The translations under genes were made by a program, and so were the position numbers. Shown here piece by piece: positions 1 through 64,000 of a DNA stretch of 64,000 nt. The notes beneath the pieces are model-generated. The model searched no databases. It was given only the letters and a program-made list of their open reading frames with translations, and was not told the origin of the DNA. This DNA is from Gloeobacter violaceus PCC 7421 (GTDB lineage Bacteria; Cyanobacteriota; Cyanobacteriia; Gloeobacterales; Gloeobacteraceae). The DNA lies in assembly GCF_000011385.1 (NCBI RefSeq), contig NC_005125.1, positions 186,001 through 250,000 on the forward strand. The letters run 5' to 3'. Within the stretch, counting starts at the first letter, position 1; every line of letters begins with the position of its first letter.

Positions 1-130
1 GGCGGTTCACCACTGCAGCCTGGGGTTATTAAAGCCACGATTCAAATTGTGATGCAGCGATCAGTTTGCATCGGGTAGAACTGTTGTACTATGCTTCAGA
101 TTAATTTGTACAACCGACAGCGGAGTAAAG

Positions 131-520
131 ATGGCACCACTTCAAGGCAGAGATTTACTGAAGTTGATCAAAGAAAATCAAGGCAAAAGTGCCAAGCAGC
201 TTGCCGAACTTGCCGGATACACGACCACCACCAAGTCGGGACAAAAGCGGGTCAAAATGCTCGCCTTTCAAAGTGCAATCTTGCAAGCAAACAATATCTC
301 TCTCATCCCGCGCCACGAAGAGGGCGAAGGGGTACGCGGCGGACGCAAAGCAAGTTATCGCATCCAGGTTCAGCAAAACGGCAACTTGCTCATCGGTACT
401 GCCTACACGCGGCAAATGGGATTGGAGCCCGGCACGGAGTTTGAAATTCAGATCGGCCGCAAACACATCAAACTTGTGCAACTCGACAGCCCCGACAGCC
501 CCCAGACCAACGAGGATTGA
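131..520 (+). CDS. cyAbrB-type transcriptional regulator
   Basis: A 129-residue protein of the cyanobacterial AbrB-like (cyAbrB) family. Members are DNA-binding regulators of carbon/nitrogen balance and other global responses. The diagnostic stretch is the basic Gly-Arg segment followed by a Ser-Tyr-Arg and the block GNLLIG(T)AYT...G(L)EPG(T)EFEI near residues 80-110, which forms the C-terminal AbrB-like swapped-hairpin domain typical of this family. The ATG at 131 is preceded by GGAG within GGAGTAAAG. The gene converges on the glycosidase gene that ends at 607, with no clear terminator between them. Family assignment is strong; target genes cannot be read from the sequence. Confidence 0.9.
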   Translation: MAPLQGRDLLKLIKENQGKSAKQLAELAGYTTTTKSGQKRVKMLAFQSAILQANNISLIPRHEEGEGVRGGRKASYRIQVQQNGNLLIGTAYTRQMGLEPGTEFEIQIGRKHIKLVQLDSPDSPQTNED

Positions 521-606
521 TCCGTCTGATTCGAAGTTTCTCCATCGTCAATGTCCAGCTAGTCGGATCATCGTTGGGCAAACTGTTCACAGAGCACTTT
601 TTTGAG

Positions 607-2937
607 TTATGGATCAAATTGCAATTGCCGCGCCGAACCATCGTCGTGAAACGACTGTGTTCCCCGGCCGACCAGTTCGACTTGGACGTCGCGGTCGGGC
701 CTGGGGTGGTCGCCGTGGCGTTCGTCGAAGGTGACGCGGGTGCCCTCGACTCGGACGGTGGTGAGCGTCCACTGGTGCTTCCGGTAGGCAAAGCTGTGTC
801 CGTCGTCCTCGTAGAGTGTGCCGGTACCATGGCCGGGAAAGACGCGCCAGATCAGGCCGGTGGGTGGCCAGTCGCCGGTGTGTTGCCTCACCGGTGCCAT
901 CGGGATGGCGGCCCCCGCCCGTACAAAAAGCGGCAGCCGTTCGAGGGAGGCCGGGGCGAGGATCCAGCCAGGCCCCGTATGGCCTTTGCCGCTCCACCAG
1001 TCGTACCAGGTGCCCCCTGGCAGGTAGACCGCCCGGCAATCGACCCCGGGCCGCAGCACCGGGGCGGCCATCAGTGCAGGACCGAGCATGACCTGATCGT
1101 GCAGATGGTAGGTGCGCTCGTCGTCGGGATAGTGGTAGAGAAGTGGTCTCAGGACGGGCTCCCCTGCCGTTGATGCGCGCCAAAACAGCGAATAGAGATA
1201 GGGCAATAACCGGTAGCGCAGTTCGATGTACTCGCGGCAGATATTTTCGACCCGCTCGCCAAAGACCCAGGGTTCGTGGCGGGCGGTGCCGAGGGCCGAG
1301 TGGGCGCGCATCAGCGGATAGAGGATGCCCACCTGCATCCAGCGGGTAAACAGTTCCGCCGTCGCGTTCTCGGCAAAGCCGCCGATGTCGGCCCCCACGA
1401 AGGCTACCCCCGACAGGCCCATGTTGAGGAGCATCGGCAGCGACATCTCCAGATGCTCCCACTGCGACTGGTTGTCCCCCATCCAGACTGCGGCGTGGCG
1501 CTGCACCCCGGCGAAGCCCGCCCGGGTGAGCACAAAAGAACGCTCGGCAGGCCGCAGGCGCGCCATCGCCTCGCGGCAGGCGCGCACCATCATCTGTCCG
1601 TAGAGGTTGTGGGTCTCGGCGTGGGTGGTGCGCTCGGCGAGATCGCCCTGGGGCGCATCGAGGGGAAAGCTGATTTTGTTGCCGCTGTCGCCGAAGGGGC
1701 GATCGTCGATGGCCGGTTCGTTCATATCGTTCCAGATGCCGGCGACGCCCATTTCGGTGAGCTGTTTGTGCCAACTGCCCCACCACGCGCGCACCTCGGC
1801 GCGCATAAAATCCGGAAAGACGGCCTTGTCGGGCCAGACGTACCCGTGAAAGAGCCGTCCGTCCGCCTGGCGCACGAAATAGTCTTTTTGCAGGCCCTCC
1901 TCGAAGACGGCGTAGCCCGCATCCAGTTCGTACTTCACACCCGGATCGACGATGGCGACGGTTCGAAAGCCCTGATCCGCCAGATCCGCGATCAGACCGG
2001 ACGGATCTGCAAAGCGTTTCGGGCTCCAGGTAAAGACGCGGTAGCCGCGCATATAGTCGATATCCAGGTGAATGACGTCGCAGGGGATCCGGCGGCTGCG
2101 AAATTCATAGGCCAGCTCGCGCACCTCGGCTTCGCTGCCGTAGCTCCAGCGGCACTGGTGATAGCCCAAGGCCCAGATGGGCGGCAATTCCATTTTTCCG
2201 GTCAGTTCGGTGTAGGTGGCCAGCACCTCGGCCGGGGTGGGACCGTAGATGAGGTAATAATCCAGCTCTGGACCCTGGGTCTCCAGACGCAACCGCCCCG
2301 GCTCGTCGCCGCCCAGATCGAAGTGGCTGTGAAAAGTGGTGTTGAAGTAGACGCCATAGGCCAGCCCCGGCCGCAGCGCGATATAAAACGGGATCGCCTG
2401 GTACATCGCGTCGGTGAGCGAGCCGTAGTCGAGGGCGTCGCTTGTCCAGTTGGTTTTGCGCTGGGAGAGTTTATCGAGTAGGCCGGTGCGCTCGCCGAAG
2501 CCGTAGAAGTGCTCTCCGGCTTCGATCGCTTTCCACGCGGCAACCGCACCGGTATGCCAGCCCATCGCAGGCGCACTATCACAGGCAAAGGGGCGCTCCT
2601 GGCGGTCGTAGCAGGCAATGCGGCAAGGCTCACTTTCTACGACCACCCGCAGGTGCTCGGTGGCAATCTCGATACTCCCTGCGCGCTGGTGCATTGAAAA
2701 TTCTGTTTCGGGCCACGCGCTGTCCTCCTTACTTGCCGCCCAGGAGCGCTGCGGAAAAAATGCGCCCGTCGGCGTCAGGCGCACGCGGACCAGATTGGGA
2801 GCCAGCACGCCGACGCGCAACTTCGGTCCACCACAATCGACGGTAATCCCCCGCCCGTCGCGCTCCAGGTCGCACACGTTGGCGAGAACAGACCAGGGAG
2901 CACCGTTGGTGGGTAACTTGCCAAAGTACTGCGGCAT
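607..2937 (-). CDS. Glycoside hydrolase family 31 (alpha-glucosidase-like)
   Basis: A 776-residue GH31 enzyme, expected to hydrolyse or transfer alpha-linked glucosyl (or xylosyl) residues with retention of configuration. An N-terminal beta-sandwich is followed by the TIM barrel. The family signature GIWNDMNEP gives the catalytic nucleophile Asp404, and the MGDNQSQW block gives the likely acid/base Asp488. A C-terminal beta-domain ends near the stop. No signal peptide is visible, so a cytoplasmic role in glycogen or maltodextrin metabolism is an inference. The frame stays open 58 codons upstream of 2937, but that extension is Pro/Arg-rich and unlike the family, and the MPQYFGKLP start matches a usual GH31 N-terminus. 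Substrate is not predictable from sequence alone. Confidence 0.9.
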   Translation of the reverse strand: MPQYFGKLPTNGAPWSVLANVCDLERDGRGITVDCGGPKLRVGVLAPNLVRVRLTPTGAFFPQRSWAASKEDSAWPETEFSMHQRAGSIEIATEHLRVVVESEPCRIACYDRQERPFACDSAPAMGWHTGAVAAWKAIEAGEHFYGFGERTGLLDKLSQRKTNWTSDALDYGSLTDAMYQAIPFYIALRPGLAYGVYFNTTFHSHFDLGGDEPGRLRLETQGPELDYYLIYGPTPAEVLATYTELTGKMELPPIWALGYHQCRWSYGSEAEVRELAYEFRSRRIPCDVIHLDIDYMRGYRVFTWSPKRFADPSGLIADLADQGFRTVAIVDPGVKYELDAGYAVFEEGLQKDYFVRQADGRLFHGYVWPDKAVFPDFMRAEVRAWWGSWHKQLTEMGVAGIWNDMNEPAIDDRPFGDSGNKISFPLDAPQGDLAERTTHAETHNLYGQMMVRACREAMARLRPAERSFVLTRAGFAGVQRHAAVWMGDNQSQWEHLEMSLPMLLNMGLSGVAFVGADIGGFAENATAELFTRWMQVGILYPLMRAHSALGTARHEPWVFGERVENICREYIELRYRLLPYLYSLFWRASTAGEPVLRPLLYHYPDDERTYHLHDQVMLGPALMAAPVLRPGVDCRAVYLPGGTWYDWWSGKGHTGPGWILAPASLERLPLFVRAGAAIPMAPVRQHTGDWPPTGLIWRVFPGHGTGTLYEDDGHSFAYRKHQWTLTTVRVEGTRVTFDERHGDHPRPDRDVQVELVGRGTQSFHDDGSARQLQFDP

Positions 2938-3180
2938 GACACTCGCTTTGGGTGAAGTCACAGCATCTAGTTCTACAACGCGAGGAGTCGCCGGACTTTC
3001 CACCCTGGGAGCGATCTTCTTCTGTGTTGGCCAGACACGCCGGACTTTGAGGAAACGGGGGGTACATGGCCATGGATTGGGCGATAGGTCGGCACACGCA
3101 CCGGCAGGCAAAATGTGTGGCGACGGGAGATAATGTCAAAGCCGAACAGTACAGACTGTGCGGCTTATATGAATACCTAA

Positions 3181-3253
3181 CCGAGCGTAGTCCAACGGCA
3201 GAGACAGAGGACTTAAAATCCTTCCAGTGCGGGTTCGAATCCCGCCGCTCGGA
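3181..3253 (+). tRNA. tRNA with anticodon UAA, short variable loop (Leu-UUA decoding?)
   Basis: A complete 73-nt cloverleaf. Acceptor CCGAGCG (3181-3187) pairs perfectly with CGCTCGG (3246-3252). T8, A14 and GG in the D-loop are present. The anticodon stem GAGGA/TCCTT encloses CTTAAAA (3212-3218), giving anticodon UAA. The T-arm is GCGGG-TTCGAAT-CCCGC. Discriminator A3253; CCA is not encoded. Anticodon UAA reads the leucine codon UUA, but bacterial tRNA-Leu normally has a long class II variable arm, whereas here the variable loop is only five bases (CCAGT). Identity is therefore uncertain: a non-canonical leucine tRNA, a tRNA charged with another amino acid, or a horizontally acquired tRNA. 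No intron. Confidence 0.85.
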
Positions 3254-3422
3254 TCATCGAAACCGGTAAAAATACCTCGAAATACCTCAACGCCCCAATG
3301 GCAGCAACGCCAGAGCAAGATGCAATAGACTACCAAGTTTCTGGCGTTGCACAAATGGGTGATGTTCATGGAGGTAGAGCAACAATTCTCGTCCGCGGGC
3401 AACGTGCTAAGCAGTCGAAGCC

Positions 3423-3480
3423 AAAAAAAAGAGGTGAAGCAAGGAGATGCCCTGGGACAGTTCTCCTTGCTTCACCTCTT
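3423..3480 (-). terminator. Strong intrinsic terminator of the rhodopsin gene
   Basis: A perfect 17-bp inverted repeat (3431-3447 with 3462-3478) with a 14-nt loop. Read on the - strand, the stem is followed by eight T residues (complement of 3423-3430). It lies 33 bases downstream of the rhodopsin stop codon at 3511, as expected for a Rho-independent terminator. Confidence 0.9.
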
Positions 3481-3510
3481 CGAGGTAGCAGTCCAAGCTA
3501 CCGCTTCCTT

Positions 3511-4407
3511 CTAGGAGATAAGACTGCCTCCCGATTTATTTGCAGCAGCACCTATTGCGGCATGTGGTTCACTGCTTTCTTGATCTGCTTTTGTTTTCAC
3601 GAGTGCAATCGCGAAGACTAGAAGACCAAATACAGGCTTCGCCAGCACGTCTGCGATCGTATAGCCAACCTGAACGCCGACAGCCGCGGACGTACCGGAT
3701 ACTCCAAGCATGGGTAGAAGGTATGCGATCGGGTAAACACCCCAGGAGAGCAACAGCAGCCACCGCATGTTGCGGACCAGGGTTTGTACAGCAGCGGGCT
3801 GGCGGACAAGGGACCTGGACAGTTCGACCCACAACACATAGAGGATGTAGGCGAAGGGAATCGTGCTGACCGTACCCCAGATGATGCGAGTCGTAATGTC
3901 GTCAGAAATCTCGCCGGGGTAGCCCGTGGCAATCATCAGAACTGAAGCCACCGTCAGTTTGATCAGCAAGGGTCTTGCCTCCTTTGCAGGCAACGTCAGC
4001 ACTGCCACTGTCTCCACCAGCAACAGAGGCACGGTCAACAGCCAATCCACATAGCGGTAGGCGTCGTTGAATTTTTCGCTAGTCAGGGAATACACGCCAT
4101 TCTCCAGAACGTAGGCAGCATCCCAACTATTGAAGATCCGAAAGTAGTGGTACCCAGCGATACTCACAACAATTGCTGAAACAAGCAAGGCCAACCGGTA
4201 TCGTTGACCGACGAGTGCCTGAGCGCTGAAGAAGAAGAGGGCAGATGCGAACATTGCCGCGATGGCAAACGAGAAAGCGTTGTAAACCAGATTGAACTGA
4301 CCATAGGTCAGCGAATCTGAGACCGATAAGTTTGAAGGATCGACCTGGGCAAAGGTTGATCCGAGAAGGGCAAGTTCAGGTGCAGAAGAAAATACGGTCA
4401 TCAACAT
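3511..4407 (-). CDS. Gloeobacter rhodopsin, light-driven outward proton pump
   Basis: A 298-residue seven-helix microbial rhodopsin that I recognise as Gloeobacter rhodopsin, a proteorhodopsin/xanthorhodopsin-type proton pump of the cell membrane. Known functional residues can be counted: His87 and the Schiff-base counter-ion Asp121 in YVDWLLTVP, the cytoplasmic proton donor Glu132, Asp253, and the retinal-binding Lys257 in ADVLAKPVF. Gly178 (IIWGTVS) is the small residue that leaves room for a carotenoid antenna in xanthorhodopsin-like pumps. The ATG at 4407 follows GAGGGG. The gene is monocistronic between a 315-base leader and a strong terminator; no retinal biosynthesis gene is adjacent. 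An Hlip gene lies just upstream on the same strand. Confidence 0.98.
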   Translation of the reverse strand: MLMTVFSSAPELALLGSTFAQVDPSNLSVSDSLTYGQFNLVYNAFSFAIAAMFASALFFFSAQALVGQRYRLALLVSAIVVSIAGYHYFRIFNSWDAAYVLENGVYSLTSEKFNDAYRYVDWLLTVPLLLVETVAVLTLPAKEARPLLIKLTVASVLMIATGYPGEISDDITTRIIWGTVSTIPFAYILYVLWVELSRSLVRQPAAVQTLVRNMRWLLLLSWGVYPIAYLLPMLGVSGTSAAVGVQVGYTIADVLAKPVFGLLVFAIALVKTKADQESSEPHAAIGAAANKSGGSLIS

Positions 4408-4722
4408 CGTCCCCTCGTGGTAAACATGGACTTGAGCCTGCCTTTAACCAAGGCATAGATCCAAAGAACTATTTCGGGTTGGCACCGTCAAATCTACGGG
4501 TGCGCGATCTCCACAGCAAGACAAGTGCACTGCATCAGCATCTTGAAGAAGGTACGCTCGTGGCGGTTCCTGCAGTCGTGACGAATATCGCAGCCTGCGT
4601 CCGCTTTATTTTGTGGGGGGTATGCGTCTTTGCGCGCATTAGCGCAGAACTCAACTGCTGCACTTCACCTTGTCGATTCGCCGAGGCCAGTGAAGTGTTC
4701 CTGAGATCCTAGCACGGGGAGT
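4408..4722. other. Intergenic leader between hlip and rhodopsin
   Basis: 315 bases with no convincing gene on either strand. Only the GAGGGG ribosome binding site just before the rhodopsin ATG is clear. Because hlip and the rhodopsin point the same way, the rhodopsin promoter is probably here, but I see no convincing -35/-10 pair. Confidence 0.5.
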
Positions 4723-4872
4723 TTAGAACAGGTGCAGCACGTCTTTCAGTAGGACGTAGGTAGCTACCAGCATAGCCAATCGTCCGTTCCAAATTTCAGC
4801 TTGAGGAGATAGACCGAAGACAAAAGCATTACGGTCTTGACCATTGTTCTCAACACTCTTATTGGAGTCCAT
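4723..4872 (-). CDS. High-light-inducible protein (Hlip / small CAB-like), one helix
   Basis: A 49-residue one-helix member of the chlorophyll a/b-binding superfamily, involved in chlorophyll and carotenoid binding, photoprotection and PSII assembly. The diagnostic stretch is FGLSPQAEIWNGRLAML, containing the ExxNxRxAM chlorophyll-binding motif, followed by a short hydrophobic helix ending at KDVLHLF. The N-terminus is a polar MDSNKS...NGQDRNAF, as in other Hlips. The ATG at 4872 is preceded by a weak purine stretch (GAGG about 12 bases upstream). It is co-oriented with the rhodopsin gene 315 bases downstream. In Gloeobacter, which lacks thylakoids, the protein would act in the cytoplasmic membrane. 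The family call is firm despite the small size. Confidence 0.9.
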   Translation of the reverse strand: MDSNKSVENNGQDRNAFVFGLSPQAEIWNGRLAMLVATYVLLKDVLHLF

Positions 4873-5175
4873 GGAACGAAACCTCGAATGTGAAGATTTT
4901 TTAACTTACCGCCAGCATACTCCACCGCAGGGGCAACTGCCATCACTCCTTAGAGATCATCAATTTCCGAGGTGGAGGGATTTCTGGCAGGGAAGACTCA
5001 TGTGACTTCTGTCGCAAAAATTCCTAAAAGCGCTACAAGTAGGCGAAAAAGCTCCACGTAAAACACCGCAGATAGTGTTTTTATTTTTTGCGACATAAAC
5101 GGAACTCTTGCGAATCTATTGCTAAAATGCTGTCTCGGCTTTAACGAGTGACGAAGTTTACATCCAAGCTTCCAG
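4873..5175. other. Intergenic region with an inverted repeat
   Basis: No gene seen. It contains an 11-bp inverted repeat, TGTCGCAAAAA (5010-5020) and TTTTTGCGACA (5085-5095). Inside that is a smaller hairpin, AAAACAC (5060-5066) with GTGTTTT (5075-5081), followed by a T-rich tract. The nested arrangement could be a small MITE-like element or a bidirectional terminator; neither is proven. Confidence 0.4.
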
Positions 5176-5523
5176 ATGCGTTACAGTGTGAAATATAAGC
5201 AAGAGCCCAAAACAATCGAGTTTTTTCCGCTAGAGCCCAAATGGTACAGGGTGCTCCCGGGCCGAAACTTCGCTTCAATCAAGAGCACTTACTTATTGAC
5301 AATTACGTCTGTAAGTGACCTTAGAAAAGCTGAAGGTTTTATGAGACCAATCCTTGAGTCGCTTGGGTTTCAGGAAGAATGCTTCATTGTTTTCAGGATT
5401 ATTGACTTAGCAGCACAGCGTTCAGAGCATAATCTCTACCAAGTCGGTGAAATATGGCTAAGCTATTTCGGTTCATTCCTACTCCTGAAGCCATTCAGGA
5501 TAGATCCAATGTTAGCGCCTTGA
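5176..5523 (+). CDS. Hypothetical protein, doubtful
   Basis: A possible 115-residue protein starting at an ATG with no good ribosome binding site. The composition is protein-like (mixed polar and hydrophobic, no low complexity) but I recognise no family. It overlaps the rhodanese gene by 70 bases in another frame, which argues against the C-terminal part being real. Base composition is more AT-rich than typical core genes here. It could be a truncated or acquired gene, or a chance frame. Confidence 0.3.
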   Translation: MRYSVKYKQEPKTIEFFPLEPKWYRVLPGRNFASIKSTYLLTITSVSDLRKAEGFMRPILESLGFQEECFIVFRIIDLAAQRSEHNLYQVGEIWLSYFGSFLLLKPFRIDPMLAP

Positions 5524-5816
5524 AGAAACGGTTGGATTGGGGCGAACCTGCTCTGACCATTGTTGATGTCAGAGATAAAAATGCATTCAACACCAGGCAC
5601 ATTGCAGGAGCTATTGCAATGCCCATGGGCGAACTGATTGAGCGTGCTAACGACAGCCTCGAACAAGTCCGTGACATCTATGTTTATGGTGAGACGGATG
5701 AACAAACGGCAGAGGCCGCATCCAGGTTGCGTGGTGCAGGGTATGAGCATATCGCTGAACTGGTAGGGGGACTGACAGCCTGGAAAGCAGCTAAATATCC
5801 AATTGAAGGAGTTTAG
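5454..5816 (+). CDS. Rhodanese-like domain protein lacking the active-site Cys
   Basis: A 120-residue single rhodanese domain. It has the CH2A-type block TIVDVRDKNAFNTRHIAGAIAMP and the C-terminal ELVGGLTAWK. The position that normally carries the catalytic cysteine reads IYVYGETDEQTA, with no cysteine anywhere in the loop. I recall a cyanobacterial family with this same YGETDEQTA loop, so loss of the cysteine is probably a family trait rather than local damage. Sulfurtransferase activity is therefore unlikely and a binding or regulatory role is inferred. The ATG at 5454 follows GGTGAA. Soluble, no signal peptide. Confidence 0.85.
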   Translation: MAKLFRFIPTPEAIQDRSNVSALKKRLDWGEPALTIVDVRDKNAFNTRHIAGAIAMPMGELIERANDSLEQVRDIYVYGETDEQTAEAASRLRGAGYEHIAELVGGLTAWKAAKYPIEGV

Positions 5817-6211
5817 AGCAGCTTTCAGGTGTCGGAGGTCAGGGTAAAAACGGCTGCCCAGCCAGGTTTTCAGCCGAACGGCTGCTTCTACAGCAACGGA
5901 AAGGCGCTTTAGAATCCAGGCGGCTCCGTTGCGTGCACCGGGTGTGCTTGAGTGGGGAGCTCACCCAATGACCATTCATGGGCAAACGTACTCCTGCTCA
6001 TCGACCTGCCCTGTTCAAGTGCTCACGGGATGCGCAACGAGCTGTGCCGGCAGAGTGTGCTTTGCGCGGATTTCTGAAGCATTTTTTGATCTTTCCTGAA
6101 CGATCGTGAGCCATTTGCGCTCCAGCCGGCGCTTTCTCAGGCGAAGGGGCAATCAGGACGACACACTCCTGGTTGGCCGCAGAGTACTACATAGAATCCT
6201 GGAGGGCAGAA
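5817..6211. other. Intergenic, no gene seen
   Basis: 395 bases of GC-rich sequence without a supportable gene. It must hold the promoter of the acidic protein that follows; the only clear signal is the GGAGGG ribosome binding site at 6201-6206. Confidence 0.5.
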
Positions 6212-6895
6212 ATGGTATTTGCTGGCGGTGGATTTCTCAGCCAACTCGCCGCTGGAATCGGAACCGTTGTGGGCGGCGATGCGATTCTCAGCGAAATGAA
6301 AGAAGATGACGGAACGCAGGGTGCCTCTGCCCAGGCGGGTGCGCAAACGGACCCCTACGGCGGGGAGAGTATGGGCTACGCCTCGGGTGCCGGCATGGTT
6401 GCCGGCTCGGATATGTATACTGACGCCTATGCTCCTGGAGGGTATAGCGATGTCGGCGCGACGGCGGGCGATCCGTACATGTCCGGGATGACGGACTACG
6501 GTTCTATGGGGTTGGAAGCCGGTTTCGAGCAACCCTACGGCGGGATGATGGGTGGGGATGATTTCGGTTTTGCCCAGGGATACGGCGAGGACGAGAGCTT
6601 CACGGCGATGGGCGGCTTCGACGTGGGTGCCGAGGATGCTGAGATGCAGGGCGGATTCGGTACAGGGGTCCAGGACGATGAGATGGAGGGCGAATTCGGC
6701 GAAAAACAATTAGCGCAGCTTGAAGAAGAGGAAGGCTCTTTGCCCGGGGAGGAACCTGGAGAGGAAGGCGATCTGCTGGGCGACGCCTTCAGCGATGTGG
6801 GCGACGTCGCCTCGGAACTTGGTGATTTTGATCTTTTCGGAGCGGTCGGGGAAATTGGTGAAGGGATTGGCGATTTCTTCGGCAATATCTTTTAG
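6212..6895 (+). CDS. Acidic Gly/Met/Tyr-rich protein of unknown function
   Basis: A 227-residue protein starting at ATG 6212, chosen over the upstream in-frame start at 6173 because a strong GGAGGG lies seven bases before it. The N-terminus has a short hydrophobic Gly-rich segment (GGGFLSQLAAGIGTVVGG). The middle is low complexity in Gly, Met, Tyr and Asp (for example GGMMGGDD, EDESF). The C-terminus is strongly acidic with a Phe/Leu/Gly/Asp pattern resembling an amphipathic tail (DLFGAVGEIGEGIGDFFGNIF). No catalytic motif or known domain. It could be a disordered structural, surface or ligand-binding protein. A strong hairpin follows the stop. Confidence 0.75.
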   Translation: MVFAGGGFLSQLAAGIGTVVGGDAILSEMKEDDGTQGASAQAGAQTDPYGGESMGYASGAGMVAGSDMYTDAYAPGGYSDVGATAGDPYMSGMTDYGSMGLEAGFEQPYGGMMGGDDFGFAQGYGEDESFTAMGGFDVGAEDAEMQGGFGTGVQDDEMEGEFGEKQLAQLEEEEGSLPGEEPGEEGDLLGDAFSDVGDVASELGDFDLFGAVGEIGEGIGDFFGNIF

Positions 6896-6910
6896 CTGCC
6901 CAATGCAAAG

Positions 6911-6950
6911 GCAACGGGGGCGCTCTGCATCATCGGAGCGCCCCCGTTGC
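6911..6950 (+). terminator. Strong hairpin after the acidic protein gene
   Basis: A perfect 15-bp GC-rich inverted repeat (6911-6925 with 6936-6950), loop of 10. It sits 15 bases after the stop codon. No T-run follows on the + strand, so it may stabilise the 3' end or work as a T-less terminator. Confidence 0.6.
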
Positions 6951-6969
6951 GTTAAAGACAGCTTACCGA

Positions 6970-7240
6970 GGGCACTGGGTTCAAAGCCCCGCCCTTCGAG
7001 GGCGGCTTTGTGACAATATGCACACATCGCTGGGGACGCCCTTTGCGGGATATCCTTCGCCGGACTCCTATAAGCACAAACAGACCAAGAGCGTAGCGAC
7101 CTCTTCAACTTGGAATTTCTCCAGTCCGTCTGGGGTGCAGCGGCGGGATACGCCGTCAAGAAGCCTGTGGAGGTCACCGGAGTACCGGGCCAGTGAAGCA
7201 GGAAGGAATCTCCGGCCTTCAAGGCTGGGGAGATACCGTC
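6970..7240 (+). mobile_element. IS200/IS605-family remnant (both ends, internal deletion)
   Basis: A ~270-bp relic. The left part contains a subterminal hairpin, AAGCC..GCCCT-TCG-AGGGCGGCTT (about 6983-7008), like the left ends of cyanobacterial IS605-type elements. The right part carries the last codons of a TnpB-type protein and then a second hairpin, TCTCCGGCCTT-CAA-GGCTGGGGAGA (about 7209-7234), the typical right end. Most of tnpB and all of tnpA are missing. It could be mobilised only in trans. Confidence 0.75.
7074..7196 (+). pseudogene. TnpB C-terminal fragment
   Basis: In the frame ending at TGA 7194-7196 the translation ends with AAAGYAVKKPVEVTGVPGQ. The AVK.PVEVTGVPGQ ending is characteristic of TnpB/OrfB proteins of IS605 elements. 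Only about 40 codons remain, with a stop just upstream (7071), so there is no functional RNA-guided nuclease here. The adjoining right-end hairpin corresponds to the 3' scaffold of the guide (omega) RNA in intact elements. Confidence 0.7.
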
Positions 7241-7372
7241 TTGTCCGTCAAGCTCTTAACGAAATCTTTTGCGCAATCACAGCTACACAGGCAGCACAGA
7301 GGCGGCTGGGTGTCCTTTGACGCACTCAGCCCCCTCCAGTGGGAGCGAACTCTACTTTTGTTCAAGGCAATT

Positions 7373-8348
7373 TCAGCCGGCCTGGGCTTGGCGGGCTTGG
7401 GTGTCGAAGGGCCGACCGGACTGCAGGACCCCGAAAGCATAGTGCAACAGTTTGCGCATCACTGCACCGACAACACACATTTTTGTCTTGCCTGCTGCTA
7501 ACAATCGCTCACTAAATTCTTGAATCTTCGGGTTATAGCGCAGCGCCACAATCGCAGGACAGTACAGAGCCTTGCGAATACGGCTGTTGCCCATCTTCGA
7601 CAAGTGAGTCCGGCCCGAGATACTTGTACCAGACTGATACTGGCGGGGCGACAACCCAGCAAAGGCAGCCAGTTGTCGAGCATTGCCGAAGGGGGCAAAA
7701 CCGAGCAACTCTCCCAACAACCGGGCGGCTGTCAACTCAGCAATCCCCGGAATTGAACAGAGCAATTGTTGTTGGTGCTTCAGATCAGGATGCTGCTCAA
7801 AGTGTTCGCGAATTTGTTGTTTGACCTGAGCTATCTGCTGGTCGAGGAAACTGAGCATCTGCTCAATGGAGCTTTTGACCTCCGCACACACTTGAGGCAT
7901 CTGCCGGCGGTTCTCCTCCTGCTGGCGCATCTGCTGAAGACCCTCGAAACGACGTAGCAGGCTTTGCAGGACGAGCACGGCCTCGGCAGGTGGCTGCCAG
8001 GTCTGTGGGTGTAGAGCCGCACAAAAGTGCGCAATTACCGTGGCATCGAGCTGGTCGGTCTTGCTACGTTGCATCTGAGCTTGGGCGTACCCTTTGATGC
8101 GTTTGGGGTTCACGGCTGACTGTATGACCCTGTTAATGCAGATAATGAGCCAGAGCTTGCTGATAGCCACCAGTGGCTTCCATGCAAGCATGTATGTGTT
8201 GGAGTTGCTGCTGATTGAGCCAGTCACACAGTTGTTCAAATCCGGTGGGGGAATTTTGGAAGCTCTTGGAGCGCAACTTGCCCGCGACGAGCAGCGCAGC
8301 CTGAAAGGACAGCTTCGCAATGTCGATTCCCAAAACAGCCTCATTCAA
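7373..8348 (-). pseudogene. IS110-family transposase (DEDD), disrupted
   Basis: An IS110-type transposase/recombinase. The N-terminal DEDD domain shows GIDIAKLSF, MEATGGY and KTDQLDA; the C-terminal domain shows SIPGIAELTAARLLGE and the GLSPRQYQSG region. The likely start is the TTG at 8348, which follows AGGAGG. The frame is broken: after YQQALAHYLH a TAA (8133-8135) replaces the expected Glu codon, and a one-base insertion a little downstream (about 8110-8118) shifts the frame before the VNPKRIKGYA block. The remaining C-terminal frame is intact to the stop at 7373. Such enzymes act with a bridge RNA encoded at the element end. Confidence 0.85.
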
Positions 8349-8675
8349 TGGAAATACCTCCTGTTCAGATACGAGCACAGAGCTGCATGGAGTAAGTACT
8401 TGTTCGGACCATCCTTGTGCATGCAAGAGCAATAGCGAGAATTGTCTTAAGATACCGTCCGCTCTGAGGGAACAAGTGTGAGGGGCGGACGCTCCTCTCC
8501 CGAGCGGGCGCGTAGCCAAAGGATGTCAGCAGCGTTCCGGTCCCCGCCTACTCTGGTTGCCCTGAGTAGATTTTATCGAGAGATCTCCCGACCCCAAGAA
8601 CATACAAGAATGTCAATAAGCATCAGCAAGGAAACCGGAGAACGGCAGCCCCTATCTTGGTACACAGATAGCAGC
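8349..8675. other. Non-coding flank of the IS110 element; possible bridge-RNA region
   Basis: 327 bases without a supportable gene. In IS110-group elements the long non-coding left end upstream of the recombinase encodes the bridge RNA, and this stretch is in that position on the - strand. It contains several short GC-rich self-complementary segments, for example around 8474-8510. I cannot define the element end or the RNA loops by eye. Confidence 0.35.
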
Positions 8676-8705
8676 AGGCGGCCTGGAAAGATTTCCAAGC
8701 CGCCT
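8676..8705 (-). terminator. Hairpin downstream of the sigma factor gene
   Basis: A 14-bp inverted repeat with one mismatch (AGGCGGCCTGGAAA at 8676-8689 with TTTCCAAGCCGCCT at 8692-8705), located 34 bases after the sigma gene stop. No T-run follows, so efficiency is uncertain. Confidence 0.5.
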
Positions 8706-8738
8706 AAGAAATTTGGCACCGGATGTCCGGAACCTGTT

Positions 8739-9689
8739 CTAAATCCCGATCCAGTCCTGCAGGCGCTGGCGCTGGCGGACCCGGCGCAGTTTGCGGAAGG
8801 CTTTGGCCTGGATCTGGCGGATGCGCTCGCGCGAAAGGTCGAACATTCTGCCCACCTGATCGAGGGTGCGCTGCTGGCCGTCGCGCAGCCCGAAGCGCAA
8901 CTGCAAAATGTCGCGCTCGCGGGGCGTGAGATGCCGATCCAATAGATCGCTCACCTCGACGCGCATCGACTCGCGGTCGATGTGCACGTCGGGCTGGTCG
9001 GTCTGGCTGTCTTCAATGAGATGAATCAGCTCGGTGTCTTCCTCTTTGCCGACGGTGATGTTGAGGGACACGGTGCGCCGGGCGGCGCGCAGGATGTGCT
9101 CAAGATCCTCTTCGGCCAATTCCAGCGCCTCGGCCAGTTCCCCCTGGCTCGGCGTGCGGCCCAATTCCTGGGCGAGGGTGCGACGGACCTTTTTGACGCG
9201 GTTGATTTTTTCGACCAGATGCACCGGCAGACGCACGGTGCGCGCCTGGGAAGCGACCGCCCGGGTAATCGCCTGGCGGATCCACCAGTAGGCGTAGGTC
9301 GAGAACTTGTAACCGCGCTCGTGCTCGAATTTTTCGGCGGCGCGAATCAGGCCCATCGAGCCTTCCTGGATCAGATCCAGGAACGGCACGCCGCGGTTGA
9401 GATACTTTTTGGCAATCGACACGACCAGGCGCAGGTTGGCCTGCACCAGCTTGCGCTTGGCCCACTCGCCCTTGGGGCCGCCCTGGGCAATCGCCCGGGC
9501 GAGCATCACCTCTTCTTCGGGCTTGAGCAGGGGGATCCTGCCGATCTCTTGCAGGTAAAGCCCTACCGAGTCTCTCTCAAATGAAGCGCTTTGCCGAGTT
9601 TTGCGGGCCTCTGCCGGCTTGCCCTGTGCTGTTTCTGCCACGGTCGGTACCCCATGCCGATTGAATAGCGTTCCCCGTGCACTCATCAT
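8739..9689 (-). CDS. Group 2 RNA polymerase sigma factor (RpoD-like)
   Basis: A 316-residue sigma-70 family protein. Region 1.2 has [16 protein letters not shown]. Region 2 has [28 protein letters not shown] and the -10 recognition helix [13 protein letters not shown]. Region 3 follows, and region 4 has [15 protein letters not shown] and the [22 protein letters not shown]. The length and the lack of a long region 1.1 fit the non-essential group 2 sigma factors (SigB-E type) of cyanobacteria that respond to stress, light or nutrient state. The ATG at 9689 is preferred to upstream in-frame starts because GAGGGG precedes it by seven bases. A TTG/ATG-rich upstream extension to 9809 is unlikely to be translated. 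Confidence 0.93.
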
Positions 9690-9825
9690 GGGGGAGCCCC
9701 TCGCGAATAGTCCACAGTTCTTCGCTTTTCGTAACCCAATGCAAGCAATATTCATCACAAAACGAGTACTTTTGCGATTGCCGCGGGCGCTTGCGCCACC
9801 CAAACTCATGTAACACTAGGTTGCA

Positions 9826-10932
9826 ATGCCGATGCTGACGAACCTGCAACGCACGTTGCTCACCTGGCTTTTATTGGTGGCTGCGGGCTGGGCGGCCCTC
9901 CAGGTACTGGAGTACTTTCGTGAATTCATCAGCGTCTTTGTGATCGCCGGGATCATTGCGTTCTTGTTGAGCTACCCGGTGGCGCTGTTGAGCAAACGCC
10001 TGCCGCGCTTCGCGGCGGTGTTGGTGGTCTACTCGAGCGCGGGGGTGGTGGTCGGTACCCTGGCGGTGGCCCTCGGACCGCTCGTCTCGCAGCAGACGGC
10101 GCAACTGATCGCTTCGCTGCCGGACATCATCCGCTCCGGTTCGCTGCAGTTGGAAGCGTTCTTGAAGTGGGCGCGCAACCTGGGGCTGCCGGTGGATGTC
10201 GATCGGTTGGTGGGCGGCTTCGGCCTCAGGCTGCAGGAGCAGCTGCAGGTGATCACCTCGCCGCAGTCGGTGGAATTTCTGCTGGGTACGTTCACCGGGG
10301 TGCTGAACTTTATCTTGATCCTGGTCATCGCCTTTTACATGCTGCTCGAAGGCGAGAAGCTCTGGCGCGAGGCGATCGGCTTTTTGCCCGCGAACATCCG
10401 GCTGCGTTTTTCTGAGTCGCTCCAGTACAACCTGCGCGGCTTTTTCACCGGTCAGCTCGTACTGGGTCTGTTTATGGCGCTGCTGCTCACACCCACTTAT
10501 CTATTCCTTAATGTGCCCTTCGGGCTGGTGCTGGCTCTGTTTGTGGGGACAATGGAGCTGATTCCGTTTATCGGCGCCACCCTCGGTATCGGCCTGGTCG
10601 TGATTATCTGCCTGACTCAGAATCTGTGGCTGGCGTTGTGGGTCCTTGCCGCCTCGGTGCTCATCCAGCAGATCAAAGACAACGTGCTCGCCCCGCGCAT
10701 CCTGGGTAACTTTACCGGACTGAGTCCCGTGCTCATCTTCGGCGCCCTGCTCATCGGCGCCAAGATCGCGGGTCTGCTGGGGGTGCTGCTGGCCATCCCG
10801 ATTAGCGGTGTGATCAAAAGCCTCTACGAGACCCTTGCTGTCAGCGATCCCCCGCCACGAGCGTTTCAGTCGCTGCCCAAACCGGCCTTTCGCAAGAGCC
10901 GTCCCCGTGACGGCGAGCAGGACAATGAGTGA
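9826..10932 (+). CDS. AI-2E / PerM family membrane transporter (UPF0118)
   Basis: A 368-residue polytopic membrane protein. It has an N-terminal pair of helices, a soluble amphipathic insert (about residues 95-150) and a C-terminal block of five or six helices including FGLVLALFVGTMELIPFIGATLG and IQQIKDNVLAPRILGNFTGLSP, the signature of the AI-2E/PerM family. Members are variously linked to autoinducer-2 export or Na+/H+ antiport; the substrate here is unknown. It is divergent from the sigma factor gene, with 136 bases between the two starts. The basic Pro-rich C-terminal tail is cytoplasmic by the positive-inside rule. Confidence 0.88.
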   Translation: MPMLTNLQRTLLTWLLLVAAGWAALQVLEYFREFISVFVIAGIIAFLLSYPVALLSKRLPRFAAVLVVYSSAGVVVGTLAVALGPLVSQQTAQLIASLPDIIRSGSLQLEAFLKWARNLGLPVDVDRLVGGFGLRLQEQLQVITSPQSVEFLLGTFTGVLNFILILVIAFYMLLEGEKLWREAIGFLPANIRLRFSESLQYNLRGFFTGQLVLGLFMALLLTPTYLFLNVPFGLVLALFVGTMELIPFIGATLGIGLVVIICLTQNLWLALWVLAASVLIQQIKDNVLAPRILGNFTGLSPVLIFGALLIGAKIAGLLGVLLAIPISGVIKSLYETLAVSDPPPRAFQSLPKPAFRKSRPRDGEQDNE

Positions 10933-11093
10933 CACTTCTCGCCCTTTGCGGACGAGAGTTCCCGGTTTGACGAGCCGACTTGTACGTACGTAGAAGTCGT
11001 TCTCTCTCCAGGCGTTCAAGAGGCGACAAAGTAGGGTCTCATCCTCTCTGAACAAGCATTCCAAGCATCGATACAGATAAGAAATTCGAAACA

Positions 11094-11900
11094 GTGCCCC
11101 GAGCCCAAACAAAAAAACGACGAAGAAGGCATGGTCTGCCTCGACCTCCAGATTGTACGTCCTCTGCCTGTGCTCCAGAGCCTACAGCCCAGCCACCCAC
11201 AGCCGCTTGCCATCGGCCGCCTGCACCCGCCCGCTCGCCAACTTCGAGCTTGTCCGCGGCGGTTCAGCCTTGGCCTTGCAGGTAAAACGGATGCTCCCCG
11301 GTCACCGTCGACGTGTCGCGCTCACCATTCCCACCCGTTTCGCGCGACTGCAGCCTGTAGACTGGCTGGCTGTCGAATTGGAAGGTGCTTTTGACCCTTC
11401 GCAGAGTTTGCTCGCCGGTCTGAAAGGTGCTCTTCACCCGGCGTAAACTCTGCTGGCCGGTCCGCTCGCTTCTGGCGAGGACCTTCTCGCCCGGTTCGAT
11501 TTGTTCGATGGGTTTGGCCCGGGTTTCGGTTTGGACCGCGGTCCCTTCGCCGAAACAGCCGTACGCTCGACTGGCGGCGACGATCCCATTTCTCAGACCG
11601 ATACCTGCTTTGGCAAACCCCCCGAACGGTACCAGAGCAAAACCAGAAGTCAACACCCCCGCCGCATCGCCCAGTGCCGCCGCCACCCCGACGCCCAGCA
11701 GGGCCGAGGGCACGTTCAAATCTGGGATCAATCCCCCGACATCTGCCAGCAGCTGCAACGCCCCGAGCACTCCGACCAGGTCCAGATGGGCAGAAAGAGG
11801 AGCCATCGAGGCGTTGACCTTGAAGCTCGACGAAGCCGTCAGATTCACCCCGGCCACCTTGACCACCAAGGGGTCGGTGCCGGCGTTCGTCGTTAACAGG
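11094..11900 (-). pseudogene. Decayed Rhs-Hint cassette (copy farthest from the intact gene)
   Basis: A degenerate copy of the 3' part of the Rhs gene at 22031-27898. Still readable are the last TIG strand (VVKVAGVNLTASSSFK), the pretoxin segment (VGVLGALQLLADVGGLIP) and the Hint start (GCFGEGTAVQT). Damage: a deletion in the AKAG..LRNG linker; an internal duplication that repeats the LRRVKSTFQ block; TGG to TGA at the GQGWTAAD position (about 11262); a frameshift after GER; and another stop in the later Hint segment. After the TYNLEVE..H.FFV block similarity ends and neither VHNEC nor a recognisable toxin tip can be found. No immunity gene follows. Confidence 0.75.
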
Positions 11901-12026
11901 ATACCTGGATCTGCATGACTTCAATGTTATCGGCTTGGATAGCCCGGTATAACAGGTATCAAACCCAACTCTTCAGTTCGCCAGTTAGGATTGCCTGTAA
12001 AACCTATTTTTCTATTACTTGTGTAT

Positions 12027-12512
12027 TCAGCTATTCACCAGAATCGCCCCCTTTTTCGAGGGATCAAAACCCCTTGGCCAAAGGGTTCTTAAGTTATAAA
12101 AAGCTCCCTCAAAATTCGCTTCTTCCAAGCGCTTGCACAGCATGTTCGCATCGCAAAGATTTGCGGCTTTAAAACTTGCCCAAGCGATATCTGCGCCTTC
12201 TAAATTCGCTTTTGTCAAATTCGCACCATCGAAATCCGTGGCAATTGGACGCGCCTTCGTTAGAATCGCCCCGGTGAGGTCTGCGTTTCTTAACCACGAG
12301 TTCATCATGCGCGATTCCGACAGATCGGCTTCTGCAAGGGATGCATCGTCAAAAATTGCGCCGCGCAAGTCCGCTTTTTGAAGATTGGCAGCTCTTAAAT
12401 TCACTCCGGATAGAATGGCACGGTGCAGGTTGTAGCCCTTCAAATCCGCTTTCTCAAGTGTATCAACTTGAAGATGAACTACTTCTCCGGTTTCACACTC
12501 GATCGAAATCAT
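12027..12512 (-). CDS. Pentapeptide-repeat protein, probable immunity to the ParB-like tip
   Basis: A 161-residue protein built largely of A(D/N)LXX pentapeptides, roughly residues 18-140 (for example LEKADLKGYNL, LRAANLQKADLRGA, LTKANLEGADIA), expected to form a right-handed quadrilateral beta-helix. Its ATG overlaps the stop of the preceding cassette in ATGA (12509-12512), so it is translationally coupled to the toxin tip. Position, coupling and AT-rich composition make it the candidate immunity protein. Pentapeptide proteins often mimic DNA or bind DNA-acting enzymes, which would suit a nuclease-type toxin; that link is inference. Confidence 0.8.
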   Translation of the reverse strand: MISIECETGEVVHLQVDTLEKADLKGYNLHRAILSGVNLRAANLQKADLRGAIFDDASLAEADLSESRMMNSWLRNADLTGAILTKARPIATDFDGANLTKANLEGADIAWASFKAANLCDANMLCKRLEEANFEGAFYNLRTLWPRGFDPSKKGAILVNS

Positions 12513-13479
12513 TTGCTTCCGTAATCCTCTATATCAATTTTTAAATCACCGAGAGCTTTGGGTTTGACACCTGCCCGCAGGACACCGGGTATTTGTGGCG
12601 GCACAGTTCCAAAAATTCTTCCTGCAACGTACCGGTGGTTTCCATCAATAATAACCCCATCGGCGACTTTGATGGCCGGGGGAGTGCTACCTGCTTCGAG
12701 AAGCCGAACATACCGTTCAACAACAGGAAGCGAAATGCTTCCTTGAAGGGTCTTCAAAGGCGCGTCTTGAAGCGCGGCTCTAATTATCTCTTCTGTAACC
12801 ACAGATGGGCACTCGTTGTGCACCCAGGCTTTGGAGTCGCCGACGAAGAAAGTGTGGTCCCTCTCAACTTCCAGATTGTAAGTCCTTTGCTTTTGCTCCT
12901 GCGCCTGCAGTCCGGCCACCCGCAGCCACTGGCCATCGACCGTCTGCACCCGCTCCCCGACTTGCAGCTTGTCTGCGGCTGTCCAGCCCTGGCCTTGGAG
13001 AAAGAACGGGTGCTCCCCGGTCACCGTCAGCACATCGCGGTCGCCGTTCCCATCGATTTCCCGCAACTCCAGCCGGTAGACCGGCCGGTTGTCGAATTGG
13101 AAGGTGCTCTTCACCCGGCGCAATGTCTGCTCACCAGTCTGCTCATTTCTGGCGAGGACTTTTTCGCCTGGCGCGACAAGCTCGATGGGTTTGGCCCCAG
13201 TCTCGGTCTGAACCTCGGTGCCTTCGGCGAAACACCCGCACGCCCGGCTCGCGGCGACGATCCCTCTGCTCAGACCGGTTCTGGCTTTGAGCAGACCTAC
13301 TCCAGCTTTGGCGAAGCCCCCGAACGGCACCAGAGCCAGGCCAGAAGCCAACGCCCCCGCCGCGTCAGTGCCGCTGCCACCCCGATGCCCAACAGAGCCG
13401 AGGGCACGTTCAGCCCGGGGATCAGCCCGCCCACATCTGCCAGCAACTGCAACGCCCCGAACACACCCACCAAATTCAA
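12509..13479 (-). pseudogene. Rhs-Hint cassette with ParB/sulfiredoxin-like toxin tip, frameshifted
   Basis: A partial copy of the Rhs gene 3' end. From a TTG at 13479 it reads NLVGVFGALQLLADVGG...VAAAL; then four bases (GGTG) are missing relative to the other copies near 13370, shifting the frame. From AAGALASG onward a second frame is open through a complete Hint domain (CGCFAEGTEVQT, TVTGEHPFF, AWVHNEC) to the stop at 12509. The tip of about 100 residues contains VVERYVRLLEAG...GVIIDGNHRYVAGRIFG, a ParB/sulfiredoxin-like motif seen in polymorphic toxin nucleases. The Hint-toxin part looks functional if recombined into an intact 5' end, but the cassette has no good start of its own. Coupled to the pentapeptide immunity gene. 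Confidence 0.75.
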
Positions 13480-13521
13480 GCCTGCCCGAAGAGAAACGTT
13501 CCAATACGGCTACTAGGCAAG

Positions 13522-13872
13522 CTAGTTCTTGATTCGGCTTGCCTCCAACGCTCCTTTCTCCGTTGCTTCGAACCACGCAATTTCACCCAAGTTTGGGTCT
13601 CTACCCAAAGCATCCCATTCGTTCTCTATACGCTTAATAACTTCGATCGGTTGTATTTCCCAAACCACAAAACTCCCATCACTCGAAAAACTTCCAGCTT
13701 GAATCAATCCCTCCCGCAACAACTCTTCTATTATTTGCAGCGTTTGGTATCGAATCTTGGTTGAGTCATGTTGTTTGAGTAGTTTGTGGAAATGCCAAAC
13801 GACAGACCATAGGCCAACGTAGTCTTCACAACTCTCAACGAGAATGGAGTTGTGCACTGAACTCAGTGCCAC
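13522..13872 (-). CDS. Probable immunity protein (unknown family)
   Basis: A 116-residue soluble acidic protein with no recognised domain. It starts at ATG 13872, 13 bases after the stop of the cassette at 13886, in the same orientation. It is more AT-rich than the surrounding cassette backbone, the composition seen for all the small genes that follow toxin tips here. The sequence has a helical N-terminal half (YVGLWSVVWHFHKLL) and a strand-rich end (SFVVWEIQPIEVIKRI). Assigned as immunity purely from context. Confidence 0.65.
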   Translation of the reverse strand: MALSSVHNSILVESCEDYVGLWSVVWHFHKLLKQHDSTKIRYQTLQIIEELLREGLIQAGSFSSDGSFVVWEIQPIEVIKRIENEWDALGRDPNLGEIAWFEATEKGALEASRIKN

Positions 13873-13885
13873 GGCTCTTCCTCCA

Positions 13886-14884
13886 CTAAGGGTTAAATTT
13901 TATTTTTTTGAATGGAATTCCCGGAACGTTGATGTCTACTGTAGCAGCTGTTCGAGGACTTCGGGTTGCTTGTGTTCTAAGCCCGATGACACCGCCATCG
14001 GAGCGAATAATCCTGAGACCTGGGTACCCAGGATTCATCTCAACTCTTCCGCCTTGAGTCAACTTGTCAAACAGGTTGAGTGCTTCATATATGCCGCCTT
14101 GAACTTCTCTAATGCTTGGGCTGCTTCCCGGCTGTCCTATTGGATTACCGTAGGGCAACAAAATATCGGTTATGCACTCGTTATGCACCCAAGCACCGGT
14201 ATTGCCGACGAAGAAGGTGTAGTCCCTCTCAACTTCCAGATTGTACGTCCTTTGCCTCTGCTCCTGTGCTGCCAGTCCAACGACCCGCAACCACCGGCCA
14301 TCGACCGTCTGCACCCGCTCCCCGACTTGCAGCTTGTCTGCGGCTGTCCAGCCCTGGCCTTGGAGAAAGAACGGGTGCTCCCCGGTCACCGTCAGCACAT
14401 CGCGGTCGCCGTTCCCATCGATTTCCCGGGGTTTGGCCCCAGTCTAGGTCTGAACCTCGGTGCCTTCGGCGAAACACCCGCATGCCCGGCTCGCAGCGAC
14501 AATCCCATTTCTCAGACCGGTTCTGGCTTTGAATAGACCCACCCCGGCCTTGGCAAATCCCCCGAAAGGCAAGAATGTCAGTCCGAACCCGGCCGCACTG
14601 GCTGCGTCTCCGAGCACAACCGAAGCGCCGATGCCCAGCAAAGCCGAAGGCACGTTCAGACCGGGGATCAGCCCACCGACATCCGCCAGCAACTGCAACG
14701 CCCCCAACACCCCGACCAAGTCCAGGTGCGCTGATGGTGGGGCAGTCGAGGCGTTGACTTTCAAACTGGAGGCGGCCGTCAAGTTGACCCCAGCTGCCTT
14801 CACGACCAGAGGGCCGGTACTGGCGTTCTCCGGAAGCGAGACCTGGATCTGCGTGGCGCTGACCACCACCGTGGTGGCTGCCAT
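13886..14884 (-). pseudogene. Rhs-Hint cassette with nonsense codon and Hint deletion
   Basis: A copy of the Rhs 3' end beginning inside a TIG domain (VVVSATQIQVSLPEN) and continuing through the pretoxin segment to CGCFAEGTEVQT. There a GAG to TAG change (14444-14446) stops translation. In the same frame, 41 codons present in sister copies are missing between GAKP and REIDGNG, removing much of the Hint core. The rest (VTGEHPFF through AWVHNEC) and a tip of about 95 residues are open to 13886. The tip ends with GGVIGLRTQ...VDINVPGIPFKKIKF, a pattern I associate with RNase-like polymorphic toxin tips but cannot assign. Without splicing activity or readthrough this copy is silent. Confidence 0.8.
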
Positions 14885-14976
14885 GTCAGGGATGAGAACC
14901 TCGGCAGGACAAGATTGATACCGCCAAAAAGATCCCGATATGGCACAAAAAAGAAACGAAGATAATCAGTTATATA

Positions 14977-15513
14977 TTATTCGTCTGTTTGGAGTGATTC
15001 CGCCCCGTTGCTGACAGCATACTTCCATTTTCCTTTGTATTCGCTTTCAAACCAGATATACCTGTGATAAACCCCCCTAAAATGGTAGTCAAGCTTGTGA
15101 TGATCTTTGAACCAGCAGACTGAACCCTCTTTATCAAGGAGTACAACACCCTTCTCATAGATGAGCAAAATATCTTCGTAAACTGGTTCAAATTTTGTAT
15201 AATAAAGGCCGAAGTCGTCACATTCCTCTCGATTGAGTTGAATAGCAATGGTGAGCTTTTTTGCGACCGCGTCGAAATGATAAACGTCTTTTCCAGTATG
15301 ATTCAGCAGTATTCCGTAGCGCGAGTCTCCACTTTTCCAGAAGTCGATAAACATGCTTCCGGTTAATAGGCTACTGTGCTTGTAGTCAATAGGTAGGTCT
15401 TGTTCGGGATAAAACGTTACGCAAGCATCCCTCCAGCCAAAATCGAGATAGCCATGGCCCTCGAAGCTGATGCCATAGCTACCCGAACGAGCCGAGTCGG
15501 TTGTCTCAATCAT
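14977..15513 (-). CDS. Probable immunity protein for the PIN toxin
   Basis: A 178-residue protein with beta-rich, aromatic sequence (YGISFEGHGYLDFGW, VYHRYIWFESEYKGKWKYAV) and no signal peptide. Its ATG overlaps the stop of the PIN cassette by four bases (ATGA, 15510-15513), implying translational coupling as in classical toxin-immunity pairs. I do not recognise a named Imm family; the repeating strand pattern suggests a beta-propeller-like or WG-repeat-like fold, which is a guess. Low GC content compared with flanking backbone. Confidence 0.65.
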   Translation of the reverse strand: MIETTDSARSGSYGISFEGHGYLDFGWRDACVTFYPEQDLPIDYKHSSLLTGSMFIDFWKSGDSRYGILLNHTGKDVYHFDAVAKKLTIAIQLNREECDDFGLYYTKFEPVYEDILLIYEKGVVLLDKEGSVCWFKDHHKLDYHFRGVYHRYIWFESEYKGKWKYAVSNGAESLQTDE

Positions 15514-16109
15514 GGAGAGATCCTCGCTGCTCCGATACCCCCAAGTTTGACGAGCGCATTATAAAATGCTTTGTCAAAAGTGATCACTGGCGTTCCACTC
15601 AGTAAGCCAGTTGTACCAATAATCGCATCACCATCAAGTCCTTTGATAGAGCTGTAAGAAACGATCTTTGGATTGTTCATGAGTGTAAAATCAGAAATCG
15701 CTCTACGGAGTCTAGCCTGTGTTGTCACATCCACGGACTCCTCGAAAATTGGCAGCCTGCGAGCGACACTCGGGAGTCCGTCAAGTTCCCCTCTTGTCAC
15801 CAAATCTTGGAGTTCCATCAAGGTTTGGCGAGTGACGAAGGGTTTCTCTCCTGAGTTGATCAGTTTTAGAGCATCCTGGAATCGAATAACAGCATTGGTA
15901 TCCAAGAGTACTCTTCCACCTGCTTTAGCAAAGCCCCCAAATGGCACCAACGCCAGACCCGACAGCGCCGCCCCCGCCGCGTCTCCCAACACAATCGAAG
16001 CGCCGATGCCCAACAAAGCCGAGGGTACATTCAGACCAGGGATCAACCCACCGACATCTGCCAACAGCTGCAACACCCCCAACACCAGAAATGTTGAATC
16101 AATGGACAT
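15510..16109 (-). CDS. Hint-less Rhs cassette with PIN-domain nuclease tip
   Basis: The ORF starts in the end of the adjacent IS (MSIDSTFL) and runs directly into the pretoxin segment LGVLQLLADVGGLIPG...LVPFGGFAKAG. The usual Hint domain is absent: FAKAG is followed at once by a PIN-like domain of about 125 residues. Acidic residues expected for the metal site are visible in VLLDTNAVIRF, the LMELQDL glutamate, GLDGDAIIG and ITFDKAF. PIN domains are Mg2+-dependent RNases common in VapC toxins. The 5' end was cut off by the IS insertion at about 16085. Translationally coupled to the putative immunity gene. Release of the toxin from the carrier would need something other than Hint cleavage. Confidence 0.75.
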   Translation of the reverse strand: MSIDSTFLVLGVLQLLADVGGLIPGLNVPSALLGIGASIVLGDAAGAALSGLALVPFGGFAKAGGRVLLDTNAVIRFQDALKLINSGEKPFVTRQTLMELQDLVTRGELDGLPSVARRLPIFEESVDVTTQARLRRAISDFTLMNNPKIVSYSSIKGLDGDAIIGTTGLLSGTPVITFDKAFYNALVKLGGIGAARISP

Positions 16110-17154
16110 ATGTACACGCTCTGGGCAGCCGCGCTCTACGCCTCTGGCTACCGAGTAATTTTCCTAGCCAATGCACATAACTGATTTCTTGGCACATACA
16201 ACATTGCAAGTAGCGCAACTTATCCAACCGTTGGCTCCCCCAAATCTTCGGCACGCTCACCAGTTCCAGCAACAGGTGGGCAATCAGGGTGATGTAGAGC
16301 TGCATCCGGATGCCATTCTCACTTTTTGTCATCAGCCGCTTCAGCTTCAAATGCATTTTCAGAAACTTCCATAACAGCTCTATTTGCCAGCGTTGACGGT
16401 ACAGTTCCATCACCTCCTCGTCCCTGACTAACCATTCGCCCTCGCCAGGCAAATTGGTGACCAATCGATACTCAGCCCGGTTCTCGATATCGCAGAAGTT
16501 GACCACTCGATACATCCCGGACTCTTTGCCCGTTCCCACCCGCATCCGTCCAGCATTGCCCTCGAAGGCGAGCTTGTAGTTGCTCGGGATGCGCATTAAA
16601 AAATATTTGCTTGATGCCTGGGCATTTTTTAGATATTCCAGTCCTGCAAAGCCCCGGTCGAATATACCTACGCCATTTTCAGGAATCGCTTGAAGCATTT
16701 CATTAACAAAATTAGAATCGTGGTCGTAGCCAAAGTTGATCAGGCTACCCTCGGTGGTGCCGCTGCCGTGTTCAAGGCAGGTGAGCAGTTTGACCTGGTG
16801 ATAGTCTTGTGCCCATAGCAATTTGCTTGTCAAGCCGACTACCGTTGAGTCAATTGGGCAAGGATGTAGTTTTTTAGCGGGCAGTTCTCGCCTGACCCGG
16901 ACCAGCAAGGCCTGATACAACTGCTCGAAGATTTGGAGAGAGCGGGACTTGCAGGCTTTGGAAAAAGTGGAGATATCGACGGGGATGCCAGTGTGGTTGA
17001 CGCGTTTGAAGAGGTCCCGCATGCTGACGGTACTTTTGTCCATCACCAGGGCAAGCCAGCAACTGAAAAAGAGCCTGGAATCGAGAACAGGAAAATCATC
17101 ATTGGGCAAGGAAGACAGAGCGGTTTTGACAAGTTGCGGAAAATCGAGTAGCAT
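16099..17154 (-). CDS. IS4-family DDE transposase
   Basis: A 351-residue transposase of the IS4 group. The catalytic triad is visible: Asp in PIDSTVVGL, Asp in GIFDRGFAGLEYL, and Glu in the Y-(2)-R-(3)-E-(6)-K signature YRQRWQIELLWKFLK. The N-terminal helical part resembles DNA-binding regions of IS4 transposases. The stop lies two codons inside the left inverted repeat. The frame is complete with no damage, so the element may be active. A hairpin with a T-run lies just upstream of the start and would block read-in transcription. Confidence 0.9.
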   Translation of the reverse strand: MLLDFPQLVKTALSSLPNDDFPVLDSRLFFSCWLALVMDKSTVSMRDLFKRVNHTGIPVDISTFSKACKSRSLQIFEQLYQALLVRVRRELPAKKLHPCPIDSTVVGLTSKLLWAQDYHQVKLLTCLEHGSGTTEGSLINFGYDHDSNFVNEMLQAIPENGVGIFDRGFAGLEYLKNAQASSKYFLMRIPSNYKLAFEGNAGRMRVGTGKESGMYRVVNFCDIENRAEYRLVTNLPGEGEWLVRDEEVMELYRQRWQIELLWKFLKMHLKLKRLMTKSENGIRMQLYITLIAHLLLELVSVPKIWGSQRLDKLRYLQCCMCQEISYVHWLGKLLGSQRRRARLPRACTYVH

Positions 17155-17179
17155 TGTCTCAACATAATGAAATTGAACA

Positions 17180-17208
17180 CAGCTCGAAGTTTACACGACT
17201 TCGAGCTG
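17180..17208 (+). terminator. Hairpin at the IS right end
   Basis: CAGCTCGAAG (17180-17189) pairs with CTTCGAGCTG (17199-17208), loop of nine, followed by TTTTTG on the + strand. The complementary stem also forms on the - strand, so it could insulate the transposase from outside transcripts. Confidence 0.6.
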
Positions 17209-17267
17209 TTTTTGTAGGATCAATTCCTGACATTCAACACTTCTGGGATGGACAGTACGAAGAATGA

Positions 17268-17600
17268 TTAATCAAAGACAGTAAGAATCTCGCCTTTTCC
17301 TATATCTTTTCCATCCCATAGTCTAAATTGCGTACCGGATCTAAGTCGAGGTTTTATGTACTCAGGAAACAAAAAAGTTATGGGAAGAACCGAAGTCGAG
17401 CCGGGCTGAAGATAAATGTACGCTTGATCCATGGAAAACGTACAGTCGAAAGCTTCACTTTCCAACATAAACACACAGCCATGCTTCATTTCTGGTCAAG
17501 GTAATGCCCTTCCGCCTTCTTCCTTAGTGAAAAGGTAAATCCTGGCAAGAATATCCGGTTTCAGACTTTGTCTATCGTACTGCTCATCAGAATTAGGCAT
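17268..17600 (-). pseudogene. Broken paralogue of the immunity gene at 19911-20240
   Basis: Reading from ATG 17600 gives MPNSDEQYDRQSLKPDILARIYLF, then ALP, a TGA where the paralogue has Trp, then PEMKHGCVFMLE and an open frame to the stop at 17268. The downstream part is similar to the 19911-20240 protein throughout (LQPGSTS, KPRL..GTQF.LWDGK.IG.GE). One TGG to TGA change therefore inactivates an otherwise complete immunity gene, unless internal start at the MKHGC methionine gives a 73-residue fragment. No cognate toxin remains next to it; the IS4 element and two small palindromic elements flank it. Confidence 0.8.
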
Positions 17601-17625
17601 GAGTTACGAGTACCCCTTTGCAAAG

Positions 17626-17719
17626 TATAGCTGTCGCCACTTAGGCTAGGACTTTTTGACGATGTCCAAGTTCATTGGCACTTGATCCATGTGTCCTAAG
17701 GTTCTAGGCGACAGCTATA
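17626..17719. repeat. MITE-like palindromic element A
   Basis: A 94-bp segment bounded by perfect 13-bp inverted repeats TATAGCTGTCGCC (17626-17638) and GGCGACAGCTATA (17707-17719). The outer TA-rich bases could be a TA target duplication, as for IS630/Tc1-type elements. No coding capacity. Confidence 0.6.
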
Positions 17720-17720
17720 G

Positions 17721-17811
17721 CCCTGATCTGTCAAACACGGGCGAAACGTTGAATCTTCGTGAGCTGAAAGGCCGTGCTTTCGTTGAAAAATCCCTATGTG
17801 ACAGATCAGGG
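17721..17811. repeat. MITE-like palindromic element B
   Basis: A 91-bp segment bounded by perfect 13-bp inverted repeats CCCTGATCTGTCA (17721-17733) and TGACAGATCAGGG (17799-17811). It abuts element A with one base between them. No coding capacity; a non-autonomous IS derivative is likely. Confidence 0.6.
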
Positions 17812-17924
17812 ATACCTGGCGGTGTGGCGGTAGTTTAGTAAGCCGAACCGGGCACCGGCACCTATCCCAGTTGACCAGGCACTCCCACCGACAGGTCGAT
17901 TTGGGCGGAAGGGATGCTACAAAG

Positions 17925-18197
17925 TTATTTGATAGAACGGTTAGCTTCTAAAAAGTCTAAGACCTGCCAAATAGGCTTTGAGAACATGTGTTCGCTGAGA
18001 CGAATTCCGTAATATTTGAGGCATTTCTCAAAAACGATCCCCAAATCATCCATATAGATATCATGGATTGTCGCCGAGTCCGAGACGAAAAATGGTCGTT
18101 CATCGGGCTCAAACAATGCAGTAAAAAACTCTTGTGCCTGTTCAGCCCTTTTACTCATCTCAATCGCCGCACCCAAGAAAAATCTATTCTCGGACAT
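17925..18197 (-). CDS. Probable immunity protein (small, unknown family)
   Basis: A 90-residue mostly helical acidic protein (for example RAEQAQEFFTALF, IFEKCLKYYGIRLSEHMF) with no known motif. It begins at ATG 18197, 23 bases after the stop of the Hint cassette at 18221, same strand, and is AT-rich like the other candidate immunity genes. Role assigned from context only. Confidence 0.65.
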   Translation of the reverse strand: MSENRFFLGAAIEMSKRAEQAQEFFTALFEPDERPFFVSDSATIHDIYMDDLGIVFEKCLKYYGIRLSEHMFSKPIWQVLDFLEANRSIK

Positions 18198-18220
18198 ATT
18201 AGCTCCTTAAACTTGTGAAA

Positions 18221-19507
18221 CTAAAACGGAACATAACGACCACTCCTAATTGAGTTAATAATGTTCCTCTCCCTGATCGGTCCAACCGAAATGATCTCAA
18301 ACTTGTCACTTGCTACGGTGATTCTTAGCAAACGACCTTGTACCTCCTGGATGACGTTTATGTTTGGCTTGTCAAAGGGGCTTACATTAATCGGACCCGC
18401 ATCCAGGAATCGCCTTGCACCAGGTTCGTTGATCAGGCGGTTCAATCGCTCTTCTGTAAGTTGACCAGCCAGACCACCCAATCTTTTGTCCTTAAGCTGT
18501 TCCACGACTCGCGTGTTGAGCTTAAACAGAGGGCACTCGTTGTGCACCCAGGCTTGGTTGTGGCCGACGAAGAAGGTGTGGTCCCCCTCGACCTCCAGAT
18601 TGTACGTCCTCTGCCTGTGCGGTTGCGCTTCCAGTCCGGCCACCCGTAGCCACTTGCCATCAGCCGCCTGCACCCGCTCCCCGCTTTTCAGTCGCTCTGC
18701 CGCGGTCCAGCCCTTGTCTTTGAGGAAGAACGGGTGCTCCCCAGTCACCGTCAGCGTGTCGCGCTCACCCTGCCCATTGGTTTCGCGCAACTCCAACCGG
18801 TAAACGGGCCTATCATCGAACTGGAAAGTACTCTTCACCCGGCGTAAACTCTGCTCGCCGGTCTGCTCGTTTCTGGCCAGGACTTTCTCACCCGGCTCGA
18901 CAAGCTCGATGGGTTTGGCCCCAGCTTCGGTCTGAACCTCGGTGCCTTCCGAGAAACACCCGCACGCCCGGCTCGCGGCGACGATGCCTCTGCTCAGACC
19001 GGTTCCGGCCTTGAGCAGACCCACCCCGGCTTTGGCAACCCCCCCGAACGGTACCAGCGCCAGACCGGAAGCCAACGCCCCCGCCGCGTCACCCAAAGCC
19101 GCCGCCACTCCGATGCCCAAGATGGCGGAAGGCACGTTCAGACCCGGGATCAACCCACCGACATCCGCCAGCAACTGCAACGCCCCCAGCACTCCCACCA
19201 GGTCCAAATGGGCAGAAGGAGGAGCGGTCGAGGCGTTCACCTTGAAACTCGACGAAGCCGTCAGATTCACCCCGGCCACTTTGACCACCAAGGGACCGGT
19301 ACTGGCATTCTCAGGAAGCGAGACCTGGATCTGGGTGGCACTGACCGCCACCGCATAGGCCGCGATGCCGTTGATGGTCACCGAATTGAGGGTGTTGAGA
19401 TTCGTGCCGTTGATGAGCACGGTGTCTGAGGCGCTGGCGCTCAAGACACCGCTGCCTGGATTGCCGACCACCCCGCCGGAAGTGTTGATGCTCGGGGTGG
19501 CCTTCAC
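18221..19507 (-). CDS. Rhs-Hint cassette with intact frame, unknown toxin tip
   Basis: The best preserved orphan cassette, 428 residues from a GTG at 19507. It includes the last TIG domain (INTSGGVVGNPGSG...QIQVSLPEN), the pretoxin segment, a complete Hint domain (CGCFSEGTEVQTE; TVTGEHPFF; AWVHNEC) and a tip of about 104 residues. The tip begins ECPLFKLNTRVVEQL and ends with IQEVQGRLLRITVASDKF and IISVGPIRERNIINSI. I do not recognise the toxin family; the short alpha/beta C-terminal pattern would fit a BECR-type RNase, low confidence. It has no secretion signal and no RHS core, so it should work only after recombination into the full-length gene. Immunity gene follows at 18197. Confidence 0.8.
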   Translation of the reverse strand: MKATPSINTSGGVVGNPGSGVLSASASDTVLINGTNLNTLNSVTINGIAAYAVAVSATQIQVSLPENASTGPLVVKVAGVNLTASSSFKVNASTAPPSAHLDLVGVLGALQLLADVGGLIPGLNVPSAILGIGVAAALGDAAGALASGLALVPFGGVAKAGVGLLKAGTGLSRGIVAASRACGCFSEGTEVQTEAGAKPIELVEPGEKVLARNEQTGEQSLRRVKSTFQFDDRPVYRLELRETNGQGERDTLTVTGEHPFFLKDKGWTAAERLKSGERVQAADGKWLRVAGLEAQPHRQRTYNLEVEGDHTFFVGHNQAWVHNECPLFKLNTRVVEQLKDKRLGGLAGQLTEERLNRLINEPGARRFLDAGPINVSPFDKPNINVIQEVQGRLLRITVASDKFEIISVGPIRERNIINSIRSGRYVPF

Positions 19508-19690
19508 GTCATCAGTAGGTGACCTGGGAAATTCTGAACCTTCAGGGCTTAAAGTCTGCTCAGGGAGAGGCTCTCGTCAGAAAGACCTTCGGTTTTTCCG
19601 ATTCCCATACTTAGAAGCTGGACAGTGTTTGTATAACAGCGGCTGAATCACAAGCTTGCAGTTTTTCCGGGTCAGGAACGAAAAGTGCGA

Positions 19691-19893
19691 TGTAACTATT
19701 CAGGTGCCTTAAAGGCAGTCACAGAGCAGATTCCAGAATTGAATTTTCAGGAAAAACAACTCTTCATTGTCAATAAGCACGGAGAATTAGGGCTTGCAGC
19801 GATCATTATTGATAATAGCTTTTTCAGCTTTTTCGCTTGAAAGACTTGCTGAGCAAGAATCACAGCTCCTTCTATGCGACCTGAATAGTTACA
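19691..19893. repeat. Inverted-repeat-bounded 203-bp element
   Basis: Bounded by 15-bp inverted repeats TGTAACTATTCAGGT (19691-19705) and ACCTGAATAGTTACA (19879-19893). On the + strand the interior carries a short open frame ending FIVNKHGELGLAAIIIDNSFF..., possibly the tail of a lost transposase. It sits between the cassette at 18221-19507 and the immunity gene of the next cassette. The rest of 19508-19910 holds no gene. Confidence 0.55.
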
Positions 19894-19910
19894 GTGCGAT
19901 AAATTACTGA

Positions 19911-20240
19911 TCAATAAACAGCAAGAACCTCACCCTCTCCTATTTCTTTTCCATCCCACAGCTTGAATTGTGTACCCGGTCTAAGGCGAGGTTTTACGGA
20001 ATCTGAAAATAGAAATTTTACGGCAAGGATTGAAGTCGAGCCAGGTTGAAGATGAATGTATGCGTCATCCGCAGTGAACGTGCAGTCAAATGCTTCATTT
20101 TCCAACATGAGTACGCAGCCATGCTTAATTTTAGGCCAGGGCGACATTCGTCCTCCCTTCTCTTCTGTGTAAAGGTAGATTCTGGCAAGAATATCAGGTG
20201 ATAGACTTGTCCTATTGAGCGTTTCGTCAGAATTGAACAT
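19911..20240 (-). CDS. Probable immunity protein, EF-Tu-like beta-barrel pattern
   Basis: 109 residues from ATG 20240. The C-terminal half (STSILAVKFLF...KPRLRPGTQFKLWDGKEIGEGEVL) resembles the strand pattern of translation-factor beta-barrel domains (EF-Tu domain 2/3, F.LW.G..IG.G.V). It follows the ADP-ribosyltransferase-like cassette by 74 bases. A mutated paralogue lies at 17268-17600. One inferred possibility is that it acts as a target mimic or protects an elongation factor, but that rests on sequence resemblance alone. Confidence 0.7.
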   Translation of the reverse strand: MFNSDETLNRTSLSPDILARIYLYTEEKGGRMSPWPKIKHGCVLMLENEAFDCTFTADDAYIHLQPGSTSILAVKFLFSDSVKPRLRPGTQFKLWDGKEIGEGEVLAVY

Positions 20241-20314
20241 GAATCGCAAATACTCCTTCGCAAAACTGTATGCAGAATGGCCCGTTAATCATTGCATCAC
20301 CGCTTGTGTATCCG

Positions 20315-21322
20315 TTATTTAAGTGAGGGCAGAGGGGCCGCTCTCAACATCGTTGGAGGCGACAAATTCTTCAGCAGTTCTGTCGGAATCGTTACAGTGT
20401 CTACTCCACCAATGCCTCTGTCCAAAATTAATCTTGTGACTTGCGGATTCGCGAGCAAACTAGAAGGAACACGTGTTCTCAACAGAGTGTACGGTCCTTC
20501 AAACGGCCTGTTTATAAACTGAGAACGAGCGTAACGGGCTGCACCCTCAGCAGTGACAGAGAAATACTTGATCTCGATGCCGTATGGGTTCCTGAAAACA
20601 CCAGACGATTTGATATCTTGCAATTCCTTATCAAGGACGGCTCTGTACAACGAGATACATTCGTTGTGCACCCAGGCTTGGTTGTGGCCGACGAAGAAGG
20701 TGTGCTCTCCCTCGATCTCCAGATTGTACGTCCTTTGTCTCTGCTCCTGTGCTGCCAGTCCAACGACCCGCAACCACCGGCCATCGACCGCCTGCACCCG
20801 ATCCCCGGCTTGCAGCTTGTCTGCCGCCGTCCAACCTTGGCCCTGAAGGAAGAACGGGTGCTCCCCGGTCACCGTCAGTGTGTCGCGCTCACCATCCCCA
20901 TCGGTTTGGCGCAACTCCAACCGGTAAACGGGCCTATCATCGAACTGGAAAGTACTCTGGACCCTGCGCAAATTCTGCTCGCCGGTCTTTTCGTTCCTGG
21001 CGAGGACTTTCTCGCCAGGTTCGACCTTCTCAATCGCTTTGGTCCCGGTCTCGGTTTGGACCTCGGTGCCTTCGGCAAAACACCCGCATGCCCGGCTCGC
21101 AGCGACAATCCCTCTGCTCAGACCGGTTCTGGCTTTGAATAGACCCACCCCGGCTTTGGCAAACCCGCCGAAGGGCACCAGAGCCAGACCGGAGGCCAAC
21201 GCCCCCGCCGCATCGCCCAACACCACCGAAGCGCCGATGCCCAAAATGGCGGAAGGCACATTCAGATCGGGGATCAACCCGCCAACATCCGCCAAGACCT
21301 GCAACGCCCCGAGCACTCCCAC
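20315..21322 (-). CDS. Rhs-Hint cassette with ADP-ribosyltransferase-like toxin tip
   Basis: 335 residues from a GTG at 21322; the homologous frame continues about 25 codons upstream into a truncated TIG strand before a stop. It contains the pretoxin segment, a complete Hint domain (CGCFAEGTEVQTETG; VTGEHPFFLQGQGW; AWVHNEC) and a tip of about 115 residues. The tip begins ECISLYRAVLDKELQDIKSSG with PYGIEIKYFSVTAEGAARYAR, a Tyr-Arg...Phe-Ser-x-Thr...Gly-Ala arrangement reminiscent of ADP-ribosyltransferase-type polymorphic toxins. A catalytic glutamate near the C-terminus cannot be assigned with certainty. No own promoter or ribosome binding site is seen, so it is probably a silent cassette. 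Candidate immunity gene follows. Confidence 0.75.
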   Translation of the reverse strand: MGVLGALQVLADVGGLIPDLNVPSAILGIGASVVLGDAAGALASGLALVPFGGFAKAGVGLFKARTGLSRGIVAASRACGCFAEGTEVQTETGTKAIEKVEPGEKVLARNEKTGEQNLRRVQSTFQFDDRPVYRLELRQTDGDGERDTLTVTGEHPFFLQGQGWTAADKLQAGDRVQAVDGRWLRVVGLAAQEQRQRTYNLEIEGEHTFFVGHNQAWVHNECISLYRAVLDKELQDIKSSGVFRNPYGIEIKYFSVTAEGAARYARSQFINRPFEGPYTLLRTRVPSSLLANPQVTRLILDRGIGGVDTVTIPTELLKNLSPPTMLRAAPLPSLK

Positions 21323-21469
21323 CAGGTCCAGGTGCGCAGAAGGAGGAGCCGTCGAGGCGTTGACTTTGAAGCTCGACGAAGCCGTCGGATTTACCTCAGC
21401 CGCTTTACCGCAGCTTCAGTTGCTCGTCTGCAGTCCAGCTTGATCCGCCCGTGTAGACTTGGGCGGGTT

Positions 21470-22018
21470 CTACCCTTCGTGCAAACGCTTCACCGCCTCC
21501 AACACTTCCTCCACTGGTATGTGCTCAAATTCGTAGACAGCCTCGATGCGATCGAACGTTGGTTGTGGGGCATGGAAGTAGGCTAAATCAAGCTCTACGT
21601 CGCCGTAGATCCACCAGCCTAAGGAGGGTGGAAAAACTGCGTACGTGCTAGCGACAAATACAACGGGCGGAGAGAAGCTATTCAACGTCGGATAGTAGTC
21701 GGATTCGGTATCCTCGGTCGTGAACCCCACCGCTGGGTAGGTACCGTAGAGTTGAAAGAAGGTTCCTGTCCTCTCTCCATGCCTGATGATGCCTTCTAGT
21801 GGATCCGGCTCCACCGTTATGTACACGAAAGATCTGTCGGCACTGATTGTTAGTGCCTCTTTCAGGAAAGCGAAAAACCCCTTAGACCGCAAGCTATCAG
21901 GGTCAAAGAAAATGGATGTTTTGGCAAAAACAGGATCTTCTGCTTTGTCAATGCCAGGGAATTTCTTTGCGATGGAATAAAGGGCAATGAACCTGTCTGG
22001 ATCAGTGATATAGGGCAT
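21470..22018 (-). CDS. Probable immunity protein for the full-length Rhs toxin
   Basis: A 182-residue soluble acidic protein starting 12 bases after the stop of the full-length Rhs gene, same strand, so almost certainly cotranscribed. It has aromatic strand-rich segments (RSFVYITVEPDP, PSLGWWIYGDVELDLAYFH) and a helical C-terminus (VEEVLEAVKRLHEG). No named family recognised. Position immediately after the variable tip of the only intact toxin is the basis for the immunity call. Between it and the next cassette (21323-21469) there is only a remnant of the repeated backbone. Confidence 0.7.
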   Translation of the reverse strand: MPYITDPDRFIALYSIAKKFPGIDKAEDPVFAKTSIFFDPDSLRSKGFFAFLKEALTISADRSFVYITVEPDPLEGIIRHGERTGTFFQLYGTYPAVGFTTEDTESDYYPTLNSFSPPVVFVASTYAVFPPSLGWWIYGDVELDLAYFHAPQPTFDRIEAVYEFEHIPVEEVLEAVKRLHEG

Positions 22019-22030
22019 GTATTTCTCCAG

Positions 22031-25000
22031 CTATTTAAGCCGCAGCTTTAGTACCTGCTCACCGTTGACTAGGAGTTCGGCAGTTGGGGGACCAGATTTC
22101 GAAAAACTGCGCAGATAGTACTCAGTAGCCCCTTTTGAGAAGCGCAATATATCTCCTTTCAACGCTTCAATTGCTGGCAGTTCGGCGAATCCATTATCCA
22201 ACAGGTTCTCCCTAAATTCATCAACAGATACATCCGTTCGGATATTTCTGGTAGTAGTTTTTCGCCGCGTCACGTCCAAGTATTGAGAAGCCAAGCCGGT
22301 CGGCAGACACTCGTTGTGCACCCAGGCCCGGGTGTCGCCGACGAAGAAGGTGTGCTCCCCCTCGACCTCCAGATTGTACGTCCTTGCCCTCTGCTGTTGC
22401 GGCTGCAATCCAACGACCCGCAGCCACTTGCCATCGACCGCCTGCACCCGCTCCCCGCTTCTCAGTCGCTCTGCCGCTGTCCAGCCCTTGTCTTTGAGGA
22501 AGAACGGGTGCTCCCCGGTCACCGTCAGCGTGTCGCGCTCACCCTGCCCACCCGTTTCGCGCAACTCCAACCGGTAAACGGGCCTATCGTCGAACTGGAA
22601 AGTGCTCTGGACCCTGCGCAAATTCTGCTCGCCGGTCTTTTCGTTCCTGGCGAGGACTTTCTCGCCAGGTTCGACCTTCTCAATCGCTTTGGTCCCGGTC
22701 TCGGTTTGGACCTCGGTGCCTTCGGCAAAACACCCGCATGCCCGGCTCGCAGCGACAATCCCATTTCTCAGACCAGTTCTGGCTTTGAATAGACCCACCC
22801 CGGCTTTGGCAAACCCGCCGAAGGGCAAGAATGTCAGCCCGAACCCGGCCGCACTGGCTGCGTCTCCGAGCACAATCGAAGCGCCGATACCCAGCACAGC
22901 GGAGGGCACGTTCAGTCCAGGGATCAGCCCACCGACATCCGCCAGCAACTGCAACGCCCCAAGCACGCCCACCAGATCCAGATGCGCCGAGGGGGGAGCC
23001 GTCGAGGCGTTGACCTTGAAACTCGACGAGGCCGTTAGATTCACCCCGGCTGCCTGGACCACCAAAGGCCCAGTCGTGGCGTTCTCAGGCAAGGAGACCT
23101 GGATCTGGGTGGCACTGACGGCAACGGCATAAGCCGCGATGCCGTTGATGGTCACCGAGTTGAGGGTGTTGAGATTGGTCCCGTTGATGAGCACGGTGTC
23201 GGAGGCGCTGGCGCTCAAGACACCGCTGCCCGGATTGCCGACCACGCCCCCGGAGGAATTGATCGTCGGGGTGGCCTGTACGTCGAAGAAGCCGCCGCTG
23301 GCTGTCCCTCCCGCCGTGGTGACCGAGACTGCCCCGTCGGTGGCACCGGTGGGCACCGTTGCCGAGATTTGGCTTGCGGAGACAACCGAAAAGCCGGCGG
23401 CAGTAGCGTTGAACTTGACCGAGGAGGCGCCTGTGAAGTTTGAGCCGTTGACCGTCACACTCGCCCCGACCGCCCCGGCCGTAGGCGACAGGGAACTGAC
23501 CGACGGGGGGGCGTTGACCGTGAAGCTGCTGGGGCTGGTGGCCGTGCCCGCCTCCGTCGAAACGCTGATCGGACCACTGGAAGCACCTGAGGGCACCGAC
23601 AGGTTCATCTGGGTGCCCGAGGAGGACACCGAGAGAATCGAAGCGGCCGTGCCGTTGAAGGCCGCGCCGTACAGGTTGTAAAAATCCGCGCCGGTGACGG
23701 CGATGTTGTCCCCGGCCTTGCCGCTGCTCGGGCTGAAGCTTGAGATCGACGGCGGCACAATCACCGTGAACGTCGCATTGTTGGAAGTGCCGCTTTTGGT
23801 GGTGACATTCACCGGCACGCCGTAGTAACTCGGCAAGCCCGAAGGCACAATCGCCTTGATTTCGCTTGCCGAAGTGGAAGTGATCGTGGCGGTAAGGCGG
23901 TTATCGAATTGGACGGTCGGGGCGTAATTGAGATTGGCGCCGCTGAGGGTAACAGTGGAACCTGTCACTCCCCGGCCAGGACTGATGCTGTTGATTTGCG
24001 GTGCGGGCGGCAGCACCTCGAAAGTGACCGAATCGGGCTGGTAGTAGGTGCCGTCATACACCGAGTAGCCGTCGGCCGTCAGGGTGTAGACCCCCGGTGG
24101 CGTGGCGGTGCTCGTCTGCACCCTGACGGTGAAAGTGCTGTAAACATACACCGGATCCGGACTGATGCTCGCGCTCAGCCCGGAGGCACTCGGCGAGACC
24201 CGGACGCTGCCATCGACCAGGTCGCTGTTCGGCCCTTCGAAATAACCGCAGATGTTGCCCAGGCTCTGGCCCGCCACGACCGTCAGCGGCAAAGGCGTGC
24301 AATCGAGCGTATCCTGACCGGGGGCGGTGTCGGTTCTGGAGCCGGGCTGGCCCAATTTGACGGACTTGGTCTGGGCGGACTGGGCCAGCCGCTCGACCGG
24401 CCGGGAGATTGTTGAAGGCGAAAGGGTGGCCCGTTCTTTCGAGATGCTCTCGGCTGCCCCGGTAGCACGCGGAGCCTCGGGGGTACTGATGCTCAATCCG
24501 GGCAACGTTGCCACCCCGCGCGGGCGCACATCGGGCCTCAGGCCGGTCGGGTCGCTCGTCGTCACAGGAGCGTTGCCCAGATAGCGGTACAGATTGGTGT
24601 CCCCACCGGCAAAACCAATCGGGTCCTCGGCCATAAACCGCTGGTTGCCCGCGTGGTAGTAGCGCGAGCGCATGTGGTAGACGACGCTGGCGCTGTTGAC
24701 CGCCTCCGCTCCGGCAAACAGCCACAGGTTGTTGCTGCTGGTGTTGCTGGCAGTGACCTGACCGAAGGGCGAATAGCCGTAGCCGGTCTTGATTGCCTGG
24801 GTCGAGCCGTTGACCGCCGCGACGACCGAATTGTTGAGCGGGTCGTGCAGCAGATACTCGTCGGTGCTCCCCTCGCGGCTCATGAACACCTCATCGAGAC
24901 CCAGGCCCACCAGATAGCGCCGCGTCGTCGAACCGGTTTTTTGCTCGATGACCTGGTTGCCGCTCAGCAAATAGCTGGTGGTCGTGCCGCTGATGGTCTT

Positions 25001-27898
25001 GCCCATGCGCCGCCCGAGCGCGTCGTAGACAAAACTGACCGTAAAGCCGGCGTTGTTGGTGTAGCTGCTCAGCTGGTTGCGGGCGTTGTAGGTGAAAGTC
25101 ACCTTGGTGGAGCCGACGTTCTGCTCGACGAGGTTGCCGCTCCCGTCGTAGATAAGCGTGCCCCCTTCGAAGGCGGTCATCCGGTTGGTGCCCGCTTCGT
25201 AACTTGGTGTGGTCGAAGCGCCCGGCCGACTGCTGGAAGTCAAATTGCCGTCTTTGTCGTAGGCGTTGGTATAGTTGCCCGCCGGGGTGGTGGCCCCGGT
25301 CAATTCCCCGGTCTCGTTGTAGCTGTAGCTCTGGGAGGTGGCCACACTCGGCGTCGAAGGCCCCGATTCGGTGCGGCTAGTCAAATAGCCGCGCGTCGAA
25401 TAGTCGTACTGGTATGCGATTTCCCGAAGCAGTGTACCCCCCGGACCGCTAAAGAGCGCCCGCTCCACCTCGCCGCCGTCGTTGTAGAACAGTTCTTCTT
25501 TGATGCTGTTGGGGTAGTTGATGGACTTGAGCGAACCGTCCGGGTCGTACTCGAAACCGACCACGGCGTTGTTTTGGTCGCAGGTGCTATTGCCGCACAA
25601 CCCAGCTGTCGCCAGACTGGCGTCGTCGTCTTTGTAGTCGTAGTTGATGAGTGGGGTGGCGCTGGCGTCGCTGGTCCCCTTTTTGATCGACGTGAGGTTA
25701 CCGGAAGCGTCATAGAAGTATCTGACTGTCTCGCCCGTGCCGATCCGCTCGGTTTTCAGGCGGCTGACTTGGTCAGTGCCGGTAAAGTACTCGAAATAGA
25801 CGTTGCGGGCGCCGGAAGCGTCGCTACTATCGGTGATCGAGGCCACCTGGTCCAGGGTGTTGTAGGAGTAGGTGAGCTTGGTACCGTCGGCAAAAGTGAC
25901 GTAGCGCAGGCGCTGCTTGGAACCGTACTCGTACAGCGTTTCTTGACCCCGGGCGTTTTTGTACTTGCTCAGCAAACCAAGATTGTTGTAAGAAAAGTAC
26001 TCGGTGCGGCCTGCCTGGGCGCGGGTGGCCACCCGGTCCATGGGGTCGTAAGTGTAGGTGGTCAGCACGCCGTTGGGGGCTTTGACACTGGTGACGTTCG
26101 AGTTGTCGTCGTAGGTAAATTCGGTGATGCGCCGAGTGTTGCTTGCATCGCTCGGGCTGGTGATCTTGATGAGCCGGTTGAGCGTGTCGTAGCTGTATTC
26201 GGTCCAGCGATTGGTCTGCTCGAACTGATAGCAATAAAAGACCGCTTTGAGGCGCGAGAGGGTGTCGTAACGAAAACAGGTCTGCACCCCCGAAGGGTCG
26301 GTAATATAATGCGGATCCTGGTTGGCGGTCCCCGGTGTGATGTAGTTGTTCGGGTAATCGAAGTACTCGAACTCGGTGGTGCGGCCCTGGCCGTCCACCA
26401 CCCGCGTCGCCTGACCGTAGGGATTGTAAGCTTCAAAAGAGGTGTTCTCAGGCAACTGGTCGGCGATCGATTTGAGCGAACCTTTGTAGCCGCTGTTCTC
26501 GTAGCTGCCCGCCGGGTCATTGTACTCGTAGTAGGTCGATTGGTTGTTGGGCGTCGTAACGCTGTCGATCTGTCCAAAGGGGGCTGTGAAACTGTAGGAA
26601 GTCCGTCCGGAATCCGCCAGTTCGATGCCGCTCAAGTGGCGAAAGTAGCTTCCGTCGTAATCGAAACGAGTCTGCTGGCCGTAGGCGTTGGTAAAACGCG
26701 TCAGATCCCGCGTGCTCGGATCGTACTCGAAACCGTAGGTCGCAGCGGCATCGATGGCGTAGCTGAAAGCGGTAATCTGCTGCGTCGAGGCATCAAAATT
26801 ATAAGTAACTTTATCCCAATTTTGTTTGTCGGAAGTCTTGTAGAGGGCGTCGTTGACCGCCGTGCTGCCGGTGCTGTAGACGTACTGGGCGAGCACATCG
26901 TCGGCGGTGTACTGGTCGCCGTTGGCACCGGGTCTGCCGTCCATACCCGGCAAAGTTTGCAGAGTGACCCGTCCTGCCTGTCCACTGGTGTTGAAATTCT
27001 CGTAACTGTTGGTCAGCCGCACGGTGCCGCGCGGGTCGGTGATCTTCGTCAAATAGTGATTTTGATATTCGTAGGTGGTCAGGCCGTTGACGGTGCGCGT
27101 GGTGCCGTCCGGGTTGTTCACCGACTGGCCGTCCATGGCGTTGTGAAAATATTGCAAGTCCCCGGCACTGTTGTATTCGTAAAGCACACTGCCGCCGACG
27201 GCACCCTGGTTGTCGTAGAGCGTTGCGGTGCGCACCTGGTGGGTAAAAGTTGCGTCGTAGGTAAAGTCGATGCGCCGCCCAAACGGATCTTGCACGCGGG
27301 TGAGGTTGTTGCCGCTGTAGCTAAAGGTGATCGCCTTGCCAAATCGGTCGGTGAGGCTGTTGAGCTGGCGCGTGCCGCTCAGGGTCGCAGAAAAGCTCAG
27401 CACCAGACCGCTTTCGAGCGTCAGCACCAGCGTGCTGCTTGTGGCGTTGCCGCTCACGGTAAACGAGCCGCGAATCGGGTCGCTGGGGTTGGCGTTGCCG
27501 TAGGAACCCGCAGGAGCACCGCTCACCCCAGTGGCAAACAGCTGCGCCCCGCCGGTGGGCAGGGACAGCCGCACCTTGGTGATCTGCCCGGCAACATCGA
27601 GCACCGGGGCGGCGCGCAGGCTGTAGAGGCCCATGTGGGTACCGGGGCCAAAGGGACCAGGATAAGAAGTGAGCGGCGTGCGGTCTTGCTCGGAACTCTG
27701 GTAGTGCCGCTGGAGCATCAGCGGGTAGCGCCCGCCCAGGACCAAGTCCACCGTGTCGTAGGCGTAGTGGCCACTGACAACATCCACCGAGGCGCTCGCC
27801 GCCTGCAGCGCGAAACCACCGCAGTAGACGAACAACACCAGCAGGCAGACAGCGCGCCGCAAAGCCGCACGCCAACGACTCAGGAAGGCATTTCTCAT
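22031..27898 (-). CDS. Full-length secreted Rhs/YD-repeat polymorphic toxin with TIG and Hint domains
   Basis: About 1955 residues from ATG 27898 (a GTG at 27952 is also in frame). Domains: signal peptide (basic n-region, VCLLVLFVYCGGFAL core, cleavage after ASASV); Rhs N-terminal DUF6531-like segment (SGHYAYDTVDLVLGGRYP); long YD-repeat shell, about 190-1060; RHS core (MRSRYYHAGNQRFMAEDPIG..., about 1076-1120); a linker; four IPT/TIG domains, about 1297-1634; hydrophobic pretoxin segment (VGVLGALQLLADVGGLIPG); Hint domain from Cys1723 (CGCFAEGTEVQT) to His1861-Asn1862, followed by Glu-Cys; and a 93-residue tip ending TAELLVNGEQVLKLRLK. Hint cleavage after Asn1862 would free the tip, whose family I do not recognise. 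It is the only copy with secretion signal and shell, and heads the cassette array. Its immunity gene follows at 22018. Confidence 0.92.
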   Translation of the reverse strand: MRNAFLSRWRAALRRAVCLLVLFVYCGGFALQAASASVDVVSGHYAYDTVDLVLGGRYPLMLQRHYQSSEQDRTPLTSYPGPFGPGTHMGLYSLRAAPVLDVAGQITKVRLSLPTGGAQLFATGVSGAPAGSYGNANPSDPIRGSFTVSGNATSSTLVLTLESGLVLSFSATLSGTRQLNSLTDRFGKAITFSYSGNNLTRVQDPFGRRIDFTYDATFTHQVRTATLYDNQGAVGGSVLYEYNSAGDLQYFHNAMDGQSVNNPDGTTRTVNGLTTYEYQNHYLTKITDPRGTVRLTNSYENFNTSGQAGRVTLQTLPGMDGRPGANGDQYTADDVLAQYVYSTGSTAVNDALYKTSDKQNWDKVTYNFDASTQQITAFSYAIDAAATYGFEYDPSTRDLTRFTNAYGQQTRFDYDGSYFRHLSGIELADSGRTSYSFTAPFGQIDSVTTPNNQSTYYEYNDPAGSYENSGYKGSLKSIADQLPENTSFEAYNPYGQATRVVDGQGRTTEFEYFDYPNNYITPGTANQDPHYITDPSGVQTCFRYDTLSRLKAVFYCYQFEQTNRWTEYSYDTLNRLIKITSPSDASNTRRITEFTYDDNSNVTSVKAPNGVLTTYTYDPMDRVATRAQAGRTEYFSYNNLGLLSKYKNARGQETLYEYGSKQRLRYVTFADGTKLTYSYNTLDQVASITDSSDASGARNVYFEYFTGTDQVSRLKTERIGTGETVRYFYDASGNLTSIKKGTSDASATPLINYDYKDDDASLATAGLCGNSTCDQNNAVVGFEYDPDGSLKSINYPNSIKEELFYNDGGEVERALFSGPGGTLLREIAYQYDYSTRGYLTSRTESGPSTPSVATSQSYSYNETGELTGATTPAGNYTNAYDKDGNLTSSSRPGASTTPSYEAGTNRMTAFEGGTLIYDGSGNLVEQNVGSTKVTFTYNARNQLSSYTNNAGFTVSFVYDALGRRMGKTISGTTTSYLLSGNQVIEQKTGSTTRRYLVGLGLDEVFMSREGSTDEYLLHDPLNNSVVAAVNGSTQAIKTGYGYSPFGQVTASNTSSNNLWLFAGAEAVNSASVVYHMRSRYYHAGNQRFMAEDPIGFAGGDTNLYRYLGNAPVTTSDPTGLRPDVRPRGVATLPGLSISTPEAPRATGAAESISKERATLSPSTISRPVERLAQSAQTKSVKLGQPGSRTDTAPGQDTLDCTPLPLTVVAGQSLGNICGYFEGPNSDLVDGSVRVSPSASGLSASISPDPVYVYSTFTVRVQTSTATPPGVYTLTADGYSVYDGTYYQPDSVTFEVLPPAPQINSISPGRGVTGSTVTLSGANLNYAPTVQFDNRLTATITSTSASEIKAIVPSGLPSYYGVPVNVTTKSGTSNNATFTVIVPPSISSFSPSSGKAGDNIAVTGADFYNLYGAAFNGTAASILSVSSSGTQMNLSVPSGASSGPISVSTEAGTATSPSSFTVNAPPSVSSLSPTAGAVGASVTVNGSNFTGASSVKFNATAAGFSVVSASQISATVPTGATDGAVSVTTAGGTASGGFFDVQATPTINSSGGVVGNPGSGVLSASASDTVLINGTNLNTLNSVTINGIAAYAVAVSATQIQVSLPENATTGPLVVQAAGVNLTASSSFKVNASTAPPSAHLDLVGVLGALQLLADVGGLIPGLNVPSAVLGIGASIVLGDAASAAGFGLTFLPFGGFAKAGVGLFKARTGLRNGIVAASRACGCFAEGTEVQTETGTKAIEKVEPGEKVLARNEKTGEQNLRRVQSTFQFDDRPVYRLELRETGGQGERDTLTVTGEHPFFLKDKGWTAAERLRSGERVQAVDGKWLRVVGLQPQQQRARTYNLEVEGEHTFFVGDTRAWVHNECLPTGLASQYLDVTRRKTTTRNIRTDVSVDEFRENLLDNGFAELPAIEALKGDILRFSKGATEYYLRSFSKSGPPTAELLVNGEQVLKLRLK

Positions 27899-28607
27899 AA
27901 GGAACCACCAGAGGAAGGCTAGATAAGTTTTACTGAGCGTGCGCAGGTGCACGCCGCGTCAAGGGCCAAATGGCCCCCTTGCCCAAAGCCGATAGGCAGC
28001 ATGGCACCCATCAACTTTGGAGATAAAGGAGCACCGACTCGGCGCGCTCAAGCCGGAAACGGCTGAAAAATCGCGGTATTGAGCCAGGTCGAAAGCAAGA
28101 CGCTATCCCGCAGCCCAAAGGCAGACAAGTTTGCCGGACTGCGCAGCCAGAAGCGCGTTTTTTTGCTGGGGACTCAGACAAGATACTGGCCTGCATTCGA
28201 GAAGTCAATAGCAAATTCCAGATTTAGTGAGAAAGAATAGCGGGGACACTACCGGCAAACTCTGGAGCGCTCCGGCGCGGTCAAACCTCCAGCGGCAGTC
28301 CTCCAGGGCAAGGGAACTAGACGATCCCCGCCAGTACCCGACAAAAGCGTTCGACTTCCGTTTCGGTAGTTCCGCCTGCGCGCACCGTTCAAACGAACGT
28401 TTCAAGTCGAAGCCCGGAAGATCGGCGCTCATAGGCAGCCTGGCGCAGATGCTCGATTTCGAGGCGGTCACCCCGGCACCACCACACCTCCGCAAGCCGG
28501 TGCAATGGGTAACGGTCTGTAAATTGTTATCTGTGTGACTACTTTTGCGGAACGCACAGGCGGCCTACTGTGGCTATCATTGGGGCTACAGAGCTTGAGG
28601 GCGCGCG
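27899..28607. other. Divergent intergenic region upstream of the Rhs gene
   Basis: About 700 bases with no supportable gene. It must contain the promoters of the Rhs gene (- strand) and the exported protein gene at 28608 (+ strand). An imperfect palindrome AAGGGCCAAATGGCCCCCTT (27961-27980) lies about 60 bases before the Rhs ATG and could be a regulatory or transcript-end structure. A TTGACG on the - strand (complement of 27957-27962) has no good -10 partner. Confidence 0.45.
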
Positions 28608-30812
28608 GTGCAAGGCTTCTGGGGCAAGGTAGTGCTGGTGGCGGGCACGGCGTGGATTTTGGGGTGGCAAGCCACTGCGGCCTGGAGCGCCACGGGCTAT
28701 CTGCTGGTTCCTAAAGCCCAGGAAGTCCGCCGGGTGGATCTGGAGACCGGCAAGCTCGCCGGGACGCTGAACCTGCCGGTGGGCAACGTCTACCACAACG
28801 CCGCGCGCACGGCGGACGGTCAGTTGCTGGTGGCGGGCGACGGGGCGGTGAGCCTCATCGACGCCGAGGGGCGCCTGGTGGAGCAGATCCCTTTGCCGGC
28901 GCCGGTGGTCTCCGCGAGCTTCAAAAAAAGCGACTCCGACATCCCGGTGCTGCAGGCGAGCGAAGCGCAGACGCGGCGGCTGGTGGGCTTCGACTACAGC
29001 CCGCGCACCCGCACCGCCTACTTGGGCATCCAAAGTGAGGAAGTGACCACCCTCTACCGCGTCGACCCGGTGGCGCGCACGGTGCAGGTCTTCGCTACCC
29101 TCAAAGACATCGCCAACCCCAAAGATCTGGTGGTGACCGCCGACGGTCTGCGCGTGTACGTCTCGGCGGTCGACTTGTTGCCCGAGCCCGCCGCGCGCGT
29201 CTATTCGATCAACCCGGTGACCGGGGCGGTGAGCGCCCCGCTGGAGGCGGCCTTCGACCCGGCCCGACCCCAGATGGCCCTCAGCCGCGACGGCAACTTG
29301 CTCTATCTGATGGCGGCCGACGACAGCCTGATCGTGGTCAACACCCGCTCCAACACCGCCGTGCGCCGATTGCGCATCGCCGGGGCCTCCAAAAAGGAGG
29401 CCCGCATCCAGCGGGTCTTGGGCGCCCTCGACAATCGCCATCTCTGGGTACTCACCAACCGCCGGATGCTGCTGTGGGACCCGTTCAACGCCCGGGCGGT
29501 GCTCGACAAGGCGTTGCCGGTGGCGGCGATGGATGTGGCGATGAGTGCCGACAAGGGCCGACTCTGGTCGCTGCACCCGCCTGGCGGCGAGGGCAAACCC
29601 GCCGAAGTGCGCGCCTGGGACAGCACCAAAGACAGCCTGCCGGCGGCGGGGAGCTTTAGCGACGCCGTCTCCGGGGGCAACCGGCTGCTGCTTGCCGAGC
29701 CCCCCGACCCGGCTGCCGCTTTGAGCCTGCCGCGGGTGGCGGTGGTCGGCTTCGAGACGGGCCAGCCGCGCTACGGCCGCTATCCCAACGTCGCCGATGT
29801 GATTAGCGGCGATCTGCTCTGGACCCGGCGCTATGAGATCGTGCCGCCTTTGCAGGTGCAATCGGTGCTCGATAGCCTTGAGCTGAGCCGCAATCAGGTG
29901 ATGGGCAACCCCGACGCCATTCGTCAGGTGGCCACACTGCTCGGGGCGGACATCATCCTGGCGGGCGAACCGATCGGCGTCGATATGCCCAACCGCAGCC
30001 TCGAAGCGCTCAGCTCGCTCATCAGCCCGATCGCCGCTTTTCTGGTGCCGCAGTTTTTTCAGCCCAGGGTCTTCAGCCGCGCCGAAGCGTTCGATGCGAC
30101 GGGCAAATCCCTCTGGAAGGGCGATGTGGTCAACTCCGACAGCGCTTTTTTTGCCGGCAAGACCGACACGGTGCTTCTGGCCAACGCCCTGGTGATTACC
30201 GCCCACGACATCGCCAACAAGTTCTCCAAAGGCATCTACAACGAGATCAAACAAAAAGGCTGGCGCACCGACTTGCCGCCGCTGCTCAAAAACGATGCCC
30301 TCAAAGACGTCAAGCGCGTCGCCCTGCTGGGTCCGGAGGTCGGTCCCAATTCATCGCTATTCAACGAAGTCACCAATACCCCCGAAAGCCTCGGGCAACT
30401 GATTGCCCCCCGCCTGGGCGACGCCCTCGGTTGGGAGGTCGAAGGCCCGGACGAGGCGCTCTCGCAACTGGCCCAACTCGGTTTGGAACCGGCGCAGATC
30501 CTTACTACCGACCCGAAACTGTTGGCGCGCGCCCTCGGGGTGGACGCGGTGATGCTCGGGCTGGTGCGCAGTTCGACGTATATCTCCGGCGGTTTTGTGG
30601 GCTTGTCGCAGAACGCGGCGGCGGATGTGGTGCTGCAGTTCGAACTGGTCGATCAGCAGGGACGGGTGCTCTGGAAGGATATTCAGGTGCGCAACATTAC
30701 CGTGGGCGATGCGCAAGGCAGTGCGCTCAGACAGGCGGCCAAGGCGATTGTCGAGCGGCTCGAACAGGGCATCGAGCAGGCCGAGGGACCCGACAAAAAC
30801 CAGCGCTCTTAA
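28608..30812 (+). CDS. Exported protein: beta-propeller plus TolB/CsgG-like domain
   Basis: A 734-residue protein from GTG 28608, preceded by GAGG. An N-terminal hydrophobic segment (VVLVAGTAWILGW...AWSA) looks like a signal peptide. Residues about 30-360 have WD/NHL-like propeller repeats (RRVDLETGKLAGTLNLPVG, SFDYSP, LVVTADGLRVYVS). From about 370 (LSLPRVAVVGFETG) two domains resemble the TolB/CsgG-type alpha/beta domain of outer-membrane-associated proteins (VATLLGADIILAGEP, LARALGVDAVMLGLV, VVLQFELVDQQGRVLWKD). This suggests a periplasmic or outer-membrane-linked assembly factor. Exact function unknown. It is followed 76 bases later by chlB on the same strand. Confidence 0.75.
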   Translation: MQGFWGKVVLVAGTAWILGWQATAAWSATGYLLVPKAQEVRRVDLETGKLAGTLNLPVGNVYHNAARTADGQLLVAGDGAVSLIDAEGRLVEQIPLPAPVVSASFKKSDSDIPVLQASEAQTRRLVGFDYSPRTRTAYLGIQSEEVTTLYRVDPVARTVQVFATLKDIANPKDLVVTADGLRVYVSAVDLLPEPAARVYSINPVTGAVSAPLEAAFDPARPQMALSRDGNLLYLMAADDSLIVVNTRSNTAVRRLRIAGASKKEARIQRVLGALDNRHLWVLTNRRMLLWDPFNARAVLDKALPVAAMDVAMSADKGRLWSLHPPGGEGKPAEVRAWDSTKDSLPAAGSFSDAVSGGNRLLLAEPPDPAAALSLPRVAVVGFETGQPRYGRYPNVADVISGDLLWTRRYEIVPPLQVQSVLDSLELSRNQVMGNPDAIRQVATLLGADIILAGEPIGVDMPNRSLEALSSLISPIAAFLVPQFFQPRVFSRAEAFDATGKSLWKGDVVNSDSAFFAGKTDTVLLANALVITAHDIANKFSKGIYNEIKQKGWRTDLPPLLKNDALKDVKRVALLGPEVGPNSSLFNEVTNTPESLGQLIAPRLGDALGWEVEGPDEALSQLAQLGLEPAQILTTDPKLLARALGVDAVMLGLVRSSTYISGGFVGLSQNAAADVVLQFELVDQQGRVLWKDIQVRNITVGDAQGSALRQAAKAIVERLEQGIEQAEGPDKNQRS

Positions 30813-30888
30813 AACGGGTGTCCCAGGCGGCAGATAGCTTAACTGGGCGTATTGTGATGAATACCAGACTGTGCGCGGAGAATTTGCC

Positions 30889-32406
30889 ATGAAACTTGCC
30901 TACTGGATGTATGCCGGCCCCGCCCACATCGGCACCCTGCGCATCGCCACCTCCTTCAAGAACGTCCATGCGATCATGCACGCGCCTTTGGGTGACGATT
31001 ACTTCAACGTCATGCGCTCGATGCTCGAGCGCGAGCGCGACTTTACCCCGGTCACCGCCTCGGTGGTCGACCGCAAGGTGCTCGGCCGCGGCTCCCAGGA
31101 CAAAGTGGTCACCAACATCGTGCGCAAGGACCAGGAGGAAGCCCCCGATCTGATCGTGCTCACCCCCACCTGCACCTCGTCGATCCTCCAGGAGGATTTG
31201 CAGAATTTTGTGGCCCGCGCCCAGGAGCAGTCCAAAGCCGACGTGCTGTTGGCCGACGTCAACCACTACCGGTACAACGAGTTCACCGCGGCGGACCGGA
31301 CGTTGACGCAGATCGTCAGCTACTACATCGAGAAACTGGCAGGTAATCTCCCGGCCCGCAGCGAAAAGCCCACAGCCAACATCCTGGGCATCTCGACGCT
31401 CGGATTTCACAACCACCACGACTGCCGCGAATTGAAGCAGTTGCTGGCAGATTTGGGCGTCGAGGTGAACGTCGTCGCCCCGGAAGGCTGCTCGGTGCAC
31501 GACATCCAGAAGATGCCCAGCGCCTGGTTCAACGTCGTGCCTTACCGCGAACTGGGCCGCGGCGCCGCCGAGTACCTCCAGCGGCAAACCGGCCAGCCTT
31601 TGATCGACATCACCCCGATGGGCATCCTGCAGACCGCCCGCTTCATCCGGGCCGTCCAGCAGATCCTGAATACTCAGGGCGCTCGGGTCGAATACGAAGA
31701 GTATATTCGTTCGCAAACATTATTCGTCTCCCAGGCCGCCTGGTTCTCGCGCTCGATTGACTGCCAGAACCTTCAGGGCAAGCGCGCCGTGGTCTACGGC
31801 GACCTTACCCACGCCGCCGCCATGACCCGCATCCTCGCGCGCGAGATGGGCGTGCGCGTCGTCTGGGCGGGGACATTTTGCAAGTACGATGCCGAGTGGT
31901 TCAAAGCGGAAGTGGCGGATCTGTGCGACGAGGTGCTCATCTCGGACGATCACGCCGAAGTGGGCGACCGCATCGCCGCAGCCGAACCCGCCGCCATCTT
32001 CGGCACCCAGATGGAGCGCCACATCGGCAAGCGCCTCAACATCCCCTGCGGGGTGATCTCTTCTCCCATCCACATCCAGAACTTTCCGGTGGGCTACCGG
32101 CCGTTCCTGGGCTACGAAGGCACCAACCAGATAGCCGACCTGGTCTACAACTCCTTCACCCTCGGTATGGAGGATCACCTGCTGGAGGTGTTCGGGGGCC
32201 ACGACACCAAAGAAGTGATCACCAAGACGATGACCGCCCAGAGCGATCTCGAGTGGGACGAAGCCGCTACCCGCGAACTGGCCAAGATCCCCGGCTTCGT
32301 GCGCTCCAAAGTCAAGCGCAACACCGAAAAATTCGCCCGCGAAAGCGGCCGGGACAAGATTACCCTCGAAGTGATGTACGCTGCCAAAGAAGCGGCGGGG
32401 GCGTAG
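30889..32406 (+). CDS. chlB: Light-independent protochlorophyllide reductase subunit B
   Basis: 505 residues, the ChlB subunit of dark-operative protochlorophyllide oxidoreductase (DPOR), which reduces ring D of protochlorophyllide without light. ChlB with ChlN forms the nitrogenase-MoFe-like component fed by ChlL. Diagnostic features: [18 protein letters not shown] start, [17 protein letters not shown], the Cys in [15 protein letters not shown] that ligates the NB cluster, and the C-terminal [12 protein letters not shown]. The ATG at 30889 is chosen because it matches the ChlB N-terminus and has GCGGAG eight bases upstream; an earlier in-frame start at 30871 adds six unsupported residues. 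chlL and chlN are not in this window. Confidence 0.97.
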
Positions 32407-32506
32407 GGTAGGTGTCAGGATGAATACCAGTCCAGGAAGCAGGTCGGCTGGACAGCGCAATCCCCACTGAAGATACGATAGGCGGTGTCCCTGGGCTGAG
32501 TTCGGT

Positions 32507-32830
32507 ATGGAACAACGTTTGGACAGCATTGACCTGCGCCTGGAGCGTCTGGTATCGGGCATTGAGGGGTTGCGGGACGCTGCCGATCGACAGCAGAGCA
32601 GTCTGGATCGCCTGGAGGCCGTTGTGGAGCGTCAGAGTCGGCACATCGAGCGCCTGGCGCATATGGTGGGTGAACTGACGCGGGCCGTCTCAGAAAGCGC
32701 CCGGGCATCCCAGGCAGCGGCAGAAGCCGCCCGCGAAGCTGCCCAGGCCGCCCGCGAGTCCGCCTTCTGGGCGCGTAGCGGTGTCGATGCAGTGCGGGAT
32801 TTGATCGAAGAATTGCGCGATCGCCGGTAA
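32507..32830 (+). CDS. Small coiled-coil protein, unknown function
   Basis: 107 residues, almost entirely heptad-patterned helix (IDLRLERLVSGIEGLRDAADRQQ) with a central Ala-rich AAEAAREAAQAARESA segment. No signal peptide or membrane helix. It converges tail-to-tail with ribF, separated by four bases. The strong heptad pattern and third-position GC bias argue for a real gene; function cannot be stated. Confidence 0.6.
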   Translation: MEQRLDSIDLRLERLVSGIEGLRDAADRQQSSLDRLEAVVERQSRHIERLAHMVGELTRAVSESARASQAAAEAAREAAQAARESAFWARSGVDAVRDLIEELRDRR

Positions 32831-32834
32831 GCAC

Positions 32835-33743
32835 CTACGGGTTACCGGCAATCTCTTTGAGAGCTGCTTCGCGGTCGCGGTGCAACTGCGCCACCAGTTC
32901 GCCCGGCGAGCCGAATTTTTGCTCAGGGCGCAAGTAGCGTTCCAGGGTGATCTTGATGTGCTGGCCGTACAGATCGCCTTCCCAATCGAGCACATGCACC
33001 TCGATGGTGCGTTTCAGACCGTCGAAGGTGGGGCGCAGCCCGAGATTGAGCAACCCCCAGCGCTGCTGCACTCCCCAGCGCGCACTCACCAGGTACACAC
33101 CGTCCTTGGGCAGAAACTTGCGCCCGCTCACCTGCAAATTCGCAGTCGGAAATCCCAACAAACGGCCGCGCTGATCGCCTCGCACCACCTCGCCTTCGAG
33201 GCCGTAGGCGCGACCGAGCAGCAACCGGGCCAGATCGAGATCGCCGCAACCTAGAGCTTCGCGAATCACCGAACTGCTGACGCGCCGGCCCCTTACCTGC
33301 CGCTCCGCCAGAATCTCGATATCAAACGCCCCCGCGCGCGCATAGCTCTGGAGCATCTCGGTGGTGCCGGCGCGCTCCTTGCCGAAGCGAAAGTTCCAGC
33401 CCACCGAGACAAAGCGCGCCCCGAGCCCCGCCACCAGCACCTGCTCGACAAAGGCGCCCGCCTCGGTGGCCGCCAGTAGTTCATCAAAAGGCAACACCAG
33501 CACCTGGGCGATCCCCAGGGCCAAAATCGCGGCGGTGCGCTCGCGCTCCGGGGCCAGCAAAAACCCGGTTTTGCCCGTGAAATATTCGCGCGGATGCGGG
33601 TCGAAGGTCAGAACCGTCGGGATGCCCGCCCGGCCCAGGACCGCCTGGATCACCGCCTGATGGCCGAGGTGAACGCCGTCGAAGTTGCCCAGCGCCACCG
33701 CACAGGGCGTCGCCACCTCCGAGAGCGATCGAAACACCGCCAT
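32835..33743 (-). CDS. ribF: Bifunctional riboflavin kinase / FAD synthetase
   Basis: 302 residues. The N-terminal nucleotidyltransferase domain has the signature GNFDGVHLGHQ near residue 19 and TFDPHPREYF; this part adenylylates FMN to FAD. The C-terminal flavokinase domain begins near residue 180 and shows GRLLGFPTANL and DGVYLVSARW, phosphorylating riboflavin to FMN. The C-terminal RPEQKF and REAALKEI are typical. Cytoplasmic enzyme; length is standard for bacterial RibF. Start ATG 33743. Confidence 0.95.
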   Translation of the reverse strand: MAVFRSLSEVATPCAVALGNFDGVHLGHQAVIQAVLGRAGIPTVLTFDPHPREYFTGKTGFLLAPERERTAAILALGIAQVLVLPFDELLAATEAGAFVEQVLVAGLGARFVSVGWNFRFGKERAGTTEMLQSYARAGAFDIEILAERQVRGRRVSSSVIREALGCGDLDLARLLLGRAYGLEGEVVRGDQRGRLLGFPTANLQVSGRKFLPKDGVYLVSARWGVQQRWGLLNLGLRPTFDGLKRTIEVHVLDWEGDLYGQHIKITLERYLRPEQKFGSPGELVAQLHRDREAALKEIAGNP

Positions 33744-34047
33744 GTCACGCTCCTTTACCCGCGGGAATTTTTGTAAAGATCTCGCAATATATCCAGGGTA
33801 TCTGAAAAGAGTCTTAAGGCTGCTTCGAAAGGACCGGAAGCTTGCCTACACTCCAGGAAAGGCACTCCCTGCTGTTGCGACCGAGATGCAAAGTTTTATT
33901 GCATTCCAGTTAAAAAAATCTGCATCCGGAAAGATTCCTTTGATTGGGTTGCTTACAATAAGCTCTCGGAAGGAATTGCACTTGCCCGGCTCGGGCGATT
34001 GACCCCGTGTGCGGTCGTTTTTGCAGGGATTTGACAAGGAAAGTCTC
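33744..34047. other. Divergent intergenic region between ribF and ndhF
   Basis: 304 bases, AT-richer than the flanks, no supportable gene. It should carry promoters for both ribF and the ndhF-ndhD operon. I find no convincing promoter pair or riboswitch-like structure; no FMN riboswitch signature is visible. Confidence 0.5.
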
Positions 34048-36123
34048 ATGGAATGGGTTTACACGTTTGCCTGGCTGATTCCGGTGCTGCCCCTGGCGGC
34101 GGCGACCCTGGTGGGCCTGGGATTTATCTCGGTGCCCGAGTGGACGAAGCGCCAGCGCCTGCCGGTGGCGGCACTGAGTATCGGCACCCTCGCCGTCACC
34201 TTCGTACATTCGCTGCTGATTCTGTTTCAGGCTGTCGGCGGTCACGAAGCGTATACCTGGCAGTTTGAGTGGGCGGCGATGGGCGGCATCGTCGTACCCA
34301 TGGGCTTTACGGTCGACAATCTGGGAGCGGCGATGCTCACGGTGGTCACCGGCGTCGCCATGCTGGTGATGATCTACTCCCACGGCTACATGGAGCACGA
34401 TCCCGGCTATGTCCGCTTTTTTTGCTATTTGAGCCTGTTTAGCTGCTCGATGCTGGGATTGGTGGTCTCGCCGAACCTGATCCAGATTTATGTCTTCTGG
34501 GAACTGGTGGGCATGTGCTCCTACCTGCTGGTGGGCTTCTGGTTCTATAAGAAGGCGGCGGCCGATGCCGCCCAAAAGGCGTTTATCGTCAACCGCGTCG
34601 GCGACTTCGGGCTGCTGTTGGGCATCTTGGGGGTCTACTCGATCACCCGCACGTTCGATTTTCCGGGCCTCGCCCCGGCCATTCAGGCCGCCATCGAAAG
34701 CGGCGCGGTGCCGCTCGCCCTGGTGGTCGTCTACTGTTTGCTGGTGTTCATGGGTCCGATGGCCAAATCCGCCCAGGTGCCGCTGCACGTCTGGCTGCCG
34801 GATGCGATGGAAGGCCCGACGCCCATCTCCGCCCTCATCCACGCCGCGACGATGGTGGCGGCGGGGGTCTTCCTGGTCGCCCGCGTCTTTCCGGTCTTCT
34901 CCGAGGTGCCGGGGGTGCTCGAGGTGATCGCCTGGACGGGTGCCGTTACCGCCTTTGTCGGTGCCACCATCGCCATCACCCAAAACGATATCAAGAAGGG
35001 CCTCGCCTATTCGACCATCTCCCAGCTGGGCTACATGATGATGGCCATGGGGGTGGGCGCCTACGGGGCGGGCCTGTTTCACCTGGTCACCCACGCCTGC
35101 TTCAAGGCGATGTTGTTTCTGGGTTCCGGTTCGGTGATCCACGGAGTCCACGACAACCAGGACATGCGTTTGATGGGCGGTTTGCGCAAGTACATGCCCA
35201 TCACCTCGGCGACCTTTTTGATTGGCGTGCTCGCCATCAGCGGCATTCCGCCCTTCTCGGGCTTCTGGTCCAAAGACGAAATCTTGAGCGCCACCTTCGA
35301 TCACAGCCTGGTGCTCTGGGGTATCGGGGCGTTCACCGCCGCGATCACCGCCTTTTATATGGCCCGCATGTACTTTATGACCTTCGAAGGAGCCTACCGC
35401 GGCGAGAACGCGGCGGCCCTTACGGCGGTGCGCGCCTGGCGGCAGAACGTCGATAGAGAAGGGGTCGTGCGCGGCTTTGGCAGTCTGCCCAGCTTCGGTC
35501 CCGGGGCGATGCACACCGATGAGTTGGCGGCCCACGGCCACGGTGAGGGCCACGAGCACGGCGAGGAACACGGCCACGGCGGCACGCCCCACGAGTCGCC
35601 CTGGTCGATGACCCTGCCGCTGGTGGTGCTCGCGGTGCCGTCGATTTTGATCGGCTTTGTGGGTCTGCCCTGGGACAACGCCTTCGGCCACTTTCTCGAG
35701 GAGGGCAGCGGCTACCACGGCGCCAAACATACCTTCGAGCTGGGCCACTTCCTGCTGATTGCCGGCTCCTCGACGCTGCTGTCGGTGGGCGGCATCGCCC
35801 TCGCTTACTATCTGTACATCCTGCGGCCGGAACTGCCGGGGCAGATCGCCCGCCGCTTCGAAGCGGTCTACTTGTTCTTTATCAACAAGTGGAACTTCGA
35901 CTGGCTCTACGAGCAGGCCTTTGTCAAGACCTCGCGCCTTCTGGCCCGCGGCACCCTGCAAGTCGATCAAAAGGGTGTCGACGGCGTGGTCAATTTCTCG
36001 GGCCTCACGACGCTGCTTGCGGGCGAGGGGCTCAAGTACTTCGAGTCGGGCCGCGCCCAGTTCTATGTGCTCATCATCTTCGGTTCGCTGCTCGGCCTTG
36101 TCGCCGTGCTCGGCCTTCTCTAA
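34048..36123 (+). CDS. ndhF: NAD(P)H-quinone oxidoreductase subunit 5 (NDH-1)
   Basis: 691 residues, the NdhF antiporter-like subunit of cyanobacterial NDH-1, a proton-translocating complex for respiration and cyclic electron flow. Typical blocks: FWELVGMCSYLLVGFWFYKK, QVPLHVWLPDAMEGPTPISALIHAATMVAAGVF, ITQNDIKKGLAYSTISQLGYM and the C-terminal lateral-helix region. The chosen ATG 34048 follows AAGGA; an upstream in-frame start at 34009 gives an atypical N-terminus. Residues about 496-517 form a His/Gly/Glu-rich cytosolic loop (HGHGEGHEHGEEHGHGG) just before SPWSMTLPL. It is followed 15 bases later by ndhD, so the two form an operon. Confidence 0.95.
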   Translation: MEWVYTFAWLIPVLPLAAATLVGLGFISVPEWTKRQRLPVAALSIGTLAVTFVHSLLILFQAVGGHEAYTWQFEWAAMGGIVVPMGFTVDNLGAAMLTVVTGVAMLVMIYSHGYMEHDPGYVRFFCYLSLFSCSMLGLVVSPNLIQIYVFWELVGMCSYLLVGFWFYKKAAADAAQKAFIVNRVGDFGLLLGILGVYSITRTFDFPGLAPAIQAAIESGAVPLALVVVYCLLVFMGPMAKSAQVPLHVWLPDAMEGPTPISALIHAATMVAAGVFLVARVFPVFSEVPGVLEVIAWTGAVTAFVGATIAITQNDIKKGLAYSTISQLGYMMMAMGVGAYGAGLFHLVTHACFKAMLFLGSGSVIHGVHDNQDMRLMGGLRKYMPITSATFLIGVLAISGIPPFSGFWSKDEILSATFDHSLVLWGIGAFTAAITAFYMARMYFMTFEGAYRGENAAALTAVRAWRQNVDREGVVRGFGSLPSFGPGAMHTDELAAHGHGEGHEHGEEHGHGGTPHESPWSMTLPLVVLAVPSILIGFVGLPWDNAFGHFLEEGSGYHGAKHTFELGHFLLIAGSSTLLSVGGIALAYYLYILRPELPGQIARRFEAVYLFFINKWNFDWLYEQAFVKTSRLLARGTLQVDQKGVDGVVNFSGLTTLLAGEGLKYFESGRAQFYVLIIFGSLLGLVAVLGLL

Positions 36124-36138
36124 GCACAGGTGCAAAAC

Positions 36139-37710
36139 ATGTTTCCTTGGTTGACTGTCATCATTCTTTTGCCCCTGGTGGCGGCCCTCGCGGTGCCCCT
36201 CATCCCCGAAAAGCAGGTCAAGTGGTACAGCTTTGCCGTCTGTCTGGTGGACTTTGTCCTGATGGTGGCCGCCTTTTTTACCAGCTACGACCTGAGCAAT
36301 CCGGACATCCAGCTGGCCGAACGCTACCGCTGGATGCCCCAGATTGGGCTGGAGTGGTCGGTGGGTGCCGACGGCCTCTCGATGCCGCTGATTTTGCTCA
36401 CGGGCTTCATCACGGCCCTGGCCACCCTCGCCGCCTGGCCGGTGACCCTCAGGCCACGCATGTTCCACTTTTTGATGCTCGCCATGCTCGCGGGCATGGT
36501 GGGCGTGTTCGCCGTCCAGGACATGGTGCTGTTTTTCCTGTTCTTTGAACTGGAACTGGTGCCGGTCTACCTGATGCTCGCCATCTGGGGCGGCAAGGGG
36601 CGGCTGTACGCGGCCACCAAGTTCATCCTCTACACGGCCGTCGGTTCGCTTTTTATCCTGGTGGTCGGTCTCGCCATGTACTTCTACGGCGACCTGCGCA
36701 CCTTCAATATGGTCGAACTGGCCGCGAAGAACTACGACCCGACTTTTCAGAATCTCTGTTTTTTGGGCCTGCTGATTGCCTACGCGGTCAAGCTGCCCAT
36801 CTTCCCGCTGCACACCTGGCTGCCGGACGCCCACGGTGAAGCGACCGCTCCAGTGCACATGCTGCTGGCGGGCATTCTGCTCAAGATGGGCGGCTACGCG
36901 CTCATCCGCATGAACGTCGGCTTCTTCCCGGAAGCCACCCAGCTCTTTGCGCCCCTGCTCATCGTGCTGGGGATCGTCAACATCATCTACGCGGCCTTGA
37001 CCTCCTTCGGCCAGCGCAACCTCAAGCGCAAAATCGCCTACTCGTCGATTTCGCACATGGGCTTTGTGCTCATCGGCGTCGGTTCGCTCAGCGAAATCGG
37101 CATGGGCGGCGCGATGCTGCAGATGATTTCCCACGGTTTGATCGGCGCGTCGCTGTTCTTCCTGGTCGGGGCCACCTACGACCGCACCCACACCCTGATC
37201 CTCAGCGAGATGGGCGGCATCGCCCCCAAGATGCCCAAGATCTTCGCGATGTTCACCGCCTGCTCGATGGCTTCGCTGGCGCTGCCCGGCATGAGCGGCT
37301 TCGTGGCCGAGTTGATGGTCTTCGTGGGCATGGCCACCACCGACGCCTACAGCTTCCAGTTCAAGGCCCTGGTGGTGCTGTTCGCCGCCTTTGGGGTCAT
37401 CCTCACCCCCATCTACCTGCTCTCGATGCTGCGGGAAATCTTCTACGGCACCCTCAACCACGCGGTGGTGCACGAAGAAGATCTAGTAGACGCCGAACCG
37501 CGGGAGGTCTTTATCATCGCGAGCCTGCTGGTGCCCATCTTCGGCATCGGGCTCTACCCGAAGCTCACCACCGACCTCTACGCGCCCACCACCGATCAAC
37601 TGACCCGGGTGACCCGCGAGCGCATCGCCCGCGCCGCACCGCCGCCCGCCCTACTCAGCGGCGTCTACAGCGTCGAATTTGCCGACAGGGACCGCGTCAG
37701 CTTGCGCTAA
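36139..37710 (+). CDS. ndhD: NAD(P)H-quinone oxidoreductase subunit 4 (NDH-1)
   Basis: 523 residues from ATG 36139 (a GTG at 36130 is also in frame; AGGTG before the ATG favours the latter). It is the NdhD antiporter-like subunit: [17 protein letters not shown] with the conserved transmembrane Glu, [38 protein letters not shown], and the [11 protein letters not shown] block. Combined with NdhF it marks an NDH-1 type complex; pairing with ndhF points to the NdhD1/F1 respiratory/cyclic form, which is inferred. A clear terminator follows. Confidence 0.96.
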
Positions 37711-37730
37711 GGTGCCACAACAAAAGCCAA

Positions 37731-37758
37731 AAACCCCGACCCTACGGTCGGAGTTTTT
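37731..37758 (+). terminator. Intrinsic terminator of ndhF-ndhD
   Basis: CCCCGACC-CTAC-GGTCGGAG with one mismatch in the stem, followed by a six-base T-run and C. It lies 20-50 bases after the ndhD stop. Confidence 0.85.
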
Positions 37759-38117
37759 TCTTGACTATTGGGTGGTTCGAAAACTTGCTTTGAATATCGA
37801 TGGGCCTGGGATAAAAAGCAGCACTTGCAACCGCGCCAATCATTGCGCCGAGGCCAGGGAAGCGGAAGGGGGGCCGACCCGACGCGCGGGTTGCAGGCAA
37901 CTGCAGGACCGGCTTGGCACACCAGAAGAGGGAACCGAAGCCTCCTGTGTTCATTTAGCGCCGGGTTTGAAGATTTATGCAGGCAGAGTGCCGGGTTAAC
38001 CATTCGTGACCGATCGTTTCTTAATTTCGGCTTTCTCCGATAGAATGTACGGCCTGATGCCGTAGGCTCCTGCCGCCCCATTGCCGCTCTCAGTCCTGTC
38101 CCATTCCGGGGGTACCC
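37759..38117. other. Intergenic, no gene recognised
   Basis: About 360 bases. GC-rich self-complementary segments occur around 37871-37916, but no 6S, tmRNA, RNase P or SRP RNA signature is present. It likely contains the promoter of the sigma factor gene. Confidence 0.4.
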
Positions 38118-39302
38118 ATGCAACCGCGTACACAGATCGTTCAGGTGTTTTGCACCTACGCGATGTTGGACGACAGCCAGTGGATCGGCTGGCGGGTGGA
38201 TGGCGAGTTGCGGCGCAATATGGAGGCGCATCTGCAGAGGCAACCCGCCGGAGTACAGTCTGTCGAGCAGTGGTGCTTGTTCTGGTTTGAGCGCTGGAGG
38301 GGGGGCGAGGACCGCTTTGCCCGCGCCCATCTGATTGCGTTTTTGTACGAGCCGGCCTACTGGTCGGCCCGGTTCGTGCGGGCGGGCTTCCACCGGCAAT
38401 TGACCCTCACGGATCTCTGCCAGACGGCCGTGGCCAATGTCGATCTGGTGCTGCAAGGCTTTAATCCGGCGCGGGGCAGCGATCTGAAGCGCTTTGCCAC
38501 CCGCGTCTTTCGCAATATCCTCTACAAAGCTTTGCGCGAATTTCACGAGGCGGAAGTGTGCACGACCTGGTCGCTGTTGCGCAAGTACAGCCTCAAGCGC
38601 CTGGAAGAAGCCCTACAGCGGCAAGGTTACGACGAGCGGCAGATCAAGAGTTTTCTGCTCGCCTGCCGCTGCTACAAAGACACCTACGTGCCGGTGCCCC
38701 CGGCGGGCACCCGCCATCTGCAGCCGCCCGTCGAGCAAGATTGGCAGCGCATGGCCGGGCTGTACACGGTACGCCGAGAGCCGCAGCTACACCAGCCGGC
38801 GGCAGCCGGGCAGTTTCGAGAATGGCTCGAACTGAGCGCCAAAGCCCTACGTCAGATGCTCACACCCGAGAACTTCTCGATTGGCGTCGGAAGTACCGAC
38901 GAGCAAGGAGACGGCATCGAGTTGCTGCGGGACCCCGACTTGAATCCCCTCGACGCTGCGGGCGAGCGCGAGGAGGAAGCTTACAGACAGGCTTTTCGGC
39001 TACAACTGCGCTCGGTGCTGGTGGGGACGCTCGCAGTGCTCGAAACCCCCCTGCAGCGGGTACTCGAACTGTATTACGGCGAGCAGCTCAACCAGCAAGA
39101 GATCGCCGAGCAGCTGGGCATCAAGCAGTACACGGTCTCACGCTGGATGAACCGGGCTAAAAAGCAACTGGCCACCGCCCTGGGCCAGTGGGCCAAACAA
39201 AAGCTGCATGATTCTCTGGAGTTGGATGTAGTGGAAGGTATGAACCGACTGCTCGAAGAGTGGCTTCAGATGCATTTCCAACCTTCCGACGAAGGGGAGT
39301 AA
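38118..39302 (+). CDS. Cyanobacterial sigma-70 family factor (alternative, group 3-like)
   Basis: 394 residues with a divergent N-terminal region and a recognisable region 4: LQRVLELYYGEQLNQQEIAEQLGIKQYTVSRWMNRAKKQL is a sigma/ECF-type helix-turn-helix. The middle (VNVDLVLQGFNPARGSDLKRFATRVFRNILYKALREF) corresponds to a diverged region 2. The length exceeds ECF factors. The next gene, six bases downstream, is a DUF1822 protein; I recognise this sigma/DUF1822 pair as a conserved cyanobacterial arrangement, suggesting that DUF1822 modulates or depends on this sigma factor. The regulon is unknown. Confidence 0.85.
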   Translation: MQPRTQIVQVFCTYAMLDDSQWIGWRVDGELRRNMEAHLQRQPAGVQSVEQWCLFWFERWRGGEDRFARAHLIAFLYEPAYWSARFVRAGFHRQLTLTDLCQTAVANVDLVLQGFNPARGSDLKRFATRVFRNILYKALREFHEAEVCTTWSLLRKYSLKRLEEALQRQGYDERQIKSFLLACRCYKDTYVPVPPAGTRHLQPPVEQDWQRMAGLYTVRREPQLHQPAAAGQFREWLELSAKALRQMLTPENFSIGVGSTDEQGDGIELLRDPDLNPLDAAGEREEEAYRQAFRLQLRSVLVGTLAVLETPLQRVLELYYGEQLNQQEIAEQLGIKQYTVSRWMNRAKKQLATALGQWAKQKLHDSLELDVVEGMNRLLEEWLQMHFQPSDEGE

Positions 39303-39308
39303 ATTGTT

Positions 39309-40445
39309 GTGACCATCGACCCTGCTGTGCTGTGTCCGCAGACCCTCTGGCTTGAAATTCCCACGGCGGCGCTGGACCTGGAGCTGCGCGCCTTCTCCCA
39401 CGCCGGTGCCCGCTGGAATGCCTATCTCAATCGACTGGCCCAAACGACCGTTCTTGCCTGGATTCAGGAAGATTTTGAGTCTGGAGCGCGGGTCTGGCCT
39501 TCGGTGGAAGCCCTGGCGAACTTCCACGAATTTCTCAACGGCACCGCGATCACCTGCGGCCAGATGCGGCTGGTGTGCATTCCCACCGAGCAGGTCGACC
39601 GCGAAGAAGTGCGCATCCCACGCGAATGGGTCGATATCCCCGAGTGGGCGGCAGACTATTATTTGCCGGTAGAAGTCGACTGCGAGCGCGAACTGGTGGG
39701 CGTCTGGGGCTACGTCAGCCGCGCCCGGCTGCTCAAATGCGCCCAGCGCGACGACGCCGACCGCACCTACTGCCTGGCCGGCTGCGACATCCATCCCGAG
39801 TTGCATACCATCTGGACGGCCCAGCAGCTCAAGGTACCCCTGCAGAGCCGACCCGCGCCCCTGGGCTCACTCTCGCTCACCCAGGCCCGCAACTTGATCG
39901 AACGGCTCGGCAGGGCGGAGGTGGCCTTTCCCCGGCTGGAGGTGCCCTTTGAGGAGTGCTGGGCGCCGCTTGTCGGCCACGGCGGCTGGCGCCAGCGGCT
40001 CTATGAGCAACGGGTGGGCCTGCCCGGGCAGTGGTCGATCGGCGAATGGCTGCGCCGGGGGGTGAGCGAGCTGGGCCACAGCCAGGGTTGGCAGTTGCGC
40101 ACCGCCCAGGCGGGGGGCCGCAGCAGCCATCAGATGGCGGGCCGGACGCTGGTGCGCCAGATGGTTGTCGCCGGTCAGCCCTACGAACTGCGCATCTATC
40201 CGCTCTACGAAGAGCAAGAGCATACCTGGCGCTTTGAGCTGCGCAATCTGGCCGGCCGTATCCCCGGCGGCTTGAAGCTCAGGCTGCTCACCGAGGATCT
40301 GCAGCCGTTCACCAACAACGAAGATGTGGCCCAGACGGCGGTGGACGAACTGTATATCGATGTGCGGCTTGAACCTGGAGACGGCCTGGTCTGGGAGGTC
40401 GAGCCGCAACCGCTCAACTATGACCGCGAGGTGCTGATTTTCTAG
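39309..40445 (+). CDS. DUF1822 family protein, partner of the sigma factor
   Basis: 378 residues from GTG 39309. The N-terminal half carries the DUF1822 pattern: LWLEIPTAALDLELRAFSHA, a Trp/Glu-rich block with VDIPEWAADYYLPVEVD, and VWGYVSRARLL. The C-terminal half has strands such as YELRIYPLYEEQEHTWRFEL and VQPLNYDREVLIF. No signal peptide or membrane helix. The six-base spacing after the sigma gene implies cotranscription, and a regulatory partnership is inferred. The stop overlaps by a few bases with the convergent response-regulator gene. Confidence 0.85.
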   Translation: MTIDPAVLCPQTLWLEIPTAALDLELRAFSHAGARWNAYLNRLAQTTVLAWIQEDFESGARVWPSVEALANFHEFLNGTAITCGQMRLVCIPTEQVDREEVRIPREWVDIPEWAADYYLPVEVDCERELVGVWGYVSRARLLKCAQRDDADRTYCLAGCDIHPELHTIWTAQQLKVPLQSRPAPLGSLSLTQARNLIERLGRAEVAFPRLEVPFEECWAPLVGHGGWRQRLYEQRVGLPGQWSIGEWLRRGVSELGHSQGWQLRTAQAGGRSSHQMAGRTLVRQMVVAGQPYELRIYPLYEEQEHTWRFELRNLAGRIPGGLKLRLLTEDLQPFTNNEDVAQTAVDELYIDVRLEPGDGLVWEVEPQPLNYDREVLIF

Positions 40446-41146
40446 CCTAGCGGTGCACCGGGCAGCCAGTGCGCCACCAGCGAGCGCAGGACACCCCGGC
40501 TGAAGGGTTTGGCAAGCACCGCCGCCGCGCCGCACAGCCGGGCATGGGCCTGCTCGGTCCGCTCGTCGCCGTCGACCATCAAGAGGACGGGAATGCGGTT
40601 CAGGCCCGGCAACCGGCGCAGCACCCGGCAGAGTCGGCGTCCGTCGAGCCCGGGCATGGCGCTGTCGAGCAACACAAGATCGGCGGGGGCCTCCCGCAAC
40701 ACCGCGAGCCCCTGCAGCGGGTCGCTACAGGCGCGGATTTCACGGCAGGCTCCCTCCAGGCAATCGGCTACCCACCGCTGGACAGCCGTGCTGTCGTCGA
40801 TGCAGACCACGCGCCCGGTGGGGGCTGGTGGTGCCGGGGACAAGGGTGGTGGGCCGGCCGCAAGCCGGTCGAGCCAAACTGCAGCCTCGACACCCTGCCC
40901 TCCGGACGGGGGCACGGCCGCCGCGTCGAAGCAAAACCAGCCTTCCTCCAGAACCACCAGTTCGTCGAGTTGACGCTGCAGGAGTCCAGGCTCCTGCTCG
41001 GCACATGAGCACAAGCGACCGCCGTCCCAGAACACCGACCAGAAGCGGTCGTCGGGAGCGCCCACCAGCAGTTCGCCGGTCGAGCGCCGGGCAGCCAGCC
41101 ACTCGATGAGCGTGCGGATGTCGATGTCGTGCAAATCGCCTCGCAT
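40442..41146 (-). CDS. PatA-like response regulator (DUF4388 + receiver)
   Basis: 234 residues. The N-terminal DUF4388/PatA-type domain starts MRGDLHDIDIRTLIEWLAARRSTGELLV. A Pro-rich linker leads to a receiver domain from about 111: VVCIDDS (acidic pair), LVLLDSAMPGLDGRRL (phospho-acceptor Asp), LLMVDGDE and AKPFS (conserved Lys). No output HTH, so signalling is by protein interaction, as in PatA/PixG/PilG-type proteins controlling pili or phototaxis. The HmpF-like pilus taxis gene starts 165 bases away on the opposite strand, consistent with a motility theme. Confidence 0.88.
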   Translation of the reverse strand: MRGDLHDIDIRTLIEWLAARRSTGELLVGAPDDRFWSVFWDGGRLCSCAEQEPGLLQRQLDELVVLEEGWFCFDAAAVPPSGGQGVEAAVWLDRLAAGPPPLSPAPPAPTGRVVCIDDSTAVQRWVADCLEGACREIRACSDPLQGLAVLREAPADLVLLDSAMPGLDGRRLCRVLRRLPGLNRIPVLLMVDGDERTEQAHARLCGAAAVLAKPFSRGVLRSLVAHWLPGAPLG

Positions 41147-41310
41147 GGCCCTTCCCCGTCAGGTCGAACTGCGGTCTATCTTGGCGCGGCGGCTCTGCCG
41201 GTTGCCCTTCTGCGCGTGCGCCACACACCGCCGCACAGCCCCGTCGCCCCCGCGCGGCGGCGGTTTGGGCGTCCGGGGAGCGGCCGGGTAGACTGTGGCG
41301 GTCCTTGAGG

Positions 41311-42333
41311 ATGGGGATTGCCGTGCGCTACCTGGCAAGCGTTCAACGCAAAGGTTTTCTGGAGCAGCGGGCGCTGCAACTGTTGGCCAAGGAACTGGAC
41401 GAGTACTGCTGGGCGAGTGCCCAGGGCGAGGTGGGCTGTGGGGCGGCTGGCCGCTTTGCCCCCGGCGCGCTGGTGCTCGCCCACATCGATGCGGCCGGCC
41501 GGGTGGAGCGCCTGGAGGCGGCCGACGCACCGCTGACGGCGCTGCTGGTCGGTATGGCGCACTGCCGGGAGAATCTGCGCGCCCAGGCTGAGGAGATTGC
41601 CGCCTGGCGAGAGTCGCTGGCGCTGCAGAGCGAGGAATTGTCCCGCCGCCACACCGCACCGGGCAATCTCCTCGACCCTGACCCGCGCCCGCTGCCCGGA
41701 GGCGAAGCGGTGGTGCGGCGGTTGCGCCGCGCCCTGGAGCAGCTGTGGGCCGAGGGTGCGGCCGAGGTGCCGCTTGCTGAGGAGCGGCACCTCTGGCAGC
41801 GGCAATGGCAGGACACTCTCGAGCAGATCCAGCTGCTGAGCGAGGGGCTGGCCGCCTGCGAGCGGCTGGACCATAGGCAAAGCGACGAGTGCGAACAGCT
41901 GCTGAGCGCCCAAAAGGCGGAACTGTCGCAGCGCAAGGCCCACCAGGCGGCGCTTGCCGAACGGCTTATCGCGGACGGGCATCTCGACATCGAGGAGCGC
42001 CAGCATCTGGAAATTGCTCAAAGACGCGCCCAGGAGCACTGGGCGAATCTCGCCGGATCCATCGACCGCCAGCATCGGCGGCTTGAACGCGAGCGGACCG
42101 CCTGCGAGCGACATCTGGCCCGGCTGGGCGACGGACCACACCAGCGCGAACGGCTTGCCCAGCGCCTGGGGGAGGCGGAGCAGCGCCGCGAGCAACTCCA
42201 ACAGCAAAAACACGACCTCGAACACCGCCTTGCCGCCGCTGACGCCCGCCGCATCCTCTACGACGTCCAGATTCAGCCGCTGCTCGGTGAACTCGAAGCG
42301 CTGGTCGGCCAGCCGTCAGGGCCACTCGATTGA
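41311..42333 (+). CDS. HmpF-like pilus motility taxis protein
   Basis: About 340 residues from ATG 41311; a GTG at 41323 (VRYLASVQRK) would match the HmpF-type N-terminus even better. The N-terminal domain (RYLASVQRKGFLEQRALQLLAKE ... LVGMAHCRENLRAQAEEIAAWRESLALQSEELSRR) resembles HmpF of filamentous cyanobacteria, which localises to type IV pilus sites and activates motility. The remainder is a long Arg/Gln/Glu-rich coiled coil. No membrane segment. A 349-residue frame on the other strand is a shadow of this Arg/Leu-rich coiled coil. Confidence 0.75.
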   Translation: MGIAVRYLASVQRKGFLEQRALQLLAKELDEYCWASAQGEVGCGAAGRFAPGALVLAHIDAAGRVERLEAADAPLTALLVGMAHCRENLRAQAEEIAAWRESLALQSEELSRRHTAPGNLLDPDPRPLPGGEAVVRRLRRALEQLWAEGAAEVPLAEERHLWQRQWQDTLEQIQLLSEGLAACERLDHRQSDECEQLLSAQKAELSQRKAHQAALAERLIADGHLDIEERQHLEIAQRRAQEHWANLAGSIDRQHRRLERERTACERHLARLGDGPHQRERLAQRLGEAEQRREQLQQQKHDLEHRLAAADARRILYDVQIQPLLGELEALVGQPSGPLD

Positions 42334-42395
42334 TCTGGGCCGCACCAAGAAGGACCATTGCAAGTTTCAGGCGCCCTGAGGGCATCTGCTGAAAC

Positions 42396-42409
42396 GATAT
42401 ATCGCGATA
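42396..42409. promoter_or_regulatory. Candidate PadR operator
   Basis: GATATATCGCGATA contains the perfect palindrome TATCGCGATA (42400-42409), 51 bases before the padR-like ATG. An AT-flanked TCGCGA palindrome of this type fits autoregulated PadR-family genes. Confidence 0.55.
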
Positions 42410-42459
42410 GGTTTTAGCTGTGCTAGCTTGGGAGGACTCTGGAGCAAAGGGGCACAGCT

Positions 42460-43038
42460 ATGTTCTCGCAGGGGTGGCCATTTTCATTTGAATTTGCAAG
42501 CCGGCGCGATTGTCGCGGCGGCGGGCCGGACTGGACCAAGTTTGCGAATGCCTTCGGCTTTGGGGGGCCGTGGAATTTTGGCGACGAGCCGCGCACCCGC
42601 CGCGGTGACGTCAAATATTTGCTGCTGGAGCTGTTGGCGGAGCAGCCCCGCCACGGCTACGAACTGATCAAAGAACTGGAGAGGCGCCACGGCGGTTTTT
42701 ATCGCCCGAGTGCCGGTTCGGTCTACCCGACGCTGCAGTTGCTCGAAGAAGGCGGTTATCTTACCAGCGAAATGCTGGAGGGCAAGCGCGTCTACACGAT
42801 CACCGACAGCGGCAGGCAACTGCTGGTCGAAGGGCAAAATTCGAGCCGGCGCAAGCGGGGCACTGCTGAGGGGACGGAGGCTGTGGGGGCGCTGATGGAA
42901 CTCAAAGACGCCATGCTGGGCCTGGCGGCGGCGGTGATGGAAACCGCCCGGCCCGGCAACCAGGGGCGGGTGGACAAAGTGCGCGAGGTGCTGGAGCGCT
43001 CCCGCCGCGAGATCTACCGCATTCTTGCGGAGGATTGA
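42460..43038 (+). CDS. PadR family transcriptional regulator
   Basis: 192 residues. A Phe/Gly/Arg-rich leader of about 45 residues (common in this PadR subgroup, FGFGGPWNFGDEPRTRRGDVKY) is followed by the winged helix: YLLLELLAEQPRHGYELIKELERRHGGFYRPSAGSVYPTLQLLEEGGYLTSE and KRVYTITDSGRQLL. The C-terminal helix (about 150-190) serves dimerisation. PadR proteins usually repress their own gene and a neighbouring efflux or detoxification gene; none is adjacent here, so only autoregulation via the upstream palindrome is suggested. Confidence 0.9.
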   Translation: MFSQGWPFSFEFASRRDCRGGGPDWTKFANAFGFGGPWNFGDEPRTRRGDVKYLLLELLAEQPRHGYELIKELERRHGGFYRPSAGSVYPTLQLLEEGGYLTSEMLEGKRVYTITDSGRQLLVEGQNSSRRKRGTAEGTEAVGALMELKDAMLGLAAAVMETARPGNQGRVDKVREVLERSRREIYRILAED

Positions 43039-43415
43039 GAGCGAAGGCGATGCGGTTGCTTAATTTTTTAGGCGTCAGGTGCCAGGTGTCAGGGAAAAAC
43101 AGTTGCCTATCGGGTTTCGTGCACCCTATACCTAAGCTGCCTCACTCCTTGATACATTTGTAGCCCAGCGACCAGCCATACTCTCCGCCGCAGTCGACAC
43201 GCATCGTGCAGGCCCTGGAAGCATAAGCCCATCCCACCCACCAATGCTCGTTCCCAACCGTGCCCTGAAGTCCGGGGGGTGTCGGGGGGCCGGCAGCCCC
43301 TCGACGCGGGGAGGGGGAGAGCGCGAGAGGGGAACCCGAAGGGGGTTCCACCTCTCGCTCCACAGACTGTCGTGCCCAGCCAACTGTCAGGTGTCAAACC
43401 TCAAACCAATTTTGG
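43039..43415. other. Intergenic, repeat-like fragments, no gene
   Basis: 377 bases. It contains short degenerate repeats of the type GGTGTCAGG (43075-43094 and around 43386-43394) and a purine-rich tract near 43301-43340. All frames crossing it look like chance. Function not apparent. Confidence 0.45.
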
Positions 43416-43631
43416 CTACGGGCTGGATTCATTCAGTTGGACCGTATAGTTCATCTGCGCAAGAGTCACTTGATCTCCTGCCAGCAGTTTGCGGCCTCGG
43501 CGGGTCTCGACTGCGCCGTTGACGAGTACCTCACCCTCTTGAATCAGGATCTTCGCCTGACCGCCGGTCTGGGCGGCGCCCACCAGTTTCAAAAACTGGT
43601 CGAGCTTGATAAAGGTCCGCTCCTCGCTCAT
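43416..43631 (-). CDS. S4 RNA-binding domain protein (YbcJ/RqcP-like)
   Basis: 71 residues forming a single S4 domain: FIKLDQFLKLVGAAQTGGQAKILIQEGEVLVNG followed by the R..R.G RNA-contact pattern ETRRGRKLLAGDQV. Such stand-alone S4 proteins bind rRNA/tRNA and act in ribosome maturation or quality control. Its ATG overlaps the stop of the upstream yqeY-like gene in ATGA (43628-43631), so both are translated from one message. Confidence 0.88.
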   Translation of the reverse strand: MSEERTFIKLDQFLKLVGAAQTGGQAKILIQEGEVLVNGAVETRRGRKLLAGDQVTLAQMNYTVQLNESSP

Positions 43632-44098
43632 CTACCGACCTCCGAGTGCAAGACGGCGCGGACGACTTCGCTTGCGGTCTTGCCGTCGTACTGGCCGCCG
43701 TGGCGCTCTTTGAGCTGCTTCATCACTTCGCCCATCGCCCTGGGCGAGCGGTCGGCCAGGGTGCTTGCAATCTGCTCTACCGCCGCCGTCAACTCGGCGC
43801 GGTCCATCTGGCGCGGCAGGTAGCTCTCTAAGATCGCCTTTTCGGAGCGCTGGAGGGTGGTGTCCTTGTGGGCTTTTTCGAGGGCAGCGATCGTCTCGTC
43901 CAGGTTTTTGAGGAATTTGCGCACAACGGCAATCACCTCTTCGTCGGCGCTCGGCCGGTTGCCCGCGTCCTTGCCGACTTTGGCCGCCTCGGCAAACAAC
44001 GTGCCGAGCAAATTGGCGCGCAGCGCGTGCACCCCGGGTTCGCGGCTGTTGCGCTTGCGCGCTTCGAGACTGTCCGCTTTGATCGTGTCGATCAACAT
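43628..44098 (-). CDS. GatB/YqeY domain protein
   Basis: 156 residues from ATG 44098, preceded by AGGTGG. The YqeY pattern includes LIDTIKADSLEARKRN...ALRANLLGTL, ADEEVIAVVRKFLKNLDETI, LESYLPRQMDRAEL and the C-terminal GEVMKQLKERHGGQYDGKTASEVVRAVL, matching the helical tail domain of GatB. YqeY proteins are stand-alone relatives of the tRNA-binding domain of Asp/Glu-tRNA amidotransferase; their precise role is unsettled. An in-frame start at 44128 adds ten residues without support. Confidence 0.92.
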   Translation of the reverse strand: MLIDTIKADSLEARKRNSREPGVHALRANLLGTLFAEAAKVGKDAGNRPSADEEVIAVVRKFLKNLDETIAALEKAHKDTTLQRSEKAILESYLPRQMDRAELTAAVEQIASTLADRSPRAMGEVMKQLKERHGGQYDGKTASEVVRAVLHSEVGR

Positions 44099-44235
44099 GG
44101 CCCACCTACTTTCGAACGAACGTCGCATCCGTGCGACATACTACCAGCGTACTACATTCTCCGGTGTCTCCGCCAGGGCGCGAACCTGTCGGGGGGCGGG
44201 CGCGTACTTTTAACGAATGTCATTGGGAGGCGCCC

Positions 44236-44673
44236 ATGTCCGCCGAGGCCAACAAAGCCCTGGTCCGCAAGTTCTACGAAGAAGTCTTCAACCGCCGCAA
44301 CCTGGCGCTGGCGGATGAACTGGTGACGCCGGACGGGATCAACCACGCCACCCCGCCGGGGGTACCCTCGGTCGGTCCCTCCGGGATCCGCTTCGTGGTG
44401 AGCATGCTCACCGAAGGCTTTCCGGATCACCACCACGCCATCGAAGACCTCTTTGCCGAGGGCGACAAAGTGGCGATGCGCTGCACCTTCAGCGGCACCC
44501 ACACCGGGAGCATCCTGGGCCTGCCCCCCACGGGCAGGGCGTTTCGGCAGCAGCAGATGCACATATTGCGGGTCGAAGGCGGCAAACTGGCGGAGCACTG
44601 GGCGGTGCGCGACGATCTGGCTTTGATGCAGCAGTTGGGGGCGCTCCAGCCACCAGCCGTTCAACCTTCATAG
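44236..44673 (+). CDS. SnoaL-like polyketide/ester cyclase family protein
   Basis: 145 residues from ATG 44236, with GGGAGG seven bases upstream. NTF2-like alpha+beta barrel of the SnoaL type: NKALVRKFYEEVFNRRNLALADELVTPDGINHATPPG, FVVSMLTEGFPDHHHAIEDLFAEGDKVAMRCTFSGTHTG and KLAEHWAVRDDLALMQQLG. The family includes aldol-type polyketide cyclases and many uncharacterised small-molecule-binding proteins. No biosynthetic cluster is nearby, so the substrate is unknown. Confidence 0.87.
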   Translation: MSAEANKALVRKFYEEVFNRRNLALADELVTPDGINHATPPGVPSVGPSGIRFVVSMLTEGFPDHHHAIEDLFAEGDKVAMRCTFSGTHTGSILGLPPTGRAFRQQQMHILRVEGGKLAEHWAVRDDLALMQQLGALQPPAVQPS

Positions 44674-44720
44674 GGCGCGCCGCTGGGCTTTCTGTCCAAG
44701 ATTGTCCCAATGCCGCAAAA

Positions 44721-45119
44721 TCACGAGGATTTGTCAGCAATCCGCTGCTGATTCAGCAAATCGGCAAAATCGTGCACTTGCAGTAGTAGCGATTCTGGAA
44801 GCTTGTCCAGTAGCACCGCCAACCGGGTGCGCACCCCGGCGGCCTCCGCTGCCGGTGCAATCAGCTGAAGCTGGTGAGGATAGGCCAGTTCTACACCAAG
44901 GGTCTCTTGAAATACATTGAGCTCATCCGGATGGGCAGGTGCAAGTTGTCCTTGAGAATCATATTTGACCCAATTGCCGAATAATTCGACAAGGTAGGCT
45001 TTGCCGTCCTCGAAAATTTCAACGATCGCTCCAGGAGTTCCTGCTCCAGCTGTTCCTCCTTCCGCGAGCACTACGGATTCTTTAAGCCTGACGGCATCAA
45101 ACAGCGAATACTTACTCAC
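44721..45119 (-). CDS. DUF4926-type protein with DUF2281-like tail (putative antitoxin)
   Basis: 132 residues from GTG 45119, preceded by AGGAG. Residues 1-65 (YSLFDAVRLKESVVLAEGG...GTPGAIVEIFEDGKAYLVELF) match the small SH3-like DUF4926 fold. The C-terminus LLDKLPESLLLQVHDFADLL resembles DUF2281 helices found in antitoxin-like proteins. The start overlaps the stop of the DUF6883-type gene by eight bases, implying coupling. Such gene pairs are regarded as putative toxin-antitoxin modules; the direction of roles here is inferred. An upstream in-frame extension to 45341 overlaps the partner gene and is rejected. Confidence 0.7.
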   Translation of the reverse strand: MSKYSLFDAVRLKESVVLAEGGTAGAGTPGAIVEIFEDGKAYLVELFGNWVKYDSQGQLAPAHPDELNVFQETLGVELAYPHQLQLIAPAAEAAGVRTRLAVLLDKLPESLLLQVHDFADLLNQQRIADKSS

Positions 45120-45459
45120 CCGACTCTCCTGTGCGTTGCGGTACCGCTGTAACAAATCTAGCCACGGATTCTTCAAAACGAACAATCCAGATCGTCCGAA
45201 TTCGTCGCGAAAGACCCGAGGGTCCCGTAAGACGAAGATAGGCGCGATAGAGTACACCGAAGTCATTTTGGCTTTGCAGCTGCAAAAGATCCGAGGAGAT
45301 CTGCGCCAAAATAGCCGCTTGAATTTCGACAGCAGAATCAAAACCCATTAACACCCGCCAAAAATTTTGCTTGTCGCCACCTTTTCCTGATGCGGTGGTG
45401 TAATTCAACAAGTACTCTGCTTTGGCAAGGGGAAATTCGAAGCGATTGAGCGGTTCCAT
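45112..45459 (-). CDS. DUF6883-type protein (putative toxin partner)
   Basis: 115 residues from the ATG at 45459 (45471 is an alternative; neither has a strong ribosome binding site). The pattern AKAEYLLNYTTASGKGGDKQNFWRVLMGF followed by VLYRAYLRLTGPSGLSRRIRTIWIVRFEESVARFVTAVP matches the DUF6883 fold often found next to DUF4926 or fused to polymorphic toxins. The conserved Lys-Gly-Gly-Asp-Lys and Arg-Thr-Ile-Trp are the likely functional residues. It forms a tight two-gene unit with the downstream DUF4926 gene. Confidence 0.7.
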   Translation of the reverse strand: MEPLNRFEFPLAKAEYLLNYTTASGKGGDKQNFWRVLMGFDSAVEIQAAILAQISSDLLQLQSQNDFGVLYRAYLRLTGPSGLSRRIRTIWIVRFEESVARFVTAVPQRTGESGE

Positions 45460-45555
45460 TGAAAGCAACATTCTAAGGTGCTGCACAGCAGCGAGCATAC
45501 CCCGTCGATGCCTGCTTCGGACTATCGATTGCATCCTGTCTGGCCACTAGGAGCG

Positions 45556-45584
45556 AAAAAAACACCGGAGATTTCTCCCCGGTG
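45556..45584 (-). terminator. Intrinsic terminator, copy 1
   Basis: On the - strand a nine-bp stem CACCGGGGA/TCTCCGGTG with a GAAA tetraloop and one G-T pair, followed by seven T residues. It serves the small exported-protein gene ending at 45619. A second copy ends the RND pump gene at 51290-51318. Confidence 0.85.
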
Positions 45585-45666
45585 CAGCCCCCTGTTTTGT
45601 CCACACCTGTCGGTCGGCTCACTCCTGCTGAGCCACCATCGCCGGAGGGGCTTCGACCGCCGCCGG
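45556..45666. repeat. Direct repeat flanking the Imm49 toxin island, copy 1
   Basis: About 111 bp covering the terminator, the stop codon and the last ~15 codons of the gene ending at 45619. It aligns with 51290-51400 with a handful of substitutions and about one indel. Confidence 0.8.
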
Positions 45667-45807
45667 GGAAATGGATTTTTTGACGCTGGTGCCGGCCTCG
45701 GTGCTGCCGACCGGCTTGAGGGCCATGCACTCGGCCGCATGGGCCGTTCCGATGTTACTCAGCAGCAGTGCACCGGCCAGGAGCAGGCCAGGGGAGAAAA
45801 TACGCAT
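45619..45807 (-). CDS. Small exported protein
   Basis: 62 residues from ATG 45807 (AGAGGA eight bases upstream). An N-terminal signal peptide, MRIFSPGLLLAGALLLSNIGTAHAA, leaves a mature peptide of about 37 residues starting near ECMALKPVG, with one cysteine. The last residues, AAVEAPPAMVAQQE, closely match the C-terminus of the RND pump ([14 protein letters not shown]), and the following terminator is also shared, so this gene's 3' end is a duplicate of the pump gene's. Function unknown; it may be a composite product of that duplication. Confidence 0.65.
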   Translation of the reverse strand: MRIFSPGLLLAGALLLSNIGTAHAAECMALKPVGSTEAGTSVKKSISPAAVEAPPAMVAQQE

Positions 45808-46112
45808 CGTAACTGTCCTCTTGAACAACGTTGTCCTCCGGTACAGGAAGCAGAGCCACTTCCGGCACCCGATGTTATTCTCCCGCCATCGGGGGAGATT
45901 GCCGCGCCACCTGGGGTAGAAATGTTTCTGCTGAACGACCCGCTCCAGGTGCTCCGGAGCGGCTGGAGGCGCACAACAAGCGCCAACATCGACCTTTCAA
46001 GTTTTCGAGGTTGTCCCTAAGACCAGCAGATCGCGTCTCCTGCACTGATGTTTGTCGGTCTATTTTTTCTTGTCCAGGCGGTTTGCAAACACTCCAAGCG
46101 CCTCAAGGGGAA

Positions 46113-48854
46113 ATGCCTGATACCGAGCCGTCCAGCCAGGAATCGCCCCCACCGCTCGCCTATCAGCAAGAAGCGTCCGGCTGGGATCCGCTCGCCTTCT
46201 GGGACACTCCTGCCGCCGCTGTCGGTGAACCCGATTGGGAAGCCGACATCTGGGACGAGGAAGCGTTCGAGTCCCCTGGCGAGCCAGAGCAGAGTGCACT
46301 GGCAGAAGACACTGAGCCTGACCCGGCAGAGCCCGACGCGCCCGAGCTGACAGATTCCGATGCACTGCCGGACGCTGAGCAAGAGCTTGAAGCAGCCGAG
46401 CAGACGCTGGAGGACGACCTGCCGCTGCAGGAGGATGCACTCGAACCGGTGGCGGGCTTTGCCCTGCACCTCGAACTCACCCCGCCTCCGCCGCCCGCCG
46501 CCACCGACCCCCCCGACCCGCAGTCGCCTCTCACAGAAGCACCGGCCGAAGACGATACTGAGGCTCTGCAAGCGCAGCAACTGGCCCAACTGGAGGCCCT
46601 GCTCGCCCAACTTTTGGCCTACCGTGCCCAGGTCGACAGCCACTTTCAGAAGATCCTCCACCAGGACGGCACCGTGCTGGAGCGCGCCGCCGACAAAATC
46701 AACCAATGGACCGACACCGCCGTCAACGCCGTCGCCGATGGGGTGGGCGATGTCTGGGACCGGCTGAGCGGCCAAGACGAAGAGCGCGAGCACAAACTGC
46801 TCGAAGAAGATTCTGCCGCCGCCGTCCAAGAGCAGACCGCCGAGCGCTTCGAGCAGTTGGCTGCCAGGCTGGGCGCACTGGAAGCGGCCATCCGTGCCGG
46901 TCGCAGCGCTCAAGTCGAGCAACTGCGCACAGAACTGTTCGGCGGCCAGGACGCCCAGGGTAAGCTACAGCCGGGACTGGTGGCCCAAACCGTCACGGCG
47001 GTCGATAGCCAGGTCGGCCAGTTCGAGCAAGGCTTCCAGGCCGGGGGCGAAATGCTGAAGACAGGACTGGTCGCCGCCGCCGCCCTCGGGGTGACGGTGG
47101 CCACCGCCGGAGCGGGAGCCGGGGTGGCTGCGACGATGCTGAGCGCGACTGCCGCTGGAGCAGGCACGAGCGTGGCTTTGGGTGCGGGGGATGCCGCCGT
47201 TTCCGGTGATGGATACACCCTGGCCGAGGCGGGGGAGGATGTGCTTTCAGGAGCGACCACCGGGGCGCTCTCGGCAGTGCCGATTCCCGGAGCGGCGGCG
47301 GTCGGTGGCATCACCCGAGGGGCAATCACCGGGGCGGTGGGACGCATTGCCGGACAGCAGGCGGCCGAATCGGCGATGGTACAGGCGGCGGCGCGCTTGG
47401 TGGGGGAGAAACTGGCGTCTGAGACGGTGCACAACGCCGGGGCGAGCATGCTGTCCACCGGCGCGCAGGTGGCTTTCGATGAGCAACTGAGCCTGCAGCA
47501 GAAGTACGAACAGGTGCTCGCCAGTGGTCTGCAGCAGTTGAGCCCGGCGCAGATGGCGATGAACGCGACGATGGCCTTCGGCTTTGAAAAAGCGACCCAG
47601 GGGGTGATAGGAGCGGCGCAGCGGGTGGCTCCCGAGCTGCCGAGGCGGACGGGGCAGGAGGATGGTCTCGCGCTGGGGACAGCAGAGCGGGGCGACAACG
47701 ACGATTGGGGCGTGCCGGAAGACCTCGATGCCTGGCTGCTTCCCCATCCGGACACACTCGCCCCACCGCCCGCTCTGGCAAATCCCGAGAGTATTCTGCC
47801 CGCTGCCACGGCCCGCCCGCAGGCTCCACCACCGCCCGCAGCACCGATACCCGAGGCGCCGCCGCCGGTGGCTCCAGTCGCGCCGCTGTGGCAATCGCCC
47901 CTGGCGGTTCATCCCGACGTGCAGGTGCAAAGGCGCTATCAGCAACTGCTCGCCGAACGTGGCAGTGCCGAACTGCAATTGCCGGGCAAACCGTCGTCGA
48001 GTTGGAATGGTCCGAAAGAGGCGTACTTTCGCGGTCTGGAGAAGCCGCGCGACGCGCATGACCGCATCCAGGAAGAAGGCTATCGCTGGGTGCTCGAAGA
48101 GAGCGGCCGGTTGCGCCTGGACCGCAATCCGGAGTTTGCCGGGGAACCGGAAAATCTGCCGCGCTACACAGTAGCCGGGGACAAACTGGTTCCCCGGTCA
48201 GAGCAGATTGATTTTGCAGCCAGTTACAAAGGAGCGGAGGAGCCGTTCACGCTGGAGCAGACGGCGCAGTACGAACATTTGCTCAGCGAGCGTGACGCCT
48301 GGCGCGAACGGCGCGATAGGGCCATCGCCGAGCACCGTCAGGCAGCCCTTGTCGGTGATGAGTCTCTGGCTGAGCGCAAGTTGGAGGAAGCGGCCAAAGC
48401 TGGCTATCAGATGAACGAACGCTCGCGGCGGATGGCGGAGAAGGCGGCGGAGGATTACATGCACAAGACCTACGGCGAGCGTGCGACCCTGGCCTATCCC
48501 GAGCGGGTGGACGGTTCGCACATGAGCAAATCGCAGTCCGGGGATTTTGACCAGGTGTGGAAGGTGAAAGGCGAAGATGGCAACGAGACCTTTGTGGTCA
48601 TTGAAGCGAAAGGCGGCAGCAGTCGATTGGGTACCCGAAAGACTCCATCTGGAATAGCTCAACAAGGCAGCCCTCGGTATTTTAAAGCAATTGCTGAAAA
48701 TATGCGTAAAAAAGGTGCGACCATCGGTTCTGAATTGATCGATAAAAAAGACCTTGGGCAAGTTCAATATTTGAAAATTCAACTGCCGATCAAAGAGCAG
48801 GGAGGAGCCTCACAAATCAACTCCGCAAAAATTCGAGAGTTTGATCTTTCATAA
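46113..48854 (+). CDS. Polymorphic toxin with C-terminal REase-fold nuclease
   Basis: 913 residues from ATG 46113. Layout: acidic, Pro-rich N-terminus (1-150); coiled-coil part (about 150-310, for example LAQLEALLAQLLAYRAQVDSHFQ); long Gly/Ala hydrophobic region (about 310-460, ALGVTVATAGAGAGVAATML, ALSAVPIPGAAAVGGI); Pro-rich linker (about 560-615); and a C-terminal nuclease. The nuclease shows YMHKTYGERATLAYP, SGDFDQVWKVK and FVVIEAKGG; Asp811/Asp813 with Glu831-x-Lys833 form a PD-(D/E)XK-type site. No signal peptide, so delivery by a contractile or other specialised apparatus is possible but none is seen here. An Imm49 gene follows 29 bases later. A longer frame from 45831 lacks coding character. 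Confidence 0.85.
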   Translation: MPDTEPSSQESPPPLAYQQEASGWDPLAFWDTPAAAVGEPDWEADIWDEEAFESPGEPEQSALAEDTEPDPAEPDAPELTDSDALPDAEQELEAAEQTLEDDLPLQEDALEPVAGFALHLELTPPPPPAATDPPDPQSPLTEAPAEDDTEALQAQQLAQLEALLAQLLAYRAQVDSHFQKILHQDGTVLERAADKINQWTDTAVNAVADGVGDVWDRLSGQDEEREHKLLEEDSAAAVQEQTAERFEQLAARLGALEAAIRAGRSAQVEQLRTELFGGQDAQGKLQPGLVAQTVTAVDSQVGQFEQGFQAGGEMLKTGLVAAAALGVTVATAGAGAGVAATMLSATAAGAGTSVALGAGDAAVSGDGYTLAEAGEDVLSGATTGALSAVPIPGAAAVGGITRGAITGAVGRIAGQQAAESAMVQAAARLVGEKLASETVHNAGASMLSTGAQVAFDEQLSLQQKYEQVLASGLQQLSPAQMAMNATMAFGFEKATQGVIGAAQRVAPELPRRTGQEDGLALGTAERGDNDDWGVPEDLDAWLLPHPDTLAPPPALANPESILPAATARPQAPPPPAAPIPEAPPPVAPVAPLWQSPLAVHPDVQVQRRYQQLLAERGSAELQLPGKPSSSWNGPKEAYFRGLEKPRDAHDRIQEEGYRWVLEESGRLRLDRNPEFAGEPENLPRYTVAGDKLVPRSEQIDFAASYKGAEEPFTLEQTAQYEHLLSERDAWRERRDRAIAEHRQAALVGDESLAERKLEEAAKAGYQMNERSRRMAEKAAEDYMHKTYGERATLAYPERVDGSHMSKSQSGDFDQVWKVKGEDGNETFVVIEAKGGSSRLGTRKTPSGIAQQGSPRYFKAIAENMRKKGATIGSELIDKKDLGQVQYLKIQLPIKEQGGASQINSAKIREFDLS

Positions 48855-48883
48855 TCGTATACAAGGAAATCAAGGAGCCAGGA

Positions 48884-49732
48884 ATGACAAAAATAGCGCG
48901 CCATCAAACCGACATGAACTTTATGATTAAACAAACGATTGACACCAAACAGCTCGTTGATAAGATTTATCAGCGCATCATCTCAGATCACAATGTCCTT
49001 TCCTTGAGCACGCTGTTCTTTATACTCCCAAGTTACCCCGGTTACCTGTCCGTTACTCAACCCGAATCGGACGAAATTTGCAAAGCAATACAACTGATTG
49101 CAAAACTCGCGGCTGGCGCATTTGCCCTGGCATCAACCTCGGAAAAAGAACTGGAGGTTTACCTGGACAACAACATCAAAGTTCGACTGCCGGCCAAAAT
49201 CGATGAATCCGAAGTCAACTGTTCGGCTTGGATGTCGGGTTTCTTTGCTGCCGCCATCTGCCGCGACCTGACCGTGCTCGATTCCTTGGGCCGCATTCCC
49301 CTCGAACTGTTGCGCCGTTCGAGCACCAGATACGACGAGTTTATGTTTTCGTTCATTGCGGCGTTGCAGGGTTACTGGCGAGGCGAACGCGACGCCGCCC
49401 GGCACCTGATGGCGGCGATGGCCGACGCCAAACCGGAGAAAATCCAGTGCTGTTCGGAAGAATACCTGTATCTGAAGGCCGTGCCGCAGATGGAGATGAT
49501 GTTCCAGCTAATGCGCAAAGATGGAGAGGCTTTCAATCGGTCGTTGTACACAGCGCTGGAGAGCCACCGCGAGTTGTGCAACCTCGACGAAGATACTCGT
49601 TTGGATTCCGATTTTTATCTCGCCTACGACCTGTTGGCATTGTCGAGTTTAGCCTACGAACAGGGGATGGCCGTGCATGTCGAATCAGATTATCTGCCGC
49701 TGTCGATCGTTCAGGGAAAATGTGCGGTTTGA
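48884..49732 (+). CDS. Imm49 family immunity protein, copy 1
   Basis: 282 residues, helical. Matches the Imm49 pattern: IARHQTDMNFMIKQ near the start, WMSGFFAAAICRDLTVLDSL, IPLELLRRSSTRYDEFMFSFIAALQGYW and the C-terminal VHVESDYLPLSIVQGK. Starts 29 bases after the toxin stop, which supports it as the cognate immunity protein. Sequence after codon 90 is GC-richer than the start. Copy 2 at 50290 is very similar in the middle and C-terminus. Confidence 0.9.
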   Translation: MTKIARHQTDMNFMIKQTIDTKQLVDKIYQRIISDHNVLSLSTLFFILPSYPGYLSVTQPESDEICKAIQLIAKLAAGAFALASTSEKELEVYLDNNIKVRLPAKIDESEVNCSAWMSGFFAAAICRDLTVLDSLGRIPLELLRRSSTRYDEFMFSFIAALQGYWRGERDAARHLMAAMADAKPEKIQCCSEEYLYLKAVPQMEMMFQLMRKDGEAFNRSLYTALESHRELCNLDEDTRLDSDFYLAYDLLALSSLAYEQGMAVHVESDYLPLSIVQGKCAV

Positions 49733-49743
49733 TAAGCAAATAG

Positions 49744-50259
49744 AGTTTTGTCTTCGACACCAACAACACCCTCGCCGAGCGCGCACTGGAACAGGCGGCC
49801 AAAGCCAGCTATCAGATGAACGAACGCAGCCGACGATTGGCCGAGCAAGCAGCACAGGAGTACATGCACAAGACCTACGGCGAGAATGCGACACTGGCCT
49901 ATCCTAAGCGGACGGATGGGTCAGAATTCAGCAAATCGCAGTCCGGGGATTTCGACCAGGTGTGGAAAGTGAAAGGCGAAGATGGCAACGAGACCTTTGT
50001 GGTCATTGAAGCGAAAGGCGGCAGCAGTCGATTGGGGGCAAGACGGACAGAACGCGGCACGGCTCAGCAAGGCAGTTCTGAGTACTTCAAAGCAATCGCA
50101 AAAACGATGGAGGGAAAAGATGAATCCATTGGCACTGAATTGCTCGCTGCAAAACAAAAGGGGAATGTTCAATATCTAAAAGTTCAACTGCCAATCAAAG
50201 ATAGGAACGGAACTTCACAGATAGGTGCAGTACAAGTGCGAGAATTTCACCTAAAATAA
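49744..50259 (+). pseudogene. Orphan REase toxin tip (silent cassette)
   Basis: The frame is open from just after a TAG at 49741 and reads TLAERALEQAAKASYQMNERSRRLAEQ..., then a complete nuclease domain with SGDFDQVWKVK and FVVIEAKGG, ending VQVREFHLK. It matches only the last ~150 residues of the 46113-48854 toxin; the carrier region is absent. The first ATG is at 49816, without a convincing ribosome binding site. Like an orphan CT module, it probably serves as donor DNA for replacing the tip of the complete gene. C-terminal part diverges from copy 1. Confidence 0.8.
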
Positions 50260-50289
50260 GCCTTTGCAAGAACAAAAAGGAAGTCCAAA

Positions 50290-51138
50290 ATGGAAAAAAT
50301 AACACGGCACCAAACAGACATTAACTTCATGAACAAGCAGACCATTAAAGCGAAGCAACTGGTTGACACCATTTATGAAGGTTTAACTGTAAGCCATAAT
50401 TCTAGCTCCCTGAGAATGCTATCTTCGTTAGTCCAAGGCTACGCAGGTTATCTATCTGTTTCATTCCCTGAATCAGTTGAGATTTGCGAATCAATTCAAC
50501 TGGCAGCAAAATCCGCTGCCGCTTTATTCGCTTTGGCATCAACCTCAGAAAGTGAACTTGAGATTTATCTAAGCAAAGATACATCGATTCGGCTGCCTGC
50601 CAAAGTCGATCATTCAGGAGTTAATTGTTCTGCCTGGTGTTCAGGTTATTACTTGGCGGTCATCTGCCGCGACTTACCTGTGCTCGATAATCTCTGTCGC
50701 ATTCCTCTCGAACTGTTGCGCCGTTCGAGCACCAGATACGACGAGTTTACCTATTCGTATATTTCGGCGTTGCAGAGTTATTGGCAGGGCAAAGACGATG
50801 CTGCTGACCATCTGATAGCAGCCATGACCAATGCCAAGCCAGATAAACTCCACTTCTGTTCGGAAGAATATCTGTACCTCAAAGCCATTTCACAAATGGA
50901 ACTGTTGTTCAACCTCATGCGCAAGGACGAAGAAGCATTCAATAAGTCCTTATACATAGCACTCGAATGCCACCACGAACTTTGTGATCTAGACGACGAA
51001 ACACGTTTAGATTCGAGGCTATTCCTTGCCTATGACCTGTTGGCATTAGCAAGCCTTGCACATGAACAAGGGATGACAGTCCGAGTCGAATCCGATTACC
51101 TTCCACTATCGATTGTTCAGGGAAAGTGCGCCGTTTAA
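50290..51138 (+). CDS. Imm49 family immunity protein, copy 2
   Basis: 282 residues, paralogous to the protein at 48884-49732: ITRHQTDINFMNKQ, WCSGYYLAVICRDLPVLDNL, IPLELLRRSSTRYDEFTYSYISALQSYW and the identical ending VESDYLPLSIVQGKCAV. It starts 30 bases after the orphan nuclease tip, repeating the spacing of the first toxin-immunity pair, with AAGGAAG upstream. Divergence is concentrated in the N-terminal third, where toxin specificity could reside. AT-rich relative to the core genome. Confidence 0.9.
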   Translation: MEKITRHQTDINFMNKQTIKAKQLVDTIYEGLTVSHNSSSLRMLSSLVQGYAGYLSVSFPESVEICESIQLAAKSAAALFALASTSESELEIYLSKDTSIRLPAKVDHSGVNCSAWCSGYYLAVICRDLPVLDNLCRIPLELLRRSSTRYDEFTYSYISALQSYWQGKDDAADHLIAAMTNAKPDKLHFCSEEYLYLKAISQMELLFNLMRKDEEAFNKSLYIALECHHELCDLDDETRLDSRLFLAYDLLALASLAHEQGMTVRVESDYLPLSIVQGKCAV

Positions 51139-51289
51139 CGGACAAACAGCATTTTTTAGGGTCCACCCCGTGCGCTAGAAATACATCGACACCAAGCGCG
51201 CAGTCTGGACGGCAGCACTTTCCCAACGGGATAGGCGTCGCAGCACGCGCTTGGCGATGGTTCGCAAGTACTCACGCGCAATAGCAGTC

Positions 51290-51318
51290 AAAAAAACACC
51301 GGAGATCGCTCCCCGGTG
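51290..51318 (-). terminator. Intrinsic terminator, copy 2 (RND pump)
   Basis: On the - strand the stem CACCGGGGA/TCTCCGGTG with a GCGA tetraloop and one G-T pair, then seven T residues. Same stem as copy 1; both loops are GNRA type. Confidence 0.85.
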
Positions 51319-51400
51319 CAGCCCCCTGTTTTGTCCACCCTTGCCGTCGGCTTACTCCTGCGGCGTAGCCATCGCCGGAGGAACTTCGAGCGCCGCCGGA
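51290..51400. repeat. Direct repeat flanking the Imm49 toxin island, copy 2
   Basis: Aligns with 45556-45666 at an offset of about 5734 bases, covering the terminator, stop codon and last codons of the RND pump gene. Confidence 0.8.
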
Positions 51401-54400
51401 ACCGGTGCGATTTTGGTGCGTGGCTGGACAAGCCGCCAGAACCAGCTTTGCAGATCATCGACAAACGTAAAGACAACCGGGACAACCACCAGCGTCAAGG
51501 CCGTGGAGGTGAGCAACCCGCCCACCACGGCCACGGCCATGGGAGAGCGCGCCTCGGAGCCCGCACCGATCCCCAGGGCAATCGGCAGCATGCCCGCGAT
51601 CATCGCCACGGTCGTCATCAAGATGGGCCGCATGCGCGCCTCACCCGCCTGCAAAATCGCCTCGGTGCGCGGCCGGCCCGCCTGCATCGCCACCAGACAG
51701 TACTCGACCAGCAAGATGGCGTTCTTGCACACCAGGCCCATCAGCATGACGATGCCGATGAGGGTGTAGAGACCCAGGGATTTTTGGAAGACCAGTAGGC
51801 CGACCAGCGCCCCGCCCAGCGACAGCGGCAAGGACATCATGATCGTCAGCGGGTGCAAGAAGCCGCCAAAGAGCAGCGCCAGCACTGCGTAGATAAGCAG
51901 GATGGCAGCGGCAATCGCTCCGCCGAAACCGTTGAACACATCGCGCTGGTTCTCGGCTTCCCCGGCCAGTTTTTCGCTGACGCTCGCAGGCAGATTGCGC
52001 AGGACCGGCAGTTCGTGCACTTTTTGCAAGGCCGGACCCAGATTGACGCCCGGGGCCAGATTCGCCCCGATGGTCACCTGGCGGGCGCGGTCGTAGCGCT
52101 CGATTTGCATCGCGCCGCTGCCCATCGCCAGTTGGGCCACCGACTTGAGGGGAACCAGCGCTCCGCCGTTGCCCATCACCTGCAAATCGCCGATCGTGTC
52201 GAAATCGGTGCGAAAAGTCGGGTCGAGCTGGACGCGGATGTTGATCTGGCGGGAGGGCAACGTGAATTTGGCCAGGTTGGCCTCGCTGTCGCCCAAGGTG
52301 GCAATCTGGGCGGTGCGGGCGATAGCGGCAACGGAGACCCCCTGCTCGGCGGCGCGGTCCAGTAGCGGTCTGACCTGAATCTCGGGGCGCAGAATCGCCG
52401 CGGTGGAATTGACATCGACCAGTTCCGGCAGGCCGCGCATCTGGTCGGTGAGGTCTCGGGCGGCGCGCTCCAGTTCGACGGTGTTGTCGCCGCTCAGGAC
52501 AATCTGGACGTTCTTACCGCCCCAGCCGCTGAAGGAAAGGCGTACCCCGGGCACCTGATTGAGGATGGGCCGCATCTCGGCTTCGAACTGCTGCTGGGTC
52601 TGGCGGCGCTTGTCTCTGGGCTTGAGGGTGATCACCAGTCTGCCGGTGTTGGGGGTCGAACTGGAGTCGATCGAGCCTGCCCGCGCGTAGACGTGTTCCA
52701 CCGCCGGGTGTCCCTGCACCAGCGACCCCAATTGCAACATCGCCTTGCGGGTGGTCTCGATGCTCGATCCGGGGGGCAGTTCGACTTCGAGGCTGCTCTG
52801 GCCCCGGTCGATCGGCCCGATAAACGAAGTGGGCAGCAGAGGAATGAGTGCCAGACTACCGGCGAAGAAGGCCCCGGCCAGCAGCAGCGCGATCCGGCGG
52901 TGGGCGAGCGACCAACCCAGCACGCCTTCGTAGAGGCGCGTCAAGAGCGACCGGCCGGGGGCGTGGGTGTGGGGTTTCAGCAGGTACGCCGCCATCAGTG
53001 GGGTGAGCATGCGCGCCACCACCAGCGAAAAGAGCACCGCCGCCGCCACCGTCCAGCCGAACTGCCGAAAGTACTGGCCCTGGATGCCCTCCATGAAGGC
53101 CACCGGCAAAAACACCGCCACAATCGTCATCGTGGTCGCCACCACCGCGAGGCCAATTTCATCGGCGGCCTCGACGGCGGCCTGGTAGGGCGACTTGCCC
53201 ATGCCGATGTGGCGCGAGATGTTTTCGAGTTCGACGATGGCGTCGTCGACCAGAATGCCGATCACCAGAGCCAGGGCCAGCATCGTCATGTTGTTGAGGG
53301 TGAAACCCGCCATGCGCATCACCGCGAAAGTCGGGATTACCGAAAGGGGGATAGCCAGTCCGGCAATCAGGGTCGCGCGCCAGTCGCGCAAGAACAGCCA
53401 GATGACCACCACCGCGAGGCCCGCCCCCAACAGCACCGCCTCCACCGAGGCGTCGTAGGACTCGCGCACAAAATCGCCGGTCGTCCACAGCAGCTGCAAC
53501 TTGATGTCATCGGGAAGGGATTGTTGGATCTCCTTGACCTTTGCCTGCACCGCCTCCTCGACGCCCACCAGGTTGGTGCCGCTCGCGCGCACGACCTGGA
53601 AGACCACGGCGGGGCGGCTGTCGTAGTAGGCGAGCCAGCGCTGGTCGGCGGTGCCGTCGGTGACGGTGCCGAGGCTTTCGAGGTTGGCATGGCGCCCATC
53701 CGGTAGGGCGATGCGCACCGAGCGCAAATTTTCGACCGTGGCGGCGCTGCCCAGGGTGCGGATGGCCTGCTCGGTGGTACCCACCTCCCCCCGGCCGCCG
53801 GGAAGATCAATATTGAGGGCGCGGATCTGGGCGTGGACCTGATCGGCGGTGATCCCCAAAGCCTTGAGGCGCACCGGATTGAGGTCGATGCGAATTTCGC
53901 GCTTGGAGCCGAAGTAAAGAACCTGGGAGACCCCCGGCACTGTGAGCAATTCGCGGGCGATCCGGTTTTCGGCCAGCCAGCTCAGTTCCACCGGCGCACG
54001 GCGATCGGAGGAGATCGTATAGCCGATAAACGGCCAGCCGCCGTCGTCGAAGCGCTGAATCACCGGCTCGTCGATACCCTGGGGCAGTTGGGCGCGGATC
54101 TTGGTAATCGCGTCGCGGGTGTCGTTGGTGGCGCGATCGAGGTTGGTGCCCAGGTTGAATTCGACGCGCGTAAACGAGCTGCCGTCGCGGACGGTCGAAT
54201 AGATGTGGCGGATATTGCCGATGCTGGAGACCGCCTGCTCGACTCTACGGGTTACCTGGGTCTCAAGCTCGGTGGGTGCCGCCCCGAGTTGGGTGACGGT
54301 CACCCCCACCGTCGGCAGGTCGGTATTCGGGTCAAGATCGATCCCCAGGCCGCCAAACGAAGCGAGCCCGCCCAGAGTCAGAATCAAAAACAGCACGATC

Positions 54401-54447
54401 GTCGGCACCGGGTTGCGGATCGACCAGGCGGAGATGTTCGAGCGCAT
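51352..54447 (-). CDS. RND-family efflux pump (AcrB/HAE1-like)
   Basis: 1031 residues from ATG 54447 (GAGGAG nine bases upstream). Two six-helix repeats with large periplasmic loops, as in Acr[21 protein letters not shown] in TM1, [21 protein letters not shown] around TM4 with the proton-relay Asp pair, [20 protein letters not shown], and [21 protein letters not shown] near TM10. It acts in the inner membrane as the proton-driven exporter of a tripartite system. No membrane-fusion or outer-membrane channel gene is adjacent. The C-terminal 14 residues and terminator are duplicated in the small gene at 45619-45807. Confidence 0.93.
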
Positions 54448-54668
54448 CGGCAAAGGCTCCTCGGACGGTAGGGCGCACAGGGGTGACGTTGCCACTTTAC
54501 GGGGCGATGCCCGCGTCGGTCTGTCGGAGGCTGTAAGGTAGATGTAAATTCTTGCCGTATCAGGGCTTACAAAATCTCACAAGTCCTTGCTCCCGATCGA
54601 ATTCTGCCCGTCCATGAACAAGCCACTTACGGGCAAAATTGAGGGGCTGTGATAAACGGCGATTGTCT

Positions 54669-55212
54669 TCAAAGTTGCTGACAGAATTGCCCCAGGTCAG
54701 CTACGTCAAGTACTGCCTCACTTAAACGTTCAAGCTGCCCACTTTCATTAGAAGATCGCTTCAGTTTGATTGATAACCTCGGAGGAAATCTGGCCGAACC
54801 GGTGTGTCAACAGCCTGAGTAGAAGCTTTTGCATACCATCGATTTCACCTTCGCGCAGAATGCGTTGGTAAATTACAGATTCACGCATCAGCTCCTCCCG
54901 CAATCACTCGTCGATGACCGTCTCAGCAAAACGTAGACCTGCCAGTATCTTCGCGTAGGCCAGGGTATTTGCCCGTGGGCCGGGTGCTTCTATCGTAGCG
55001 ATCCGCTCAGCAACTCGGACCAGAAGTTGTTCCGGCCTGTCGGTGCGGGCGAGAGCCGCCGGCGGCATCAGGGCGGGCTGCTTGAGCAAAAGGGCCGGAT
55101 CCTGCTCCCACAGACGGACTACCTGGTAGCGATGCACCATTCGTCCGGTACGAAATTCTTCTTCGATGGCGGATTTCCCCTGTTTGTAGAATCCGGGCGA
55201 ACTCACCACCAC
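54669..55212 (-). pseudogene. Rpn/PD-(D/E)XK-type protein remnant (C-terminal part)
   Basis: The 102-residue frame 54904-55212 (RYQVVRLWEQDPALLLKQPALMPPAALA...RANTLAYAKILAGLRF) matches the C-terminal part of cyanobacterial Rpn-type/DUF4351-like proteins. After a TGA at 54904 the same frame continues with LREELMRESVIYQRILREGEIDGMQKLLLRLL, the usual continuation of that family. A one-base shift later gives LERLSEAVLDVADLGQFCQQL, its usual C-terminus, ending at 54669. The N-terminal nuclease half is absent. So the gene is truncated, carries a nonsense codon and a frameshift. Confidence 0.7.
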
Positions 55213-55320
55213 GCCACCGGCCTACCACTCCATAACTGCCCCACGGCGCTACGATCGTCGGTAGGCTTGGATTTGAGTCCGGGCTACTTTTAAATCATGC
55301 TTTAAAAAAGGCTAATTGCC

Positions 55321-58300
55321 ATGACAGTTTCCAGCGGCAGAGCCGGGGGCAGGATCCCCCGTTGGGCAATCATTTCCCTTGCAGCCACGGTCGGTCTGGT
55401 GGGAGCGGGCGTGACCGCTCTGGCGCTCGTTCCGCTGTTTGTCGACAGCGACGGTCTGCGCAAACCCCTCGAAGAGGCTATCGCCCAGACCTTGCGCCGT
55501 CGGGTCAGGCTCGGCAAATTGCAGGTGCAAACCCTGGGAGGCATCGGCCTGCGGGCGGACCGGGTAGAACTGTTCAATCTGCGCGGCAGCGAGAAGCAAC
55601 TGGATGCGCGCAGCGTTTTTGTGGAAGTCGATCTCTGGCCGCTTCTGTCGCGCCAGGTCGTCCTCAAGCGTCTCGAATTCGAAAGGCTCGATCTGGCATT
55701 GCAGCGCAACCCGGCGGGCCAATGGAACGTTGCGGATCTTTTGACGGCGCAGGGTCCGGACGGGCCGGGGCAAACCGGCTACAGCGGTCCGGCGGTCAGT
55801 CTGGTCGACAGCACCGTGCGCGTCACCGACCAGACCCAGAATCCCCCGCGGCAATTGCGTCTGAGCAATGTCGCTTTCGATTTGCGACCCCAAAATCCCT
55901 ACGACCTCGATATCACTTTCAAAGGCGATCTGGGCGAGAAGACGCCCCTGGCCGTGGCCGGAACGATCGAACTCCCGAAGGGCGATCCCGCCGCTGCCTG
56001 GGGGGGTGAACTGCGCCTGCAGACGCAGCAACTGGCGGCAGATCAGGTGGTAGGGCTCCTGGGACAGCCGGCGCTTGCGGGCCTCAAGGGACTTTTCGAC
56101 CTCGATGTGCGCTGGGAACTGAGTCAAGATCAGCTCGAAGGCAAGGTGAAGGCGCAGGCGCTCGCATGGCTGTGGCCGGAAGTCTGGGGCAAGACGGCCT
56201 GGAAGGCCCGGAGTGTGGATCTCGATGGCGATCTGACGTTTGGCCCCCAGCAAGTGGCGGTCGAGCGGCTGCAATTGAAACTGCCCGAACTGACGGCGGA
56301 CGCCAAAGGCACGCTGCCGCGCTTTTTCAACCAACCGGGCCAGGCGCTGGATTTAAATGTGAAAACGGGCGAGTTCGACCCGTTTACAGCCCGCCGCAGC
56401 CTGCCTGTAGCAGCCCTGCCCACGTCGTTGCTGCCGTGGATTGCCCAAAGTACCGGCAGTGGGAAGATAGCGACGGATCTGGCCATCCTGGGCACCGTTG
56501 CACAGCCGCTGGTCACCGGGCGGGTGGATCTCAAGGGACTCACCCTGCGCAACCCCCGGCTTCCCCAACCGCTCGAAAGCCTGAACGGCACCGTCCTGCT
56601 CGGGGCCAACCGGGTGCAATTTCAAGCTCTCAAAGGCAGTATCGGCCCTTCGCCCTTTGAGCTGACCGGCGCTATCGACGGCTATCGCACCGGCAAAACC
56701 CAACCCCAACTTATTTTCAAAAGCCCGAGCCTCGATCTGGGGGTGGCGCGGTCGATCCTCACTTCGGAGTTAGTGGCTAGCCGCGCCCTCGACAATGTCA
56801 CCAGCCTCGGGGGCCGTGCCGCCGTGGATCTGCGTATCCGGGGCGCTCAGCCGGAGGGTCGTGTTGAGTTTCAAGGGGCGCGGGTGGGGCTGAGCGGGCT
56901 CAAAAAACCCGTCGAAGATCTACGCGGCACCGTGCAGCTTGGCCCGCAGGGAAACCGCTTCGAGAACCTCAGCGGACGGCTTGCCGGGTCGGACATCCGT
57001 GTCGGCGGCAGCCTCGGCCCGACGGGGGCGCTGCAAGTAGCGGGCACAGGCACGCTCAACTTCCCCCAGGTCTTTGCACTGCTGGGATCACCGCCTCCCA
57101 TCCAGGCGAAAGGTGCCGTACCTATGGAATTTACGGCGGGCGGCACCACGAACAAACTCGATTTCACCGGCAATCTGGATCTAGCCAAGCTCGATGAACT
57201 CAAATTCAACAATCTCAATCTCACTCCCGCCCAGCGGCTGGTGCTGAGGGGCACCTATACCCCCGCCCAACTCACCTTCGCCAACACCCGCCTGGCCCTG
57301 GCGGGGCTGGTGCTCGACGGCGGCGGCACCGTCCGCCAACCCGGCACCCCGGCGCAAAGTCTGGATCTGCGGGCGCGCACCCCCCAGCCTCTGAACCTGA
57401 CCAACATCACAAAGCTGGTGCCCCAGGTAGCGGATCTGGGCGTGAGTGCCGGCCGGGCCGGGCTGGATCTGAGTTTGAAAGGCCCGGCCAGCTCGGCAGC
57501 CTTCCAGGCGGCCCTGAAGTTGCAGGGCGTGGCGATCCCTGGCCTGCTGGGAGGGATCAGCGGCCTTTCCGGGCCGGTGAATGTCGCGGGCGATCAAGCG
57601 AGCACCCCGGGGCTCACCTTCCAGACCCCGGAGGGCCGGGGTCAGCTCAAAGGCACTGTCCGCAACTTCAAAGACCCCAATTTCACCTTCGATGCCCGCC
57701 TTGCCCGGCTCAACATCGACCGGCTGCTGGCGAGCGCTTCCGGGGGTGACAAAAAGGAAGGATCCTCCGGCGGAGCGGATCTCAACTCCCTGCGCGGCCA
57801 GGGCCAACTGGCCATCGACCAGGGGGTGGTCAGCCGCCTCACCTTCCAGCAGCTGCGCACCAAAGTCCAGCTCAACCGGGGGGTGCTGGTCCTGAACGAC
57901 TTTGGGCTCAACACGGCCGGGGGCCGCATGGGGGGCGATCTGCGCACGGATCTCAAAACCCAGGCGGTGCAGGGCAACCTCAACCTGCGCGATGCTGAGG
58001 CGAATACCCTTGCCCGCCAACTCATCGACTTTCCGCCCAACCAGATCTTCGGCCGCACCGACATGGACTTCACCTTCCAGGCCAAAGGCGGCAATCAAAA
58101 TCAATTCCTCCAGTCGCTGAACGGGCAGGGATCGATGAATGTCACCAACGGGCGGCTGGCCACACTCAATCTGATGGGGCCCATCCTGGGGGTGGCCGAG
58201 GGGCTGGGAAGCGGCCAGGGCTTCAGTCTCGATACGCTGCTGCTGTCGGTCGGCCGGCTCAACACCGGCAAATTCCAGCGCCTGGGTGGTAACTTCAGGG

Positions 58301-58599
58301 TGCAAAACGGCGTGGCGCGCACCGACAACTTCGTCTACACCGGCTCTGCGCTCAACATGCAGGCGGACGGCACCCTGCGCCTGGTCGACGAGGTGGCCAA
58401 CCTGCAGGTGCGCGGCAGCTTCACCCAGAACCCCCTCGGGGCGGTGTCGATGGACGGCGACCGCCTGCTGGGCAATCTGCTCGGCCGCATCTTGAAACTT
58501 CCCCAACAGCAGCCGCGCAACTTCTCCTTCCAGGTGCGTGGCCCCATCAACCAGTTGGGTTCGGTACGCAATGTGCGGCTGCAGCCCGGCCGGGGCTAA
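55321..58599 (+). CDS. AsmA-family protein (AsmA/TamB-like lipid-transport bridge)
   Basis: 1092 residues. A single N-terminal membrane anchor (WAIISLAATVGLVGAGVTALALVPLF, about 15-40) precedes the AsmA signature DGLRKPLEEAIAQTLRRRVRLGKLQVQTLGGIGLRADRVEL, a long beta-strand-rich periplasmic body and a C-terminal AsmA_2-like segment (LNGQGSMNVTNGRLATLNLMG). These proteins are thought to form hydrophobic grooves moving phospholipids between inner and outer membranes. Its ATG at 55321 lacks a strong ribosome binding site. The stop overlaps by four bases with the convergent exported-protein gene. Confidence 0.88.
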   Translation: MTVSSGRAGGRIPRWAIISLAATVGLVGAGVTALALVPLFVDSDGLRKPLEEAIAQTLRRRVRLGKLQVQTLGGIGLRADRVELFNLRGSEKQLDARSVFVEVDLWPLLSRQVVLKRLEFERLDLALQRNPAGQWNVADLLTAQGPDGPGQTGYSGPAVSLVDSTVRVTDQTQNPPRQLRLSNVAFDLRPQNPYDLDITFKGDLGEKTPLAVAGTIELPKGDPAAAWGGELRLQTQQLAADQVVGLLGQPALAGLKGLFDLDVRWELSQDQLEGKVKAQALAWLWPEVWGKTAWKARSVDLDGDLTFGPQQVAVERLQLKLPELTADAKGTLPRFFNQPGQALDLNVKTGEFDPFTARRSLPVAALPTSLLPWIAQSTGSGKIATDLAILGTVAQPLVTGRVDLKGLTLRNPRLPQPLESLNGTVLLGANRVQFQALKGSIGPSPFELTGAIDGYRTGKTQPQLIFKSPSLDLGVARSILTSELVASRALDNVTSLGGRAAVDLRIRGAQPEGRVEFQGARVGLSGLKKPVEDLRGTVQLGPQGNRFENLSGRLAGSDIRVGGSLGPTGALQVAGTGTLNFPQVFALLGSPPPIQAKGAVPMEFTAGGTTNKLDFTGNLDLAKLDELKFNNLNLTPAQRLVLRGTYTPAQLTFANTRLALAGLVLDGGGTVRQPGTPAQSLDLRARTPQPLNLTNITKLVPQVADLGVSAGRAGLDLSLKGPASSAAFQAALKLQGVAIPGLLGGISGLSGPVNVAGDQASTPGLTFQTPEGRGQLKGTVRNFKDPNFTFDARLARLNIDRLLASASGGDKKEGSSGGADLNSLRGQGQLAIDQGVVSRLTFQQLRTKVQLNRGVLVLNDFGLNTAGGRMGGDLRTDLKTQAVQGNLNLRDAEANTLARQLIDFPPNQIFGRTDMDFTFQAKGGNQNQFLQSLNGQGSMNVTNGRLATLNLMGPILGVAEGLGSGQGFSLDTLLLSVGRLNTGKFQRLGGNFRVQNGVARTDNFVYTGSALNMQADGTLRLVDEVANLQVRGSFTQNPLGAVSMDGDRLLGNLLGRILKLPQQQPRNFSFQVRGPINQLGSVRNVRLQPGRG

Positions 58600-59111
58600 A
58601 AAATCTGCACGCCGCCCAGAAACTGCCGAAAGGTCGCCACCTGCTCCTTGCTGGGCGGTTTGGGCCAGTCGGCCATGAACATCAATAGCTGAGCCGGTAC
58701 CGGGGCGGCGACCCAGTGGATGGTGCGGCCGTTCGGGGCGGCGAACCGGCACTCGACGCCATTCTGGTTGTCCAGCAAAAAGCGGTTGCTCTTCTGGAGT
58801 GTGACTTCCTTGGGGATCACCGCGGCGGCGCGGGCGCAGAAAGCCTTGGCCGGGGCCGGGTCAAAGGGCGGGGCGTTGCGCAGATTGCGGTCGAACTGGG
58901 AGCCCGTGGAGATGGCGACCGATTTGTCCGGGGGGGTGAGCACGTAGTGAATGGGCTTTCCCGGCGGATTCTTGGTGGTCTGAAAGTAAGGCGGCGGTGT
59001 AAATTCCAGTGACAGATCCCCATCGACGATCTTGCCTGCCCAAACCGGCGGCACGAACAGCAGACCTGCAAGTACGGCACCGGCCAGTGCCGCTGTTTTC
59101 CCAAATAGCAT
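58596..59111 (-). CDS. Exported protein of unknown function
   Basis: 171 residues with a clear signal peptide (MLFGKTAALAGAVLAGLLFVPPVWAG, cleavage after WAG or nearby). The mature part has FTPPPYFQTTKNPPGKPIHYVLTPPDKSVAISTGSQFD and NGVECRFAAPNGRTIHWVAAPVPAQLLMF; two cysteines could form a disulfide. No named domain recognised. Convergent with the AsmA-family gene. Confidence 0.75.
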   Translation of the reverse strand: MLFGKTAALAGAVLAGLLFVPPVWAGKIVDGDLSLEFTPPPYFQTTKNPPGKPIHYVLTPPDKSVAISTGSQFDRNLRNAPPFDPAPAKAFCARAAAVIPKEVTLQKSNRFLLDNQNGVECRFAAPNGRTIHWVAAPVPAQLLMFMADWPKPPSKEQVATFRQFLGGVQIF

Positions 59112-59156
59112 CCCCGGCGCCCTCTCCTACTACCAAGGCCCAGTATCGCACCGGTT

Positions 59157-59561
59157 TTAACTGTCTTTGCTGTCGAGAAACGCCTGCTTGGTGGTGAGGG
59201 TGCGCTTGACGGCGTCCATGAAGACCATGCGCACGCGCGCTTCGACCGCAGTAATCGGCCTGCCTTCGCGCACAACTCCCACTGTCTGCTTGAAAAACAC
59301 GTAGTAGGGCGACTCTTCCCCCGGCTCCAGGTGGGTGTTCACCTGCACCTGTTCCATGCGGATCTCGCGGTGGTAGGCGATTTCCAGGCGCGAGACCACC
59401 GGCAGCACGCTGCTTGCCTGCTCCATCTTGTGGTGGTGCGACAGCCACGCCCAGCGGCCCGCCTCCATGTACTCCAACACCGTGGCGTAGTTGACGTGAC
59501 CAAAACTGTCGAGATCGTTTGGACGCACCGGCAGGGCAATGGCGACATCTTCAAACATCAT
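59157..59561 (-). CDS. Acyl-CoA thioesterase, 4HBT hotdog fold
   Basis: 134 residues. The N-terminal VRPNDLDSFGHVNYATVLEYMEAGRWAW is the 4HBT/YbgC-type active-site block, with the catalytic Asp in NDLDSFGHVN. The rest (VSRLEIAYHREIRMEQVQVNTHLE, VFFKQTVGVVREGRPITAVEARVRMVFMD) is the hotdog beta-sheet. Cytoplasmic hydrolase of acyl-CoA or acyl-ACP thioesters; substrate not predictable. Starts MM; 59558 is an equally possible start. Confidence 0.88.
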   Translation of the reverse strand: MMFEDVAIALPVRPNDLDSFGHVNYATVLEYMEAGRWAWLSHHHKMEQASSVLPVVSRLEIAYHREIRMEQVQVNTHLEPGEESPYYVFFKQTVGVVREGRPITAVEARVRMVFMDAVKRTLTTKQAFLDSKDS

Positions 59562-59576
59562 CGGGCCTCCCGGCGG

Positions 59577-59942
59577 CTAGTCGGTACACAGCTGCAATCC
59601 GGCGTCCACCAGCGGCTGCAGCAGAGCGATCTTGGTCTGGGAATCGACCTTGCCCCCGGACGGGTTGGCAGTCAATATACCGTCCACCAACTGGTATTTG
59701 GCGGTCGATTCGGCGGTGCCGTTGAGGGCGTAGGTCTTGCCGTCGGCCTTGAGGACCACCGCCCCCGGCAACGGGCAATCGAGTGCGCCCGATTGCACCG
59801 CCAGGGGCCAGCGCTCGCCGTACTCGGCCTTGCTGACCGGGAGGGTGCGGTTATTGGGTTGGTACTTGGGAGCGCCGCAGGCGGCGAGGGACAGCGCGGC
59901 GGCCAGGGCGGTGCACAAGATCCGATGATTCGCTGCGGACAT
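59577..59942 (-). CDS. Lipoprotein, YebY-like (DUF2511)
   Basis: 121 residues with a type II signal peptide: TALAAALSLAACGAPKY, lipobox LAAC, lipidated Cys22. The mature domain (LPVSKAEYGERWPLAVQSGALDCPLPGAVVLKADGKTYALNGTA) resembles the DUF2511/YebY family. It ends ...LVDAGLQLCTD; the two further Cys residues may pair. It lies 15 bases upstream of the thioesterase gene on the same strand and may be cotranscribed. Function unknown. Confidence 0.75.
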   Translation of the reverse strand: MSAANHRILCTALAAALSLAACGAPKYQPNNRTLPVSKAEYGERWPLAVQSGALDCPLPGAVVLKADGKTYALNGTAESTAKYQLVDGILTANPSGGKVDSQTKIALLQPLVDAGLQLCTD

Positions 59943-60119
59943 GCTGATCGAGCAGGCAACTTCCCGAATATCCTAGTCGTCCTGCGGGACGTCGTCCCGA
60001 AGATCGCCTGCTCGTCTCCAAACGACTGTCTCAAAACTCCATTGGGCTACTCCCCAAAGGCTGGTCCAACCCTTTGGGAGCAGTCCAATCAGACGGAGGC
60101 CAGGAGAAACCGTGGTGGA

Positions 60120-60623
60120 CTAGGGGCAATCGACACCCGGATTTTCAGCGCGCGTGGGCGCCGATTCGTTTTGTTCCGGGTCGGCTGATCCGCAGCCCAG
60201 TGGGAAGGAGAATGTCACAAACGCCTCCGAGTCCAACGCCCCGCCAACCGCACGGTAGAGGGCCCGGGCCGGGGCGTTGCCCGCCTCCGTGCCGACCCAG
60301 GCCTCGGTACAGCCCGCCGCCGCCCCCGCCTCCAGCAAGCAGCGCAACACAGCCTTGCCGATACCGCGGCCCTGCCAGTCGGGCGAGACGCCGACCTCGT
60401 TGACCCACAAGGCCCAGGGTTTGTCCGGGTGTAGGTAGCGGACGCCGGAGGCGAAGCCTACAACGGTTCCCCCGTCCACCGCGACGACGATGTAGTGCCC
60501 CGGCTCGGCCAAAAAGGCGCGCACCAGTGCCGGGTCGACCGGGCCGTCGAACACCTCCAGCGCCACCCCCTCGAGCACGACCTCGTCGCCTGGGCCAAGC
60601 AGCTTCACCGCAATGTCGATCAT
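60120..60623 (-). CDS. GNAT N-acetyltransferase (AAC(3)-I-like)
   Basis: 167 residues. GNAT core: HYIVVAVDGGTVVGFASGVRYLHPDKP, WVNEVGVSPDWQGRGIGKAVLRCLLEAG with the acetyl-CoA loop Q/RxxGxG/A, and TEAGNAPARALYRAVGG. The pattern (LYRAVGG, DKPWALWVNEVGV) resembles aminoglycoside 3-N-acetyltransferase I-type GNATs, but the same fold occurs in many small-molecule and protein acetyltransferases, so resistance is not claimed. The C-terminal ~20 residues are a disordered tail. Confidence 0.88.
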   Translation of the reverse strand: MIDIAVKLLGPGDEVVLEGVALEVFDGPVDPALVRAFLAEPGHYIVVAVDGGTVVGFASGVRYLHPDKPWALWVNEVGVSPDWQGRGIGKAVLRCLLEAGAAAGCTEAWVGTEAGNAPARALYRAVGGALDSEAFVTFSFPLGCGSADPEQNESAPTRAENPGVDCP

Positions 60624-60744
60624 GGCGGGTGTGGACCTCCGGCTTGCGAAACAACCCTACTCGACGTCAGCCCGCAAAGCCCGTCGGCGCTTGTCCATCG
60701 ATTCGCCCCGAGCCCGGATTCATCGTAACCGCCCGCCCCGGCCG

Positions 60745-62469
60745 TCAATCCCCGCGCTGCTGCTTGAGCGTGCGGTAGGCCGCCTCGAAGTCGTCCGGCC
60801 CAAGGACAATCCGAGCCGGGTCGGTGTGGCCGGCTTCACGGTGGCGGCGGACCGCCGCGAGGGCCGCCTGGTTGCTGAACAGCGCCAGATCCGCGCCGCT
60901 CCATCCCTCGGTGCTTCCGGCCCAAAATTCCAAATCGACGCCCGCCAGGGGCCGCTCGCGGTTGTGCACCCGCAGGATGGCCAGACGGCTTTCGCGATCG
61001 GGCAGGTCGATTTTGAGCTGCAAATCGAGGCGGCCAGCGCGCAACAGGGCCGGGTCGAGAACCTCCGGGCGGTTGGTGGCGCCGATGAGCAACACCGCCC
61101 CGGCTTCCTCCAGGCCGTCGAGTTCGGTGAGCAACTGCCCCACCACCCGGTCGCTCACTCCCGAATCGGCGCCGCCGCTGCCCCGCTCGGGGGCCAGCGT
61201 GTCGATTTCATCGACGAAGATCACGCAGGGGGCCGCCTGGCGGGCCTTGGCGAACAGCTCGCGCACCGCCTGCTCGGAAGCTCCCACCCAGCGGCTCAAC
61301 AGCTCGGGGCCTTTGACGGCGATAAAGTTGGCCCGCGCCTGGGAGGCGACGGCTCTGGCGAGCAACGTCTTGCCGGTGCCGGGCGGCCCGTAGAGCAAGA
61401 TGCCCCGGGGGGCCTTCGCCCCCGCGCGGCGGTAGAGTTCCGGATACAACAGCGCCCCTTCCACCGACTCGCGCAGCGTCTGCTTGACGGGCTCCAGACC
61501 GCCCACCGCCTCCCAAGCCACCGCCGGAGCCTCCACCTGCACTGCGCGCAGCACCGCGGGCTTCACTTCTTTGAGGGCGGCCACAAAGTCGGACTGGCTC
61601 ACGCTCATGCCCGGGGCGCTTTCGAGGTTGCCTCCCTGGCGGCGCAACGCCCGGTAGGCCGCCTTCTGGCAAAGGCCTTTGAGGTCGGCTCCCACCAGGC
61701 CCACCGCCCGATCGGCGACCGCCTCCAGGTCCACCGTTTCGTCAAAGGGCATCCGCCGGGTGAGGATGCGCAGAATTTCGAGCCGCCCGTCGCGATCGGG
61801 CACGCCGAAGCGTACCTCACGGTCGAAGCGGCCGGGGCGGCGCAGGGCCGGGTCGAGGTGGTCCGGCCGGTTGGTGGCGGCAAGGACCACCACGCCCGGG
61901 GTCTTCGTCACTCCATCCATCAGCCCGAGCAGTTGGGCCACCACCCGGCGATCGGCCTCGTGGTCGGTGCTGGCCCGATCCGGGGCGAGGCCGTCGATCT
62001 CGTCGATGAACAACAGACACGGGGCGAGGCGGGCCGCCTTGGCAAATAGCCCCCGCAGGCGCGATTCGGCCTCGCCGTAGTATTTGCCCATCATCTCCGG
62101 GCCGATGATGGCCAGAAAGCGCACCCCGAGTTGCTCAGCCAGAGCACGGGCCGTGAGGGTCTTGCCGGTGCCGGGCGGGCCGACCAGCAACACGCCGCGC
62201 ACCGGTTCGAGGCCGAGCTGTTCGAGAACCTCCGGTTTTTTAAGCGGCAGCTCGACCAGTTCTTTGAGGGTAACCAGCACTTCTCCCAGACCGCCCACAC
62301 CCTCCAGATACGGTTGCGGCCGCCAGTCGGCGGGCGGTGGGGTGACGAGCACCTGGTCCTGCCCGGCGGCCTGCCGCCTCGCTTTGCGTGTCCACGATCC
62401 TTCTTTGGGAATACCCGGAAAACCGCGGCTGTTCATGGGCTGTACACCGTGCGATTCTGATAATTCCAT
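60745..62469 (-). CDS. CDC48/p97-like double AAA+ ATPase
   Basis: 574 residues with two AAA modules and no N-terminal substrate domain. Module 1: GVLLVGPPGTGKTLTARALA, Walker B CLLFIDEIDGLAP, sensor ATNRPDHLDPALRRPGRFDR. Module 2: GILLYGPPGTGKTLLARAVA, CVIFVDEIDTLAP, ATNRPEVLDPALLRAGRLDL. The arrangement resembles archaeal/actinobacterial CDC48-like proteins and suggests a protein-remodelling or unfoldase hexamer. Start is uncertain (62469, or Met12 at 62436); neither has a good ribosome binding site. Divergent from the M24 gene. Confidence 0.9.
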   Translation of the reverse strand: MELSESHGVQPMNSRGFPGIPKEGSWTRKARRQAAGQDQVLVTPPPADWRPQPYLEGVGGLGEVLVTLKELVELPLKKPEVLEQLGLEPVRGVLLVGPPGTGKTLTARALAEQLGVRFLAIIGPEMMGKYYGEAESRLRGLFAKAARLAPCLLFIDEIDGLAPDRASTDHEADRRVVAQLLGLMDGVTKTPGVVVLAATNRPDHLDPALRRPGRFDREVRFGVPDRDGRLEILRILTRRMPFDETVDLEAVADRAVGLVGADLKGLCQKAAYRALRRQGGNLESAPGMSVSQSDFVAALKEVKPAVLRAVQVEAPAVAWEAVGGLEPVKQTLRESVEGALLYPELYRRAGAKAPRGILLYGPPGTGKTLLARAVASQARANFIAVKGPELLSRWVGASEQAVRELFAKARQAAPCVIFVDEIDTLAPERGSGGADSGVSDRVVGQLLTELDGLEEAGAVLLIGATNRPEVLDPALLRAGRLDLQLKIDLPDRESRLAILRVHNRERPLAGVDLEFWAGSTEGWSGADLALFSNQAALAAVRRHREAGHTDPARIVLGPDDFEAAYRTLKQQRGD

Positions 62470-62628
62470 GTTGGTAAGTTTTGATCCCCAGCGTCACTAC
62501 CCTCGGCAGTAATCTCGTGCCCCCGCTGCACTTGGCTTTACTCACCGAGTTGCAGACTCAAAGCGCCATCGGCAGACCTGTGCGCCGCTATACTACGTGT
62601 GTTTACCGACACACCCCAATCGGCGACG

Positions 62629-63987
62629 ATGAAACGAGCGATCCTGGTAGGTTTGCTGATTCTGGCTGCGGCCTCCCCGGTGCGGGCCGACGCTTCCTTG
62701 CGCCCCTTCGGCACCATGCGCGAGCAGGCCGAGGTGCAGCAGCAGTGGCTCAAAAAGCGGATGGAAACGGTTTTGCCGCCCTTGATGCGCCGCTACGGCG
62801 CCCAGATGTGGGTGATCCCGATGCGCGAGTACAACGAAGACCCGGTCTTCAGCGCCCTGGTGGCTCCGACGACTTTCTCGGCCCGCCGCCGGACGATTTA
62901 TGTATTTTATGATCGCGGCGCGGACAAAGGTGTGGAGATGCTGGCTTTAGGCGGCGGTTCCCAGGGCGGGGTCTACACCGCCCGGCGCTCCGAGCGCAAG
63001 GTGGAAGCGGCGGTGGGGGGTCGCCAGGCGGAACTGTGGGGCGACGAGCAGTGGCAGATGCTCAAAGAGGTGATCGAGGAGCGCCGGCCCAGGACGATTG
63101 CCATCAACGTCTCGCGCACCTTCGCCTTTGCCGACGGCCTCAGTGCGGGCGAGTACGAAGGGATGAGCGAGGCGCTCGGCCCCGAGTGGACGAAGCGCTT
63201 TCGCCGCGCGGAGGGTCTTGCGGTCGATTTGATCGCCGTGCGTTTGTCGGAGGAAGAAGCGTTCTACCGCAAGCTCAATGAACTCACCTGGCAGATGATC
63301 TCGACCGCCTTTTCCAGTCAGGTAATCGCCCCGGGGGTGACGCGCACCGGCGACGTGGTCTGGTGGATGCGCCAGTTTATCGCCGAACGGGGTTTGGCAG
63401 CCTGGTTCCAGCCCTCTGTCGACCTGCAGCGCCGGGGATTCACCGAGGAGCAGTTGGGCGAAGACCCGGTCATTCAAAAAGGTGACGTGCTCCACTGCGA
63501 CACCGGCATCGTGGCGCTGCGGCTGCAGACGGACACCCAGCATCTGGCCTACGTGCTCAAGGACGGTGAGAGCGATGCGCCCGCAGGGCTAAAAGCCGCC
63601 CTTGCCCGCTCCAATCGGCTGCAGGACATCGTCCTGGAGGAGACCCGCCCGGGCCGCTCCGGCAACGCTGTTCTCGAAGCATCCCAGCGGCGCATGCGCG
63701 CCGAAAATATCGACGGCACCATTTATTCCCACCCCATCGGTCTGCACGGCCACGGCGCCGGTCCGCTCATCGGCCTGTGGGATCGCCAGGAGGGGGTGCC
63801 CGGCCGGGGCGACCACGCCGTGATCCCCAACCAGTGGTTCTCCATCGAACTGCAGGCGACCGTGCCGGTGGCCGAGTGGGGTGGCCAGAAAGTGCGCATG
63901 GCCCAGGAGGAGGACATGATGATCGGCGCCGACGGGGTGCCGCGCTGGGCCTTTAGGCGCCAGGACACCTTCTGGTTGGTGCGTTGA
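62629..63987 (+). CDS. Exported M24-family peptidase-like protein
   Basis: 452 residues from ATG 62629. Signal peptide MKRAILVGLLILAAASPVRADA. The C-terminal pita-bread domain retains the metal-ligand positions of M24 aminopeptidases: Asp in HCDTGIVALRL, Asp in QTDTQHL, His in SHPIGLHGHGAG, Glu in SIELQATVPV and Glu in MAQEEDMMIGADG. The N-terminal creatinase-like domain precedes it. Probably a periplasmic Xaa-Pro aminopeptidase or relative; substrate unknown. A TATACT hexamer (62589-62594) could be its -10 box. Intact to the end of the window. Confidence 0.88.
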   Translation: MKRAILVGLLILAAASPVRADASLRPFGTMREQAEVQQQWLKKRMETVLPPLMRRYGAQMWVIPMREYNEDPVFSALVAPTTFSARRRTIYVFYDRGADKGVEMLALGGGSQGGVYTARRSERKVEAAVGGRQAELWGDEQWQMLKEVIEERRPRTIAINVSRTFAFADGLSAGEYEGMSEALGPEWTKRFRRAEGLAVDLIAVRLSEEEAFYRKLNELTWQMISTAFSSQVIAPGVTRTGDVVWWMRQFIAERGLAAWFQPSVDLQRRGFTEEQLGEDPVIQKGDVLHCDTGIVALRLQTDTQHLAYVLKDGESDAPAGLKAALARSNRLQDIVLEETRPGRSGNAVLEASQRRMRAENIDGTIYSHPIGLHGHGAGPLIGLWDRQEGVPGRGDHAVIPNQWFSIELQATVPVAEWGGQKVRMAQEEDMMIGADGVPRWAFRRQDTFWLVR

Positions 63988-64000
63988 GCGCCCTGAAAAT

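What the first reader, a model, noticed from the sequence alone, without database searches (positions are those of the whole stretch)
22031..24010. Unusual Rhs architecture: four IPT/TIG domains between the shell and the Hint-toxin
In typical Rhs toxins the variable tip follows the RHS core directly and sits inside the shell. Here about 740 residues follow the core: a linker, four TIG domains, a hydrophobic pretoxin segment, a Hint domain and the tip. The toxin therefore cannot simply be enclosed by the shell, suggesting a different display or release mechanism.
Basis: partly seen in the sequence, partly recalled or inferred. Interest (0 to 1): 0.7.

Follow-up and report, generated by a model that had tools for sequence, protein, structure and literature searches.

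The report
Rhs toxin with Ig-domain stalk
A cyanobacterium, probably Gloeobacter violaceus, encodes a secreted toxin protein in which a stalk of immunoglobulin-like domains separates the usual Rhs protein shell from the self-cutting toxin tip, making the tail too big to fit in the shell and suggesting that the toxin sits outside it.

Summary
ORF 22031-27952(-) reads signal-like peptide, DUF6531 + Rhs shell, Rhs core (ends residue 1138), disordered linker, one further Ig-like stretch, four TIG domains, hydrophobic pretoxin, Hint/BIL domain, 91-aa tip. 835 residues (85.7 kDa) follow the core, not ~740. It is a real polymorphic toxin: the tip plus the next gene (21470-22018, putative immunity) recur as a pair in a sister species, and six displaced cassettes lie downstream. 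No T6SS sheath gene was found. In 17 Rhs-Hint proteins of other bacteria the core-to-Hint gap is 51-260 aa; here 597, and 716 and 1286 in two same-genus relatives, one with different Ig-like domains. TIG3-4 are under purifying selection (dN/dS 0.08). The shell matches the three-turn (RhsA) type, whose known cargo is ~15 kDa; the largest known Rhs/Tc cargo read of is ~35 kDa, so the tail cannot be enclosed whole. That the stalk lies outside and displays the toxin is inferred: the C-terminal fold prediction failed. Stalk-like domains after Rhs cores also occur in other cyanobacteria, but without Hint or toxin. Verdict: a new variant of Sec-exported Rhs-Hint polymorphic toxins, with a possible parallel to metazoan teneurins.

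The parts
27794..27898 (-). Signal-peptide-like N-terminus (residues 19-53; hydrophobic core 34-52, ...LQAASA|SVDV)
   Evidence: Hydropathy peak 2.11 over 19 residues; no lipobox by eye; the sister-genome paralog also begins with one. No SignalP was available.
24539..27790 (-). DUF6531 + Rhs/YD shell + Rhs core (residues 55-1138)
   Evidence: Pfam DUF6531 and RHS_repeat; AF2 model all-beta, pLDDT 72.6; Foldseek best hits T6SS Rhs shells 8qja, 8cp6, 7q97, E 1e-54 to 1e-51
24539..24775 (-). Rhs-associated core with predicted aspartyl autoprotease (R1097, D1110, D1134; predicted cut after L1138)
   Evidence: TIGR03696 at 1060-1138; spacing R-13-D-24-D equals R2103/D2116/D2140 of BiTLP (PMC13018210)
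24311..24538 (-). Pro/Ala/Ser/Thr-rich linker (residues 1139-1214)
   Evidence: pLDDT about 25 in the shell model; composition
24002..24310 (-). Putative extra Ig-like domain (residues 1215-1317)
   Evidence: Judged by eye from the sequence; no Pfam match; strands in the poor model only
22997..24001 (-). Four IPT/TIG domains (about 1318-1397, 1402-1481, 1482-1559, 1561-1652; inner boundaries by eye)
   Evidence: Pfam TIG, 4 stretches; PDB hits 5e7g/5e7h; dN/dS 0.08 for TIG3-4
22739..22996 (-). Hydrophobic pretoxin segment (residues 1653-1738)
   Evidence: Two hydropathy peaks at 1660-1678 and 1682-1700; conserved in the cassettes
22307..22738 (-). Hint / bacterial intein-like domain (residues 1739-1882; C1741, T1812..H1815, H1879-N1880)
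   Evidence: PT-HINT; 2lwy BIL E 8e-14; motif residues read
22031..22306 (-). Variable toxin tip, 91 aa (residues 1883-1973) plus stop codon
   Evidence: No Pfam match; 76% identical tip in a displaced cassette of the sister genome
21470..22018 (-). Putative immunity gene (182 aa)
   Evidence: Directly downstream; 86% identical copy directly downstream of the same tip in the sister genome
20315..21415 (-). Displaced cassette 2 (TIG4 end-pretoxin-Hint-tip, 113-aa tip)
   Evidence: putative immunity ORF 19911-20249
18221..19576 (-). Displaced cassette 3 (TIG4-pretoxin-Hint-tip, 103-aa tip)
   Evidence: putative immunity ORF 17928-18206
15510..16163 (-). Displaced cassette 4: pretoxin fused directly to a PIN domain, without Hint
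   Evidence: Pfam PIN at its gathering cut-off; putative immunity ORF 14977-15513
13886..14965 (-). Displaced cassette 5, interrupted inside the Hint domain (95-aa tip)
   Evidence: putative immunity ORF about 13525-13899
12509..13509 (-). Displaced cassette 6, frameshifted in the pretoxin part; 99-aa tip with a DGNHRY motif
   Evidence: followed by the pentapeptide-repeat ORF 12027-12512
11019..11920 (-). Displaced cassette 7, broken remnant (pretoxin + part of Hint)

Best explanation
This is a Sec-exported Rhs polymorphic toxin. After export the N-terminal 1,100 residues fold into a three-turn Rhs shell and the core's aspartyl protease probably cuts after L1138. The chain leaves the shell through the flexible 76-residue linker, and the Ig-like/TIG domains fold outside as a stalk of roughly 15-20 nm (estimate, about 4 nm per domain) that carries the pretoxin, Hint and tip. 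Hint then frees the tip by cleavage at N1880|E1881, without splicing because position +1 is Glu rather than Cys/Ser/Thr. The hydrophobic pretoxin segment may help membrane passage. The toxin acts on competing bacteria and the adjacent gene protects the producer. Shown computationally: domain order, catalytic residues present by sequence, tip-immunity pairing, displaced cassettes, rarity of the long core-to-Hint spacer, constraint on the TIGs. Inferred: export, both cleavages, the stalk being outside, toxicity, immunity, target.
For: Domain order. Tail of 85.7 kDa, ~104,000 A3, against shell homologs whose cargo is ~15 kDa (PMC8765631). Disordered linker straight after the core. Core-to-Hint distance 597 aa against 51-260 in 17 other Rhs-Hint proteins. 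The same-genus relatives keep a stalk of different composition: ortholog TIGs plus NBR1-type Ig, paralog PLipase_C_C-like repeats, gaps 716 and 1286. TIG3-4 dN/dS 0.079. Tip and immunity recur as a pair on another backbone. Cassette array. No VipB in the genome. Eight other cyanobacterial Rhs cores are followed by Ig/cadherin-type domains, most with VWD, FG-GAP or RTX, modules expected to fold in the open. Metazoan teneurin C-termini leave the shell (PMC13018210).
Against: No usable structure of the C-terminal part and none of the whole chain. In the bacterial Rhs/TLP structures read about here the C-terminus is inside, and BiTLP has no exit hole. If the core protease cuts, the tail is no longer covalently attached, so display needs non-covalent holding or an inactive protease. 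No outer-membrane anchor or dedicated exporter was identified. The sister ortholog has lost the N-terminal third of its shell, so the system may be decaying there. TIG dS (1.08) far above shell dS (0.29) implies a different history, which complicates the selection estimate.
Confidence: 0.6

Rival explanations
1. Release rather than display: the core protease cuts after L1138, the 835-residue TIG-pretoxin-Hint-tip fragment leaves the shell as a free secreted toxin, and the TIG domains act as its receptor- or glycan-binding part; the shell serves only as a folding or export aid.
For: All three autoprotease residues (R1097, D1110, D1134) are present at the BiTLP spacing; TIG matches include IPT/TIG proteins of the SGBP (glycan-binding) type.
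Against: In the cleaved Rhs proteins read about here the fragment stays with the shell (PMC8765631, PMC13018210). The stalk is replaced by another Ig-like type in the sister paralog, which fits a spacer better than a specific receptor-binding domain.
Confidence: 0.25
2. The stalk is a by-product of cassette recombination with TIG-rich genes and has no function; the gene may be decaying.
For: Many broken cassettes; the ortholog in the sister species has lost about 390 N-terminal shell residues; mosaic cassettes in the sister genome.
Against: Intact 1973-aa frame, dN/dS 0.08 for TIG3-4 and 0.17 for shell and Hint, and a stalk kept in all three Gloeobacter long proteins.
Confidence: 0.1
3. The whole tail is threaded unfolded into the shell as in Tc and T6SS Rhs proteins.
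For: Solved Rhs cargo is largely disordered inside the shell (PMC8765631).
Against: 85.7 kDa, ~104,000 A3 against a 44,000 A3 cavity in BiTLP, ~15 kDa cargo in three-turn shells and 35 kDa as the largest natural Tc cargo; TIG domains are stable beta-sandwiches.
Confidence: 0.05

Closest known systems
Sec-exported Rhs/YD polymorphic toxins with PT-HINT (Zhang et al. 2012, PMC3482391; that paper uses gll0213 of Gloeobacter violaceus as the type of Ntox36)
   Same: Signal peptide, RHS shell, Rhs core, pretoxin, Hint, variable tip, immunity gene, displaced cassettes
   Different: A roughly 440-aa Ig-like/TIG stalk plus linker between core and pretoxin; core-to-Hint gap 597 aa instead of 51-260
Bacterial teneurin-like proteins (BiTLP, PMC13018210) and metazoan teneurins
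   Same: YD shell with C-terminal toxin-like part; BiTLP has the DPxG autoprotease and BIG-type domains in the chain; in metazoan teneurins the C-terminus passes outside the shell
   Different: No NHL or FN-plug region detected, and no space for them between signal peptide and shell; BiTLP's Ig domains are N-terminal and its toxin (~15 kDa on average in the family) is inside; here the Ig-like domains are C-terminal
T6SS Rhs effectors (RhsA 7q97, Tse5 8cp6, 8qja)
   Same: Closest shell fold and size
   Different: No PAAR/VgrG part; no VipB in the genome; Sec-type N-terminus; 85.7-kDa tail instead of ~15 kDa
Cyanobacterial Rhs-core adhesin-like proteins with He_PIG/Cadherin/VWD/RTX tails
   Same: Long Ig-like region after the Rhs core
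   Different: No Hint, no polymorphic toxin cassette found

Membership tests
Rhs polymorphic toxin (Sec-exported type) | RHS/YD shell with DUF6531 and Rhs-associated core | tested here: met
Rhs polymorphic toxin (Sec-exported type) | Export signal peptide | tested here: met
   Hydropathy and motif only; the paralog has one too; no SignalP
Rhs polymorphic toxin (Sec-exported type) | Variable C-terminal tip with adjacent immunity gene that move together | tested here: met
   Same tip and neighbour on another backbone in the sister genome
Rhs polymorphic toxin (Sec-exported type) | Displaced tip cassettes | tested here: met
Rhs polymorphic toxin (Sec-exported type) | Toxicity and neutralisation by the immunity protein | not testable with these tools
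   Needs expression in E. coli
T6SS Rhs effector | T6SS sheath genes in the genome | tested here: not met
   VipB PF05943 absent, positive control rings
T6SS Rhs effector | PAAR/VgrG or T6SS plug N-terminus | tested here: not met
   No such Pfam match; signal-like peptide then shell
Teneurin-like protein | FN-plug and NHL domains before the YD shell | tested here: not met
   No Pfam match; the shell starts at residue 55
Teneurin-like protein | C-terminal part leaves the shell (metazoan form) | not testable with these tools
   Size argument only; C-terminal model failed
PT-HINT / bacterial intein-like (BIL) domain | Cys1, TxxH block B, terminal His-Asn | tested here: met
   C1741, T1812..H1815, H1879-N1880
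PT-HINT / bacterial intein-like (BIL) domain | Self-cleavage at the C-terminal Asn | not testable with these tools
   Needs purified protein; +1 residue is Glu
IPT/TIG domain | Profile match above the curated cut-off | tested here: met
   Four stretches, 92.5-100.8 bits against a cut-off of 20.9
Tc toxin BC subunit | Partner TcA translocator gene | not tested
   No TcA search was run

The most novel reading that the evidence does not exclude
A bacterial Rhs protein whose toxin and self-processing module lie permanently outside the YD shell on an Ig-like stalk, with the shell serving as a base, adhesive head or export aid. This would be the arrangement so far known to me only from metazoan teneurins, reached independently or ancestrally in an early-branching cyanobacterial lineage.
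Probability: 0.45. Interest if true: 0.68.

Novelty: new variant of a known kind. Interest (0 to 1): 0.5.

Why it matters
The bacterial Rhs/YD structures read about here keep a small (15-30 kDa) toxin inside the shell, and the 2026 teneurin paper proposes that cavity size limits the C-terminus. These proteins exceed the largest cargo named there more than twofold while keeping the core protease residues, Hint and exchangeable tips, so they are a direct test of whether the shell must enclose its toxin. They also give a bacterial comparator for the C-terminal exit seen in animal teneurins.

Tried and rejected
Viral-contig scan with the C-terminal region: nothing. Tip by PDB profile search: only chance hits. 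Tips and neighbour ORFs by Pfam: none. The idea that the TIG regions are shell repeats: rejected by position and profile. T6SS delivery: rejected. The idea that a long post-core region is itself unique to Gloeobacter: rejected, since 13 of roughly 57 cyanobacterial Rhs cores have more than 600 aa after the core, without Hint. TIG plus PT-HINT at one locus in 386 sampled cyanobacterial genomes outside Gloeobacter: none. The same in plasmids: none among the listed records.

Full report
WHAT IS THERE. The window lies in a single 4,659,019-base contig. The gene 22031-27952(-) encodes 1973 aa from GTG or 1955 from ATG. In GTG numbering the order is: signal-peptide-like segment 19-53; DUF6531 55-106 and the RHS shell; Rhs-associated core 1060-1138; a disordered linker 1139-1214; an Ig-like stretch 1215-1317 recognised only by eye; four TIG domains 1318-1652; a hydrophobic pretoxin 1653-1738; PT-HINT/BIL 1739-1882; and a 91-aa tip.

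IT IS A POLYMORPHIC TOXIN. Downstream on the same strand lie six further cassettes with recognisable TIG4, pretoxin and/or Hint parts, about 70-90% alike in DNA to one another, most ending in a different tip followed by a small ORF. Three are frameshifted or interrupted. In the sister genome G003 a displaced cassette on another backbone carries the same tip (76% identical) followed by the same neighbour gene (86% identical). Tip and neighbour therefore travel together, which identifies 21470-22018 as the likely immunity gene. Between the syntenic orthologs, shell dS is 0.29 but TIG3-4 dS is 1.08 and Hint dS 0.62, consistent with the C-terminal block having been exchanged. The published Ntox36 type member gll0213 of G. 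violaceus (PMC3482391) may be this gene or a neighbour; that could not be checked here.

HOW UNUSUAL IS THE SPACER. A genome scan with the shell returned 71 loci from many phyla, whose Rhs cores are mostly followed by 90-440 aa. In 386 cyanobacterial genomes 41 carry Rhs cores; 13 of roughly 57 analysed proteins have more than 600 aa after the core. Eight of those were scanned, and all carry Ig-, cadherin-, Calx-beta- or SdrD-type domains, most with VWD, FG-GAP or RTX, but no Hint. Among proteins with a Hint after the core, ten from these sets and the plasmid hits plus seven from a further Pseudomonadota and mixed sample have a core-to-Hint gap of 51-260 aa; the window protein has 597, its G003 ortholog 716 and the G003 paralog 1286. 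No TIG plus PT-HINT locus was found in the other cyanobacterial genomes sampled or on the plasmids listed. The combination of shell, Ig stalk, Hint and exchangeable tip was therefore seen only in Gloeobacter in these samples. These are samples, not a census.

THE STALK LOOKS SELECTED. The ortholog has four TIGs plus an NBR1-type Ig domain. The paralog has instead about nine repeats of another Ig-like type (PLipase_C_C-like). TIG3-4 has dN/dS 0.08 against 0.17 for shell and Hint. Different Ig-like modules at the same place suggest a spacer function rather than one specific ligand.

CAN THE TAIL BE INSIDE. The shell model (pLDDT 72.6, pTM 0.59) matches T6SS Rhs shells of about 1020-1080 residues best (8qja, 8cp6, 7q97). 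RhsA (7q97) is of the three-turn class with ~15 kDa cargo (PMC8765631). Four-turn Tc cocoons hold ~30 kDa, at most 35.1 kDa in the natural Photorhabdus toxins (PMC6868009). BiTLP has a cavity of ~44,000 A3 (PMC13018210). The tail here is 85.7 kDa, ~104,000 A3. It cannot be enclosed whole. The linker after the core is predicted fully disordered and is long enough to thread out. Metazoan teneurins show that such an exit is possible; BiTLP shows no hole. The C-terminal model failed, so placement outside is an inference.

PROCESSING. R1097, D1110 and D1134 have the spacing of the BiTLP autoprotease (R2103, D2116, D2140), predicting a cut after L1138. The Hint has C1741, T1812..H1815 and H1879-N1880, with Glu at +1, predicting C-terminal cleavage without splicing. 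If both work, the stalk is cut at each end; whether it then stays attached to the shell decides between display and release. The genome lacks VipB, and Zhang et al. note that HINT was never found with T6SS, so Sec export is the likely route. How the protein crosses the outer membrane is unknown.

VERDICT. It is a new variant of a known kind.

Noticed in passing
L043 9459-14537 (same-genus genome G003): The syntenic ortholog of the window gene has lost about 390 N-terminal residues of signal peptide and shell, yet keeps core, TIGs, Hint and a different tip; apparently a recent pseudogene.
   Followed up: partly
window 15510-16163; L044 16024-17673: In both species one cassette has the pretoxin fused directly to a PIN-like domain with no Hint, so Hint is not needed in every cassette.
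   Followed up: no
window 12027-12808: A tip with a DGNHRY motif (ParB/sulfiredoxin-like to my eye) is followed by a pentapeptide-repeat protein in the place of an immunity gene.
   Followed up: no
window 17271-17577 and 19911-20249: Two copies (74% alike) of a putative immunity ORF; the first follows another small ORF after cassette 3, perhaps an orphan immunity gene.
   Followed up: no
window 16099-17154: A DDE transposase gene lies inside the cassette array.
   Followed up: no
L044 13767-15200: Mosaic cassette: TIG4/pretoxin start of the window type joined to the other Ig-like type, with the window protein's tip at the end; recombination inside the stalk region.
   Followed up: partly
L139, L144, L148, L155, L157, L165, L141, L159: Other cyanobacterial Rhs cores continue into VWD, Ig/cadherin, FG-GAP, RTX or (L159) a GDSL lipase; a class of Rhs-core adhesin-like proteins that I did not find described.
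   Followed up: partly
L053 (Pleurocapsa sp. CCALA 161), 2786-aa ORF: Rhs core followed by about 1,900 aa of cadherin/Tandem-95-like repeats and RTX-like nonapeptides (by eye), suggesting type I secretion of an Rhs protein.
   Followed up: no
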